DNA of 50,129 nucleotides, taken from contig VMSR01000001.1 in the NCBI GenBank assembly GCA_013792075.1, positions 1 to 50,129 on the forward strand, read 5' to 3'. Under the pieces are notes generated by a model. That model was not told the origin of the DNA. It did no database searches and saw nothing but the letters and a program-made list of their open reading frames with translations. This DNA comes from Desulfobacula sp. (lineage in GTDB: Bacteria > Desulfobacterota > Desulfobacteria > Desulfobacterales > Desulfobacteraceae). Of the stretch, positions 1-50,129 are shown piece by piece. Made by a program: the position numbers and the translations under genes. Numbering within the stretch: position 1 is the stretch's first letter; each line of letters opens with the position of its first letter.

Positions 1-1057
1 AGTCCACCTCCTGCACCGAGCGGATGCTGCCGTCTTCATTTAAGGCAATGGATGATTTTTTAACCTTTGCCAGGAGTTCATTTTCCATATTCTTGACATC
101 AAAGGCCGTGTTCACCCCGGCAAGGTAAATGGCGCCCATACCGGCATCCTTGATCCGGGTCAGGTGCATGACGCCGTTTTCGTCCAGCCCATAGAGGGTG
201 AGTTCGTCAAACACGGCATCATTTTCATCAATCCACAAATTTTTGTCCAGGTCATAGGCTGCCAATTCTTTGAACCCGTTTCCGGTTGCAGGCCCGAACA
301 ATTCACTGCCGTCATTGATCCGCCCGTCCCTGTTTTTGTCCAGGGATAAAAACCCGGTTCCCTGGGCCGGGGCCCGGATATACTCTGAATTTTTGTCCAG
401 ATCCAGGTCAAAGGAAAACCCGACCTCGGAAAGCCTGGGCCTTGTAATTCCTGCATTGACAATCAACGGGTCAATCAGAGTGTATCCTTTTTCCGTCCAG
501 GAAAAGGCCTCCTCCCTGAAAAAAGAATGCGCCATCTGCATTTCAAATGAAAAATTGATTTCATTGCCATCCATGGTATTGACAATACCGTCGGCAAAAA
601 ACCGGGTCTGTTCCGATTCTGAATATGAAAACCGGGTGGTTTCCGAATATTCATAGGCAGACAATTGGGTGAACTCTCCGGAAAAAGAATGGCTGTTCAC
701 CTGGCTGATCCGACTGAGATGAAAATTGCCGCCCGGCGAATTTTTGATCAAATTCATGTTGCTGAAACGGTCCATGACAGCATCCAGCAGCTGTCTCATT
801 TTATCCATTTCAGCTCTGAACTGGTCGGTCAACGCCAGGGCGGGCTGGCCCTCAAACACAACCGGCCGGAACCACTGGCCTGCCTTGGGCGCCTCCTGAA
901 CTGCACTGGTTTGGGCAGTCTCCTGCCGGTTCATCCCTGGACTCATCTTCTGATCTACCAGATCCAGAAATTTAAATTCCCGGGTAACTTGCATCTCTCT
1001 GGTTTCAGAATAACTTCTTGACGAAAAAAGGTCCAAATCGAAAGTATCAATCTTCAA
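1..1057 (-). CDS. Calcium-loop (EF-hand-like) protein, N-terminal 352 residues, 3' end beyond window
   Basis: An open frame runs from a TTG start at 1057 to the window edge without a stop. The start is chosen because a perfect AGGAGG lies at 1064-1069, six bases upstream, and the frame stays open for 352 codons. About residues 238-249 (DKNRDGRINDGS, followed by ELFG) and 270-282 (DKNLWIDENDAV) are Asp/Asn-rich loops of the EF-hand or dockerin kind. The arrangement of a loop, then GSELFG, then GF-ELAAYD, then a second loop is familiar from large bacterial calcium-binding and RTX-like proteins. I see no signal peptide, and the first 200 residues are polar and unrecognised. A terminator upstream (1237-1272) separates it from glsA, so it probably has its own promoter. 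It could be an adhesin or exported protein, but the missing C-terminus would decide this. The reading frame is sure; the function is not. Confidence 0.75.
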   Translation of the reverse strand, partial: MKIDTFDLDLFSSRSYSETREMQVTREFKFLDLVDQKMSPGMNRQETAQTSAVQEAPKAGQWFRPVVFEGQPALALTDQFRAEMDKMRQLLDAVMDRFSNMNLIKNSPGGNFHLSRISQVNSHSFSGEFTQLSAYEYSETTRFSYSESEQTRFFADGIVNTMDGNEINFSFEMQMAHSFFREEAFSWTEKGYTLIDPLIVNAGITRPRLSEVGFSFDLDLDKNSEYIRAPAQGTGFLSLDKNRDGRINDGSELFGPATGNGFKELAAYDLDKNLWIDENDAVFDELTLYGLDENGVMHLTRIKDAGMGAIYLAGVNTAFDVKNMENELLAKVKKSSIALNEDGSIRSVQEVD

Positions 1058-1236
1058 TATCGGCCTCCTTTTAATAAATAACGGCCGCGTCATCCTCCTG
1101 AATCAAGGCCGAATACACTAGATATCGGCGTTTTCCTGTTACACCGGACACATCAGGGAAAATCTCCCTGCCTTCCAAAGAACAAAGCAAATTGTGAACC
1201 ATGGGTCTATGTGACTGATTTGTTGAGAAAAAATAA

Positions 1237-1272
1237 ATTGTCGGCAAAAAAATATGGCTTTTTGCCGGCAAT
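1237..1272 (-). terminator. Rho-independent terminator behind glsA
   Basis: Arms of 14 bases (1237-1250 and 1259-1272, one G-T wobble) enclose an 8-base loop. Reading on the minus strand, the stem ends in a T-rich stretch (TTTATTTTTTC). It lies about 70 bases after the glsA stop and is the natural end of the channel-glsA transcript. The stem is A/T-flanked on both sides, so it could also work on the plus strand. Confidence 0.75.
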
Positions 1273-1344
1273 ATCTGCCCGGTATTTGAAAATTTTTCCA
1301 GTGCGGATCCAGCTGGGCTTAATTTAAGGGAACTTTTTCATTTT

Positions 1345-2262
1345 TCAAAATATCGACATCCCGGTTTTGGTGGTAAACAACTCCAGCGCCAGGGTTCCGG
1401 CCAGGGAATTGCCATTTGAATTGAGTCCGGGCGACCATACGGTCACACAGAGTCTGCCCGGTATAAATGCCGCAATGCCCCCGCCAATCCCGCTTTTTCC
1501 CGGCAACCCCACCCGGTAGGCAAAATCACCAACCGCGTCATAGGTCCCGCAGGTGAGCATCAGTGAATTTATCCGCTTGGCCTGGCTTTTGGTCACTATC
1601 TGTTTCCCCGACCAGGGAGAGAGCCCGTGATTGGCCAGAACCAGAAAACTTCTGGCCAGGTCAATGCAGTTCATATGTAACGAACATTGAAGGAAATAGG
1701 TGTCCAGCACATCCTCCACATTATTATGAAGGTTTCCATAGCTTTTGAGAAAATTTGCCAGGGCAGCATTCCGAAATCCGGTACTCTTTTCCGAGGCTGC
1801 CACCTCCATGTCAAAATTAATGTCCGGGTTATCCGAGCGCTCCCGGACAAAATTGAGGATGGTTTGACCTGCATCCTTTGAATGGGAAAGGATGACATCC
1901 ACCAGCACCAGCGCACCCGCGTTGATAAAAGGGTTCCTCGGGATTCCGTTTTCATACTCAAGCTGGACAAGGGAATTAAAGGGGTTCCCGGACGGTTCCC
2001 TGCCAACCCGTTTCCATAGCGCTTCCTCTCCTGCAAACTGAAGCGCAAGGGTCAGGGTGTATGCCTTTGAAATGGATTGGATGGAAAAATGCTCGTGTGC
2101 ATCTCCAATGGTAAATAGTTTTCCATCCAGCGTCTGGACCGCCATCCCGAATTTGTTTTTCGGAACAGCTGCAAGTTTGGGAATGTAATCCGCGACTTTT
2201 CCCCGTTCAATAAAGGGTTTGACCTCTTCATGAATTTCTTCCAGTATCTGCTGATACTCCAT
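1345..2262 (-). CDS. glsA: Glutaminase A
   Basis: A 305-residue protein of the serine-dependent beta-lactamase-like glutaminase family, which hydrolyses L-glutamine to glutamate and ammonia in the cytoplasm. The length is typical (about 305). The catalytic S-x-x-K pair is seen as S63-I-S-K66 within FSIQSISKAYTL, followed by the family stretches NPFINAGAL and, near the C-terminus, GLPGKSGIGGGI. The start at 2262 is preferred over an in-frame ATG at 2376. The longer form would overlap the end of the channel gene and add 38 residues foreign to the family. A G-rich stretch resembling a ribosome site lies just upstream of 2262. It follows the potassium channel gene by 70 bases on the same strand and ends before a strong terminator. 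The pairing with a K+ channel suggests a role in glutamate/K+ balance, for example osmotic or acid adaptation; that is inference. Confidence 0.95.
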   Translation of the reverse strand: MEYQQILEEIHEEVKPFIERGKVADYIPKLAAVPKNKFGMAVQTLDGKLFTIGDAHEHFSIQSISKAYTLTLALQFAGEEALWKRVGREPSGNPFNSLVQLEYENGIPRNPFINAGALVLVDVILSHSKDAGQTILNFVRERSDNPDINFDMEVAASEKSTGFRNAALANFLKSYGNLHNNVEDVLDTYFLQCSLHMNCIDLARSFLVLANHGLSPWSGKQIVTKSQAKRINSLMLTCGTYDAVGDFAYRVGLPGKSGIGGGIAAFIPGRLCVTVWSPGLNSNGNSLAGTLALELFTTKTGMSIF

Positions 2263-2332
2263 ACCCTGTCCCCCCCTTTTTATAAAAATGCCCTTCCACA
2301 GGTTTTTCCATGCCGATTTTTTTATTTTCAGC

Positions 2333-4030
2333 TCACGATTGCTGATAGCGCTCCATAAGACTTTTTTCAGCATCACTTGTCCCGATCAGGACCATTTCAT
2401 CCTCTTCCTCAAGGAGAAGAGACGGATCAAGGCTGATATTCAAATCATTTTTTCTATTGATAGCGATAACGCTGCAGCCGGTTTGCTTCCGAATTTGACT
2501 TTCAGCAAGAGATCTGCCTGCAAGGGATTTGCCTACGGATGCGCGAAAGATATTTAATCCTTCTGCAACCATGAGTATTTTATCGGGCTTTAGAAGATTG
2601 ATTATGGTATTTGCGCCCATGGAAGCGTGTGACATGACAAGATCAGCCCCGGCACTGTGCAGCTTTGATATGTTCCCGTCCAGATTTGCCCGGCTTATAA
2701 TCTGTATATCAGACCTGAGTTTACGGCAATAAATGGTAAGGTAAATATTCATGGAATCATCATGGGTGGTAATAATGACAGAGGAAGCGTTCTTTATGCC
2801 GGCCTGATTCAATGTATCAAGATCAGCGGCATTGCCTTGAATATAGTGCTCATTTTTAATAAATTTTTGGCTCTTTTCCACCACCTTATAACAGACCTGT
2901 CGTTCTTCCAATATATTTGCTGCTGCACGGCCGACGCGGCCCCCGCCCAATATAAGGACAGGTGCATCACTGGTATGATACACATGGTAAAGAGAGAAGA
3001 CCTCATCATATTTTTTAAGCTGCTCAGCCGAGCCTGCAAGCAAGAGGACCGTCGTGGAGTTAATCAGCGTTTCAGGTTGCGGTATTTCAAACCGGCCTCT
3101 CTCCCAAAGGCCCACAACGGTTACGCCGGTTTTTTGCCGCAGGTTGCTTTGAATGAGGGTTTTTCCCTCGAGTGGTGTTCTCATTGCAGGCGCTTCGGCA
3201 ATGAAAAGCGCATCAAATTTGCCGATGATATTGGCCCCCATGCTCATTCCAAGGGTTCTTCGGGCCAAAGATTCTCCGAGCATCTTCATGAACTGAAAGA
3301 CATAGGTGCTGCCGGCAAGCTGTAAAATATCGATGGAATTATCTGCATCCGCATTGGTTACAATGGGTATTGTTTTAGAAATCTCCCTGACAGTAAAGGA
3401 AATATTCGTGTTGGTCATATCATCGTTGTTGGCGACCACCATGGCGGCTTTTTGTATGCGCAGACGTCTATATGTTTCAGGATCTCCTATGTCTCCCCGG
3501 ACCACATTGAAATTTTGATCATAAAGTTCTAAGGCTCTTTGCAGATCAGGGGCGAGAATTGCATATTTATACCCATACTTGTTCAGTTTTTCTATAAGGT
3601 TTATGGTTATTGGATCAAAGCTTGTCAATATAACGTGTCCGGTCGTGTCTTCCGGTAATTCCCGAGGGGTTTTGGCCCTTGATTGTGCTTCGAGCCATGG
3701 GCCATAAAAAAATTGAATAAAGGTAAAGGGCAGCATGACAAGGAGAAAAAGAATGCCGGACAAAAGGACAAGCATCGTGAACGCCTTGCCCAAATCACTT
3801 GCAAAAGTGATATCCCCGAAACCAAGCGTGGACATCACTGTAAGTGTCCAATAGAAACCTGTGATCCAGCTAAATTCTTTTTGTTCAAAAATCATTATAT
3901 AATGAAACAAAACGCTGTATATTAGCACCAGAATTGCCAATACCAGCGTGAAATTAAATAACAACTTAAAGTTCCGCTTCGTTGTTCTGTTTTGCGTAAA
4001 GTAAATAATCTGGGAGGGTATGAATTTCAT
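2333..4030 (-). CDS. Potassium channel with two RCK (TrkA-N) domains
   Basis: A 565-residue membrane protein. The N-terminus has a first membrane helix at about 21-45, a pore helix with the K+ selectivity filter S67-T-L-G-F-G-D73, and a second helix at about 82-108: the two-TM channel fold. Two cytoplasmic regulatory domains follow. The first (about 130-240) has a degenerate nucleotide loop. The second (about 355-470) has an intact Rossmann motif in LILGGGRVGRAAANIL. A TrkA-C domain occupies about 485-560. The double RCK layout in one chain resembles MthK/BK-like or GsuK-type channels gated by Ca2+, nucleotides or both; the ligand cannot be read from the sequence. It is the first gene of a likely two-gene unit with glsA. 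The start at 4030 has an AAGG nine bases upstream. Confidence 0.9.
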   Translation of the reverse strand: MKFIPSQIIYFTQNRTTKRNFKLLFNFTLVLAILVLIYSVLFHYIMIFEQKEFSWITGFYWTLTVMSTLGFGDITFASDLGKAFTMLVLLSGILFLLVMLPFTFIQFFYGPWLEAQSRAKTPRELPEDTTGHVILTSFDPITINLIEKLNKYGYKYAILAPDLQRALELYDQNFNVVRGDIGDPETYRRLRIQKAAMVVANNDDMTNTNISFTVREISKTIPIVTNADADNSIDILQLAGSTYVFQFMKMLGESLARRTLGMSMGANIIGKFDALFIAEAPAMRTPLEGKTLIQSNLRQKTGVTVVGLWERGRFEIPQPETLINSTTVLLLAGSAEQLKKYDEVFSLYHVYHTSDAPVLILGGGRVGRAAANILEERQVCYKVVEKSQKFIKNEHYIQGNAADLDTLNQAGIKNASSVIITTHDDSMNIYLTIYCRKLRSDIQIISRANLDGNISKLHSAGADLVMSHASMGANTIINLLKPDKILMVAEGLNIFRASVGKSLAGRSLAESQIRKQTGCSVIAINRKNDLNISLDPSLLLEEEDEMVLIGTSDAEKSLMERYQQS

Positions 4031-4199
4031 GGCGAGGAACCTTTTTTTATTGCTTTGATCAGCGGCCGACCAAAAACTTTATTTTAAGCCATGGCAGACG
4101 ATAAAAATTTTTAGTTTACTTTTTACCGTACTGGTATCTTTAAAGCAAAGACATTTCGAAATTGAACACGAATTTTGGAAGAAATTGGCGATTTTGGAA

Positions 4200-4865
4200 T
4201 TATTGTTTCCGATCCAAACGATGATACTGCAGAATCTGACCCCGAAAAGGCTGGGACAGATAGTCCGCGTTCACAGGCTTGCTCTGGGTATGCGCATACC
4301 CCAGGCCCACCATTTTTTTACTGAAGTTGGCATGATGACCCCGGCCCGGGTCCACAAGGATCACATCACATTCCGGTTTGGCATGCTGTTCGATAAAATC
4401 GGACAACAGGCTGGTATGGCTCCTCTCGTATAAGACGTCGCTACCGATCACCAGATCAAACACCCCCAATCCGCTGTCTTTATCTGCCCATCCCGTGCGA
4501 ACGAATGGGATGGCCTTCCCCATATTTAATTGAACGTTTTTCAAAAGAAACGGCCCTGCTTCCGGATGGTAATCTGTGGCTGTAATATCGGCAAGACGAT
4601 GGTTCAGCAACAAACTGCTCAAGGCAATGCCACACCCCACTTCCAATATCCGCTTGCCTGCAACCTGATAATCAAACATATGATGGGCCAGCACTTCACT
4701 GGAGGCCCAGACAACCCCGAACAGCGGCCATGTGGCCGACGATATGCCCAATTTTTCAGCAACGCCGTCCACATCATGATACTGCAGATTATCCCGCAAG
4801 GTTCGTACATGAATATCCACATCACCAAACTCAATGGTTTGGTATCGAATACGCAACAAAGACAT
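4200..4865 (-). CDS. METTL21-like SAM-dependent methyltransferase
   Basis: A 221-residue class I methyltransferase. The SAM-binding motif I is seen as ILEVGCGIALSSLLL at about residues 73-87. It is followed by an acidic end of strand 2 (ITATDYHPEA) and a VLY motif (VIGSDVLYERSH) near 140. Together with the N-terminal RIRYQTIEFGDVDIHVRTLRD these match the Methyltransf_16/METTL21 group. Eukaryotic members methylate lysines of chaperones and elongation factors, and bacterial ones are mostly uncharacterised. Protein-lysine methylation is therefore a plausible but unproven activity. It stands alone: about 170 bases separate it from the channel gene, and it is divergent from carA. Confidence 0.8.
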   Translation of the reverse strand: MSLLRIRYQTIEFGDVDIHVRTLRDNLQYHDVDGVAEKLGISSATWPLFGVVWASSEVLAHHMFDYQVAGKRILEVGCGIALSSLLLNHRLADITATDYHPEAGPFLLKNVQLNMGKAIPFVRTGWADKDSGLGVFDLVIGSDVLYERSHTSLLSDFIEQHAKPECDVILVDPGRGHHANFSKKMVGLGYAHTQSKPVNADYLSQPFRGQILQYHRLDRKQ

Positions 4866-4982
4866 AAAAAGCCTATTTAAAGGGTGAGACGCGGCTTGAC
4901 GTATCCCGAAGTATAACTCGCCGCATGGAAATATAAGTGTACACCCATTTGTATTAAGTTACAAATGAATAATCCCTATGAC

Positions 4983-5012
4983 TTGCAAAACAGGCCAAAC
5001 CTATGCTAATAA
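4983..5012 (+). promoter_or_regulatory. Possible sigma-70 promoter for the car operon
   Basis: A TTGCAA at 4983-4988 and TAATAA at 5007-5012, 18 bases apart, lie about 120 bases before carA in the 265-base gap between divergent genes. An A6/T6 stretch follows at about 5010-5028. The match is weak and rests only on position and resemblance to consensus. Nothing else was recognised in the gap. Confidence 0.3.
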
Positions 5013-5130
5013 AAAAGGTTCTTTTTTGTAAGGACGATTGCAAATGGGATTTAATTCCGGGGATATAGCCGGAGTATGACTATCAACATAGTGTTTTAAT
5101 CAACCCAAGTTTGAACAGGTGTAAATTGAT

Positions 5131-6259
5131 ATGAAAGCATTACTAGCCCTGGAAGACGGCAGAACCTTTGCCTGCAGAAGCTTTACCGGACAGGGAGAAG
5201 CCAGGGGGGAAGTGGTCTTCAACACGAGCATGACCGGATACCAGGAAATCCTGACAGACCCGTCATATGCGGGACAAATGGTGACCATGACCTACCCTTT
5301 GATCGGAAATTATGGTGTCAACCCGGAAGATATTGAGTCGGACAGAATTCAGGTAGCGGCCTTTATCGTAAAAGAGTACCAGGATTTCCCCAGCAACTTT
5401 CAATCCAAAGGCACCCTTGCCGATTATCTGATCAAAGGACATGTTTTGGGCATTGAGGATCTGGATACCCGCGCCCTGACCCGGCACATCCGAAAATCAG
5501 GTGCCATGCGGGGCATTATCTCCACGAAAGATTTAAATCCCGATTCCCTGGTGGCAAAAGCCAAGCTAATTCCCTCCATGGAGGGGTGCGACCTTGTGGG
5601 GAATGTTACCACGAAAAAGCCCTATTTCTGGAAATATAACCACCCGGATTATGTGAATATCGAAAAGCTCAATGATCCTCTGATCTGGCGCCATAGAGGC
5701 AAAAAGTTTTCTGTTGTGGCCCTTGATTTCGGGATTAAATACAATATCATCCGGTGTCTTGAACGTGTGGGATGCGAGGTGCTTGTGGTTCCTGCAAGAA
5801 CCCCAAGCGAAACCATAAAAGCATTGAAGCCCGACGGAATCTTTTTGTCCAATGGTCCCGGGGACCCGGAGCCGGTCACCTATGCCGTGGATACCATAAA
5901 AGCGCTTCTCGGAGTTGCACCGATTTTCGGCATCTGCCTTGGCATGCAGCTTTTGGGCATTGCCATGGGCGGCAAAACCCTGAAAATCAAATTCGGCCAC
6001 AGGGGCGGCAACCAGCCGGTGAAGAATCTTGCCACGGGCCGTGTGGAGATCACATCCCAGAACCATGGATTTGCCGTGGATCTTTCCACCATCGGCAAGG
6101 ACAACTCCGCCATAACCCATATCAATCTGAATGAGGATTCCCTTGAGGGCCTTAAAAACGACCGCGTCCAGGCCTTTGCTGTCCAGTATCACCCGGAAGC
6201 ATCCCCTGGACCCCATGATGCCGCCTACCTTTTTAACCAGTTTGCAGAGATGATGAAAC

Positions 6260-6273
<14 letters not shown>
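5131..6273 (+). CDS. carA: Carbamoyl-phosphate synthase small subunit
   Basis: A 380-residue glutaminase subunit. It hydrolyses glutamine and passes ammonia to CarB for carbamoyl phosphate, which feeds pyrimidine and arginine synthesis. The N-terminal CPSase_sm domain carries [20 protein letters not shown]. The C-terminal class I glutamine amidotransferase domain has the nucleophile C269 in [10 protein letters not shown], with His and Glu in [12 protein letters not shown]. It overlaps carB by 14 bases, which indicates translational coupling. The start at 5131 is the only ATG giving the standard N-terminus ([13 protein letters not shown]); its ribosome site is weak (AGGTGT). Confidence 0.98.
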
Positions 6274-9485
<3,212 letters not shown>

Positions 9486-9493
<8 letters not shown>

Positions 9494-10919
9494 CCAAAAG
9501 ATATGTGATGCCAGTGAACGGCCCAGGGACGAATGCGGAATCTTTGGCCTGTACAGACACCCGGAAGCCGCCCAGATAACCTATTTCGGCCTGTATGCCC
9601 TCCAGCACCGGGGCCAGGAAAGTGTGGGCATTTCCGTGAACCGGGGCATCAACGACAAGATTTTTTCCCACAAAGGCATGGGCCTTGTCCATGATATTTT
9701 TAACATGGAAGATCTGGCACGCATCGAAGGCGGGTCCGCCATAGGGCATGTCCGCTACTCGACCACCGGGGATTCTGTGATCACCAATGCCCAGCCCTTT
9801 GTGGCCAACCACAGGCACAGGTCCTATGCCGTTGCCCACAATGGAAACCTGGTCAATGCCCATACCCTGAAAGAAGAACTGGAAGAAAACGGATCCATCT
9901 TCCAGACCACCATGGATTCCGAAGTCTTTCTCCATTTGTTCATTAAAAATTTGATCAAGGGTGACATTGAAACAGCGGTCCTGAATACCGTGTCCAAGAT
10001 AGAAGGAGCCTATTCCATGGTTCTCCTCACCTGCAAGGGAGAGATCATCGGCATAAAAGACCCCAACGGATTCAGGCCCCTGGCCCTGGGCAAGCTCAAC
10101 GGCCACTATGTCCTGGCATCGGAAACCTGTGCCTTTGACCTGATCCAGGCGGAATTCATCCGGGAGCTGGAACCGGGCGAGATCGTCATCATCAACGAAG
10201 ACGGCATCAAAAGCATCCGCCACCCCAAGGCGGCTGCCCATAAATCTTTGTGTATTTTTGAATATATCTATTTTGCCAGACCCGATTCGACCATTGACGG
10301 TAAGAATGTCTACCAGATGCGAAAAGCATTAGGGAAAAGACTGGCCCAGGAATCCCATGTGGAGGCGGACCTGGTCATGCCCTTTCCGGATTCTGGCAAT
10401 TACGCGGCCATCGGCTATGCCAAAGAGTCGGGCATCCCCTTTGAAATGGCCATGATCCGCAACCATTACGTGGGCAGAAGCTTTATCCAGCCCACCCAGT
10501 CCATGCGGGACTTTGCCGTCCGGGTCAAGCTCAATCCGGTAAGGGAACTGATCAAAAACAAGGAAATCATCATTATCGAGGATTCCATTATACGGGGTAC
10601 CACGGCCAAAACCCGTGTCAAGGCCCTGCGGGAGCTGGGCGCCAAAAAAATCCACATGCGGGTCTCCTGCCCTCCCCACAAGTTCCCCTGCTATTACGGC
10701 ATTGATTTTTCCTCCAAGGGCGAGCTGATTGCCGCCCAAAAGCCCCTAAATGAACTCACCGAGTACCTGGGACTGGATTCATTGCACTATCTGACAGTGG
10801 AGGGTATGCTGGAAGCCTCCGGGGTTGCCAACCCGGAACTCAATTTTTGCAAGGCCTGTTTTGACGGAGACTATCCGGTTCCCTTTGATCCCAACTTTAC
10901 CAAACAATGCATGGGGTAA
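9486..10919 (+). CDS. purF: Amidophosphoribosyltransferase, Fe-S type
   Basis: A 477-residue first enzyme of purine synthesis; it converts PRPP and glutamine to phosphoribosylamine. The mature N-terminal nucleophile is C17 in DECGIFGLY, so a 16-residue propeptide must be removed, as in Bacillus-type PurF. Four cysteines placed as in the [4Fe-4S] class are visible: one in [10 protein letters not shown], one in FPCYYGID, and a pair in FCKACFDGD at the C-terminus. The PRPP loop is [13 protein letters not shown]. It starts inside the end of carB with an AGGA ribosome site. Coupling of purF with carAB joins purine and pyrimidine synthesis in one operon. The oxygen-sensitive cluster fits an anaerobe. 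Confidence 0.97.
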
Positions 10920-10920
10920 T

Positions 10921-11916
10921 ATGCAACATAAGACCGTGGCGTTTTCAAAAAAATCGTCCAATCTTTTTTTCCATATCCTGACCAAATGCAATCTGTCCTG
11001 CTCCCATTGCTATATCAACCGAGAACAGCATGGAGACATGACCCTTCCCTTTGACACCATCCGAGACTGGCTGGGTCTTTTTGCCCCCAAAGCGCCCAAA
11101 ACCAATCTGGTCTTGCTGGGCGGAGAACCCACCCTTCACCCGGATCTTTATCTGGTTGTCCGAGAGGCCCGGCGCCTTGGGTTTAGATCCATCACCATTG
11201 ACACCAACGGGTATCTTTTCCATAATATTCTGGACAAAATCACCCCGGATGACCTTGATTTTTTAAGTTTTTCCCTGGACGGCGCCACCCCGGATACCAA
11301 TGATAAGATCCGGGGAAAGGGCAGCTATGATGCCGTGCTTTCAGGCATTCATCGCGCAAAGTCAAAGGGATTTTCCTGCGCCATGATCTATACGGTGTCG
11401 GATAAAAATATCCATGAGCTTGCCCGGATGCCTGCCCTTGTAAAAGGATTGGGTATCGACCGGTTTTTTATCCAGGTTATCGGCATGAGGGGGGAATCGT
11501 CAACGTCTTCCGACACCCTCCAGGTATCAAAGGACATCTGGCTTGGAACGATTCCAACAGTAGCAGAAAAGATTGCCGCCCAGGGCATTGTCGTCGCCTA
11601 TCCCAAGGTCTTTTTATCCGATGGCGAACCATTTCAATGTGCCGGAAACGTATCTGATAATTATTTTGTATTCCCCAATGGCAGGGTATATAAGTGCCCC
11701 ATTTGTGAGGACTTTCCCCTGCATTCCCATGAGATCATCAACAATCGGCTTATGGCCCTGCCGCCCATCAATGAAACGGACCTGTTCAAACTTACCATCC
11801 CCGAAGGCTGTGTCATGAACAAAATGATCCAGCCCGGCAACCTGACCTATGATACGGATGGCAAGCCCTGCCACAGAATCGCCTGCTGTCTGCTCAAGCA
11901 GGAATTGACTCCCTAA
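10921..11916 (+). CDS. Radical SAM protein with SPASM-like C-terminus
   Basis: A 331-residue protein. The radical SAM cluster motif C23-x3-C27-x2-C30 (CNLSCSHC) stands close to the N-terminus, followed by the GGEP motif (LLGGEPTLHPD) and FSLDGATPD. The C-terminal 100 residues hold further cysteines (C-AGN..., CPIC, GCVMN, CHRIACC), which suggests one or more auxiliary Fe-S clusters as in SPASM/twitch enzymes. These mostly modify peptides or carry out cofactor steps. The ATG at 10921 begins one base after the purF stop; a longer reading frame extends into purF but would start within it and lacks a site. The substrate is unknown, and no precursor peptide gene is visible nearby. Confidence 0.85.
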   Translation: MQHKTVAFSKKSSNLFFHILTKCNLSCSHCYINREQHGDMTLPFDTIRDWLGLFAPKAPKTNLVLLGGEPTLHPDLYLVVREARRLGFRSITIDTNGYLFHNILDKITPDDLDFLSFSLDGATPDTNDKIRGKGSYDAVLSGIHRAKSKGFSCAMIYTVSDKNIHELARMPALVKGLGIDRFFIQVIGMRGESSTSSDTLQVSKDIWLGTIPTVAEKIAAQGIVVAYPKVFLSDGEPFQCAGNVSDNYFVFPNGRVYKCPICEDFPLHSHEIINNRLMALPPINETDLFKLTIPEGCVMNKMIQPGNLTYDTDGKPCHRIACCLLKQELTP

Positions 11917-12023
11917 GAAGCCAAGGGCAGCAGAAATCTGGACAATTGACAAAAATTAAAGGCCGTGTCAAATTGGGGCAAGCGGACAATTTTATATCCT
12001 TTTTTCCAGGAAGATGACCCCAG

Positions 12024-12824
12024 GTGATACAGAGACAGGATGGACCCATCGGCATTTTTGATTCCGGCGTGGGCGGGCTCAGCGTGTTAAAGGAGGTTAG
12101 AGAACTTTTGCCTTCAGAGTCCATCACCTATTTTGCCGACAGCGGCAACTGCCCCTATGGCTCCAAAACACAAGATGAAATTCTTTTTCTGGCCCGGCGA
12201 CAGATTGCGTTTCTTCTATCGCAAAACTGCAAACTGATAGTGATTGCATGCAATACCCTCACAGCGGTTGCCATCGACTGCTTCAGATCCGAGTACCCCA
12301 TTCCGTTTATCGGGATGGAACCGGCCCTGAAACCTGCGGCATTGAAGACCCGAACAAAAAAAATAGGCGTTCTGGCCACGGAAAACACCTTCAATGGAAA
12401 ACTTTTCAGACAGACCTATGAGAAACATGCCTTTGGCCTGGAAGTTTTTATTCAGCCGGGATATGGCCTGGTGGAACTGGTCGAAAAGGGAGAACAGGAC
12501 AGTGAAACTGCCCGGCAGCTCCTGGAAAAATATCTTGCTCCCATGGTGGAAAAAGGGGCGGATACCCTTGTGCTGGGATGCACACACTATCCGTTTTTAA
12601 AAAAAATGCTTGAAACGGTGACCCAGGGCAGGATGGCCATCATTGATTCTTCATCTGCCGTTGCAGCCCAGACAAAAAGAATCCTCACAGAATATGACCT
12701 GGTTTCACATAAGGGCCAAAGCCCGCGGTTGACTTTTTTCACAACCGGTGAAAAGGCCATTGCAAAAAACTTTATTTCCCTTGCCGTGGACATCCCCTTC
12801 GAACTCGAACAGGTAGAAACATAG
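12024..12824 (+). CDS. murI: Glutamate racemase
   Basis: A 266-residue enzyme that makes D-glutamate for peptidoglycan. The proton-transferring cysteine pair is C76 (IACNTLTAVAID) and C186 (VLGCTHYPFL). The N-terminal GIFDSGVGGLSVL carries the conserved D13-S14. The start is a GTG at 12024; the N-terminus MIQRQDGPIGIFDSG fits the family, and AGGAAG lies ten bases upstream. About 107 bases separate it from the radical SAM gene, so it may be read through or have its own promoter. It ends just before a possible weak terminator at 12824-12848. Confidence 0.95.
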   Translation: MIQRQDGPIGIFDSGVGGLSVLKEVRELLPSESITYFADSGNCPYGSKTQDEILFLARRQIAFLLSQNCKLIVIACNTLTAVAIDCFRSEYPIPFIGMEPALKPAALKTRTKKIGVLATENTFNGKLFRQTYEKHAFGLEVFIQPGYGLVELVEKGEQDSETARQLLEKYLAPMVEKGADTLVLGCTHYPFLKKMLETVTQGRMAIIDSSSAVAAQTKRILTEYDLVSHKGQSPRLTFFTTGEKAIAKNFISLAVDIPFELEQVET

Positions 12825-12848
12825 GTAAAATGGCTTCTGCATTTTGCC
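12824..12848 (+). terminator. Weak stem-loop after murI
   Basis: Arms 12824-12832 and 12840-12848 (nine pairs, one G-T) surround a seven-base loop, starting on the last base of the murI stop. No clear T-run follows, so termination here is only possible. The remaining bases up to 13014 show no gene. Confidence 0.35.
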
Positions 12849-13014
12849 CTCTTGGCTCCCTGCAAATTTGACAGAAAAACCTCTGTATGGTATTTATAGC
12901 CACCATCTTTGAATAACCTTTGGTTTTTATTTTTGAAAGGCCTGTCCGTTAATACCGAAGTGTGGACCCTCCGTGTGCGCAGAAAATTTGAAGACTATAC
13001 TACTAGGAGCTGCC

Positions 13015-14526
13015 ATGAAATTTGCAAACTATCTTACCGAAAATTTTTATGATGAAATGTTCGATGAAAATGATTCTCCCCGGCCCGGTGCTGAGCTGTT
13101 AATAAAAAAAATCGAGTCCCTGCCGGAAAACGATCTTCTGCTCAAACAAAAAGCGGCTGAGACAGCCCTGCTTCAGATGGGCAACACCTTCGCCGTCTAT
13201 GGCAGTGAGGAAGGAACGGAAAAAATCCTTCCTTTTGATATCCTTCCCCGGATTATAGACAATAAAGAGTGGCTTGAAATCGAAGCCGGGCTCAAACAAA
13301 GAATTTATGCCCTGAACCTGTTTATCCATGATGTATACCACGATAAAAAAATTTTAAAGGACAAGGTGGTTCCCGAAGACTTGATCCTGTCTTGCGCTAC
13401 CTACAGAAAGCAGTGTGAAGGACTGATGCCGCCTGAAAAAATCTGGTGTCATGTGACCGGGACGGATCTGATCCGTGACCGGGACGGGCGATTCTATGTG
13501 CTTGAAGACAATATGAGATGCCCTTCGGGTGTGTCCTATGTCCTTGAAAACCGGCAGGTCTTGAAACGAACCTTTCCCAATGTGTTTGCCGACTCCAATG
13601 TCCGGCCGGTGGATGAATACCCCAACAAGCTCTTGGCGGCCCTTGAAAATCTGGTCCCGGCAAGTGTGTCAAACCCCAAAATAGGCGTGCTGACCCCGGG
13701 CATGTACAATTCGGCCTATTTTGAACATTCGTTTCTGGCACAGCAGATGGGGGTTGAACTGGTGGAGGGCCAGGATCTTGTGGTTTCTGACGGCTTTGTC
13801 TACATGCGGACCACCAAGGGGCTTCAGCGGATAGATGTGATCTACCGCAGGCTGGATGATGATTTTATCGACCCCAAAGCCTTCAGGTCTGATTCAATGC
13901 TGGGAATCCCCGGTATCATGGATGTTTACCGGGCCGGCAAGGTGGCCATGGCCAATGCACCGGGCACCGGAATTGCCGATGACAAGGCGGTGTATGCTTA
14001 TGTTCCCAAGATCATCAAATATTATATGGATGAAGATCCCATTCTTCCCAATGTTCCCACCTTTATCTGCCGCGATGACAAAGACAGGGCCCATGTGCTT
14101 GCAAACCTGGACAAATTGGTGGTCAAGGCGGCCAATGAATCCGGCGGCTATGGAATGATGATCGGTCCCCATGCCAGTGTAAAAGAACGGCAGGAATTTG
14201 CAGAACGCATTCAGAAGAACCCCAGAAACTATATTGCCCAGCCCACCATTGCCCTGTCCCGGGTTCCCACCATCGTGGACACTCACTTTGAGGGGCGTCA
14301 TGTTGATTTGCGGCCCTATATTCTGTATGGCGAAGAAATTTTTGTACTTCCCGGCGGCCTGACCCGGGTGGCCTTAAAAAAAGGGTCCCTGGTGGTGAAC
14401 TCCTCCCAGGGCGGCGGGACCAAGGATACCTGGGTCATTGGCAGTGACAAAAAGGACAACCCAGTTCCGTCTCAATCTCAATCGCAGTCGACGTCTACAG
14501 ACCCCACAGAAGACATAAGGAGGTAA
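13015..14526 (+). CDS. Circularly permuted ATP-grasp protein (DUF404/DUF407 type)
   Basis: A 503-residue protein of the circularly permuted type-2 ATP-grasp family, predicted carboxylate-amine ligases. Family motifs in order are DNMRCPSGVSYVLENR (near 175), LTPGMYNSAYFEHSFLA (near 235), YRRLDDDFIDP, the nucleotide-binding lysine and glycine loop in VVKAANESGGYGM (near 380), and RPYILYGEEIFVLPGGLTR with QGGGTKDTW near the C-terminus. The tail is low-complexity (SQSQSQS). The start at 13015 is preferred to a GTG at 12973 because of TAGGAG upstream. It is the first gene of a five-gene cluster and lies two bases before the alpha-E gene. Iyer and Aravind proposed that such clusters make or remove peptide modifications. 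The substrate is unknown. Confidence 0.88.
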   Translation: MKFANYLTENFYDEMFDENDSPRPGAELLIKKIESLPENDLLLKQKAAETALLQMGNTFAVYGSEEGTEKILPFDILPRIIDNKEWLEIEAGLKQRIYALNLFIHDVYHDKKILKDKVVPEDLILSCATYRKQCEGLMPPEKIWCHVTGTDLIRDRDGRFYVLEDNMRCPSGVSYVLENRQVLKRTFPNVFADSNVRPVDEYPNKLLAALENLVPASVSNPKIGVLTPGMYNSAYFEHSFLAQQMGVELVEGQDLVVSDGFVYMRTTKGLQRIDVIYRRLDDDFIDPKAFRSDSMLGIPGIMDVYRAGKVAMANAPGTGIADDKAVYAYVPKIIKYYMDEDPILPNVPTFICRDDKDRAHVLANLDKLVVKAANESGGYGMMIGPHASVKERQEFAERIQKNPRNYIAQPTIALSRVPTIVDTHFEGRHVDLRPYILYGEEIFVLPGGLTRVALKKGSLVVNSSQGGGTKDTWVIGSDKKDNPVPSQSQSQSTSTDPTEDIRR

Positions 14527-14528
14527 CC

Positions 14529-15506
14529 ATGCTTAGCCGCGTTGCAAACTCAATCTACTGGATGACCCGCTACATTGAGCGTGCTGAAAATATTGCAAGG
14601 TTTATCAGTGTAAATCTCAATCTCACCCTGGATTTTTCCATTCAACCTGATTTTAAATGGTCCCCCATCATTATGGCCACGGGAGATCATCTTTTGTTTG
14701 AAAAAAAATATGGCAAAGACTATTCTTCCCGGAACGTGATCCATTTCCTTGCCCTGGATCAGGACTATTCAAATTCCATCATCTCCTGCCTGAGGGCTGC
14801 CCGGGAGAATGCAAGATCGGTGAGGGAGATCATTTCTTCTGAAATGTGGGAACAGGTGAACCGCTATTATCTTGAACTCAAGGATGCAACCATCACCGAC
14901 CTTGCCGGCCGAAACCCCCATAAATTTTTTAAGATCATCACCATGCGGGGCCACATGTTTACGGGCCTTTTGTATACGACCATGTCCCATGGAGAGGCGT
15001 TCCAGTTTGCCCTGGCAGGGCTTTTACTGGAGAGAGCCGACAAAACTTCACGGATTCTGGATGTCAAATACTTCATGCTGCTGCCCAATGCAGGAGATGT
15101 CAACACGCCCTACGATTCCATCCAGTGGGCCGCCGTCCTGAAGTCTGCCTCAGGTCTTGAAATGTACCGGAAACGGTTTCACAGGATTATCCCCAAACAG
15201 GTGTGTGATTTTCTGATCTTTGACGGTGAATTTCCCCGATCAATCCGCTATTGCCTGAAAAAAGCGGAAAAAGCCCTGCACAATATTTCAGGAACCCAGG
15301 TGGATTCGGTATCCAACAAGGCTGAAAAAAGCCTGGGACGATTGTGTGCAGACCTGGATTATTCCGACATTGAAGAGATCATCAACCAGGGGATGCACGA
15401 GTACCTTGATGCCCTCCAGGTCAAAATAAACACCGTGGGCAATGATATCCATGATGCATTTTTTAAAGCGATCCCATCGGAAACTGTCGCCGAGACGGCT
15501 CAGTAA
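14529..15506 (+). CDS. Alpha-E domain protein (DUF403)
   Basis: A 325-residue, almost fully helical protein of the alpha-E family. The N-terminal signature MLSRVANSIYWMTRYIERAE, with its R-YIERAEN motif, is diagnostic. A second conserved stretch, FQFALAGLLLERADKTSRILDVKY, is near 160-183. Its biochemical role is not established; it almost always travels with circularly permuted ATP-grasp ligases and transglutaminase-like proteins. AGGAGG lies just upstream of the start, two bases after the ATP-grasp stop, so the two proteins are probably made in equal amounts and may form a complex. The same domain recurs fused at the C-terminus of the 18967-21612 protein. Confidence 0.9.
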   Translation: MLSRVANSIYWMTRYIERAENIARFISVNLNLTLDFSIQPDFKWSPIIMATGDHLLFEKKYGKDYSSRNVIHFLALDQDYSNSIISCLRAARENARSVREIISSEMWEQVNRYYLELKDATITDLAGRNPHKFFKIITMRGHMFTGLLYTTMSHGEAFQFALAGLLLERADKTSRILDVKYFMLLPNAGDVNTPYDSIQWAAVLKSASGLEMYRKRFHRIIPKQVCDFLIFDGEFPRSIRYCLKKAEKALHNISGTQVDSVSNKAEKSLGRLCADLDYSDIEEIINQGMHEYLDALQVKINTVGNDIHDAFFKAIPSETVAETAQ

Positions 15507-15601
15507 CCCAAGACCCTTCAGGCAGGATCGGCAAACAACACGGATAGAAGCAAGCGTATCCGGCAGTTAACCCCTTTTTTAAGAAAATTGGAGACCCTTT
15601 T

Positions 15602-18600
15602 ATGTCCATTCAAGTGGCATTGACCCATAAGACAGACTATCAATATGACCGGAAAATTCAGCTGGGGGCTCAGGTTGTCAGACTGCGGCCGGCACCCCAC
15701 TGCCGAACCCCCATTTTAAGCTATTCCCAGATGATCCAGCCGGAAGGGCATTTTATCAACTGGCAGCAGGATCCTTTCAGCAATCATCTGGCCCGCCTGC
15801 AATTTCCTGAAAAAACCGATCATTTTTCCATTGTTGTGGATCTGGTTGCCGAGATGGTCATTATCAATCCCTTTGATTTTTTTCTTGAACCCTGGGCTGA
15901 AAAATTTCCCTTTGTTTATACGCCGGAACTGGCAAAGGACCTCAAGCCTTTTCTGGAAACAGACGCGCCAGGGAAAAAACTGAAAGAATACCTGGCCGGT
16001 ATTGACAAAAGTTCTGTAAACACCAATGATTTTCTGGTCATGATCAATCAGGACTTGGAAAAGCTGATCGACTATAAGATCCGCATGGAACCCAATGTAC
16101 AGACCAGTGAGGAAACCCTTTTAAAGCGCAGTGGTTCCTGCAGGGACTCGGCCTGGCTGCTGGTACAGATCCTGCGCCATATGGGGCTTGCCGCACGCTT
16201 TGTCTCAGGATACCTGGTCCAGCTGGCACCGGATGTCAAATCCCTGGAAGGTCCCAGTGGACCTGAAAAAGATTTTACCGATCTCCACGCCTGGGCAGAG
16301 GTGTTTCTTCCCGGAGCCGGCTGGATCGGCCTGGATGCAACATCGGGTCTTCTGGCGGGGGAGGGCCATATCCCCCTGGCCTGCACCCCGGACCCGAGAA
16401 GTGCCGCACCGGTCACCGGCGGTTTGGAAAAATGCGAGGTTGCCTTTGCCCACACCATGGACATCCGCAGGATACACGAAGACCCCCGGTCCACAAAACC
16501 CTACCCCCAAGAGATCTGGACACGGATCGAAGCGCTGGGACACCGGGTGGATGAAGACATCGTTAAAGAAAACATTACCCTGACCATGGGCGGTGAACCC
16601 ACCTTTGTTTCGGCAAAGGATATGGAGGGGGCAGAGTGGAATATTGAGGCCGTGGGCCCCACCAAAAAAGAGTTGTCCATGGAGCTGCTTAAAAAACTTC
16701 AGGCAAAATGGGCACCCGGCAGCCTGATGCATTTTGGGCAGGGCAAGTGGTATCCCGGGGAATCTCTTCCCAGATGGGCGCTAAGCTGTTTCTGGAAAAA
16801 GGACGGCACGCCGCTATGGACCGATGACCAACTGATTGCCGATGAAACAAAAAATTACGGGTTTGATGCCCCACACGCCCAAAAATTCTTGACCGCGGTC
16901 ACCCAGATTCTTGGGGTGAATGCCGACTATATCATGCCGGCCCATGAAGATATCTTTTACTGGCTGCTAAAGGAACAGCGGCTGCCGGTCAATGTGGCAC
17001 CCGAAGATTCAAAACTGAAAAATCCCGAAGACCGGGCGCGCATGGCCCAGGTGTTTGAAAAGGGCCTGGGACAGGTCACAGGTTATGTACTTCCCTTGCA
17101 GAAAGGGTCCTGGAAAAGCGGCCCGTGGTATTTGAAAAGCAATGCGCTGTTCCTTGTCCCCGGGGATTCTCCCATGGGGTTGCGCCTGCCCCTGGATTCC
17201 CTGCCATGGGTGAGGCCCGAGGATGAGACAATAGTGGTTGAAGAAGATCCCATGGGCAAGCAAAAACCATGGCCGGATCCCTTGACCTCCACAGATGACA
17301 TGGCAAAGAACACGGCGCTGCAAAAAGAGAAAAAAGGTCAGAATCACCTGGAAGGAAGCCCCGAAGAGCAGTTGAACAGCGCTATTGTAAAACAGCCCCA
17401 GCCGTTTCCAGATCCCCGCCCGGTCACAGGCGAATCTGCGGGCTGGGTGATCCGGACCGCGCTGTGTATCCAGCCCAGGAACGGCAGGCTTTATGTGTTT
17501 ATGCCGCCCATGGAAAGTGCAGCAGATTATTTTGAACTGATCACAGCGGTGGAAAAAGCAGCCCAAATCACAGAATTTCCGGTGATCATCGAAGGGTATA
17601 CCCCGCCCTTTGACCATCGAATCAACCGCTTGAGCATCACCCCGGACCCCGGTGTCATGGAGGTCAATATTCATCCGGCCCGCACCTGGGAACAGATGGT
17701 TCAAACCACGACAGATCTGTATGAAGCCGCAAGACTGACAGGACTTGGTACGGAAAAATTTATGCTGGACGGACGCCACAGCGGTACGGGAGGGGGCAAT
17801 CACATCGTCATGGGAGGGCCCAGCCCCGGTGAAAGTCCATGGCTCAAACGGCCGGATCTGCTCAAAAGTTTTCTGGGGTTCTGGAACAATCATCCCTCCT
17901 TGTCTTTTTTATTTTCCGGCCTGTTTGTCGGACCCACCAGCCAGGCACCCAGAATTGATGAGGCCCGCCATGATGCTTTAAACGAACTTGAGATCGCATT
18001 TGAGCAGATTCAGACCCCTTCAGAGATGGCCTGTCCTCCCTGGCTGGTGGACCGGCTTTTCCGGCATCTGCTCACCGACCTTACCGGGAACACCCACAGG
18101 GCGGAATTTTGTATCGACAAATTGTATTCTCCGGATTCTGCAACAGGCAGGCTGGGTCTGGTGGAGTTCCGATCCTTTGAAATGCCGCCCCATGCCCAGA
18201 TGAGCCTTGCCCAGCAATTGCTCCTGAGGATCTGCATGGTCTCTTTCTGGAAAAAACCCTATGAAGAAAAACTGGTTCGCTGGGGCACCTCCCTCCATGA
18301 CCGATTTATGCTGCCCCATCATGTGTGGCAGGATTTTTGTGACGTTCTTGATTTTTTTAACCCGGAATACCCCATGAAACCAGCGTATTTTCATCCCCAT
18401 TTTGAATTCAGGTTCCCCTTTGTGGGGCAAGTGGTCCATGCCGGAATGGAAATGGAACTGCGGACGGCCATAGAACCCTGGCATGTGCTGGGTGAAGAAC
18501 CCGGTGGAGGTGTAACAGCACGGTATGTGGACTCGTCCCTGGAAAGAATGCAGGTGCGAATGAAACACATGACCGATTCCCGGTATATGATTTTATGCAA

Positions 18601-18958
18601 TGGACGGGCGCTTCCCCTGCAGCCCACACAGGTTAAGGGAGAATTTGTTGCCGGTGTCAGATATCGGGCCTGGCAGCCCCCGTCCTGTCTGCACCCGACC
18701 ATCGGCATCCATGCCCCCCTGATATTTGATATTGTGGACACCTGGAGCCATCGTTCCATCGGCGGCTGCACCTACCATGTCACCCACCCTGGAGGCCGAA
18801 ATTACGATGCCTTCCCGGTGAATTCATATGAAGCCGAAGGCAGGAGAATTTCACGGTTTTTCAGTTTCGGACATACCCCGGGGGGCCTTGATACCCTTCC
18901 TGAAAAACGGGTGAACCCTGAATTTCCCCACACGCTGGATCTGCGGAAAAAAGGGTAG
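15602..18958 (+). CDS. Transglutaminase-like protein fused to DUF2126
   Basis: A 1118-residue two-part protein. The N-terminal half (about 1-300) is a transglutaminase/papain-like hydrolase with a bacterial N-terminal domain. The triad is C180 (RSGSCRDSAWL), H229 (TDLHAWAEV) and D245 (IGLDATSG), all intact. The C-terminal half (about 315-1118) is DUF2126, with the conserved TMGGEPTFVSA, DGRHSGTGGGNHIVMGG and LVEFRSFEMPPHAQMSLA. Iyer and Aravind suggested a relation of such C-terminal regions to amidoligases; I treat that as a prediction. The combination suggests that one polypeptide cleaves or transfers an acyl group and may also ligate. No signal peptide or membrane helix is seen, so it acts in the cytoplasm. 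GGAG precedes the ATG. Confidence 0.88.
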   Translation: MSIQVALTHKTDYQYDRKIQLGAQVVRLRPAPHCRTPILSYSQMIQPEGHFINWQQDPFSNHLARLQFPEKTDHFSIVVDLVAEMVIINPFDFFLEPWAEKFPFVYTPELAKDLKPFLETDAPGKKLKEYLAGIDKSSVNTNDFLVMINQDLEKLIDYKIRMEPNVQTSEETLLKRSGSCRDSAWLLVQILRHMGLAARFVSGYLVQLAPDVKSLEGPSGPEKDFTDLHAWAEVFLPGAGWIGLDATSGLLAGEGHIPLACTPDPRSAAPVTGGLEKCEVAFAHTMDIRRIHEDPRSTKPYPQEIWTRIEALGHRVDEDIVKENITLTMGGEPTFVSAKDMEGAEWNIEAVGPTKKELSMELLKKLQAKWAPGSLMHFGQGKWYPGESLPRWALSCFWKKDGTPLWTDDQLIADETKNYGFDAPHAQKFLTAVTQILGVNADYIMPAHEDIFYWLLKEQRLPVNVAPEDSKLKNPEDRARMAQVFEKGLGQVTGYVLPLQKGSWKSGPWYLKSNALFLVPGDSPMGLRLPLDSLPWVRPEDETIVVEEDPMGKQKPWPDPLTSTDDMAKNTALQKEKKGQNHLEGSPEEQLNSAIVKQPQPFPDPRPVTGESAGWVIRTALCIQPRNGRLYVFMPPMESAADYFELITAVEKAAQITEFPVIIEGYTPPFDHRINRLSITPDPGVMEVNIHPARTWEQMVQTTTDLYEAARLTGLGTEKFMLDGRHSGTGGGNHIVMGGPSPGESPWLKRPDLLKSFLGFWNNHPSLSFLFSGLFVGPTSQAPRIDEARHDALNELEIAFEQIQTPSEMACPPWLVDRLFRHLLTDLTGNTHRAEFCIDKLYSPDSATGRLGLVEFRSFEMPPHAQMSLAQQLLLRICMVSFWKKPYEEKLVRWGTSLHDRFMLPHHVWQDFCDVLDFFNPEYPMKPAYFHPHFEFRFPFVGQVVHAGMEMELRTAIEPWHVLGEEPGGGVTARYVDSSLERMQVRMKHMTDSRYMILCNGRALPLQPTQVKGEFVAGVRYRAWQPPSCLHPTIGIHAPLIFDIVDTWSHRSIGGCTYHVTHPGGRNYDAFPVNSYEAEGRRISRFFSFGHTPGGLDTLPEKRVNPEFPHTLDLRKKG

Positions 18959-18966
18959 ACAAACAG

Positions 18967-21612
18967 ATGGCAAACAAACCCAATGAGCCTGTTTTAATTG
19001 CTGGCGCAAAAACGACTGCGAATGATCCGATTTTTACCGATATCCCGTCTGTTTTTGATCCCTGTACCGATATGCTGGCGCCTGACGGGAAGATAGCCTC
19101 CCACTGGGAGGGGCTCATCGAATACATGAACACCCTGGGGAGAAAAGAACTGGAACGGCGCTGGCAGAAAGCCAGACAGATCATGCATGAACACGGGGTG
19201 GCCTATAATATTTTCAGCGGCCAGAAAAAAATGGAGCGGCCATGGGAGCTTGATCCCATTCCCTTTCCCATTTCAATGAAGACCTGGGATTTCCTTGAAC
19301 GGGGAATCCGCCAGCGGACCCGCCTTTTAACCGCCATTTTTAGCGATATTTACGGCCCCCAGACACTGATCCGAAACTACCACCTTCCACCCGAACTTTT
19401 TTTTGCAAACCCCCGGTTCTTGCGGCAGTGCAATGACCTTTACACAGGAGTTGCATTAAAACTTCATTTTCATGCAACCGATCTGTGCCGGTTTCCGGAC
19501 AACCAGTGGCGGGTGATGTCCGACCGGACACAAGCCCCATCCGGGGCCGGTTATGCCCTGGAAAACCGGATTATCCTCTCCAGAATTCTGCCCCGGATGT
19601 TTCACTCGGGAAAGGTGCTGCGCCTGGCACCCTTTTTTAAATTTTTAAACCACGCCCTCATGACCATATCCGGACTGGAAAAACACGAACCCTTTGTGGT
19701 CATGCTATCTTCGGGTCCTTCCAGCCCCACCTATTTTGAGCATGTGTTTCTGGCCCGATATCTGGGGATTACCCTGGTGGAAAGCAGCGATCTGACCATC
19801 CGGGACGATACGGTTTTTCTAAAAACCCTTGGCGGGCTGAATCAGGTGGATGTTATTTTTCGACGGATTGAGGATCACTTTTGTGATCCTCTGGTGTTTG
19901 GCAGCAATTCCCTTATCGGGGTATCGGGCCTTGTGCAGGCCGTCCGGGCCGGCAATGTTGCGGTGAGCAATCCCTTGGGCAGCGGGGTATTGGAAACCCC
20001 AGGGCTCATCCCTTTTTTGCCGGGACTTTGCCGGCAGCTGCTGGGCGAGGATTTGATCGTCCAGGATCTGCCCACGGCCTGGTGCGGTCAAAAAGATCCG
20101 TTGAACAGGGTTCTGGCCCGCCTTGGTGATGAGAATCACCCGATGATCATTGCATCGGCCTTTGCACGGCCCCATCTTCCGGCGGTGGATACCCGCGGGT
20201 TAAGCCGGGAGGAAATAAGTGCTCTGGCAAAAAAAATACTAGCGGCCCCCTATGCCTATATCAGCCGTGACCCCATTTCACCCTGTAAGCTTCCGGTTTG
20301 GGAAGAAGGGGGCCTGGTAAATTCATATGCCGCCATCAGCATGTTTTCAAGTGCCATGACGCCGGCAGGCAACTTGGTTGATCCCGATATGCCGGATGAT
20401 ACGGTCCGGGTTATGCCCGGGGCATTAACCCGGATTTCCAGGGATCCTGCTGCCTTTTTAATCAACACCGGCAAAGAACAGGGAAGCAAAGACACCTGGT
20501 GCTTTTCCCCGGATATTGTCGATCATGTGTCGATGATTCATACCTTCACACAGCCCCTTGAAATTCACCGGGGCAGTGATCTTCCCAGCAGGGTGGCAGA
20601 CAACATGCTCTGGCTGGGTCGGTATATTGAACGCACCGAAGGAATGCTTCGGGTGGTTAGAAGCGTTCTGAACCGCATCAACAGCGAAACCCGGCTGGAT
20701 TTGATCGGAGAATTTCCATTTCTTCTGCGCATGATGGCCACACTTGACATTATTTCTCCGGCCCTTGCCCAGCCGGATGTTGCCTATAACATGCAGATCG
20801 TTGAAACACAAATTTTCAGGGCCATGTTCGGCACCGAACCCGTGGGCAGTATCCGGGGGTCCCTCAACAATGTCAAAAAGGTGGCAACAAGTGTAAGGGA
20901 CCGCCTCTCCAATGATTCCTGGCTTATTCTCGGGCGGATGGAAAATGAGCTCAACCGATTTGTTCCCCTTCGCCATAACCAGATCAGTGAGGTCCAGGAA
21001 CTCGTCGACGAGATGCTTTTGACCCTGTCTGCCTTTGCAGGGCTTGCTCAGGAGAGCATGACCCGGGGCATGGGCTGGCGTTTCATGGACATGGGGCGGC
21101 GCATAGAACGGGCCAGGTATATGATTGGTCTGCTTCAACGTCTGTTTTCATCCAAAGGCATCCCCAAAAGTCATGATCTCGAGGTACTGCTGGAGGTGGC
21201 GGACAGTACCATCACCTATCATACCCGCTATCGGACCACCTTTCACATGGACCCCATCGTGGATCTGCTGCTTTTGGACGAATTAAACCCCAGGGCTGTG
21301 GGATTCCAGATGGCGGCCTTGTTCGACCATGTGGAAACACTTCCCCGAAGTGCTCCCCGGCCATTTCGGACAAAAGAAGAGAAACGGGTCCTGGATCTGA
21401 CCACCCAGCTCCGCCTGACTGACATCGGTGACCTCATGGAAATGCCCCCGGACGGCAGCCTGCCAAAGCTTTCAGAGCTCCTGACACGGTTGAATACAGG
21501 GCTTGGGGATTTGACCGATTCCATAACCCAGCACTATTTGAGCAAGATAGAAACGGAAAAACAGCTGAAAAACCTTATGGATGACCCTGCACACCCGGCA
21601 CACTTGTTTTAA
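18967..21612 (+). CDS. Circularly permuted ATP-grasp/alpha-E fusion protein
   Basis: An 881-residue fusion. Residues about 70-500 are the permuted ATP-grasp region (DRTQAPSGAGYALENR; LSSGPSSPTYFEHVFLA; FRRIEDHFCDP; MPGALTRIS). Residues about 535-830 are an alpha-E domain (LPSRVADNMLWLGRYIERTE). It is a paralogue of the two separate proteins at 13015-15506. Where the first copy has the nucleotide lysine and Gly loop (VVKAANESGGYGM), this copy reads MIIASAFARPHLPAV. The QGGGTKDTW motif is EQGSKDTW here. It may therefore be a non-catalytic partner or use a divergent site. It starts eight bases after the DUF2126 gene with a weak ribosome site, suggesting coupling. Confidence 0.87.
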   Translation: MANKPNEPVLIAGAKTTANDPIFTDIPSVFDPCTDMLAPDGKIASHWEGLIEYMNTLGRKELERRWQKARQIMHEHGVAYNIFSGQKKMERPWELDPIPFPISMKTWDFLERGIRQRTRLLTAIFSDIYGPQTLIRNYHLPPELFFANPRFLRQCNDLYTGVALKLHFHATDLCRFPDNQWRVMSDRTQAPSGAGYALENRIILSRILPRMFHSGKVLRLAPFFKFLNHALMTISGLEKHEPFVVMLSSGPSSPTYFEHVFLARYLGITLVESSDLTIRDDTVFLKTLGGLNQVDVIFRRIEDHFCDPLVFGSNSLIGVSGLVQAVRAGNVAVSNPLGSGVLETPGLIPFLPGLCRQLLGEDLIVQDLPTAWCGQKDPLNRVLARLGDENHPMIIASAFARPHLPAVDTRGLSREEISALAKKILAAPYAYISRDPISPCKLPVWEEGGLVNSYAAISMFSSAMTPAGNLVDPDMPDDTVRVMPGALTRISRDPAAFLINTGKEQGSKDTWCFSPDIVDHVSMIHTFTQPLEIHRGSDLPSRVADNMLWLGRYIERTEGMLRVVRSVLNRINSETRLDLIGEFPFLLRMMATLDIISPALAQPDVAYNMQIVETQIFRAMFGTEPVGSIRGSLNNVKKVATSVRDRLSNDSWLILGRMENELNRFVPLRHNQISEVQELVDEMLLTLSAFAGLAQESMTRGMGWRFMDMGRRIERARYMIGLLQRLFSSKGIPKSHDLEVLLEVADSTITYHTRYRTTFHMDPIVDLLLLDELNPRAVGFQMAALFDHVETLPRSAPRPFRTKEEKRVLDLTTQLRLTDIGDLMEMPPDGSLPKLSELLTRLNTGLGDLTDSITQHYLSKIETEKQLKNLMDDPAHPAHLF

Positions 21613-21626
21613 GGAAAAAAGGCTTT

Positions 21627-22499
21627 ATGAAATATAAAATTTCACACACCACCCGATATGAATATGAAAGTTTGGCCTCCCTGTCCCACAATGAACTATT
21701 TCTGACCCCTCGAAACACAGGCGGCCAGACCTGTACATCTGAAATGATAACGCTTTTGCCTTTACCATCAAGTCTTTCCAGGCGTAAAGATTTTTTTGGT
21801 AATCGTGTCACCCATACCACCATCGACATCCCCCACACCACCCTGGAAATCAGTGCTGTCAGTGAGATTTTTCTTTCTCCGGAGCCGGTAATGCCCGCGG
21901 AGCAGACCCCTGCATGGGAACAGGCAAAAGATCGATTGTGGCGGCATGAAACCCCAGAGGACCTGGATGCGTTTCAATTTGTTTTTGCCTCTCCCATGAT
22001 CCCTGTGGCAGATCGCTATGCCCAATGGGCTCGGGATCATTTTTTGCCGGGAACGCCCATTCTTCAGGCTGCCCTTGGCTTGACACAAAAAATTTTTACA
22101 GACTTCAAATATGATCCCCAGGCGACCACCACCACCACGCCTGTGGAAACAAGCTTTGATCTCAAACGGGGGGTATGTCAGGATTTTGCCCATATTCAGA
22201 TTGCCTGCCTTCGTTCCCTGGGACTTTCCGCCCGGTATGTCAGCGGCTATCTGCATACCCAACCACCGCCGGGCAAACAAAAGCTTGTGGGGGCAGATGC
22301 CTCCCATGCATGGGTTTCCCTTTATATCCCCGGAACAGGATGGATAGACCTGGATCCGACCAATAATGTTATCCCAACAGATCAGCACCTGACCCTGGCC
22401 TGGGGAAGAGATTACACGGATGTCACACCGGTTAAGGGAACCGTTCTCGGTGGAGGACCGCATCGATTAAATGTGACTGTGGATGTAAGCACTTTCTGA
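21627..22499 (+). CDS. Transglutaminase-like cysteine hydrolase
   Basis: A 290-residue stand-alone transglutaminase-fold protein. The N-terminal beta-rich domain begins MKYKISHTTRYEYES, typical of the bacterial transglutaminase N-domain. The catalytic triad is C184 (RGVCQDFAHI), H227 (DASHAWVSLY) and D243 (WIDLDPTN). These proteins are thought to act as peptidases or amidases rather than cross-linkers. It is the last gene of the cluster, 14 bases behind the ATP-grasp/alpha-E fusion, with AAGGA upstream. It is paralogous to the N-terminal half of the DUF2126 fusion. It lies convergent to the small membrane gene at 22539; no terminator was recognised in the 39-base gap. Confidence 0.9.
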   Translation: MKYKISHTTRYEYESLASLSHNELFLTPRNTGGQTCTSEMITLLPLPSSLSRRKDFFGNRVTHTTIDIPHTTLEISAVSEIFLSPEPVMPAEQTPAWEQAKDRLWRHETPEDLDAFQFVFASPMIPVADRYAQWARDHFLPGTPILQAALGLTQKIFTDFKYDPQATTTTTPVETSFDLKRGVCQDFAHIQIACLRSLGLSARYVSGYLHTQPPPGKQKLVGADASHAWVSLYIPGTGWIDLDPTNNVIPTDQHLTLAWGRDYTDVTPVKGTVLGGGPHRLNVTVDVSTF

Positions 22500-22538
22500 T
22501 GTTTCTTGGGAACCTGGAATACCTGTCTTACGTCCCTA

Positions 22539-22772
22539 TCAATTATCTTTCAGAACCGTCTCAAGATATTGTTCCGATTCAATGACCTGTTCGACATCTG
22601 TATAATAATAGCTGCTGGGATTAATCCCGCTTTCATCCAAGGATAAGGACATGTGATTCAGGGGCTCAAAGGAACGGGTAACCCATGGAAGCAGAACATA
22701 GACAAAAGCAAGCGTGAGACCAAATACGAGAATAAACCGGGTGATTCGCTCCGTTAAACTTTTTTCTATCAT
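22539..22772 (-). CDS. Small single-pass membrane protein next to the YeiH-like exporter
   Basis: A 77-residue protein with one hydrophobic helix at about residues 12-30 (RFILVFGLTLAFVYVLLPWV) and a polar, acidic C-terminal half. No family recognised. The start at 22772 is chosen because AAGGA lies about nine bases upstream; an earlier in-frame start at 22829 would overlap the intergenic hairpin. It follows the exporter gene by 68 bases on the same strand, with a hairpin between. It could be an accessory subunit of the exporter; that is inference from position only. Confidence 0.6.
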   Translation of the reverse strand: MIEKSLTERITRFILVFGLTLAFVYVLLPWVTRSFEPLNHMSLSLDESGINPSSYYYTDVEQVIESEQYLETVLKDN

Positions 22773-22793
22773 CAGTTCCAATCCTTTTTTAAG

Positions 22794-22819
22794 GGCCGGG
22801 AGCAATAACGCTCCCGGCC
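22794..22819 (-). other. Intercistronic hairpin between exporter and small membrane gene
   Basis: Perfect ten-base GC-rich arms (22794-22803 and 22810-22819, GGCCGGGAGC and its complement) with a six-base loop AATAAC. No T-run follows on either strand, so it looks less like a terminator than like an mRNA-stabilising or translation-limiting structure between two cistrons. Confidence 0.5.
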
Positions 22820-22840
22820 GGTCAAACAATATAAATCCTA

Positions 22841-24580
22841 TTAGATCTTTGCAGTGATTTCAGGGAATACCAGGTAAAACATGACATATGCCATGACAAG
22901 GGTCAGGACCAGATTAAAACTCTGGCCGCAGACATAAAGAATCAGTGGTTTTCCGCCCTTGAAATATTTTGCCAGCTCCCGGAAGTTGGTTGACAGACCG
23001 ATGGCGGCAAAAGACAAGGCAAAGAACCATCCGCGGAAGAGACGGGTTCCGCCGCGAACCACTCCCTGATCCAGCATGGCTGTTCCCAGATCCTTGCCAA
23101 GACTGCTGTCAAGTATGGAAAAAACAATGGAAGCTGCAAGAAATCCCAGGACAAATTTTGGGAACCGGTTCCAGATTTCCATTGCGCCAACTTCCCGACC
23201 GGCTTCGCGTTCCACTTTCATGGTCCAGTACATGGCAACACAAAATGCCGTTACACCGATAAGAACATTTTGAATCATCTTGATGGTGGCGGCAACATAC
23301 ATGGCCTTTTCACCCAGGAATGCACCGGCTGCTGCAACCGCTCCTGTTGCATCAATGGTTCCGCCCATCCAGGCACCTCCCAGGATTTGCGGCATCCCCA
23401 CTGCCTTAATGAAGGCCGGCATGGCAATCATCATAATCGCAGTAAACACAAGAGACAAACCAATGGAAAGGGTTAGTTCCTCTTTTTTGGCACGACATGC
23501 AGCAGCAGTGGCAATGGCGGCTGAAGTCCCGCACACGGACATGTCTGCAGAAATAACCATATTAAGGGTCTTGGAAGGCATCTTCAATACTTTCTGACCA
23601 AAGATATAGGTACTGATCAGAACGATGGGCGTAACAATCCAGGCCACAAAGATGCCCGGAACACCAATGGCAACAATCTTGTTAAAGAGCACTTCCGCAC
23701 CCAGCAGAACCAGACCGGTTTTGATGAAAAATTCCACTTTGCAGGAAGGCAAAACCCATTTGGGAGTACCAAGGGTATTGGCGATAATCATTCCCAGAAG
23801 AACACCCCAGGCTTCGGCACCGATGCCATATTGTTTGGAAATGGCCTGGCCGCCCAAAAGATAGGCAAGGGTTGCCACAAGAAATACAATGAGAAACCCT
23901 TTAAAAAAACCAAAGGCATTTTCGCCCATCATTTTGACACCAAATCCGAAGATCAAGGCCAAAAAGACAAAGAGGCCCAGGAGGGTGGGGAAATAATTAT
24001 AGGCTTTGTTTCCGATTTTTTTCTTGGCATCACTGACAGCTCTATGGTCCTCCCGCCATTCTGCAATCTTGCCTGCAGCAGCATCATTCAATGCGGTGTC
24101 TTTATAGGATGCAAGGGCTGCGGCCTTTTCGGCAGTCACTGCAGCCCCAAAGCTTTCTGCCTCAGCCGCTTTGGCCTTATCATATTTGGGCATGGCTTTT
24201 TCATCTTTTGCCTTTGCCTGGGCATCTGTCTGGATAAAGGCATCCATGGGATTGGTTTTCCATGAACCTGGTTTTTTTGTCCAGTGGGATACAAATTTAC
24301 CAAAAGCAGATCCCGACGCCTTTAATTTTTTCTTTTCATCCTGGGCTTTATACCATGCTGTTGTTTTAAACGGGGCGTTGGCAGATTCAGTTGCCTGGAT
24401 TTGATCTGCTGTCCCAATTTTTTTTTCAAATTCTGCTTTTGGCCCATAATTAAAGTATGCAAACATGCATACGGCAATGATGGCAAATCCAAGCCATATC
24501 GCCAGAAAGTCCTCTTTTTTCCATAGATCGGACCACTTGCTCTGACCGTGATCGACAACTAGGCTGCTGTCCTGTGCCAT
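22841..24580 (-). CDS. YeiH-family putative sulfate/anion exporter with N-terminal extension
   Basis: A 579-residue membrane protein. Residues from about 195 on are the Cons_hypoth698/YeiH (UPF0324) transporter with about ten helices and the family stretches [23 protein letters not shown] and [18 protein letters not shown]. Ordinary members have about 350 residues. This one adds an extra N-terminal helix (about 24-43) and a 150-residue Lys/Ala-rich polar region (48-195). Members are annotated as sulfate or sulfite exporters with little direct proof. The start at 24580 has CAGGAGG upstream; a longer frame to 24673 would run into the promoter. A sigma-54 promoter (24657-24672) and two palindromes (24733-24774) lie upstream, so expression is probably inducible through the divergent two-component system. 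Confidence 0.85.
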
Positions 24581-24656
24581 TTTTTTTCCTCCTGATGAAT
24601 AAATTTGTAAAACCACACCTGCTTTTTCCTGGCAATCGCGTTTGAATCCTAGGTAC

Positions 24657-24672
24657 AGCAATTCGCATGCCA
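24657..24672 (-). promoter_or_regulatory. Sigma-54 (-24/-12) promoter of the YeiH-like gene
   Basis: Minus-strand TGGCATGCGAATTGCT matches the TGGCAC-N5-TTGCW consensus with the invariant GG and GC pairs at exact spacing. Transcription would begin near 24646, giving a leader of about 65 bases before the exporter ATG at 24580. An NtrC-type activator gene lies in the divergent operon. Confidence 0.75.
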
Positions 24673-24732
24673 TAAAATATCTGTATATAACATATTGATA
24701 ATATTGTTTTTTCAGAAAAAAGTTTGAATGAA

Positions 24733-24774
24733 GTGCATCCTTAAGGATACACTTGAATGTTCTTAAGGATCCAC
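24733..24774. promoter_or_regulatory. Two tandem CTTAAG-centred palindromes, candidate enhancer sites
   Basis: Site 1 (24733-24752, GTGCATCCTTAAGGATACAC) is a near-perfect 20-base palindrome. Site 2 repeats TCTTAAGGATCCAC at 24761-24774. The two CTTAAG centres are 22 bases apart, about two helical turns. They lie roughly 95 and 120 bases upstream of the predicted sigma-54 start site, the normal distance for an NtrC-type activator, and also just before the sensor kinase gene, so autoregulation is possible. Confidence 0.65.
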
Positions 24775-24849
24775 CTTTTACACCCTGGCTTGCAATTTAC
24801 TCCGGAATCTCCTATGGATATAACCTGGGGTATCAACAGGAGGCAGCCC

Positions 24850-27282
24850 ATGTTTACACAGACACTTAATTTAAGATTTAAATTCATCACAGGTCTTGTC
24901 ATGTTTGCGCTGGCATTGGGCCTGTGCATCTCCATTATTATGTATTTTCACTTTAACTCTCTTCTTGAATCGGAAATCAGTCAGCGGTCAAGAATGCTTT
25001 TGGCCCAATCCAATGCCCTCCAGGATTATGTAAAAACACAATTGCGGCCGGAAATGTTTAATATTTTGCCCGAAGGCCGGTTTGTTTTAAAGGCCATGTC
25101 CTCTTCCTATATCTCCAGGCAGGTCATGGCCAATTTAAACATCCAGGACGCGTCAGGATACCATTATCGAAGGGTTTCCATAAAACCCCGAAACCTTGAA
25201 TCCAAAGCAAATCCCTTTGAAGCCGGTCTTATTGAAATATTCAAGAAAGATAAAACCCTTAAAATATGGGAAGACAATACCCTGGTTGACGGCAAAGAAT
25301 ATCACATGGTGGCAAGGCCGGTCACCTTCACTGAATCCTGCATGCAATGCCACGGCGATCCAAAGGATGCACCCAGAGAACTCATTGAAATATACGGCGG
25401 CACCAATGGGTTTAATTATACCCTGAACGATGCTGCCGGGGTTGTTGTTGCCGGGTTTCCAGTGGATATGATCCGGGAACCGGCCATGAGCCTGACCCTG
25501 CATTATTTAAGCTTGTATATTCTGGGGATATTCCTGTTTGCAGGTCTTATCAGCCTTTTTTTTGACCGCCTGGTCATGAAAAACCTCCATGAGCTCACCC
25601 GGATTTTCAGAACCCGGTTTTCCGGGGAACAGGAACAGCGGATTATCGATCGGCTGGGTCAGAAAGATGAAATCGAAGGGCTGATCGAGGGAGTTGAAGA
25701 ACTTGCCACCTGCCTTTCCTCCGCAAGAACACAACTTGTGGAACATGCCCAGACGCTTGAGAAAAGAGTGGAAGAACGAACCCTCACACTCCATACAGAA
25801 TCAGAACGGCATCTGGCAGATGTCCGCCTCTTTGTCAGCCTGCTCTCGGGTTTTACAGGAATACAAAATACCCTGTCCTTAATTACCGGTGTTCTGGAAA
25901 ATGTCGGCAACCGGTTCAAGGCAAAACAGGTTGTCTATTATTGTACTGTGGCTTCGGAAAACCAGTATTCCTGGAAAAAGGATGCTGTCACAGATACGCT
26001 TGATCAAGCGATCAAGGAGTTGTTGTGGAAAAATGAGGTGCTGTTTGAAAACAATAAATTGTATGTTCCCATAAAGTCCCAGGAAAGTCATTGGGGCATC
26101 CTTTGCATTTCCTGGAATTCACAACCCGATCCCCAGGACCTGGATCCTGCAATTCTTCTGGCCCTGGGTCTTCAGATCGCAATTCTCATCGAAAATATCC
26201 AGGCTTTTTCAAATATCCGCTTCCAGAACGACATGCTCCAATCCATATTTGAAGGCATTTCCGACCCGCTGCTGCTGATTGACCTTGACGCAAATATCAT
26301 TATTGCCAACAAGGGTTGCGACACGATTTTGCCGGCCGAAAGCCGGTCCGAAAGGGAAAAAGAACTTAAATCTCTGCTCAGTCATCCATCCTCGGCAAAC
26401 AAAAACAACACCATACTGGACCTTGTCATAAAAAAAGAAACCCCGGTCAGTCAGGAAATCCGTACCCCTGAAAACCGCTATCTTTCCGTTGATCTCTACC
26501 CGTTACCCCACCAGGATCAAAGAAGCTTAAGAATCGTTGTGTATATAAAAGATATCACACCGGAAAAACAGATGATTGAACGAATGCAGCAGACAGAACG
26601 CTTGAGCGCCATTGGTAAAATGGCAGCAGGAATTGCCCACGAAATAAACAATCCCCTGGGTGTGATCCGGTTGTACACGGATCTTGTCAAGGATGCGGTG
26701 GAAAATAAAGACACACATGCCGACATTGATGTGATATCAAAACACACCCGGTCGGTTCAAAAAATCATCCAGAACCTGTTGAACCTGTCCCGGCCCAAAC
26801 AGGTGATATCCGGCCGCTGCAGCATCAATACGGTGGTAAGATCTGTTTTTGAAATCTTTAAAACCCAGGGTGCCTCCAAGCGGATTACCATTGAATTTGA
26901 TCTGGAAGCGTCTCTTCCGGATATAAAATGTGATGCTGCCATCCTGGAGCAGATTTTAACCAACCTGTGGTTAAATGCATTTGATGCCCTTACCGATCAG
27001 GGGAAAATTCACATCCACACCCGTATGTCACCGGAAAAACAGGTGGCATTCTGTATTGAAGACAACGGCCAGGGTATCTCCGAAGAGGTTATTTCCCATA
27101 TATTTGATCCCTTTTACACCACAAAGAAAATCGGAAAAGGAACCGGACTCGGACTTTCCGTGGTGTATGGGTTCATCACCGAACTTGGCGGAAGAATAGA
27201 GGTAAAAAGCGATGATACCACACGATTCTGCATCTTCTTTCCCATTGCCGAACACGAGACAAATTTAAGGACACTCCCATGA
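24850..27282 (+). CDS. Haem-c sensor histidine kinase (DUF3365/Tll0287-like)
   Basis: An 810-residue membrane kinase. TM1 is at about 10-35. A periplasmic DUF3365/Tll0287-like sensor follows with a c-type haem motif C164-x-x-C167-H168 (ESCMQCHGDP). TM2 is at about 218-238, then a HAMP-like linker with a coiled coil, a GAF-like region (about 350-460) and a PAS-like region (about 465-575). HisKA has phospho-acceptor H597 (AAGIAHEINNPLG), and HATPase_c has DNGQGIS near 738 and GTGLGLSVVYG. The start at 24850 is taken because ACAGGAGG precedes it; an ATG at 24757 lies inside the palindromes. Its stop overlaps the regulator start by four bases. It probably senses redox state or a haem ligand such as NO, CO or a sulfur species; the ligand is unknown. 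Confidence 0.88.
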   Translation: MFTQTLNLRFKFITGLVMFALALGLCISIIMYFHFNSLLESEISQRSRMLLAQSNALQDYVKTQLRPEMFNILPEGRFVLKAMSSSYISRQVMANLNIQDASGYHYRRVSIKPRNLESKANPFEAGLIEIFKKDKTLKIWEDNTLVDGKEYHMVARPVTFTESCMQCHGDPKDAPRELIEIYGGTNGFNYTLNDAAGVVVAGFPVDMIREPAMSLTLHYLSLYILGIFLFAGLISLFFDRLVMKNLHELTRIFRTRFSGEQEQRIIDRLGQKDEIEGLIEGVEELATCLSSARTQLVEHAQTLEKRVEERTLTLHTESERHLADVRLFVSLLSGFTGIQNTLSLITGVLENVGNRFKAKQVVYYCTVASENQYSWKKDAVTDTLDQAIKELLWKNEVLFENNKLYVPIKSQESHWGILCISWNSQPDPQDLDPAILLALGLQIAILIENIQAFSNIRFQNDMLQSIFEGISDPLLLIDLDANIIIANKGCDTILPAESRSEREKELKSLLSHPSSANKNNTILDLVIKKETPVSQEIRTPENRYLSVDLYPLPHQDQRSLRIVVYIKDITPEKQMIERMQQTERLSAIGKMAAGIAHEINNPLGVIRLYTDLVKDAVENKDTHADIDVISKHTRSVQKIIQNLLNLSRPKQVISGRCSINTVVRSVFEIFKTQGASKRITIEFDLEASLPDIKCDAAILEQILTNLWLNAFDALTDQGKIHIHTRMSPEKQVAFCIEDNGQGISEEVISHIFDPFYTTKKIGKGTGLGLSVVYGFITELGGRIEVKSDDTTRFCIFFPIAEHETNLRTLP

Positions 27283-28673
27283 ACTCTTTTTCCATACTGG
27301 CTGTGGACGATGACCCGGATTTTTTAAAGGGGTTGATCCGAAATCTTAAGAAACAATTCACACAAATACGATTTCTGGGTGCATCTTCAGGAGAGGAAGC
27401 CCTTGACCTTCTCCGCCGCGAACATATCGGGGTCATGCTCACCGATCTGCAGATGCCTGAAATATCCGGCCACGACCTCTTGCTCAAAGGGCTTGAAATA
27501 AATCCCCATCTGTGTGTGATCATGATCACCGGTCACGGCACGGTTGAAAATGCAGTCAGTGCACTCAAAAAAGGTGCCTGGGATTTCATCTCCAAACCCG
27601 TGGACAGGGAAACCCTTTACCATACGGTTGAGCGGGCCATGGAACATTATACCCTTGCCAGCGAGAATAAGCGCTTGCAGGAGATTATCAAATCCCTGAG
27701 TTCAGACCTGACGGCCCATTGGGAAAGCCGGGTCATGAAACAGCTCCGTGAAAAGATGAGCGCCATTGCCGTAACAGATTACACCGTGCTTGTCACCGGA
27801 GAGTCCGGATGCGGCAAAGAATACATTGCCAAGGCCATACACGCTTTATCCAAAAGAAAGCAGGATGCCTGCCATTCCCTGAATTGCCCGGCCATCCCCG
27901 AGCAACTTCTGGAAAGTGAGCTGTTCGGCCATGTAAAAGGGGCGTTTACCGGAGCCGAACGAAACCGGGACGGCTTTTTCATGATGGCCAACAAAGGCAC
28001 CCTGATTCTGGATGAAATCGGGGACATCGGTCTTCCCATCCAGGCAAAGCTACTCAAGTTTCTCCAGGACAAGGAGGTCAAACCAGTAGGGTCCAGCCTT
28101 TCAAAAACAACAGATGTCCGTATCATGGCACTGACCAACCAGAATCTTGAAAACAAAATCCTGGATGGCAGTTTCAGGCAGGACCTGTATTACCGCTTGA
28201 ACGTTCTTTCCGTGAAAGTGCCCCCCTTGAGAGAAAGAAAAGAAGATATCCCCATGCTGGTAAGGGAATTTGTCTTGAATACCTGTGGTGAAATGGGCAT
28301 CCCCCCCATGGAGATTGATCCTCTGGCGCTCAGCTATCTTTCCCGACAGGCCTGGCCCGGCAATGTAAGGGAATTGCTCAATTATGTCCGCCGCATGGTG
28401 GTCTTTTCAAATGGCAAGACCATTGACCTGGACCTGATCAATCTTGTGGAGGGGGATCTTGAAACCACCCTCCATCCCGAAGGAATTCCTTTGTACAAGG
28501 ATGCCAAGAAACAAGCTTTAGATCTCTTTTCTAAGAACTACCTGACCCGCCTCCTCGAACAAACCCGGGGCAATATCTCTGAAACCTCAAGACTCAGCGG
28601 CATTGAACGGGCATCGATCCAGAAAATCATCAACCGCCTGCACATGGACATATCCCGATTTCGGTCCACCTAA
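27279..28673 (+). CDS. Sigma-54-dependent NtrC-type response regulator
   Basis: A 464-residue regulator. The receiver domain has phospho-acceptor D56 (VMLTDLQMPE) and conserved acidic DDD near residue 10. The AAA+ domain has Walker A G174-ESGCGKE181, the sigma-54 contact loop GAFTGA at 221-226, Walker B TLILDEIGD and the arginine-finger region. A Fis-type helix-turn-helix at the C-terminus (GNISETSRLSGIERASIQKI) is seen. It overlaps the kinase gene by four bases and converges with the NifX-like gene, their stops overlapping by four bases. The sigma-54 promoter and palindromes at 24657-24774 are the obvious targets. Confidence 0.95.
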   Translation: MNSFSILAVDDDPDFLKGLIRNLKKQFTQIRFLGASSGEEALDLLRREHIGVMLTDLQMPEISGHDLLLKGLEINPHLCVIMITGHGTVENAVSALKKGAWDFISKPVDRETLYHTVERAMEHYTLASENKRLQEIIKSLSSDLTAHWESRVMKQLREKMSAIAVTDYTVLVTGESGCGKEYIAKAIHALSKRKQDACHSLNCPAIPEQLLESELFGHVKGAFTGAERNRDGFFMMANKGTLILDEIGDIGLPIQAKLLKFLQDKEVKPVGSSLSKTTDVRIMALTNQNLENKILDGSFRQDLYYRLNVLSVKVPPLRERKEDIPMLVREFVLNTCGEMGIPPMEIDPLALSYLSRQAWPGNVRELLNYVRRMVVFSNGKTIDLDLINLVEGDLETTLHPEGIPLYKDAKKQALDLFSKNYLTRLLEQTRGNISETSRLSGIERASIQKIINRLHMDISRFRST

Positions 28674-29182
28674 TCTGCTGCACCCCTGGAACCACTGCCA
28701 CGTCCCATACCCATACCACGGACAGAACCGCCCATGCCACAGCCCCCGCGGCCCATCCCCCTGCCGGAACCGCCCATGCATCTGGACTGCCCTGTCTGGC
28801 TGTCAGGTTCTTGGCTTTTGTATGACAGGTTTTCTACCTTTTGTTTTCCAGAAGCCCCCAGGGGTGCTGCTTTTGTTTTATATCGCTCTATGGCTGATTC
28901 CACAGTGCCTGCCTGGTCGCAAATCACCTGAATTTTTTTTTCAGTAAAGACATCCATGGCATTGGGTCCACACCGGCCTGTTATCACCAGATCAACCCCT
29001 TTATCGATTAAAAATGCTGCAGATCGAATACCGGCCCCCCCGGTTTGGTCGGCATTTTCATTTTCGAATGCCGCCAATTGCATATCCTTTGTGTCAACCA
29101 CGACAAAAAACCGGCATCGCCCAAACCGTGGGTCGATCTGTGCGGTGATGTCTTTTCCAAGCGAACTGATCGCAATTTTCAT
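28670..29182 (-). CDS. NifX/NifB-like dinitrogenase iron-molybdenum cofactor family protein
   Basis: A 170-residue protein. Residues 1-about 110 form the NifX/NafY-like fold (MKIAISSLGKDITAQIDPRFGRC; GAGIRSAAFLIDKGVDLVITGRCGPNAMDVF). This fold binds metal-sulfur cofactors or acts as a scaffold; many anaerobes have copies unrelated to nitrogenase. The C-terminal 35 residues are rich in Gly, Met, Arg and Cys (GMGRGGCGMGG), a possible metal-binding tail. AAGGAGG lies just before the ATG. No nif gene is in the window, so a role in Fe-S or Mo/W cofactor handling is more likely than nitrogen fixation. Its stop overlaps that of the convergent regulator. Confidence 0.85.
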   Translation of the reverse strand: MKIAISSLGKDITAQIDPRFGRCRFFVVVDTKDMQLAAFENENADQTGGAGIRSAAFLIDKGVDLVITGRCGPNAMDVFTEKKIQVICDQAGTVESAIERYKTKAAPLGASGKQKVENLSYKSQEPDSQTGQSRCMGGSGRGMGRGGCGMGGSVRGMGMGRGSGSRGAAD

Positions 29183-29633
29183 TTTACCTCCTTTGAAAAC
29201 GGCTATCTTATTTCCTCCACATGTATTCAGCGGTTCCTGAATATATCCATCTTTTTTTTAATATTCATGTGGGGGTATCCCGTTTTCGTAACAATGAAAA
29301 CAGGCAAAGAGCATGCCATACATGCTGGCACCAAAAAAAAACAATATATTCCTTTGCTTTTCCGCTGGTTAAAAAAGGGTACACCCTGCGGACACACCCA
29401 ACAACCGCCCGACAGCAACCCTGAAAAACAACAAAATTGCAACCCATCTGCCCGGACCTTTTTGACACATGGTTCAGACCTCTGGATTTAAAAGCGCAAC
29501 CCAGGATCGCAAAATTGCAATCCTTCGGTGATGGGTTCCGCCGTTCCAGAACAAATCCCATTGACAAAGCCGGTCGTTTCTGAAAAATTCTTTTCCCGAT
29601 GTACTAACCAGCAGTTTCATTTAAGGAGATGGC
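29183..29633. other. 451-base gene-free region with palindromic site
   Basis: Between the divergent NifX-like and sensor kinase genes I see no convincing gene. It holds an 18-base-arm palindrome-like site at 29504-29523 (arms GGATCGCAA and TTGCAATCC, one mismatch, two-base centre). A second half-site (AAAATTGCAACCC) lies 78 bases upstream at 29433. These are candidate operators. A TTGACA at about 29559 has no good -10 partner. Confidence 0.4.
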
Positions 29634-31475
29634 ATGAACCCCTTTGATCTGATCAAAAATTTTCCCATCCGGTACAAGCTGCTGTTTATTTATTCATTCT
29701 GCTTTCTGATCATCATAAGCCTGTCCAGCCTGATCATCTATTCTATTGTCAAAAAAAATGTGGAAAAAAATATCGAAAGCGAATTGAAAAACTCCACTTC
29801 GGCAATCCTGAACACTGTCAAGACGGCGGTGTCGGTTTCCATAAAAAATCGGCTGCGGGGAGTGGCCGAAAAAAACTATGATATTATCCAGCACCTCTAT
29901 GACCGGCAAAAGGCTGGAGAGATTAGTCTGGAAGAGGCAAAGGCAAGGGCCACGGATATCATCCTCTGCCAGAAAATCGGTATCACCGGATATGTCTGTA
30001 TCCTGGACGGCAAAGGCCGGGTCCTCAAACACCCTAAAAAACCTTTGGAAGGGCTGGATATTTCCGATCACAGGTTTGTCCAGGAGATGATCGCCAAAAA
30101 AAACGGGTATATCGAATATTCATGGAAAAATCCGGAAGACGCTGCAGCCCGTCCAAAGGCCTTGTATATCAATTATTTCGAACCCTGGGACTGGATGATC
30201 ACGGTCTCCTCCTATCGAAAAGAGTTTTCACAGCTGGTGGAAATCAATGATTTTAAAGAAAGCATCTTGGGCCTGCGCTTCGGGAAAACAGGGTATTCCT
30301 ATGTCATGGATACCCGGGGCAATATCATCATCCATCCTGAACTGGCCGGGGTCAATATCGCCAGGGACGCAAGGTTCTCGGATCAGTTCTTCCGCACGAT
30401 GCTGGAAGAAAAGAATGGAAAGCTGATCTATTCCTGGAAAAATCCAGGTGATGAAAAACTGCGAAAAAAACTAGTGATCTTTAATTATATCCCGGAATAC
30501 GAATGGATCGTTGCCTCATCCAGCTATCTGGATGAATTTTATTTTCCCCTGGGCATCATTAAGCATATCATCATTCTGGTGGGGGTGGCGGCCCTGATTG
30601 TCTTTATCCCCATCTCCTTTGTCTTAAGTTCCACCATCACCAAACCCCTGCAATCTCTGATGGCCCGGTTTAACCAGGATATTGCCGGTGGGTTTTCAAA
30701 CAGGTCTGTGAAAATGGAATCCAGTGACGAAGTGGGACAGCTCACTTTTTATTATAATTCCTTCATGGACAAACTTGCCACCTATGACCGGGAACTTTTA
30801 GCAGAAATAAGGGATCGCCGTCTGGCACAGGAGGCCTTGAAAGAAAGTGAAGAAAGATACAGATCCGTCATGGAAGCCGTGCCTGACCCCATTGTGGTCT
30901 ACGACATGGATGGCCTTGTCATTTATATGAACCCAGCCTTTACAAAGGTGTTCGGATATACCCTTGAAGACAGCCTGGGCAAGACCATGGACCATTTTGT
31001 ACCCAAAGCCCATTGGAAAGAGACCATGAAGGGCATCGGCACCATCCTCAAGGGAGAAATTCTGCCCCGGGTGGAAACCAAACGAAGGGCAAAAAGCGGC
31101 CGGCTCATCGATGTCACCACCCGGGGCTCGGTTTTTCGGGACAAAAACGGGAAGCCCTTGGGATCGGTGATCACCCACCGGGATATCTCCGAGGTCAAGC
31201 GCCTGGAAAAGGCCATCATGGAGATTGGAGAAAAGGAACGCCAGTCCATCGGAAATGACCTGCACGATGACCTGTGTCCCCATTTGATCGGGATTGAAGG
31301 TCTGACCAAGGTATTAAAAAAAAGGCAGCAGGTCAATCGCCTGAGGCTGAAAGGCTTTCGGACCAGATTACAGCGCTTATCAAGGAGGCCATCTCCAAAA
31401 CCCGGCACCTGGCACGGGGGCTTTGCCCGGTCTACTATAACCACGGACTGGTCTCTTCCCTTGAGGATCTGGTGA
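29634..31475 (+). CDS. Tandem-Cache PAS sensor kinase, N-terminal part (frameshifted)
   Basis: The reading frame gives 613 residues, of which about the last 50 are out of frame. The domains are TM1 (about 14-38); two Cache-like modules starting near residues 118 and 219 that look like a duplication (both contain TGY, HP, a KNG-x-YSWKNP pattern and a W-x-I/V end); TM2 (about 306-330) and HAMP; PAS at about 405-520; and HisKA_3 with H544 (GNDLHDDLCPH). The frame is lost at an A8 run (31316-31323). A one-base backward shift continues KAAGQSPEAERL... directly into the ATPase part at 31472-31846. GGAG precedes the ATG. It partners with the LuxR-type regulator at 31936. It may be a real mutation, a sequence error or slippage. 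Confidence 0.85.
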   Translation: MNPFDLIKNFPIRYKLLFIYSFCFLIIISLSSLIIYSIVKKNVEKNIESELKNSTSAILNTVKTAVSVSIKNRLRGVAEKNYDIIQHLYDRQKAGEISLEEAKARATDIILCQKIGITGYVCILDGKGRVLKHPKKPLEGLDISDHRFVQEMIAKKNGYIEYSWKNPEDAAARPKALYINYFEPWDWMITVSSYRKEFSQLVEINDFKESILGLRFGKTGYSYVMDTRGNIIIHPELAGVNIARDARFSDQFFRTMLEEKNGKLIYSWKNPGDEKLRKKLVIFNYIPEYEWIVASSSYLDEFYFPLGIIKHIIILVGVAALIVFIPISFVLSSTITKPLQSLMARFNQDIAGGFSNRSVKMESSDEVGQLTFYYNSFMDKLATYDRELLAEIRDRRLAQEALKESEERYRSVMEAVPDPIVVYDMDGLVIYMNPAFTKVFGYTLEDSLGKTMDHFVPKAHWKETMKGIGTILKGEILPRVETKRRAKSGRLIDVTTRGSVFRDKNGKPLGSVITHRDISEVKRLEKAIMEIGEKERQSIGNDLHDDLCPHLIGIEGLTKVLKKRQQVNRLRLKGFRTRLQRLSRRPSPKPGTWHGGFARSTITTDWSLPLRIW

Positions 31476-31846
31476 CCAATACCCAAATCCTGCACCAGGT
31501 CGTCTGCCGGCTGGAAGCCGATGACCGAATAAAAATAGAAAATCACATGGTGATCATCAACCTCTACCATATTGCTGGGGAGGCTGTACGCAATGCCATC
31601 CGCCACGGTCATGCCACAACCATTTGCATTTCCATGGAAATCAGGGGGGACCAATTTCGGTTTATCATCCAGGACAATGGCAGAGGAATGGACCCGGAAA
31701 AGGATCACAGCGGCATGGGACTGCGGATCATGAACTACCGGGCCAAGATTGTGGGCGCCTCCCTCATGATCTCCTCGGACAGAAAAAAAGGGACCCGGAT
31801 AAAACTGGCCATGCCCACAGCGGCACTGGCAGACCATTTGGTCTGA
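31472..31846 (+). CDS. C-terminal HATPase part of the same kinase
   Basis: This 124-residue frame has the histidine-kinase ATPase motifs: N box (GEAVRNAIRHGHATT), G1 (IQDNGRGMDPEK) and G2 (GMGLRIMNYRAKIVG). It has no phospho-acceptor domain of its own. In-frame coding continues upstream of its GTG to the A8 run, without a ribosome site at the GTG. It is therefore the end of the kinase begun at 29634, not a separate gene. The full product would be about 736 residues. Confidence 0.8.
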   Translation: MTNTQILHQVVCRLEADDRIKIENHMVIINLYHIAGEAVRNAIRHGHATTICISMEIRGDQFRFIIQDNGRGMDPEKDHSGMGLRIMNYRAKIVGASLMISSDRKKGTRIKLAMPTAALADHLV

Positions 31847-31935
31847 AATTTAAGGCAATAATCCATACAGGAACTGGAAATCTCTTTCCAAAGGTGATAC
31901 GGTCCCTTAACTTAAAATTTTAATGCAGACAGGAC

Positions 31936-32607
31936 ATGCCGGATAAAAAAAAAATACTGCTGGTTGAAGATCATCCCATATTCAGGCTGGGCCTTGCCGA
32001 GCTGATAAACCAGGAAGAAGATCTTAGCGCCTTTGGCAAGGCCAGGGATGTGGACCAGGCCATTGTGGAAATCGAAACAATGGCCCCGGACCTTATTATC
32101 GCGGATATCTCATTGCAGGATTCCGATGGAATTGACCTTGTAAAATATGTCAAGCTCCACCACCGGCAGATCCCGGTTCTGGTGTTGTCCATGCACGATG
32201 AATATCTCTATGCCCAGCGGGCCCTTGCCGCCGGAGCCCGTGGGTATATCATGAAACAAGAGGCCATGGAATCGGTTGTAACCGCCATCCACCATGTGCT
32301 GGAGGGGAAGATATACCTCAATGAAAAGGTCAAAGAGCATATTCTTTCCACCATGTCCAGTCCCCAGGAAGCCCGGGAAAAAACCCCCATTGACCGTCTA
32401 GCAGACAGGGAACTCCAGGTGTTTAAAATGATCGGCAGGGGATTTTCCTCCCGGGAGATTGCAGAAAGACTGTTCTTAAGCATCAAGACCATTGGTACCT
32501 ACCGGGAACGAATCAAGGAAAAACTCAACCTCAAACATGCCAATGAACTGGTTCGGTGCGCCGTTCATTTTGAAAAAACCGGCCAGATCAGTACCCGGCA
32601 AAGCTAA
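31936..32607 (+). CDS. LuxR/NarL-type response regulator
   Basis: A 223-residue regulator. The receiver domain has E11-D12, phospho-acceptor D57 (LIIADISLQDSDG) and the conserved Lys in GYIMKQ. The C-terminal helix-turn-helix (about 150-215) has ADRELQVFKMIGRGFSSREIAERL and IKTIGTYRERIKEKL, typical of NarL/CrbR proteins. It lies 89 bases after the kinase. The next gene is an acyl-CoA synthetase followed by a sodium:solute symporter. In Vibrio the CrbS/CrbR system controls acs and actP, so by analogy this regulator likely controls those genes. That is inference. Confidence 0.93.
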   Translation: MPDKKKILLVEDHPIFRLGLAELINQEEDLSAFGKARDVDQAIVEIETMAPDLIIADISLQDSDGIDLVKYVKLHHRQIPVLVLSMHDEYLYAQRALAAGARGYIMKQEAMESVVTAIHHVLEGKIYLNEKVKEHILSTMSSPQEAREKTPIDRLADRELQVFKMIGRGFSSREIAERLFLSIKTIGTYRERIKEKLNLKHANELVRCAVHFEKTGQISTRQS

Positions 32608-32778
32608 TGCTATTTTTGTAGGTTCAATCACCTACACCTCCCTCCTCTTTTCCCTATAAACCCATCCCCGAAACCCTACACCCAAAATCAGATTTCAACC
32701 GATTGTGGAAACCCCACAGTTTTATAGAACATAAGCTGAAGAATAGATCTGATAAAAACTTAAATTCGGAGGAATCAA
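32608..32778 (+). promoter_or_regulatory. Upstream region of the acyl-CoA synthetase gene with repeats
   Basis: A six-base-arm hairpin (32618-32623/32630-32635, GTAGGT) follows the regulator stop. CCTACACC occurs twice (32631-32638 and 32675-32682, 44 bases apart) in a C-rich stretch. ATCAGAT at 32687-32693 has its complement ATCTGAT at 32747-32753. These are candidate sites for the adjacent regulator; no clear -24/-12 or -35/-10 promoter was found. Confidence 0.3.
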
Positions 32779-34533
32779 ATGTCGTTGGAAAACACATACA
32801 GAGAAGCAATGGCCCTCAATGGTATCCAGGATATGGGACAGCGTGAGACCCAAGCAAAAGCGTTCTTCGAGAGGCTGAATAAATCCGAACTGCCAAAGAA
32901 GTTTAACTGGGCTTCAGAGGTTTTTGAAGGGATACATGTCAAAGAACGCGGTGATCAACCGGCCCTTATCTGGACAGATATGAATACAGATGCCGAACAG
33001 CAGTTTACGTATAAAGAACTGGCTGCCAACGGAAATAAGTTTCTGAATTTTCTACGCAAAAAAGGGGTTGAAAAAGGGAACAACCTGTACATGCTGACTC
33101 CCATTGTTCCTGAAACATGGTTTGCAACCTTTGCCGGCATCAAGGGCGGCCTTGTCTCTGTGCCTACAGCGACCAGCATGACGGAACGAGAAATCCAGTT
33201 CCGGTTTGAAGCATACCCGCCGGATGTCATCATTGCCTTTGAAGGGTTGACCGATCTGGTGGATGATGCCCTGAAAAAAGCCCAGTGTACCCCCAAGGCA
33301 AAGATTGTTCTGGGGCAAAAAGAGGGATGGACTCCCTATACGCAAATTGCCCAAGAAAAACCACAAGCCGAAGCTGCGGATGTGGGCAATGAGGATGTCC
33401 TTTTCTGCTTTTTTACCTCCGGAACCACAGGACTTCCCAAACGGGTCGGGCACTCTGCTGTTTCATACCCCTTAGGACATCTGTCCACCGCCATCATTAT
33501 CGGGCTGGAACCCGGAGATGTCCATCATAACCTGAGTGCACCCGGATGGGCAAAATGGGCATGGAGCAGCTTTTTCGCCCCTTTTAACATGGGGGCCACT
33601 GCCACGGGTTTCAATTTCACGGTATTGGATATTAAAAAATACATCTCTGCCGTGGCCAAGTATAAAGTCAATTCTTTCTGTGCTCCACCAACGGCATGGC
33701 GCGCCTTTGTCGGTCTGGATCTTTCAAAATACGATTTGAGTGCCATGAAATATTCCATAAGCGCAGGCGAGCCCCTGAATCCGGAAGTTATTGACCAGTG
33801 GAGAAAAGGAACCGGCACTCAAATCCGCGATTTCTACGGCCAGACCGAATCCACTGCCATGATCGGAAACCCGCCCTGGATGGAAAAAAAGATGCGTCTG
33901 GGGTCCTTTGGGTATCCCTCCTACATGTACGACGTCATCCTGGCCGATGATGAGGGCAGGCAAATTACAACACCTGACGAAACCGGTCACATTGTGGTTC
34001 GCCTGAGCAACTGGCGGGCCATCGGCCTGTTCCAGGAATACATTGACAATGAGGCAAAAACCGCAGAAGCATTCCAGCACGGCCTGTATTACACGGGTGA
34101 CAAGGCCACCTTTGACAAAGACGGATACTGGTGGTTTGTCGGTCGTTCCGACGACGTCATCAAATCTTCGGATTTCCGTGTGGGGCCCTTTGAAGTGGAA
34201 AGTGCGTTAATAGAACATGTCGCCGTCATGGAAACCGCAGTTGTAGGGGTTCCTGATCCCAAACGGCATCAACTGGTCAAAGCCTTTGTTATCCTGACCC
34301 AGGGCAATGAGCCGTCCAGGGAACTTGCCCTGGAATTGTTCAAGCATACCATTGAGGTGCTGGCCAAATTCAAGATCCCCAGAATCATCGAGTTTGTAAC
34401 CGAACTGCCCAAGACCATCAGCGGCAAAATCCGCAGGATCGAGTTGAGGGAAAACGAAAACGGCAAAAAACAAGAGAACCCCAACGAATATTTCTATCAT
34501 CAGTTCCCTGAACTGAGTTCCAAGAAAAAATAA
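32779..34533 (+). CDS. AMP-forming acyl-CoA synthetase (medium-chain/ACSM type)
   Basis: A 584-residue adenylate-forming ligase that activates a carboxylic acid to its CoA thioester via an acyl-AMP. The P-loop-like A3 motif is at about 213-226 (TSGTTGLPKRVGHS). A5 is DFYGQTESTAMIGN. A7/A8 are YYTGDKATFDKDGYWWFVGRSDDVIKSS. The catalytic lysine is K550 in ISGKIRRIEL. Resemblance is closer to ACSM and acetyl-CoA-synthetase-like ligases than to long-chain enzymes. The substrate cannot be fixed from the motifs. CGGAGG stands before the start. It is followed by a small membrane protein and a symporter, suggesting uptake coupled to activation. Confidence 0.9.
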   Translation: MSLENTYREAMALNGIQDMGQRETQAKAFFERLNKSELPKKFNWASEVFEGIHVKERGDQPALIWTDMNTDAEQQFTYKELAANGNKFLNFLRKKGVEKGNNLYMLTPIVPETWFATFAGIKGGLVSVPTATSMTEREIQFRFEAYPPDVIIAFEGLTDLVDDALKKAQCTPKAKIVLGQKEGWTPYTQIAQEKPQAEAADVGNEDVLFCFFTSGTTGLPKRVGHSAVSYPLGHLSTAIIIGLEPGDVHHNLSAPGWAKWAWSSFFAPFNMGATATGFNFTVLDIKKYISAVAKYKVNSFCAPPTAWRAFVGLDLSKYDLSAMKYSISAGEPLNPEVIDQWRKGTGTQIRDFYGQTESTAMIGNPPWMEKKMRLGSFGYPSYMYDVILADDEGRQITTPDETGHIVVRLSNWRAIGLFQEYIDNEAKTAEAFQHGLYYTGDKATFDKDGYWWFVGRSDDVIKSSDFRVGPFEVESALIEHVAVMETAVVGVPDPKRHQLVKAFVILTQGNEPSRELALELFKHTIEVLAKFKIPRIIEFVTELPKTISGKIRRIELRENENGKKQENPNEYFYHQFPELSSKKK

Positions 34534-34572
34534 CAAACCTATAAGGGAATTCAAACAAGGATATGCCATGAA

Positions 34573-34594
34573 AAGGAGGTGACCGGAAACCATT
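34573..34594 (+). promoter_or_regulatory. Perfect Shine-Dalgarno without an obvious start
   Basis: AAGGAGGTGA at 34573-34582 is a complete complement to the 16S rRNA tail, but no ATG, GTG or TTG follows at normal distance in a long frame. An ATT at 34592 is correctly spaced and in frame with the gene at 34658, which would gain 22 residues. A four-codon ORF (ATG at 34567) overlaps it. Confidence 0.3.
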
Positions 34595-34657
34595 TGGGAT
34601 GTTCGCGCATATGATAGATTTAACCAAAAATATCTTTTAATAGCAGGAGTTAAAAAC

Positions 34658-34951
34658 ATGAAGGAAAAGCTCTACAAAAAAGAGATCACACTGACCCTTG
34701 TTTTCTCTGGTTTACTACTTTTAATGGGGCACTCGGCATCCATCTTTGTTCTTTTTCCCTCACTTCAGCAGGGGAGCCTCTGGGGCTTTCCCATCCAGTA
34801 CATCCTGCCCATTTTATTGGGATGGTTTGGTGTTGCAGGTGTCTGCCTTGTTATGACCATCATGTGTAACAAGTTTGATGACGAAATGGAAGATTATGTC
34901 AATTCCCTTCCCCCTGTGATTGAACCCGAAAAAAATACTTTAACCCGATAA
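34658..34951 (+). CDS. Small two-TM protein, likely small subunit of the symporter
   Basis: A 97-residue protein with a charged N-terminus (MKEKLYKKEI), a helix at about 11-33 and a second at about 47-70 (ILPILLGWFGVAGVCLVM), then an acidic tail. The topology matches the small proteins (DUF485 or DUF4212 type) coded just before acetate-type sodium:solute symporters, though I cannot assign the exact family. GCAGGAG stands nine bases before the ATG. It lies ten bases before the symporter gene. Confidence 0.75.
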   Translation: MKEKLYKKEITLTLVFSGLLLLMGHSASIFVLFPSLQQGSLWGFPIQYILPILLGWFGVAGVCLVMTIMCNKFDDEMEDYVNSLPPVIEPEKNTLTR

Positions 34952-34961
34952 GGAGATATGT

Positions 34962-36599
34962 ATGCCAGCTGAATACGCATTGAGCAATGTCTGGATAGGA
35001 CTCGGGGTTGTGGGAACCCTGTTCATGATCTTTTATTATGTGGGCTACACCTCCTCCAAAAAAACCGTGTCGGACGAGGATTTCTACGCTGCCGGTTTTT
35101 CCATAGGCCCTGTGACCAACGGACTGGGCATGGCCGCCACCTGGGCCAGTCTTGCCACCTTTTTAGGGGTAATCGCCTTGATTTTGAAGCTCCAGGTTCC
35201 CTTTGTCTATCTGTGGATCCAGTGGGCCATCTCCATCCCTTTGCTCACCCTTCTTTACGGCACCAGTCTTCGCCGGATGAAAGCCTTTACACCGGCCACC
35301 TTCATCCGGCAGCGCTACGGCAAACCTTCCACCATCGTTATCGTCTGCTGGATGATCCTGATCATGGTCATGTATGCCCTGGGCCAGATGATCGGACTGG
35401 GTCAGGCCTTTGAGTTGCTCTTCGGGGTTCCCTACAACACGGCCATTATTGTGGCAGGTCTTGCCACGGTCGGCTTTATCACCGTGGGCGGCATGTACGG
35501 CGCCTCCTACAACGCCGCTTTCCAGATGGTGGTCATGACCATTGCCATGGTGGTTCCCATGGGCGCCATCATGAAGGCCATGGGCTCTTCGGGCTGGTGG
35601 TTTCCGCCGCTTGCTTACGGCGATATGGTTCCGGACATGATGAAAAACATTCCCACCTTTTTTGACATGAAATATGATTTCAGGTGGTATTTTGCCCTGA
35701 TTCCAGCCTTTACCTTGGGGCCTGTGGCCCTTCCCCATCTGGCCATGAAGGTCTTTACCGCTTCTTCGGTTAAAAGTGCAAGGTGGGCCGTTGTCTGGTT
35801 CTCCCTTTTCCTGGGACTGCTTTTTTCCGGCACCTATGTGGTGGGATTTGCAGGCAACTTCTTTACGGCCACCACTGGAAAAGTCATTGCCAAGGCAGAT
35901 CAAACCCTGTTGATCCTAAATGTATTTTACAACCCGACCCTTGTGGCCGCCTTTGTCATGGGCGGCGCCGTGGCAGCAGGGCTTTCCACCATCGGCGGAA
36001 ACCTCATGGCCATTGCAGGACTTGTGGGCTCGGATCTCCTGGGCATTATTGCACCGGACATGGCCTCTTCCAAAAAAATGAGATGGGGATATGCGGCCCT
36101 TGCCATGGGCGGTTTTCTGGCCATCCTCATGGCATTTAGTCCTCCGAAATTTCTGGTCACCAGTATTTTGTGGGCCTTCGGCCTTCTGGCCACCACTGCA
36201 ACACCGGCCATTCTTCTGGGTGTCTGGTGGAAGGAAGCCAACAAACTGGCACTCATCATTTCCTCTTTGTTCTGCGGGTTCCTTTATATCCTGATCTCTC
36301 CCCATGTATTTCCGTCAATCGTTGTGGGAAAAGGTCTTGTGGCTGCCCTTGGCATGTCCGGCGGCATGGTCACCATTCCCTTAAGCTTTGCCATGTTTAT
36401 TCTTTTGTCCATTGCTTTTAACCGCATATCTGTTTTCAAGGCCTATGCCCCCACACTGGCGGACAAAAAAGTCATTGACCGCATCCACGGCTGGGGTACG
36501 GATTATGAAGAAACCCGTTACAACGGCATCACCGTACCGGTGATCATTTCCGCCATCTGTATCGGCATATTTTGCTGGGGCCTTGTGCCCTGGACCTAA
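34962..36599 (+). CDS. Sodium:solute symporter (SSS family, ActP-like)
   Basis: A 545-residue inner-membrane transporter with about 13 hydrophobic helices. Family stretches include GFSIGPVTNGLGMAATWAS, YGTSLRRMKAFTPATFIRQRYG near 105-125, and GAVAAGLSTIGGNLMAIAGLV near 340, as in ActP-like members. It probably takes up acetate or another monocarboxylate with Na+. TAAGGAG lies before the ATG. It is in one operon with the acyl-CoA synthetase and small subunit and ends before a strong stem-loop. Confidence 0.9.
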   Translation: MPAEYALSNVWIGLGVVGTLFMIFYYVGYTSSKKTVSDEDFYAAGFSIGPVTNGLGMAATWASLATFLGVIALILKLQVPFVYLWIQWAISIPLLTLLYGTSLRRMKAFTPATFIRQRYGKPSTIVIVCWMILIMVMYALGQMIGLGQAFELLFGVPYNTAIIVAGLATVGFITVGGMYGASYNAAFQMVVMTIAMVVPMGAIMKAMGSSGWWFPPLAYGDMVPDMMKNIPTFFDMKYDFRWYFALIPAFTLGPVALPHLAMKVFTASSVKSARWAVVWFSLFLGLLFSGTYVVGFAGNFFTATTGKVIAKADQTLLILNVFYNPTLVAAFVMGGAVAAGLSTIGGNLMAIAGLVGSDLLGIIAPDMASSKKMRWGYAALAMGGFLAILMAFSPPKFLVTSILWAFGLLATTATPAILLGVWWKEANKLALIISSLFCGFLYILISPHVFPSIVVGKGLVAALGMSGGMVTIPLSFAMFILLSIAFNRISVFKAYAPTLADKKVIDRIHGWGTDYEETRYNGITVPVIISAICIGIFCWGLVPWT

Positions 36600-36643
36600 A
36601 GCAGGCCTAAGAGAAATGACTTCTCCAAACCTATGACCTGACC

Positions 36644-36677
36644 TGTAAAGCCCGGGAAAGTTTTCCCGGGCTTTACA
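36644..36677 (+). terminator. Stem-loop after the symporter operon
   Basis: A 16-base perfect inverted repeat (36644-36659 and 36662-36677, GC core GCCCGGGAAA) with a nominal two-base centre. It lies 44 bases after the symporter stop. The run of T expected for a Rho-independent terminator is missing on the 3' side (ACAACACC), so it may stabilise the message or work only partly. Confidence 0.6.
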
Positions 36678-36732
36678 ACACCGAAAAACCGGAACTGAGA
36701 TTGAAAAACACAACTTTCAAAAGGAAATATCA

Positions 36733-37284
36733 ATGACCTATCTGACATCCATGGGAAATATCCTGACCTTTAACATGCGTTACCTGCAAAGAGAAATTGA
36801 TATGAAACGCCTGCAGGTTTATGCCATCCTCAATGTATTGGTTCTGGGAGTGATTTACGGATGTTCTGCTGCCATGTTCAGTCAGGGGATACTGCTGGCC
36901 AAAGGATTTGATGCCACGGCCTTTAACCCCCTTAAAATAATTGTGGCCGGTATTCCCGTGGCCTTTTTCATGCATGCGGGAGCGGCTCTTTTTATCTGGG
37001 TATTTCTTAAAGCCATGGGGGGGAAGGCCAATTTTCTGACCTCCTATTTCCATATCGGGACGGCTGCCATTTCGCTATGGCTTGTGGCACCCTTTGCGGC
37101 CGCCCTTCAGACCGGGGCCGTCTCCCCTGTGATCACTCTTTTGACAGGCATTTTTTCTTTGTATGCCTTTGCCGTGAATGTCCGGGTAATCAAGACGGCA
37201 TTCCAATTGTCCACCCTCAAAATGACCATTGCCACCCTGGTGACCCTCATGTATATCAGCTGCTTTCTCTATCTGTGGGTATAG
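36733..37284 (+). CDS. Yip1-like integral membrane protein
   Basis: A 183-residue hydrophobic protein with five probable helices. The N-terminal LQVYAILNVLVLGVIYG and the SYFHIGTAAISLWLVAPF segment resemble Yip1-domain proteins of bacteria, whose function is unknown. The start at 36733 has AAAGGAA upstream; an ATG at 36802 (MKRLQVY) is an alternative giving 160 residues. It follows the symporter stem-loop and converges with the helicase gene after 21 bases. Relation to the symporter operon is possible by read-through. Confidence 0.65.
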   Translation: MTYLTSMGNILTFNMRYLQREIDMKRLQVYAILNVLVLGVIYGCSAAMFSQGILLAKGFDATAFNPLKIIVAGIPVAFFMHAGAALFIWVFLKAMGGKANFLTSYFHIGTAAISLWLVAPFAAALQTGAVSPVITLLTGIFSLYAFAVNVRVIKTAFQLSTLKMTIATLVTLMYISCFLYLWV

Positions 37285-37305
37285 GACCCGACAAGGCATG
37301 GTCCA

Positions 37306-38562
37306 TCAGGATTTATTTTTTTTTGATTTGTTTTTCCTGGATTTCTTTCGGTCTTTTTCCCAGTCCTCATTGGCCTGGATCAGGTCCTTGATTGTTTCCG
37401 GCTCTTCTGCCACCCCAATGATAAGGGAATATTCTTTTTTGCCCATGGGAATAAGCTCAATTGGTTTGTTCAAAAACCCCTGGATCTCTTCCAGCAATGG
37501 TGCTTCTTCAGCACTGCAAAAGGAAATGGCCTGGCCTTTCTGGGTCCCCCTACCGGTCCTGCCCACCCGATGGACATAATTTTCTTTTTTGTCCGGCAAA
37601 TCATAGTTCACCACAAAATCCACATCCGGGATATCAATGCCCCTGGCACTGACGTCCGCGGCAATGAGGATCTTGGCCCACCCGCTTTTAAATTGCCCCA
37701 TGACAGCGGTCCTTTCCTCCTGGTCTTTGCTGCCGTGGATGGTCAGAGACTTGATCTCCACCCTTTCCAAGGCTTTTGCGACCCGCTCAGCCCGTACCTT
37801 TGTCCTGACAAAAACAATGATTCTGGCATCTGCGTTGTCCTGGATAAATTTGCGCAGAAAAAAGCGCTTGTCATCCATTTCCACGGAAAGAACCCCGTGG
37901 GTCACATTTTTTGAAACCGGATCATCCGGAGAAACCTGGATACGGATAGCAGAGCTTTTGACCTGGGAAAAAGCCAGTTTTTTGATTTCCTTGTTAATGG
38001 TGGCAGAAAAAAACAGGGTTTGATGCCGCTGTACTAATTTTTTCTTCACCGACTCAATGTCTTTGATAAACCCTTTGTCCAGCATCTGATCTGCTTCGTC
38101 CAGCACCAGTATCCCCACTTTTTTCACATCAATGGCGCCCTGGCTGATGAGATCAAACATCCGGCCCGGGGTGGCAATGAGCACATCAATCCCGTCTTTG
38201 AGTTTTTTTATCTGGGGGTCCTGTTCCACACCACCAAACAAGGCAAAGGCTTTTACCTTTGTATGCTGGGACAAGGTGTTAAACACCTCTCCGATCTGGG
38301 CGGCCAGTTCCCGGGTGGGGACCATGACAATGCAATGGATGCCAAAGGAGCGTTTTGAACTTTTGGCCCGGTGGATCTTATCAATAATGGGGATGGCAAA
38401 TGCCGCTGTCTTTCCGGTTCCGGTCTGGGCAATGGCCAGGACGTCCTCGCCTTTCTGAATAGAAGGTATGGCCTTGAACTGAATGTCTGTGGGCCGTTTA
38501 AACCCTTCTGCTGCCAGATTTCTCTTTATGGCTGAATCAATGTGGTATGTGTCAAATTTCAT
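37306..38562 (-). CDS. DEAD-box RNA helicase (RhlE-like)
   Basis: A 418-residue ATP-dependent RNA helicase. Motifs are all present: Q motif (FKRPTDIQFKAIPSI), Walker A (AQTGTGKTAAF), Ia (PTRELAAQ), II (VLDEADQM), III (FFSATIN), V (ADVSARGIDIPDVDFV) and VI (HRVGRTGRG). The C-terminal tail is Lys-rich (KKSRKNKSKKNKS), as in RhlE/RhlB-type proteins that act in ribosome assembly or mRNA turnover. The ATG at 38562 has no strong Shine-Dalgarno. The region upstream is long and highly structured (see 38638-38859), so control by its own leader is possible. Confidence 0.94.
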   Translation of the reverse strand: MKFDTYHIDSAIKRNLAAEGFKRPTDIQFKAIPSIQKGEDVLAIAQTGTGKTAAFAIPIIDKIHRAKSSKRSFGIHCIVMVPTRELAAQIGEVFNTLSQHTKVKAFALFGGVEQDPQIKKLKDGIDVLIATPGRMFDLISQGAIDVKKVGILVLDEADQMLDKGFIKDIESVKKKLVQRHQTLFFSATINKEIKKLAFSQVKSSAIRIQVSPDDPVSKNVTHGVLSVEMDDKRFFLRKFIQDNADARIIVFVRTKVRAERVAKALERVEIKSLTIHGSKDQEERTAVMGQFKSGWAKILIAADVSARGIDIPDVDFVVNYDLPDKKENYVHRVGRTGRGTQKGQAISFCSAEEAPLLEEIQGFLNKPIELIPMGKKEYSLIIGVAEEPETIKDLIQANEDWEKDRKKSRKNKSKKNKS

Positions 38563-38637
38563 GGGACTCTTTTTTTCAAGGAAATTTATATCGTATTAAA
38601 ATGGTTATGGGCAGACAGAATACAGGCAACGCCTTTA

Positions 38638-38658
38638 AAAAGCAAGACGCTTGCTTTT
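38638..38658 (-). terminator. Terminator-like hairpin in the helicase leader
   Basis: Nine-base arms (AAAAGCAAG at 38638-38646 and complement at 38650-38658) with a three-base loop. On the minus strand the stem is followed by TTTT, some 75 bases before the helicase start, so it could act as an attenuator. The stem is short and A/T-rich; the call is tentative. Confidence 0.35.
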
Positions 38659-38719
38659 ATTCACCAGGGCCAACGCATGTAATTTATAGAGGTATTGTTG
38701 TCCATGATACCTGCAACCC

Positions 38720-38859
38720 GGCCAGGGGTGGGCAAGGGGGATTCCATTAAATCTCTGGTCCTCGTCCTTGAGGACCAAAGAAGCGGACCTGGCCGCGGCC
38801 TTTGTCGTCCTGACACCACGGTAAGCTACGCCATTCCACCCCCTTACCCACCCCTGGCC
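38720..38859. repeat. 140-base inverted-repeat unit upstream of the helicase
   Basis: Outer arms of 21 bases (38720-38740 and 38839-38859; one mismatch) share the core GGCCAGGGGTGGG. Inside is a perfect hairpin with eight-base arms TGGTCCTC (38756-38763 and 38770-38777) and a palindrome GGCCGCGGCC (38791-38800). The whole could fold as one closed RNA or DNA structure. It may be a structured leader of the helicase message, a small RNA or a miniature mobile element. Confidence 0.7.
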
Positions 38860-39012
38860 TAGCCCTCATGGGACACCCAATCCTTTTATTCTTCCAATTC
38901 AGACGTATGTTTTGGAATTAAGAGTAAGATTCCCCTCTGGTCTCTATTGGTAATATACCAGTTGAGTACATTGCAACTAGTTCCGGTTGGATTGCCTTGG
39001 CGGAGCATTTTA

Positions 39013-39128
39013 GGACAGGTTGTGACAGGCTCTGGTGGACGTAACGTTAAGTGGGAGGGATTGTTTGAGCACAGCGAGTTTTTCCGCCACAAGTGCAGTC
39101 CACACAGAGCCTGTCACCTGGCCTATCC
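39013..39128. repeat. Second large inverted repeat, 57-base tip
   Basis: Left arm 39013-39040 and right arm 39098-39128 pair with small bulges. The GTGACAGGCTCTG core is exact, flanked by GGAYAGG outside and GTGGAC inside. The tip (39041-39097) contains TAACGTTA and AAGTGGGAGGG. It looks like a remnant palindromic element (REP/MITE-like) or a structured RNA; I cannot assign it. Confidence 0.55.
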
Positions 39129-39301
39129 AGCGACAGAAAGTCACACCGACCGGAACGGGTATAAGGCTGGCTATTAAAAGCTATACGCGATTGCCCTGTT
39201 TTCTTCACGGAGAGGTTATCACGGGTCAAGGCCCAAGCAGACGGATAAAAAGCGAGATTTTTGTTATGGACAAAATTTGCACCCTCTCAAAAAGGAGATC
39301 C

Positions 39302-39307
39302 TATAAT
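39302..39307 (+). promoter_or_regulatory. Possible -10 box before small membrane gene
   Basis: A perfect TATAAT about 90 bases upstream of 39396. The best -35 candidate (TTGCAC) is 19 bases away, so the call is weak. Confidence 0.25.
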
Positions 39308-39395
39308 TTTTGCCTCCAATGTAATTTTGATATCCTTCTCTTTGCAGATATTTTATATTGCTGCTTGTCCAATCAACTGGAATTATGATTGAAGC

Positions 39396-39614
39396 ATGAG
39401 AAAGAGACTAAAATATTGGTTCCCTCGCCTGATAGTAATCGGCTTTGCCCTTTCTATGCCGTTTTCCGCCCCTGAATTTATAGCAGGCATGGATGAGGGA
39501 AGCTTTTTTGTCTGGCTTTTAAGGCTTATCTGGGTGTTGGCCTTCCCCCTTGTCTTTTGCCTGCTGCTGAGTTTAACGCTGGTGATAAAACATTTGAAAC
39601 AAGGCAAAAAATGA
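39396..39614 (+). CDS. Small two-TM membrane protein
   Basis: A 72-residue protein with a basic N-terminus (MRKRLKYWFPRL), helix 1 at about 9-25, an acidic turn (FIAGMDEGS), helix 2 at about 37-64 and a basic end (HLKQGKK). The plan faintly recalls small bacterial proteins beginning with PRLL/PRIL, but I do not recognise a family. The ribosome site is weak. It lies 121 bases before the ABC transporter genes and may be independent. Confidence 0.5.
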   Translation: MRKRLKYWFPRLIVIGFALSMPFSAPEFIAGMDEGSFFVWLLRLIWVLAFPLVFCLLLSLTLVIKHLKQGKK

Positions 39615-39636
39615 TATGGAAGAAACTTTCGCAACT

Positions 39637-39665
39637 TTGACATGCTTCCTGTTCTTTGATACCAT
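39637..39665 (+). promoter_or_regulatory. Possible sigma-70 promoter for the FetAB-like genes
   Basis: TTGACA at 39637-39642, a 17-base spacer, and TACCAT at 39660-39665. The -35 is perfect and the -10 poor. It stands 70 bases before the ATPase gene. Confidence 0.35.
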
Positions 39666-39735
39666 CCGGTCTGCTTCTCTGACAAGAATTTACACCCAAA
39701 AACCTGAATCTTCAAAAGCTTGAAAAGGAATCTTT

Positions 39736-40347
39736 ATGATCTTGTTTGAGTCTGTCAGCCACGACATCGGCAGCACCCGAATTTTTTCAGACCTAACCCT
39801 TTGTGTGAATAAAAATGAAAAAGTTTTAATCCTGGGGAAATCCGGCCTGGGAAAAACCAGTCTTTTCAGGTTGATCCTCGGATTTGAGCAGCCCAAATCT
39901 GGACAAATCCGGGTCAACGGATTGCAGCTTAATCAAATCCATATCCACCAAATCCGCCGGCAAATTTTTTATTTGAGCCAGGATATTGATCTAAAAAATG
40001 ATATTATCCTCCGCCTTCTGACAGAGGTCTGGGAATTCAATTTCTCCCAACCCTTACCCCGGGAAATGGTAGACAAACAGCTGAACTTTCTGGAACTCTC
40101 CCCCGCTATTCTCCAAAAGAGGACAAAGGACCTTTCCGGTGGTGAACGCCAGCGTACAGGGCTTTTAATCGGGTTTCTCCTGGACCGGCCAATCTGGCTT
40201 TTGGATGAACCCACATCGGCCCTGGATGATACCATGAAAAAAAAGATAGCCGACCACATCCTGTCTTCCGACAAAACCTGTATCATTATTTCCCATGACC
40301 GCAGGTGGCAGGACAATCCAACCGTCCGAATCGAGAGGTGGTCATAA
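39736..40347 (+). CDS. ABC transporter ATPase, FetA/YbbL-like
   Basis: A 203-residue ATPase subunit. Walker A is G34-KSGLGKTS42, the signature is LSGGERQR at 133-140, Walker B is IWLLDEPTSALDD, and the H-loop is in CIIISHDRRW. Short ATPases of this type pair with UPF0014 permeases (FetB), which in E. coli export iron and protect against peroxide. AAAGGAA lies before the ATG. Its TAA overlaps the permease ATG (TAATG), so the two are coupled. Confidence 0.85.
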   Translation: MILFESVSHDIGSTRIFSDLTLCVNKNEKVLILGKSGLGKTSLFRLILGFEQPKSGQIRVNGLQLNQIHIHQIRRQIFYLSQDIDLKNDIILRLLTEVWEFNFSQPLPREMVDKQLNFLELSPAILQKRTKDLSGGERQRTGLLIGFLLDRPIWLLDEPTSALDDTMKKKIADHILSSDKTCIIISHDRRWQDNPTVRIERWS

Positions 40348-41144
40348 TGGGTGCCCATGACCTGAGCATATTTTCCCTTGCATCCTTGTTGATATTTCTC
40401 GTCCCCATCCTCTATATCAGCCGCTATTTGAAACTTGGAATCAATCGGACAATCCTGGTTGGCATGGCAAGGATGTGCCTGCAACTCTCCTTTGTGGGGC
40501 TATATCTCGAATTTTTATTTAAATTTGATTCCCCCTGGCTCAACGGCGCCTATCTGCTGCTCATGATCTCCATTGCCTGCCATTCCATATTAAAATCCAG
40601 CAATCTCAAGGTTCGCATATTTTTCAAGCCCTTGTTTTTTTCCCTGCTGATCCCTTTCTCGGTCATTCTACTCTTCTTTAATGCCGTGGTGGTCCATATT
40701 GACAATCTGTTTGAAGCCAAATACCTGGTTCCCATCGGCGGCATGCTCCTGGGAAACTGCCTGCGAAGCATCATCATCGGGCTTACAAATTTCTATTCCG
40801 GCTTGAAGAAGAATGAAAGGGAATACCTCTATTCCCTGGCACTTTTCAACAATCAGACCCAGGCGCTAAAACCCTGGTTCAAAGAAAGCCTTACGGCTGC
40901 CATTAATCCGACCCTTGCATCCATGGCCACCATAGGCCTTGTATCTCTGCCCGGAATGATGACCGGTCAGATTCTGGGTGGATCCATTCCCCTTGTTGCC
41001 ATCAAATACCAGATCGCCATCATGGGGTGTATTTTTTATACCGAATACTTCAGTGTGATTTTATCCATTCTTTTTTCATTAAAAACAGGATTTAATGCAT
41101 TTGATGTGCTCAAGCCCGATATTTTCCAGAACACGCAAAACTAA
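40347..41144 (+). CDS. ABC transporter permease, FetB/YbbM-like (UPF0014)
   Basis: A 265-residue membrane protein with about seven helices. Family stretches are RTILVGMARMCLQLSFVGLYLEF near 35 and MLLGNCLRSIIIGLTNFYSGLK near 135, with SMATIGLVSLPGMMTGQILGG near 195. The ATG at 40347 overlaps the ATPase stop by one base; the longer frame to 40305 lies inside the ATPase gene. The pair may export iron or another metal. The neighbouring B12 operon has its own promoter and riboswitch, so a shared function is not implied. Confidence 0.88.
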   Translation: MGAHDLSIFSLASLLIFLVPILYISRYLKLGINRTILVGMARMCLQLSFVGLYLEFLFKFDSPWLNGAYLLLMISIACHSILKSSNLKVRIFFKPLFFSLLIPFSVILLFFNAVVVHIDNLFEAKYLVPIGGMLLGNCLRSIIIGLTNFYSGLKKNEREYLYSLALFNNQTQALKPWFKESLTAAINPTLASMATIGLVSLPGMMTGQILGGSIPLVAIKYQIAIMGCIFYTEYFSVILSILFSLKTGFNAFDVLKPDIFQNTQN

Positions 41145-41192
41145 ATCCCCACCGGGTCCGCTTTCCATGATCACCATAGCCGGCCTTTTTGC

Positions 41193-41221
41193 TTGACAGC
41201 TTTAGGGGAAAGGGGTAATTT
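41193..41221 (+). promoter_or_regulatory. Sigma-70 promoter of the cobalamin operon
   Basis: TTGACA at 41193-41198 and TAATTT at 41216-41221 are separated by 17 bases, placing the start near 41228, exactly at the front of the riboswitch. Confidence 0.7.
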
Positions 41222-41227
41222 GACACA

Positions 41228-41400
41228 ATATTTTAGGTGCTGCCGCTGCAGTTAAAAGGAAATCCTGTGAAATTCAGGAACGGACCCGCCGCTGTAACCG
41301 GGGATGAACATCACTGCAACCACTGTTGATTTTTTTTTCAACGGGAAGGGGTGATAAGTAAACCGATCCGGAAGTCAGAAAACCTGCCTAAATGCCCGAT
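41228..41400 (+). ncRNA. Cobalamin (AdoCbl) riboswitch
   Basis: The 5' part has TAGGTGC, then GGAAATCC and GTGAAATTCAGGAACGG. The conserved core CCCGCCGCTGTAACC is at 41285-41299. The B12-box-like stretch is GAAGTCAGAAAACCTGCC at about 41371-41388. The order and spacing match the cobalamin riboswitch class. A helix (41393-41401 with 41426-41435) and a terminator follow, so B12 binding probably stops transcription before btuC. The box differs from consensus (GAGACCTGCC) by A for the second G. Confidence 0.93.
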
Positions 41401-41453
41401 CGTTTTGCTCTCGAGGACTTGAGTAGATCGGCGCAATGTGGATAAATTCGGTT

Positions 41454-41488
41454 CCCATATCAGATAATTTTCTGGTATGGGTTTTTTT
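41454..41488 (+). terminator. Riboswitch-controlled terminator
   Basis: Arms 41454-41464 (CCCATATCAGA) and 41471-41481 pair with one G-T, loop TAATTT, followed by seven T (41482-41488). It sits between the riboswitch and btuC and fits a regulated intrinsic terminator. Confidence 0.85.
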
Positions 41489-41537
41489 ATTTATCGAAAT
41501 GATAGAGCAAATATAAAACATCTCTGTTTTGTTTCAC

Positions 41538-42662
41538 ATGGAACAAAATATAAATTGGGAGTCAGTGGCTCCTGCTGGAGGAAAAATTTCAGACAAGCAC
41601 CCGGAAAAATCAGTATCAGCGGCCATGCCGGCAGACAGCTATTTTAAGGCAATGGTGGCATTGTTTTCTTTTGTCCTTTTGGGGATGATATTGATCTCTC
41701 TTTCCATGGGGTATATTTCCATTCCCATCCCGGAAATCGCTCGGATACTTGTGAACAAACTTTTCGGTAACCTGGAGATTGCCACCCCTTTGGAAGAGAC
41801 CTTTGCAGCGGTCATCTTTGATGTGCGGCTTCCCAGGATTCTCACCTGTGCTGCGGTGGGGGCCGCCCTTTCCGTATCCGGTGTTCTGTTCCAGGGAATT
41901 TTACTAAATCCCCTTGCTGACCCCTATACTTTAGGGGTTTCTGCCGGAGCCGCTTTTGGGGCAAGCATTGCCATCCTGCTGAACCTTGGCGCCACTTTTG
42001 TATCCACGCCTGTGTTTGCCTTTGCCGGTGCCTGCGCCACCCTGTTTTTTGTTGTTTATCTGTCCTATTCTCCATCATCCAAGGGCATTGCAAGCGGGCT
42101 CTCATCCAACAGCCTGATCCTTTCCGGCATCATTGTGGCGGCCATTCTTTCTGCGGGTATCAGTTTTTTAAAATTCCTTGCCAATGAACAGGTTTCTGTC
42201 ATTATCTTCTGGCTTATGGGCAGCTTTGCCTCCAAGACCTGGATGAATTTTTGGGTCATTTTTGTCTTCCTTGTTATGGGATTTTTGATTGCCATTTGCT
42301 TTGCAAGGGACCTGAATCTCATCTCCCTTGGGGATAGAGCCGCATCAAGCCTGGGGGTGGATATTAAAAAGGTCACCCTACTTCTTTTGATAACCGGCTC
42401 CATGCTTGCGGCTGTCTGTGTCTCTGTCTCCGGCATCATTGGCTTTGTGGGACTTCTGGTTCCCCACATGGTTCGATTTGTTACAGGACCGGACAACCGC
42501 AGACTATTGCCCCTGTCCATGATCGTCGGTGCCTTTTTGTTGTTATTTGCAGACACCATTACCCGGGCGGTACTGCCCCACGAAATCCCCATAGGCATTC
42601 TCACCGCCCTTACCGGCGGCCCGGTCTTTTGCTGGATATTTAAACGCAGCCGGTTGGGATAG
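41538..42662 (+). CDS. btuC: Cobalamin/iron-chelate ABC permease (FecCD/BtuC-like)
   Basis: A 374-residue permease with about ten helices. Family motifs are RLPRILTCAAVGAALSVSGVLFQGILLNPLADPYTLGVSAGAAFG near 95-140, and GIIGFVGLLVPHMVR near 300. It imports a corrinoid or siderophore with BtuD and BtuF; B12 control and the cbi neighbours favour a corrinoid. The N-terminal 40 residues are polar. ATG 41538 is chosen over a TTG nine bases upstream; neither has a clear ribosome site, and a start at a later Met is possible. Confidence 0.9.
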   Translation: MEQNINWESVAPAGGKISDKHPEKSVSAAMPADSYFKAMVALFSFVLLGMILISLSMGYISIPIPEIARILVNKLFGNLEIATPLEETFAAVIFDVRLPRILTCAAVGAALSVSGVLFQGILLNPLADPYTLGVSAGAAFGASIAILLNLGATFVSTPVFAFAGACATLFFVVYLSYSPSSKGIASGLSSNSLILSGIIVAAILSAGISFLKFLANEQVSVIIFWLMGSFASKTWMNFWVIFVFLVMGFLIAICFARDLNLISLGDRAASSLGVDIKKVTLLLLITGSMLAAVCVSVSGIIGFVGLLVPHMVRFVTGPDNRRLLPLSMIVGAFLLLFADTITRAVLPHEIPIGILTALTGGPVFCWIFKRSRLG

Positions 42663-42670
42663 GAAACGCC

Positions 42671-43447
42671 ATGGAAATTCATATTCAGGACCTTGGCTTT
42701 TCCCATGGGGATACACCCATCATCAGGGACTTGTCCTGTAGCTTTTTTCCGAATACCTTCTACGGAATTCTCGGACCCAATGGAAGCGGCAAAACGACCC
42801 TGCTGGATCTGATATCCGGGTTTTTAATACCTGACCGGGGACAGGTTCTTCTGGATAGAACCGATATATCGTCACTCACGCCCAAAAAAATAGCCCAGGC
42901 ACTCTCTTTGGTCTCCCAAAATTATTATATCAATTTTCCATTTTCAGTGGAGGAGGTGATAATGATGGGAAGACACCCCTATATTGACCGTTTCGCCCAT
43001 CCCTGTCAAACCGATATGGACAGAGTTTCCCAGGTCATGGATATCACCGGGATATCCCATTTGAAACACCGGAAAATCACTGAATTATCCGGCGGTGAAA
43101 AGCAGCGGTGCATTTTTGCCAGAGCCCTCTGCCAGGACACTCCCGTGCTGCTGCTTGATGAAGCCTTTTCCAATATGGATATCAACCATACCCTTCACAT
43201 GCTGGGTATTATCAGAGAACTGATAAACAAAACAAAGGGGACGGTTATCTGCGTTCTCCATGATTTAAATCTTGCCGCCGCCTGGGCAGATGAAATTTTG
43301 TTTCTAAAAAACGGAACCATACAAGCCAAGGGAAAAACCAGTGATATCATAACCCAGGAAACTATTGAACAGGTGTTTAATGTAAAATCAAAGGTTGAAT
43401 TCAATGAATATGTCCAGGCAAAACAAGTCTATTTTAAAACCATATAA
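42671..43447 (+). CDS. btuD: Corrinoid ABC transporter ATPase (BtuD/FecE-like)
   Basis: A 258-residue ATPase. Walker A is G35-PNGSGKTT43, the Q-loop SQNYYI, the signature LSGGEKQRC, Walker B VLLLDEAFSNMD, and the His switch VLHDLNLAAAW. The FecE/BtuD-type MGRHPYIDRF segment near 98 is present. It lies eight bases after btuC, and its end overlaps the binding-protein gene by about 44 bases. Confidence 0.92.
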   Translation: MEIHIQDLGFSHGDTPIIRDLSCSFFPNTFYGILGPNGSGKTTLLDLISGFLIPDRGQVLLDRTDISSLTPKKIAQALSLVSQNYYINFPFSVEEVIMMGRHPYIDRFAHPCQTDMDRVSQVMDITGISHLKHRKITELSGGEKQRCIFARALCQDTPVLLLDEAFSNMDINHTLHMLGIIRELINKTKGTVICVLHDLNLAAAWADEILFLKNGTIQAKGKTSDIITQETIEQVFNVKSKVEFNEYVQAKQVYFKTI

Positions 43448-44360
43448 GTGGCTGGCTGCCTTTTTCTGCTGGTTTTCCATCGGCTTTTTGTCTCCGTGCA
43501 TGGCAGACACCATTATCGACAGCCATGGCAGACAAATTGACATATCCACCCCCTTTAAAAGGATCATTTCTCTCTATGGTGCCCATACGGAAAACCTTTT
43601 TTCCCTTGGTCTTGAAGAAAACATCATCGGTGTCACAGTCAATGAGACTTATCCCGATCAGGCTCAGGAAAAAATGAAATTTTCTTACCATGACGACCCT
43701 GAAAAATTTATAGGCGCCATGCCGGATTTGGTGTTGATTCGACCCATGATTGACAATGGATACCCCAAGTTTGTTCAGCAGCTTGAAAAATACAAAATTG
43801 TCGTGGTCTCCCTTCAACCGGCAACGGTGCCTGAGATGTATGCGTATTGGTTAACCCTGGGCCGGTTAACAGGAAAACAGGACCAGGCCCAGAAAATGGT
43901 CTTGGATTTTCAACAAAAAGTCGCCCATCTCCAAGCCCTTGCCCAGAAAATACCCCAGAAAAAAAAGGTGTATTTCCAGGCAATACATAGTCGGATGAAA
44001 ACCTTTACCCCGGGCTCCATGCCGATCTTTGCCCTTGAAACGGCAGGGGGAATCAATGTGGCAGCGGATGCAATAGCGTCACGGAATACCAACATCGCCA
44101 TTTATGGCAAAGAACAAATTCTGGCAAAAGCATGGGAAATTGATGTTTTTCTGGCCCAGAAGGGAATTATGAATCCGATTCAGGAAGAGCAGATTTTAAA
44201 TGAACCTGGATTTCATATTATCAAGGCAATCAAAAACAAGCAGGTGTTTTTAATCGATGAGAATATTGTTTCCCGACCGGTTCCCCGTTTATATCTGGGC
44301 ATGGTTACCATAGGGACCCTTCTCTATCCGGATATTTTTAGTCAACTATCCATAAAATAA
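43404..44360 (+). CDS. btuF: Periplasmic corrinoid-binding protein (BtuF-like)
   Basis: A 318-residue TroA-type binding protein. A signal peptide (LAAFFCWFSIGFLSPCMA, about 16-34) ends before DTIIDSHGRQIDISTPFKRIISLYGAHTE, the usual start of such proteins. The C-in-CMA might be a lipobox-like site, but the +1 context is poor. ATG 43404 has AAGG nine bases upstream; ATG 43410 is an alternative. It completes the uptake system with btuCD; iron-chelate uptake is the alternative, made less likely by the riboswitch. Confidence 0.85.
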   Translation: MNMSRQNKSILKPYKWLAAFFCWFSIGFLSPCMADTIIDSHGRQIDISTPFKRIISLYGAHTENLFSLGLEENIIGVTVNETYPDQAQEKMKFSYHDDPEKFIGAMPDLVLIRPMIDNGYPKFVQQLEKYKIVVVSLQPATVPEMYAYWLTLGRLTGKQDQAQKMVLDFQQKVAHLQALAQKIPQKKKVYFQAIHSRMKTFTPGSMPIFALETAGGINVAADAIASRNTNIAIYGKEQILAKAWEIDVFLAQKGIMNPIQEEQILNEPGFHIIKAIKNKQVFLIDENIVSRPVPRLYLGMVTIGTLLYPDIFSQLSIK

Positions 44361-44369
44361 GGACAAATA

Positions 44370-45074
44370 ATGAAAAAAACTGGTAAGTTGTTTGGTGTGG
44401 GAGTCGGCCCAGGTGATCCTGAACTGATTACGGTAAAGGCTGTCAGGGTAATTAAAGAGGCGGACATTATTTTTACAGCGGCTTCCAGTAAGAACACATA
44501 CAGTCTGGCTGTTGAAATAGCCTCTCCCTATATTTCGGCTGCCGCCAGAATTCAACAACTCGGATTTCCCATGACCAAAGAGACCCACGAAGTTGAATCG
44601 GCATGGATTGCCAACGCCAAACAGATCTCATCCGCATTGAAACAGGGAATGACCGCTGTCTTTTTAACCCTGGGAGATCCCACCACCTATTCGACCTTTG
44701 GATATATTTTAAAAAAAATGAAATGTATCATGCCAGAGGCTGATATTGAAACCATCCCGGGAATTACGTCTTTTCATGCGGCCTCTGCACGGTTAAACAG
44801 GATACTGGTCGAAGGAGAAGAATCCCTGCTGATCACATCGGGTGCTTATGGGGGGGATCGGATCAGGCAGATCAAACAAGTGGAGAATGTTGCCATTGTG
44901 AAGGCCTATAAGAACATACGCGACATTAATCTGGCTTTAAAAGACGCCGGCCTGCACGCAAAAGGGGTGGCTGTTTCCAAATGCGGTCGAAAAAATGAAG
45001 AAATCATTGAGGACCTGGATAGCCTTGAAACAAGGGAACCTGATTATTGGACATTGATTCTGGCATCAAAATGA
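44370..45074 (+). CDS. cbiL: Cobalt-precorrin-2 C20-methyltransferase
   Basis: A 234-residue SAM-dependent tetrapyrrole methylase. The N-terminal LFGVGVGPGDPELITVKAVR and the LTLGDPTTYSTFGYI and IETIPGITSFHAASARL motifs are diagnostic for CbiL/CobI. It methylates C20 of cobalt-sirohydrochlorin (cobalt-precorrin-2) in the anaerobic B12 pathway. Its TGA overlaps the next gene (ATGA), so it is coupled to the Gate-domain protein. It starts nine bases after btuF. Confidence 0.94.
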   Translation: MKKTGKLFGVGVGPGDPELITVKAVRVIKEADIIFTAASSKNTYSLAVEIASPYISAAARIQQLGFPMTKETHEVESAWIANAKQISSALKQGMTAVFLTLGDPTTYSTFGYILKKMKCIMPEADIETIPGITSFHAASARLNRILVEGEESLLITSGAYGGDRIRQIKQVENVAIVKAYKNIRDINLALKDAGLHAKGVAVSKCGRKNEEIIEDLDSLETREPDYWTLILASK

Positions 45075-46141
45075 AAAAACAGCAGGCCAATTATAAGAAA
45101 TTATCTATATCTGCCCTGTTCACCCTGTTGATATGGGGTGCAAGCATGCTTTATTTTGATATCCTGACCCTGGCGTTAAGCATCAAACAATTGGGCCTGC
45201 CCCTTATGCGGCTCATGGGACTTATTACCATCGGGCTTTTTACCGGCCAGGTCATTGAAGCCATGGGCTGGACTAGGCAGTTGGCAGTTCTTGCAAGGCC
45301 GTTATTCAGATATTCAAAAATGGGAAACCATTGCAGCGCTGCCTTTACCATGGCCTTTATATCCGGTGTTCCTGCCAATGCCATGCTCCTGGAATTTTAT
45401 GAAACAAAAAAAATCTCAAAACTTCAACTTTTTCTGGCCAATTATATAAATCAGTTTCCAGCCTTTTTTCTTCACCTTCCCACCACCATGTTCATTGTGC
45501 TTCCTTTGACCGGAGTCGCTGGCGGAATTTATTTTTTCATCACTTTTCTGGCCACTTTATTCAGAACCCTTTGTTTCCTTAGCTTTGGACATTTTTTTCT
45601 CAATAGTCGGGATACTGTTTATTCTTCTGGACAAACAGAAGACATTTGTTCTAAACAAGAAAAGAGCACCCCAAAAAAAATAGACAGGAGCACCCTTATA
45701 AGAAGCATACAAACCCGGCTGCCAATAAGGATTACCAATATTTTCACCTGGGTGCTTCCCATTTATACTCTGGTATTCATATTGCAAATAAATGGGTTTT
45801 TTGAGCAGTTAAACCAGACGATTTCCTCCCATCTAACCTTGAGCCTGATACCAGTGGAGTCCTTGTCCATTGTTATTTTGAGCTTTGTAGCGGAATTCAC
45901 TTCCGGGTTTGCTGCGGCCGGTGCACTGATGAATGCGGGCGTTCTCAGTGTTAAACAGACAGTGATTGCCCTGTTGCTCGGCAATGTCCTGGCCTTTCCC
46001 ATCAGGGCACTCCGGCATCAATTGCCCCAGTACATGGGGATTTTTTCTCCCAAGATGGGATTGGAATTGCTTTTATCAGGACAGTTTTTCAGAATATTGA
46101 GCATTGTTATCATTGGAACCTTATATTATTGGGCGGTATAG
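45071..46141 (+). CDS. Gate-domain (nucleoside recognition) membrane protein in the cobalamin operon
   Basis: A 356-residue membrane protein with about eight helices. The two Gate/nucleoside-recognition modules are visible: residues about 45-130 (GLFTGQVIEAMGWTRQLAVL; SGVPANAMLLEFYE) and about 255-350 (GFAAAGALMNAGVLS; GNVLAFPIRALRHQLPQYMGIF). A polar stretch (about 180-215) separates them. Such proteins (SpmA/FeoB gate-like) are transport-related. It is translationally coupled to cbiL and overlapped by cbiET control, so it may move cobalt, a precursor or a corrinoid; no substrate is known to me. ATG 45071 is chosen over an earlier TTG within cbiL. Confidence 0.75.
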   Translation: MKKQQANYKKLSISALFTLLIWGASMLYFDILTLALSIKQLGLPLMRLMGLITIGLFTGQVIEAMGWTRQLAVLARPLFRYSKMGNHCSAAFTMAFISGVPANAMLLEFYETKKISKLQLFLANYINQFPAFFLHLPTTMFIVLPLTGVAGGIYFFITFLATLFRTLCFLSFGHFFLNSRDTVYSSGQTEDICSKQEKSTPKKIDRSTLIRSIQTRLPIRITNIFTWVLPIYTLVFILQINGFFEQLNQTISSHLTLSLIPVESLSIVILSFVAEFTSGFAAAGALMNAGVLSVKQTVIALLLGNVLAFPIRALRHQLPQYMGIFSPKMGLELLLSGQFFRILSIVIIGTLYYWAV

Positions 46142-46142
46142 T

Positions 46143-47393
46143 ATGAATACGATCAATGTCATTGGAATTGGCCAGGGCAAAAAGGATCTGACACCGGCGC
46201 ATTTAAAGCTTATCCAGGCTGCAGATTTGCTGGTTGGAGGCAGGCGCCACCTTGAATTGTTCGTCGGCCATGGAAAAGAAACCCTGGTGATTTCCGGTGC
46301 AATTGAACACCTGATTGACCAAATCAAAAAACAGATGCTTGAAAAAAAAATTGTGGTCCTTGCATCGGGTGATCCTCTTTTTTACGGAATCGGCACTACA
46401 CTAACCCGATTTATCGAGAAACGATACCTGGTGATTCACCCCAATATTTCATCTGTTTCCGCAGCTTTTGCGGCCATTGGAGAGCCCTGGCATGATGCCA
46501 AGATCATCAGTCTCCATGGAAAAACCGGCCACAATTTTCCCTTTTCAAGCCTGGCAGGGGAGGCCAAAGTTGCTTTTTTAACAGATAAGAACCAAGATCC
46601 CGGGTTTATTGCTTCCATGTTGATCCGCAAGGAATTATCAAACTTCCGATTTTGTGTTCTAGAGAACCTGGGTGATGATAAAAAAGAAAAAATCTCCTGG
46701 TTTGACGATTATCGCAAAATTCCAAGCCTGGAATTTGCCCACCCGAATATTGTCGTTCTTTTGAAATCCGTTAACCCCAGAAACCTAGTTTCACCCGAAA
46801 CACATATCGGCATGGATGATAGCCTGTACCGCCATTCCAATGGACTGATCACCAAATCGGAAATCCGAAGCATTACCTTGTCCAAATTGGAACTGGTTAA
46901 AAAGGACCATATCCTTTGGGATATTGGGTCCGGCTCCGGATCCGTTGGCATCGAGGCCTCCTTTCAGGTTCCCTGGGGACAGGTTTTTGCCATTGAAAAA
47001 AACCAGGACAGAATTCCCGATATCATCCACAATATCCAAATGTTCAACCAATCCAACATCAAAATTCTAAATCTGGATTTTCCGGAAGGATCAGAGCAAT
47101 TACCGGATCCTGACAGAATTTTCATTGGCGGCGGCGGAAGCCAGCTTGAACAGATTATGGAGACCTGCTGCCTTCGTCTAAAGGAGCAGGGTACAATTGT
47201 CATCAATACAATATTGATTCAGAACATGGAGACAGCGATACGGGTTCTCAAAAAAAATAACTTTTCGCCTGAAATGATCCACATCCAAGTGTCCAGATCA
47301 AAGCCCATGCCATATGGAGACCGGCTTGACCCATTAAATCCTGTCTGGATTATTTCAGGCAGAAAACCCTTAATCAAGGCTGAAGCGTTATGA
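46143..47393 (+). CDS. cbiET: Bifunctional cobalt-precorrin-7 C5- / precorrin-6B C15-methyltransferase
   Basis: A 416-residue fusion. The N-terminal CbiE half (1 to about 205) begins INVIGIGQGKKDLTPAHLKLIQAADLLVGG and has LASGDPLFYGIGTTL. The C-terminal CbiT half (about 225-416) has the SAM loop WDIGSGSGSVGIEAS and RIFIGGGGSQLEQI. It methylates C5 and C15 and decarboxylates the acetate side chain at C12. Start 46143 is one base after the Gate gene stop. Its end overlaps cbiF by four bases. Confidence 0.95.
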   Translation: MNTINVIGIGQGKKDLTPAHLKLIQAADLLVGGRRHLELFVGHGKETLVISGAIEHLIDQIKKQMLEKKIVVLASGDPLFYGIGTTLTRFIEKRYLVIHPNISSVSAAFAAIGEPWHDAKIISLHGKTGHNFPFSSLAGEAKVAFLTDKNQDPGFIASMLIRKELSNFRFCVLENLGDDKKEKISWFDDYRKIPSLEFAHPNIVVLLKSVNPRNLVSPETHIGMDDSLYRHSNGLITKSEIRSITLSKLELVKKDHILWDIGSGSGSVGIEASFQVPWGQVFAIEKNQDRIPDIIHNIQMFNQSNIKILNLDFPEGSEQLPDPDRIFIGGGGSQLEQIMETCCLRLKEQGTIVINTILIQNMETAIRVLKKNNFSPEMIHIQVSRSKPMPYGDRLDPLNPVWIISGRKPLIKAEAL

Positions 47394-48178
47394 CGGATAA
47401 GGAAAACAAGGTAATTTTTGCAGGAGCCGGACCCGGTGATCCGGAATTGATCACCATTAAATCCATGAAAGCATTGGAATCGGCAGATCTTATTATTTAT
47501 GCCGGATCATTGGTTCCGGAAGCGGTTCTCTGCTGGAAGGGAAGCAGCACTGAAACCATCTCCAGTGCCGGAATGAATTTGGAACAAATCATTGCCAAGA
47601 TCAAAGACTACCATGACCTCGGCAAAAGGGTGGTCCGCCTCCACACAGGAGACCCCTCTTTATATGGCGCCATTTTCGAACAGATCCGGGAATTGCAAAA
47701 ACACAAGATTCCCTATGAAGTTCTACCCGGTGTGACCGCAGCCTTTGCTGCCGCCGCCAGAATGGGAATGGAATACACCCTCCCTGAAATCACCCAAACT
47801 TTAATTTTGACCCGGGTTTCGGGACGAACGCCTGTACCCGACAGTGAGGATTTGGAAACCCTTGCCGCCCACAAATCCTCCATGGCCATCTATCTGAGCA
47901 TCGGACATGCAGAAAAAGTTCAAAAAATCCTGGAAACACACTATGGAACCGAAGCACTATGTGCAATCGCCTATAAGGTAAGCCACCCGGAAGAACAAAT
48001 TTTTTACAGCCAAATTCAAAATCTTGTAAAAACATGTCAAGAGAACGATATCACCCGCCATGCCCTGATAATCGTCGGCAAAGCAGTCGAAGCCAGCAGG
48101 GGGACCCAAGACCTTATACACTCTAAATTATATGACGCCGCCTTTTCCCATGGATACAGAAACGCCTCTCACAAATAA
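47390..48178 (+). CDS. cbiF: Cobalt-precorrin-4 C11-methyltransferase
   Basis: A 262-residue tetrapyrrole methylase. Motifs are VIFAGAGPGDPELITIKSMKALE, IYAGSLVP, RLHTGDPSLYGAIFEQ and YEVLPGVTAAFAAAARMG, characteristic of CbiF/CobM. It methylates C11 of cobalt-precorrin-4. It overlaps cbiET by four bases and cbiG by 29-47, depending on the cbiG start. Confidence 0.95.
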   Translation: MTDKENKVIFAGAGPGDPELITIKSMKALESADLIIYAGSLVPEAVLCWKGSSTETISSAGMNLEQIIAKIKDYHDLGKRVVRLHTGDPSLYGAIFEQIRELQKHKIPYEVLPGVTAAFAAAARMGMEYTLPEITQTLILTRVSGRTPVPDSEDLETLAAHKSSMAIYLSIGHAEKVQKILETHYGTEALCAIAYKVSHPEEQIFYSQIQNLVKTCQENDITRHALIIVGKAVEASRGTQDLIHSKLYDAAFSHGYRNASHK

Positions 48179-49259
48179 AAAAAAATCTTTGTCCATTGCA
48201 GTCTGGGCCATCACTCCCAATGGACTGGCTCTTGGACAAAACCTTTGTGCTGGCCTTTCAGATGCTTGGCTCTTTGTGTCTGAACCTCTTATGGGTCATT
48301 GCCACCCATTCCCTGGACCAGAACCACCTGATCCAAATCCGGCCTGCAGGGGATATGGAATTTCTACTTTTCAAAGATTGTCCGATGAGCTGTCCCAGCA
48401 ATTCACAAAATTTTCATCCCATATTTTTATTTTCTCAACAGGCATAGCCGTCCGAATGATTGCCCCCCTGATACAGTCAAAAACAAAGGATCCGGGGATT
48501 GTTGTGGTAGATGACAATGGAATCCATGCCATCAGCCTGCTGTCAGGCCATTTGGGCGGGGCCAACCGCCTTGCACATGAAATCGGAACTCTGATCAATG
48601 CCCGGCCTGTAATCACAACCGCAACAGACGTGAACCGATTGCCATCCATTGACATGCTGGCCCAAGAAAACAATCTGTATATTGAAAACCCCATTGCGAT
48701 CAAACATGTAAACATGGCATTTCTCAACAACATTGCCATGGATGTCCATGATCCATTAAATTTCATCCAAACACAGATACCAAAGCGCTTTATCTCGAGC
48801 CCAAACCTTCCAACCCAAGGAACAGGGGTGATCTGTACCTGGAAACGCATAAAAGTTCCACGTGAAACGCTTGTATTGCGGCCAAGAATTTTGAGTGTTG
48901 GTATCGGATGTAACCGGAATACCCCTGTGGAAGAGCTTCATCGCTTTCTCATGGCCGTTTTGGATTCTGAACACCTCAGTCTGAACTCGGTCTTCACCCT
49001 GGCCACCACAGAAGTGAAAAAAGATGAGGTCGGATTGCTCAGTCTGGCTGTCATGCTGGATCTGCCGCTGATATTTTATGATAATAATCAATTAAATGCA
49101 GTTGATACCATCGAAACCCCATCCAAGATGGTTGAAAAACATTTAGGGGTTAAAAGCGTATGTGAAGCAGCAGCGATCCTGGGAGCAGGAAAGGGGCGTT
49201 TAATTGTGCCAAAGAAGAAAAACAAGGATGTAACCATTGCCGTGGCACTGAAAGAATGA
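48132..49259 (+). CDS. cbiG: Cobalt-precorrin-5A hydrolase
   Basis: A 375-residue protein. The N-terminal region has IAVRMIAPLI and the family hallmark ISLLSGHLGGANRLAHEI near 140. The C-terminal domain (LSVGIGCNRNTPVEEL onward) completes CbiG. It opens the delta-lactone ring of cobalt-precorrin-5A with loss of acetaldehyde, the step peculiar to the anaerobic pathway. The start is uncertain: ATG 48132 or 48150 (MDTETPL), neither with a clear ribosome site, so it may rely on coupling to cbiF. Confidence 0.9.
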   Translation: MTPPFPMDTETPLTNKKKSLSIAVWAITPNGLALGQNLCAGLSDAWLFVSEPLMGHCHPFPGPEPPDPNPACRGYGISTFQRLSDELSQQFTKFSSHIFIFSTGIAVRMIAPLIQSKTKDPGIVVVDDNGIHAISLLSGHLGGANRLAHEIGTLINARPVITTATDVNRLPSIDMLAQENNLYIENPIAIKHVNMAFLNNIAMDVHDPLNFIQTQIPKRFISSPNLPTQGTGVICTWKRIKVPRETLVLRPRILSVGIGCNRNTPVEELHRFLMAVLDSEHLSLNSVFTLATTEVKKDEVGLLSLAVMLDLPLIFYDNNQLNAVDTIETPSKMVEKHLGVKSVCEAAAILGAGKGRLIVPKKKNKDVTIAVALKE

Positions 49260-49299
49260 AATTATATAGTGTAACCAGCACGAACAGGGAGAAGAGGAT

Positions 49300-49761
49300 A
49301 TGAAAGGGTATGTACAGGTTTATACGGGCAAAGGGAAAACCACCGCAAGTCTTGGGCTTGCAGTCAGGGCTGCCGGTGCAGGACTTAGGGTCTACATTGT
49401 CCAGTTTTTAAGAAAAGGTGATTGTTCAGAAATAAAAGCGCTGTCAAAATTTGAAAATATCACAATAGAACAATACGGATTGGGTAACGGTTTAAAGGGT
49501 GAGCCTTCCGAGGAAGACAAAGCTGCCGGCGCCCGGGGCTATGAAAAATTATGTGCTGTTCTCAAGGAGAACCAACATGACCTGGTTATTGCCGAAGAAG
49601 CCAATGTTGCCGTCTCGTGCAACCTTTTTACGGAAAAAGACCTGTTGGATTTGATTGACATGAAACCGGACAATGTCGAATTTATAATCACTGGCAGGGG
49701 GGCTTCCCAGTCTGTTATGGACAAGGCCGATCTTGTTACGGAAATAAACGAAATAAAATAA
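49300..49761 (+). CDS. cobO: Cob(I)alamin adenosyltransferase (CobO/BtuR type)
   Basis: A 153-residue ATP:corrinoid adenosyltransferase. The P-loop is T9-GKGKTT15 and DLVIAEEANVAV matches the DE strand of BtuR proteins. FIITGRGAS near 128 is typical. It is shorter than the 190-200 residues of E. coli BtuR, lacking the usual N- and C-terminal arms. It adds the adenosyl group to the lower-pathway corrinoid. GAAGAGG lies before the ATG, 40 bases after cbiG. It is the last visible gene of the operon; no terminator was recognised after it. Confidence 0.92.
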   Translation: MKGYVQVYTGKGKTTASLGLAVRAAGAGLRVYIVQFLRKGDCSEIKALSKFENITIEQYGLGNGLKGEPSEEDKAAGARGYEKLCAVLKENQHDLVIAEEANVAVSCNLFTEKDLLDLIDMKPDNVEFIITGRGASQSVMDKADLVTEINEIK

Positions 49762-50011
49762 CATTATAAACAAGGCGTCATGGCCTGGTAGGGATAGAAA
49801 AATGACAAACAATATTGAACGATCAGATCCATAAAAATCAAGCGATCCCTATCCTGAATCAAACACTATCCCGAATGTTTATTATAACTTTGTGAACACT
49901 TTGCGATTCAAAGAAACCGCGTCTTTTATATCATCTTATCATTTACTTTGCCCTTAAAATTCATTAACCTTAAACAAACCAAAAATTAAAACCTTCCGGG
50001 AAGAAATTACA
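49762..50011. other. 250-base AT-rich gap
   Basis: Strongly AT-rich spacer between cobO and the next gene. No gene, repeat or clear terminator is visible; a four-base-arm AGGC/GCCT stem after the cobO stop is too weak to call. The promoter of the next gene must lie here. Confidence 0.4.
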
Positions 50012-50129
50012 GTGGCCCATAATGATATCCCCACACTTGTCAGCCTTGCACTGCAATACGGAACCATAAATGAGGAACAATACCGTAACCTCATAGCTTT
50101 GCATACCACAAATGGAAAAAATACAACCC
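50012..50129 (+). CDS. Start of an unidentified gene, cut by the window edge
   Basis: A GTG at 50012 opens a frame to the edge: 39 residues, beginning MAHNDIPTLVSLALQYGTI and continuing NEEQYRNLIALHTT. Stop codons in the frame upstream (at 49955) leave this GTG as the only usual start. A GGGAAG is ten bases upstream. The helical LVSLAL-x-YG-x-I-x-EEQY pattern resembles the beginning of various regulator or secretion-ATPase-like proteins, but too little is present to name it. Confidence 0.5.
   Translation, partial: MAHNDIPTLVSLALQYGTINEEQYRNLIALHTTNGKNTT

Follow-up and report, generated by a model that had tools for sequence, protein, structure and literature searches.

Is a c-type haem sensor kinase, encoded with an NtrC-type regulator and divergently from a PSE-type exporter, part of one circuit with that exporter, and if so, what might it sense and expel? 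We analysed this arrangement in 50,129 nucleotides of Desulfobacula sp. (GCA_013792075.1, contig VMSR01000001.1, positions 1 to 50,129; the window), in which the following features are relevant.

22539-22829, minus strand: small open reading frame (ORF; 96 aa from TTG) with one hydrophobic stretch, 11 bp past the exporter stop
22841-24580, minus strand: PSE-type exporter (579 aa), PF03601 core at residues 227-548
~24646, minus strand: predicted sigma-54 transcription start (geometry from -12 alone)
24657-24672, minus strand: -24/-12 element TGGCATGCGAATTGCT, spacing GG-N10-GC
24734-24751, minus strand: predicted main enhancer palindrome TGTATCCTTAAGGATGCA, centred at -70 from the -24 box and ~-97 from the predicted start
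24756-24773, minus strand: predicted weak second site TGGATCCTTAAGAACATT, 22 bp off, with the same left half-site
24850-27282, plus strand: sensor histidine kinase (810 aa; Tll0287-like/sCache_heme, PAS_4, HisKA, HATPase_c)
27279-28673, plus strand: NtrC-type response regulator (464 aa), its start overlapping the kinase stop

An earlier sequence-only reading had placed the whole circuit at 24657-28673; the promoter, kinase and regulator do fall inside this segment, whereas the exporter gene is located beyond its edge.

Sensor kinase, regulator and exporter

The kinase sensor domain (residues 39-204) carries the haem motif CMQCH (C164-H168) and matches PF11845 (Tll0287-like) at 3.6e-36 in a Pfam profile search (125.2 bits; cutoff 24.1). 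The AlphaFold2 (AF2) model of residues 14-209 (pLDDT 91.6) has Tll0287 (PDB 5b82) as its best PDB match (E 5.4e-9); profile, CxxCH and predicted fold together place the domain among the sCache_heme sensors. No cysteine outside CxxCH is conserved at 80% in 55 sensors, which, along with the signalling fusion, matches by sequence the NO-binding type of sCache_heme and not its redox type (PMC12889525); Met 69, 83 and 93 are mostly conserved in the same set. The regulator combines REC (PF00072), a sigma-54 AAA+ domain with GAFTGA (PF00158) and HTH_8 (PF02954), all above cutoffs, with a Fis-type helix reading GIERASIQK, and so has the complete NtrC-type sigma-54 architecture. The divergent operon is thus as first described from its two motifs. 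The genome also encodes the haem-c assembly family PF01578 and dsrA.

The exporter matches PF03601 at 3.2e-44 in the same type of search (151.5 bits; cutoff 24.5). It had been called YeiH-like, but its score of 71.3 bits against TIGR00698 (cutoff 232.6) rules out a canonical YeiH. Its start was set at ATG 24580 on the basis of an AGGAGG just 5' and alignment with the nearest orthologue (L189), and its N-terminal part comprises a helix (residues 23-44) followed by a predicted helical domain (48-186; AF2). Among solved structures, a sequence search returned only an antibody chain (E 0.45), and fold comparison returned weak CPA/AT matches (E > 0.01), the core of the model being poorly predicted. 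The small ORF more likely starts at ATG 22772, giving 77 aa, and matched no Pfam or NCBIfam profile. BLAST placed a homologue less than 800 bp from the exporter at 54 of the 60 distinct named loci (identity to those at L149 and L150, 57% and 49%, respectively), and on sequence grounds it is a conserved operon partner of the exporter.

Promoter and enhancer

TGGCAY-N5-TTGCW has a single match in the 50-kb window, upstream of the exporter and with the exact spacing reported before (0.21 expected; at least one match in 18 of 100 window shuffles), and none of 200 shuffles of the exporter upstream region reached the score of the element. The predicted start sits 66 nt ahead of the exporter ATG. With GG-N10-GC close to the gene and one PF04552 match (rpoN) in the genome, the element qualifies as a sigma-54 promoter; in the nearest orthologue it reads TGGCATGGGATTTGCT. 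A sigma-70-like promoter was looked for ahead of the kinase operon, and none was found.

Behind the promoter, CTTAAG cores lie at 24740-24745 and 24762-24767, 22 bp apart and centred at ~-97 and ~-119, in agreement with the ~95 and ~120 given originally. The description of both as palindromes holds for the first site, AAGTGTATCCTTAAGGATGCACTT, in which 11 of 12 pairs are complementary over 24 bp, but not for the second, which keeps the left half TGGATCCT and is self-complementary over CTTAAG only. The 5.3-Mb genome contains a single copy of CTTAAG-N16-CTTAAG and, even when up to 3 mismatches are allowed, a single copy of GTGYATCCTTAAGGATRCAC. A matrix trained with its own family left out scored the main palindrome at 15.6 (p=0.005); the family matrix gives no match in the window at the second site, whose register is nevertheless common to L189, L106, L121 and, roughly, L062. 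In L189, both sites are in register and the half-site TGNATCCT is kept twice. The conserved family enhancer is an 18-bp palindrome, TGCC-N-CC-T-N2-A-GG-N-GGCA, in which TGNNNCC-N4-GGNNNCA is the conserved element; CTTAAG was ruled out as the recognition core, given that the L189 cores read CTAAAG and CTTGAG.

Linkage and conservation

A haem-c kinase is encoded within 6 kb of the exporter in 55 of 159 distinct exporter loci, compared with 26 of 159 for any other histidine kinase. The linked loci comprise 27 divergent arrangements, 18 with the kinase downstream and 10 with it upstream, and retention of the link in three gene orders favours a functional connection over a frozen order. With the kinase as starting point, sensor-covering matches were found in nine other genomes among the matches listed, and eight of these have an exporter homologue at most 0.9 kb away; in the ninth (G045), the kinase begins at a contig end.

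The regulatory sites follow this linkage. A strong -24/-12 element is present in 26 of 32 linked loci (absent in six) versus 11 of 65 unlinked ones, and a palindrome at p<0.05 (families left out) in 26 of 28 loci versus 2 of 9 unlinked loci with the element; given that linked loci are related, these counts are not independent. The same applies to the held-out named loci, in which promoter and palindrome co-occur in 18 of 23 linked versus 3 of 37 unlinked cases (Fisher 3e-8), or in 17 of 22 versus 2 of 31 (Fisher 5e-8) once exporters at least 90% identical to training are removed (five near copies in all; two missing exporters either lacked a BLAST partner at E 1e-50 or counted as near copies). 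Conservation of the sites among orthologues had been set beforehand as a test that could refute the circuit, and it was borne out for the promoter and the 18-bp palindrome but not for CTTAAG.

Exceptions were observed in both directions. A strict -12 GC test was failed by 17 of 34 named linked loci and proved too strict (TTGAT, TTGTA or TTGGA occur in Desulfopila, Desulfobulbaceae, Desulfovibrio sp. A2 and others); after it was relaxed, six of the 34 still failed the joint promoter and palindrome test. L189 itself reached 5.7 in the relaxed joint test (threshold 8), with a palindrome p=0.06 in the strict-filter run. Unlinked L107 and L109 also carry promoter plus palindrome, and a search for both in L296-L301 (Nitratidesulfovibrio-group; short- and third-type) yielded none above thresholds. 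A correlation between regulator helix and half-site (Kruskal p=0.004, classes picked after inspection; L085, L102 (contig without regulator) and L113 (without site) omitted) did not hold up in the held-out set (mean 0.83 for 12 V-type and 0.67 for three A/P/Q-type loci; p=0.35; five further loci without a readable helix), and covariation was dropped as evidence.

Proposed circuit and alternatives

Given the conserved promoter and enhancer, the c-haem kinase and a motif unique in the genome, we consider it very probable that the locus is a sigma-54 two-component circuit that acts locally, probably on a single target, and in which the haem kinase and regulator switch on the exporter, in line with the self-contained circuit originally proposed. 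The periplasmic Cache domain of the membrane kinase, with its covalently bound haem, would respond to a ligand of the haem, NO being the likeliest, or to a change in redox, and the kinase would phosphorylate the adjacent regulator. The regulator would then oligomerize on the 18-bp palindrome and the weaker second site, centred at ~-97 and ~-119. By hydrolysing ATP, it would drive the opening step of sigma-54 RNA polymerase at the -24/-12 element, so that the exporter and its small partner are expressed. Phosphotransfer, DNA binding and activation are expected here from the protein families. Anion export would in this way depend on the ligand or redox state of the haem; the exporter would remove an inorganic oxyanion, for which sulfite is the best candidate.

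The strongest competing explanation, which we regard as possible but less likely than not, is that the kinase senses sulfide, sulfite, polysulfide or periplasmic redox and that the exporter shields the cytoplasm during a block in sulfite reduction or a shift in sulfur flux. The exporter family, which carries the annotation putative sulfate export, is linked to sulfite (PMC12880088), dsrA is present in the same genome, and the linked named loci belong mostly to Desulfo- lineages. A signal close to the cargo would also fit Desulfovibrio sp. A2, in which three of four exporter matches (~28-30% alike in the pairs compared) are each accompanied by a separate haem kinase. Against this, the sole ligand work found on a signalling sCache_heme describes slow NO release (PMC12889525), and the mostly conserved sensor methionines may, from sequence, be distal ligands.

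Other readings concern the target. The two-component pair could mainly control other genes, with the exporter as one target among several, much as DVU0539 also targets lactate-utilization promoters, DVU3025-3033 and others (in the passages available from PMC3333781 and PMC4641369); we consider this improbable, given that the kinase-exporter link holds across gene orders and that the window palindrome is unique in the genome at up to 3 mismatches, a search that weaker sites would escape. It is far less probable still that the CTTAAG repeats are a chance occurrence and that the regulator binds elsewhere or does not activate the exporter: the core does differ in L189, and of the two sites the second is weak, but the family-excluded matrix finds the palindrome at the same place and the orthologue keeps the half-site twice, in register.

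Implications

PSE/YeiH exporters and the newly described c-haem Cache sensors are both widespread and, in the literature consulted, mostly lack known partners. The finding of one haem-kinase family beside these exporters, together with a promoter and an enhancer common to the loci, suggests for each a role that can be tested. The circuit model predicts where the regulator binds and which gene it targets, narrows the possible signals and cargoes to a few, and is relevant to the way in which sulfate reducers withstand nitrite and NO. A broader scenario, speculative and on balance rather unlikely, is that periplasmic c-haem NO-sensing kinases, widespread in sulfate reducers, specifically serve PSE exporters belonging to at least two subtypes. 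In this scenario, they would make up a nitrosative-stress circuit by which sulfite is expelled once its reduction is blocked by NO or nitrite, and the exporter N-terminal domain and small partner may report exporter state to the sensor.

Comparison with known systems

Regulators of the NtrC/ZraR class combine REC, AAA+ with GAFTGA and a Fis HTH, and act from upstream sites on -24/-12 promoters. The window system has the same architecture and differs in sensor domain and target. On the sensor side, a signalling member of sCache_heme (DUF3365/Tll0287) binds NO with slow release (PMC12889525, a 2026 preprint), and shares PF11845, CxxCH, a signalling fusion and the absence of an axial Cys with the window kinase, whose modelled sensor has the same fold as Tll0287; the words sulfate, exporter and transporter are absent from that text. 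On the transporter side, Salmonella YeiH is required for sulfite resistance, and its gene is divergent from that of its regulator YeiE, as in the window; unlike here, YeiE binds sulfite itself, with no two-component or sigma-54 step (PMC12880088). The window exporter is also longer than Salmonella YeiH. Our literature search found no paper tying a haem sensor to PSE exporters, and neither 'export' nor 'YeiH' appears in the main text of a transcriptome study of D. desulfuricans with NO (PMC5701242).

The suggestion that no such system had been described was too strong, given that D. vulgaris DVU0539 and DVU0946 are sigma-54 response regulators controlling PSE-exporter operons (Rajeev 2011, PMC3333781; Kazakov 2015, PMC4641369; Trotter 2023, PMC10102598). 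In strain Hildenborough, DVU0540:0539 and DVU0542:0545 are divergently oriented, the latter encoding a PSE transporter as well as a 133-aa protein that has a membrane helix (PMC4641369, PMC10102598), and pDVU0542 is transcribed with either regulator in an E. coli reporter (PMC3333781, PMC4641369, PMC10102598); the activating conditions of DVU0539 are given as unknown (PMC6456213). As in the window, the regulator gene adjoins a sigma-54-controlled PSE operon, and the correspondence between the loci is drawn from gene order (related genomes compared: L234, L250, L296 and L298). The D. vulgaris systems share several targets, and their paralogous regulators have one motif in common, unlike the single-target appearance of the window, and their operons include Usp genes, unlike the window operon. 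The available descriptions of the DVU0539 and DVU0943-DVU0946 kinases contain no mention of haem that we found, whereas the window kinase has a haem motif; in Desulfovibrio sp. A2, loci similar to those of D. vulgaris carry a haem kinase, and DVU0539 and DVU0946 can be re-read as possible haem-sensor partners.

Gene layout and sigma-54 promoter

The window genome (5.3 Mb in 308 contigs, with dissimilatory sulfite reductase (dsrA) above the family cutoff) carries two gene pairs that diverge from approximately 24.7 kb, exporter and small ORF on the minus strand and kinase and regulator on the plus strand:

22539–22829, minus: small ORF with a hydrophobic stretch
22841–24580, minus: exporter
24672..24657, minus: -24/-12 element TGGCATGCGAATTGCT, exact GG-N10-GC spacing
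24850–27282, plus: histidine kinase
27279–28673, plus: NtrC-type regulator, start overlapping the kinase stop

The sequence-only reading had proposed a self-contained sigma-54 circuit at 24657–28673, an interval that holds the promoter, kinase and regulator and leaves the exporter just outside. The circuit itself appears to be real, given that sequence comparison bore out its domains, promoter and enhancer conservation. The exact -24/-12 spacing noted upstream of the exporter was confirmed for TGGCATGCGAATTGCT, which is the sole TGGCAY-N5-TTGCW match in the window (0.21 expected) and whose score was reached by none of 200 shuffles of its own upstream region. With the C at 24658 taken as -12, transcription is predicted to start at approximately 24646, giving a predicted leader of 66 nt to the exporter ATG at 24580. 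The two CTTAAG cores, which start at 24740 and 24762, are indeed 22 bp apart (centres at approximately -97 and -119). The whole genome holds a single copy of this pair, and a single copy of the full window palindrome even when up to three mismatches are allowed.

Convergent with the regulator, a Nitro_FeMo-Co (PF02579) protein with a Gly/Met/Arg-rich tail is encoded at 28670–29182, the two stops overlapping by four bases. A dCache-PAS histidine kinase lies in two frames at 29634–31846 (candidate causes are a frameshift or a sequencing error): the first ORF stops after an H-box-like NDLHDDLCPHL and the second frame (31472–31846) carries HATPase_c. Downstream are a LuxR-type regulator (31936–32607), an AMP-binding synthetase (32779–34533) and, by eye, a symporter-like ORF (34962–36599).

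A shared enhancer palindrome

Of 242 genomes from the order, 84 held an exporter relative, as did 123 of the 395 from the phylum. We fetched 100 regions, part of all matches (best first plus picks), four of which (L118–L121) were chosen for a kinase match. Setting aside L119 and L188 (copies of one region without an exporter) and dropping L095 and L114 (upstream sequence runs off the contig) left 97 loci including the window. A Tll0287-type kinase lay within 6 kb of the exporter in 32 of these ("linked" loci), and a strong -24/-12 element was present in 26 of the 32 versus 11 of the 65 other loci. Upstream of this element, kinase-linked loci have in common an 18-bp palindrome, the putative binding site of the regulator, which was significant in 26 of 28 loci using a matrix trained without the tested family. 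The 28 comprise L086, which has the regulator gene alone nearby, and the 27 linked loci whose element was usable; linked L066, L118, L120, L164 and L165 have no usable element and were left out. Among the nine unlinked loci whose element passed the same threshold, two had a significant palindrome; unlinked L107 and L109, whose elements fall just under it, carry one as well. The window site, TGTATCCTTAAGGATGCA, had a matrix score of 15.6 (p=0.005). Paired sites 19–22 bp apart occur in many loci, and those of L106 (-70/-92 from the -24 box) and L121 (-72/-93) are in the register of the window.

Among the matches listed, from which records very near the window are possibly absent, the nearest named exporter was that of Desulfobacterales bacterium RIFOXYA12_FULL_46_15 (L189; exporter 82%, kinase 72% and regulator 77% identical). 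Gene order at this locus is likewise divergent; the promoter (TGGCATGGGATTTGCT) is conserved, and so are two sites in the window register (TGAATCCTAAAGTTTCCA and TGTATCCTTGAGAATCT), which are too degenerate for the matrix threshold (5.7 versus 8). The locus retains the half-site TGNATCCT and has lost CTTAAG, so the proposed CTTAAG core gives way to the 18-bp palindrome as the shared element. Judged by sequence conservation, the enhancer is real, with a conserved element other than CTTAAG.

L107, L109 and L110 have no haem kinase nearby, yet carry -24/-12 elements and TGCA...TGCA palindromes ~100–139 bp upstream; the regulator in these cases may be encoded elsewhere in the genome. The window genome has a second long exporter (L094, G000:C221:1500-19500; 55% identical), where a strong -24/-12 element, TGGCATATTTATTGCT, is present but the family palindrome and, over the 18-kb stretch, a haem kinase are absent. 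Linked regulators of L065, L070, L077, L081, L082, L083 and L105 have GAFTNA, GAFTSA or GAFTDA in place of GAFTGA, and good -24/-12 elements are kept at their exporters.

Held-out loci in named genomes

Of 542 exporter loci in named genomes, the 80 best matches were examined; 79 were usable (L215 has no upstream sequence), and 34 of these are kinase-linked. Requiring a strict -12 GC, the element was found in 17/34 linked versus 4/45 unlinked loci; many that failed have TTGAT, TTGTA or similar at the right spacing. A relaxed joint criterion (near-consensus element plus a palindrome 55–240 bp upstream scoring at least 8) gave 28/34 versus 5/45. Removal of 19 loci identical to training loci left 18/23 versus 3/37 (Fisher 3e-8), and further removal of five exporters at least 90% identical to training left 17/22 versus 2/31 (Fisher 5e-8; 53 of 55 expected loci, 22 linked and 31 unlinked), p-values that overstate independence because the loci are related. 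The held-out linked loci that failed were L189, L195, L196, L214 and L219. The unlinked exceptions were L194, L197 and L249; L249, with a regulator gene 261 bp away, is on a 7.2-kb contig and L194 on an 8.5-kb contig, so the kinase may be cut off there. Conservation across orthologous loci, the check proposed with the original reading, was found for both promoter and palindrome, and the loss named there as contrary evidence did not occur.

Kinase–exporter linkage

A haem kinase lay within 6 kb in 55 of 159 distinct exporter loci, and any other histidine kinase in 26. CxxCH is present in all 55 linked kinases, which are divergent in 27 loci, downstream in 18 and upstream in 10; besides the window, 9/9 linked kinases scanned were Tll0287-like above the Pfam cutoff. 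In 54 of 60 distinct named loci, BLAST placed a homologue of the small ORF no more than 800 bp from the exporter. The same kinase/regulator type is linked to a second exporter type (ORFs of 478–583 aa, 28–30% identical over the match) in six loci: L180, L181, L182 and, picked for their kinase, L118, L120 and L121. In Desulfovibrio sp. A2, haem kinase and regulator lie beside three of four exporter matches: L296 and L298, which resemble the window type and one another at ~28–30% over matched parts, and a third of the window's own type (66%). A 131-aa partner of a third exporter type in this genome (L296:6251-6646) has a Biotin_lipoyl_2/HlyD-like match, hinting at a membrane-fusion-like accessory.

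Haem sensor and exporter

The AlphaFold model of the sensor (pLDDT 91.6) best matched Tll0287 among solved structures (5b82, E 5.4e-9), followed by GSU0935 (E 0.003). A 2026 preprint (PMC12889525) names this domain sCache_heme and reports covalent c-haem; there, a signalling-fused member without axial Cys released NO slowly, and a stand-alone member having one bound it weakly. No Cys outside CxxCH was conserved at 80% in the 55 linked sensors (at alignment positions occupied in the window protein), so by that criterion they match the signalling type; for this reason NO is, by analogy, our best guess for the signal of the haem kinase. Met 69, 83 and 93, present in 47/55, 54/55 and 49/55 linked sensors, could be haem ligands. 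The window genome has three PF01578 matches, making haem attachment possible.

The description of the exporter as YeiH-like holds for PF03601; its score fell below the cutoff for YeiH proper (TIGR00698). PF03601 transporters are described as relatives of CPA/AT transporters, occurring with 9 or 11 helices (PMC8396727). In the window protein, the PF03601 core begins at residue 227, behind an N-terminal helix (23–44) and a predicted helical domain (48–186), which in the long exporter type separates the first long hydrophobic helix from the second. The structure model is weak in the core, and fold comparison gave CitS and NhaP at E values above 0.01. In sulfate reducers, nitrite and NO interfere with the reduction of sulfite. 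Deletion of yeiH in Salmonella is reported to cause sulfite sensitivity (PMC12880088); evidence on the substrate is thus by analogy, coming from other systems and not the window protein.

Comparison with known systems

According to two studies of D. vulgaris (PMC3333781; PMC4641369), DVU0539 and DVU0946 recognise one motif, target DVU0542-0545, DVU0943-0946 and DVU2133-2132, and each supported transcription from pDVU0542 in E. coli; nine sigma-54 operons are said to encode TSUP or PSE transporters of unassigned substrate (PMC4641369). DVU0540:0539 and DVU0542:0545 (the latter Usp, PSE, 133-aa membrane protein, Usp) form a divergent pair, and molybdate phenotypes are tied to these genes in a third source (PMC10102598). 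At a similar locus in Desulfovibrio sp. A2, a Tll0287-like kinase and a regulator diverge from genes for a PF03601 exporter, a 131-aa protein and Usp; no leading Usp gene was observed. A second A2 locus (L250), with exporter, Tll0287-like kinase and regulator in one direction and no small-ORF homologue detected, may correspond to DVU0943-0946. By analogy, we infer haem kinases at these places in D. vulgaris itself. Among the open-licence PMC papers listed, no title or abstract start linked the haem sensor to PSE/YeiH exporters. The sequence-only reading knew of no described system with this arrangement; the circuit belongs to the sigma-54 two-component control of PSE exporters already known in sulfate reducers, and what is new is the link to the haem sensor, together with the shared enhancer.
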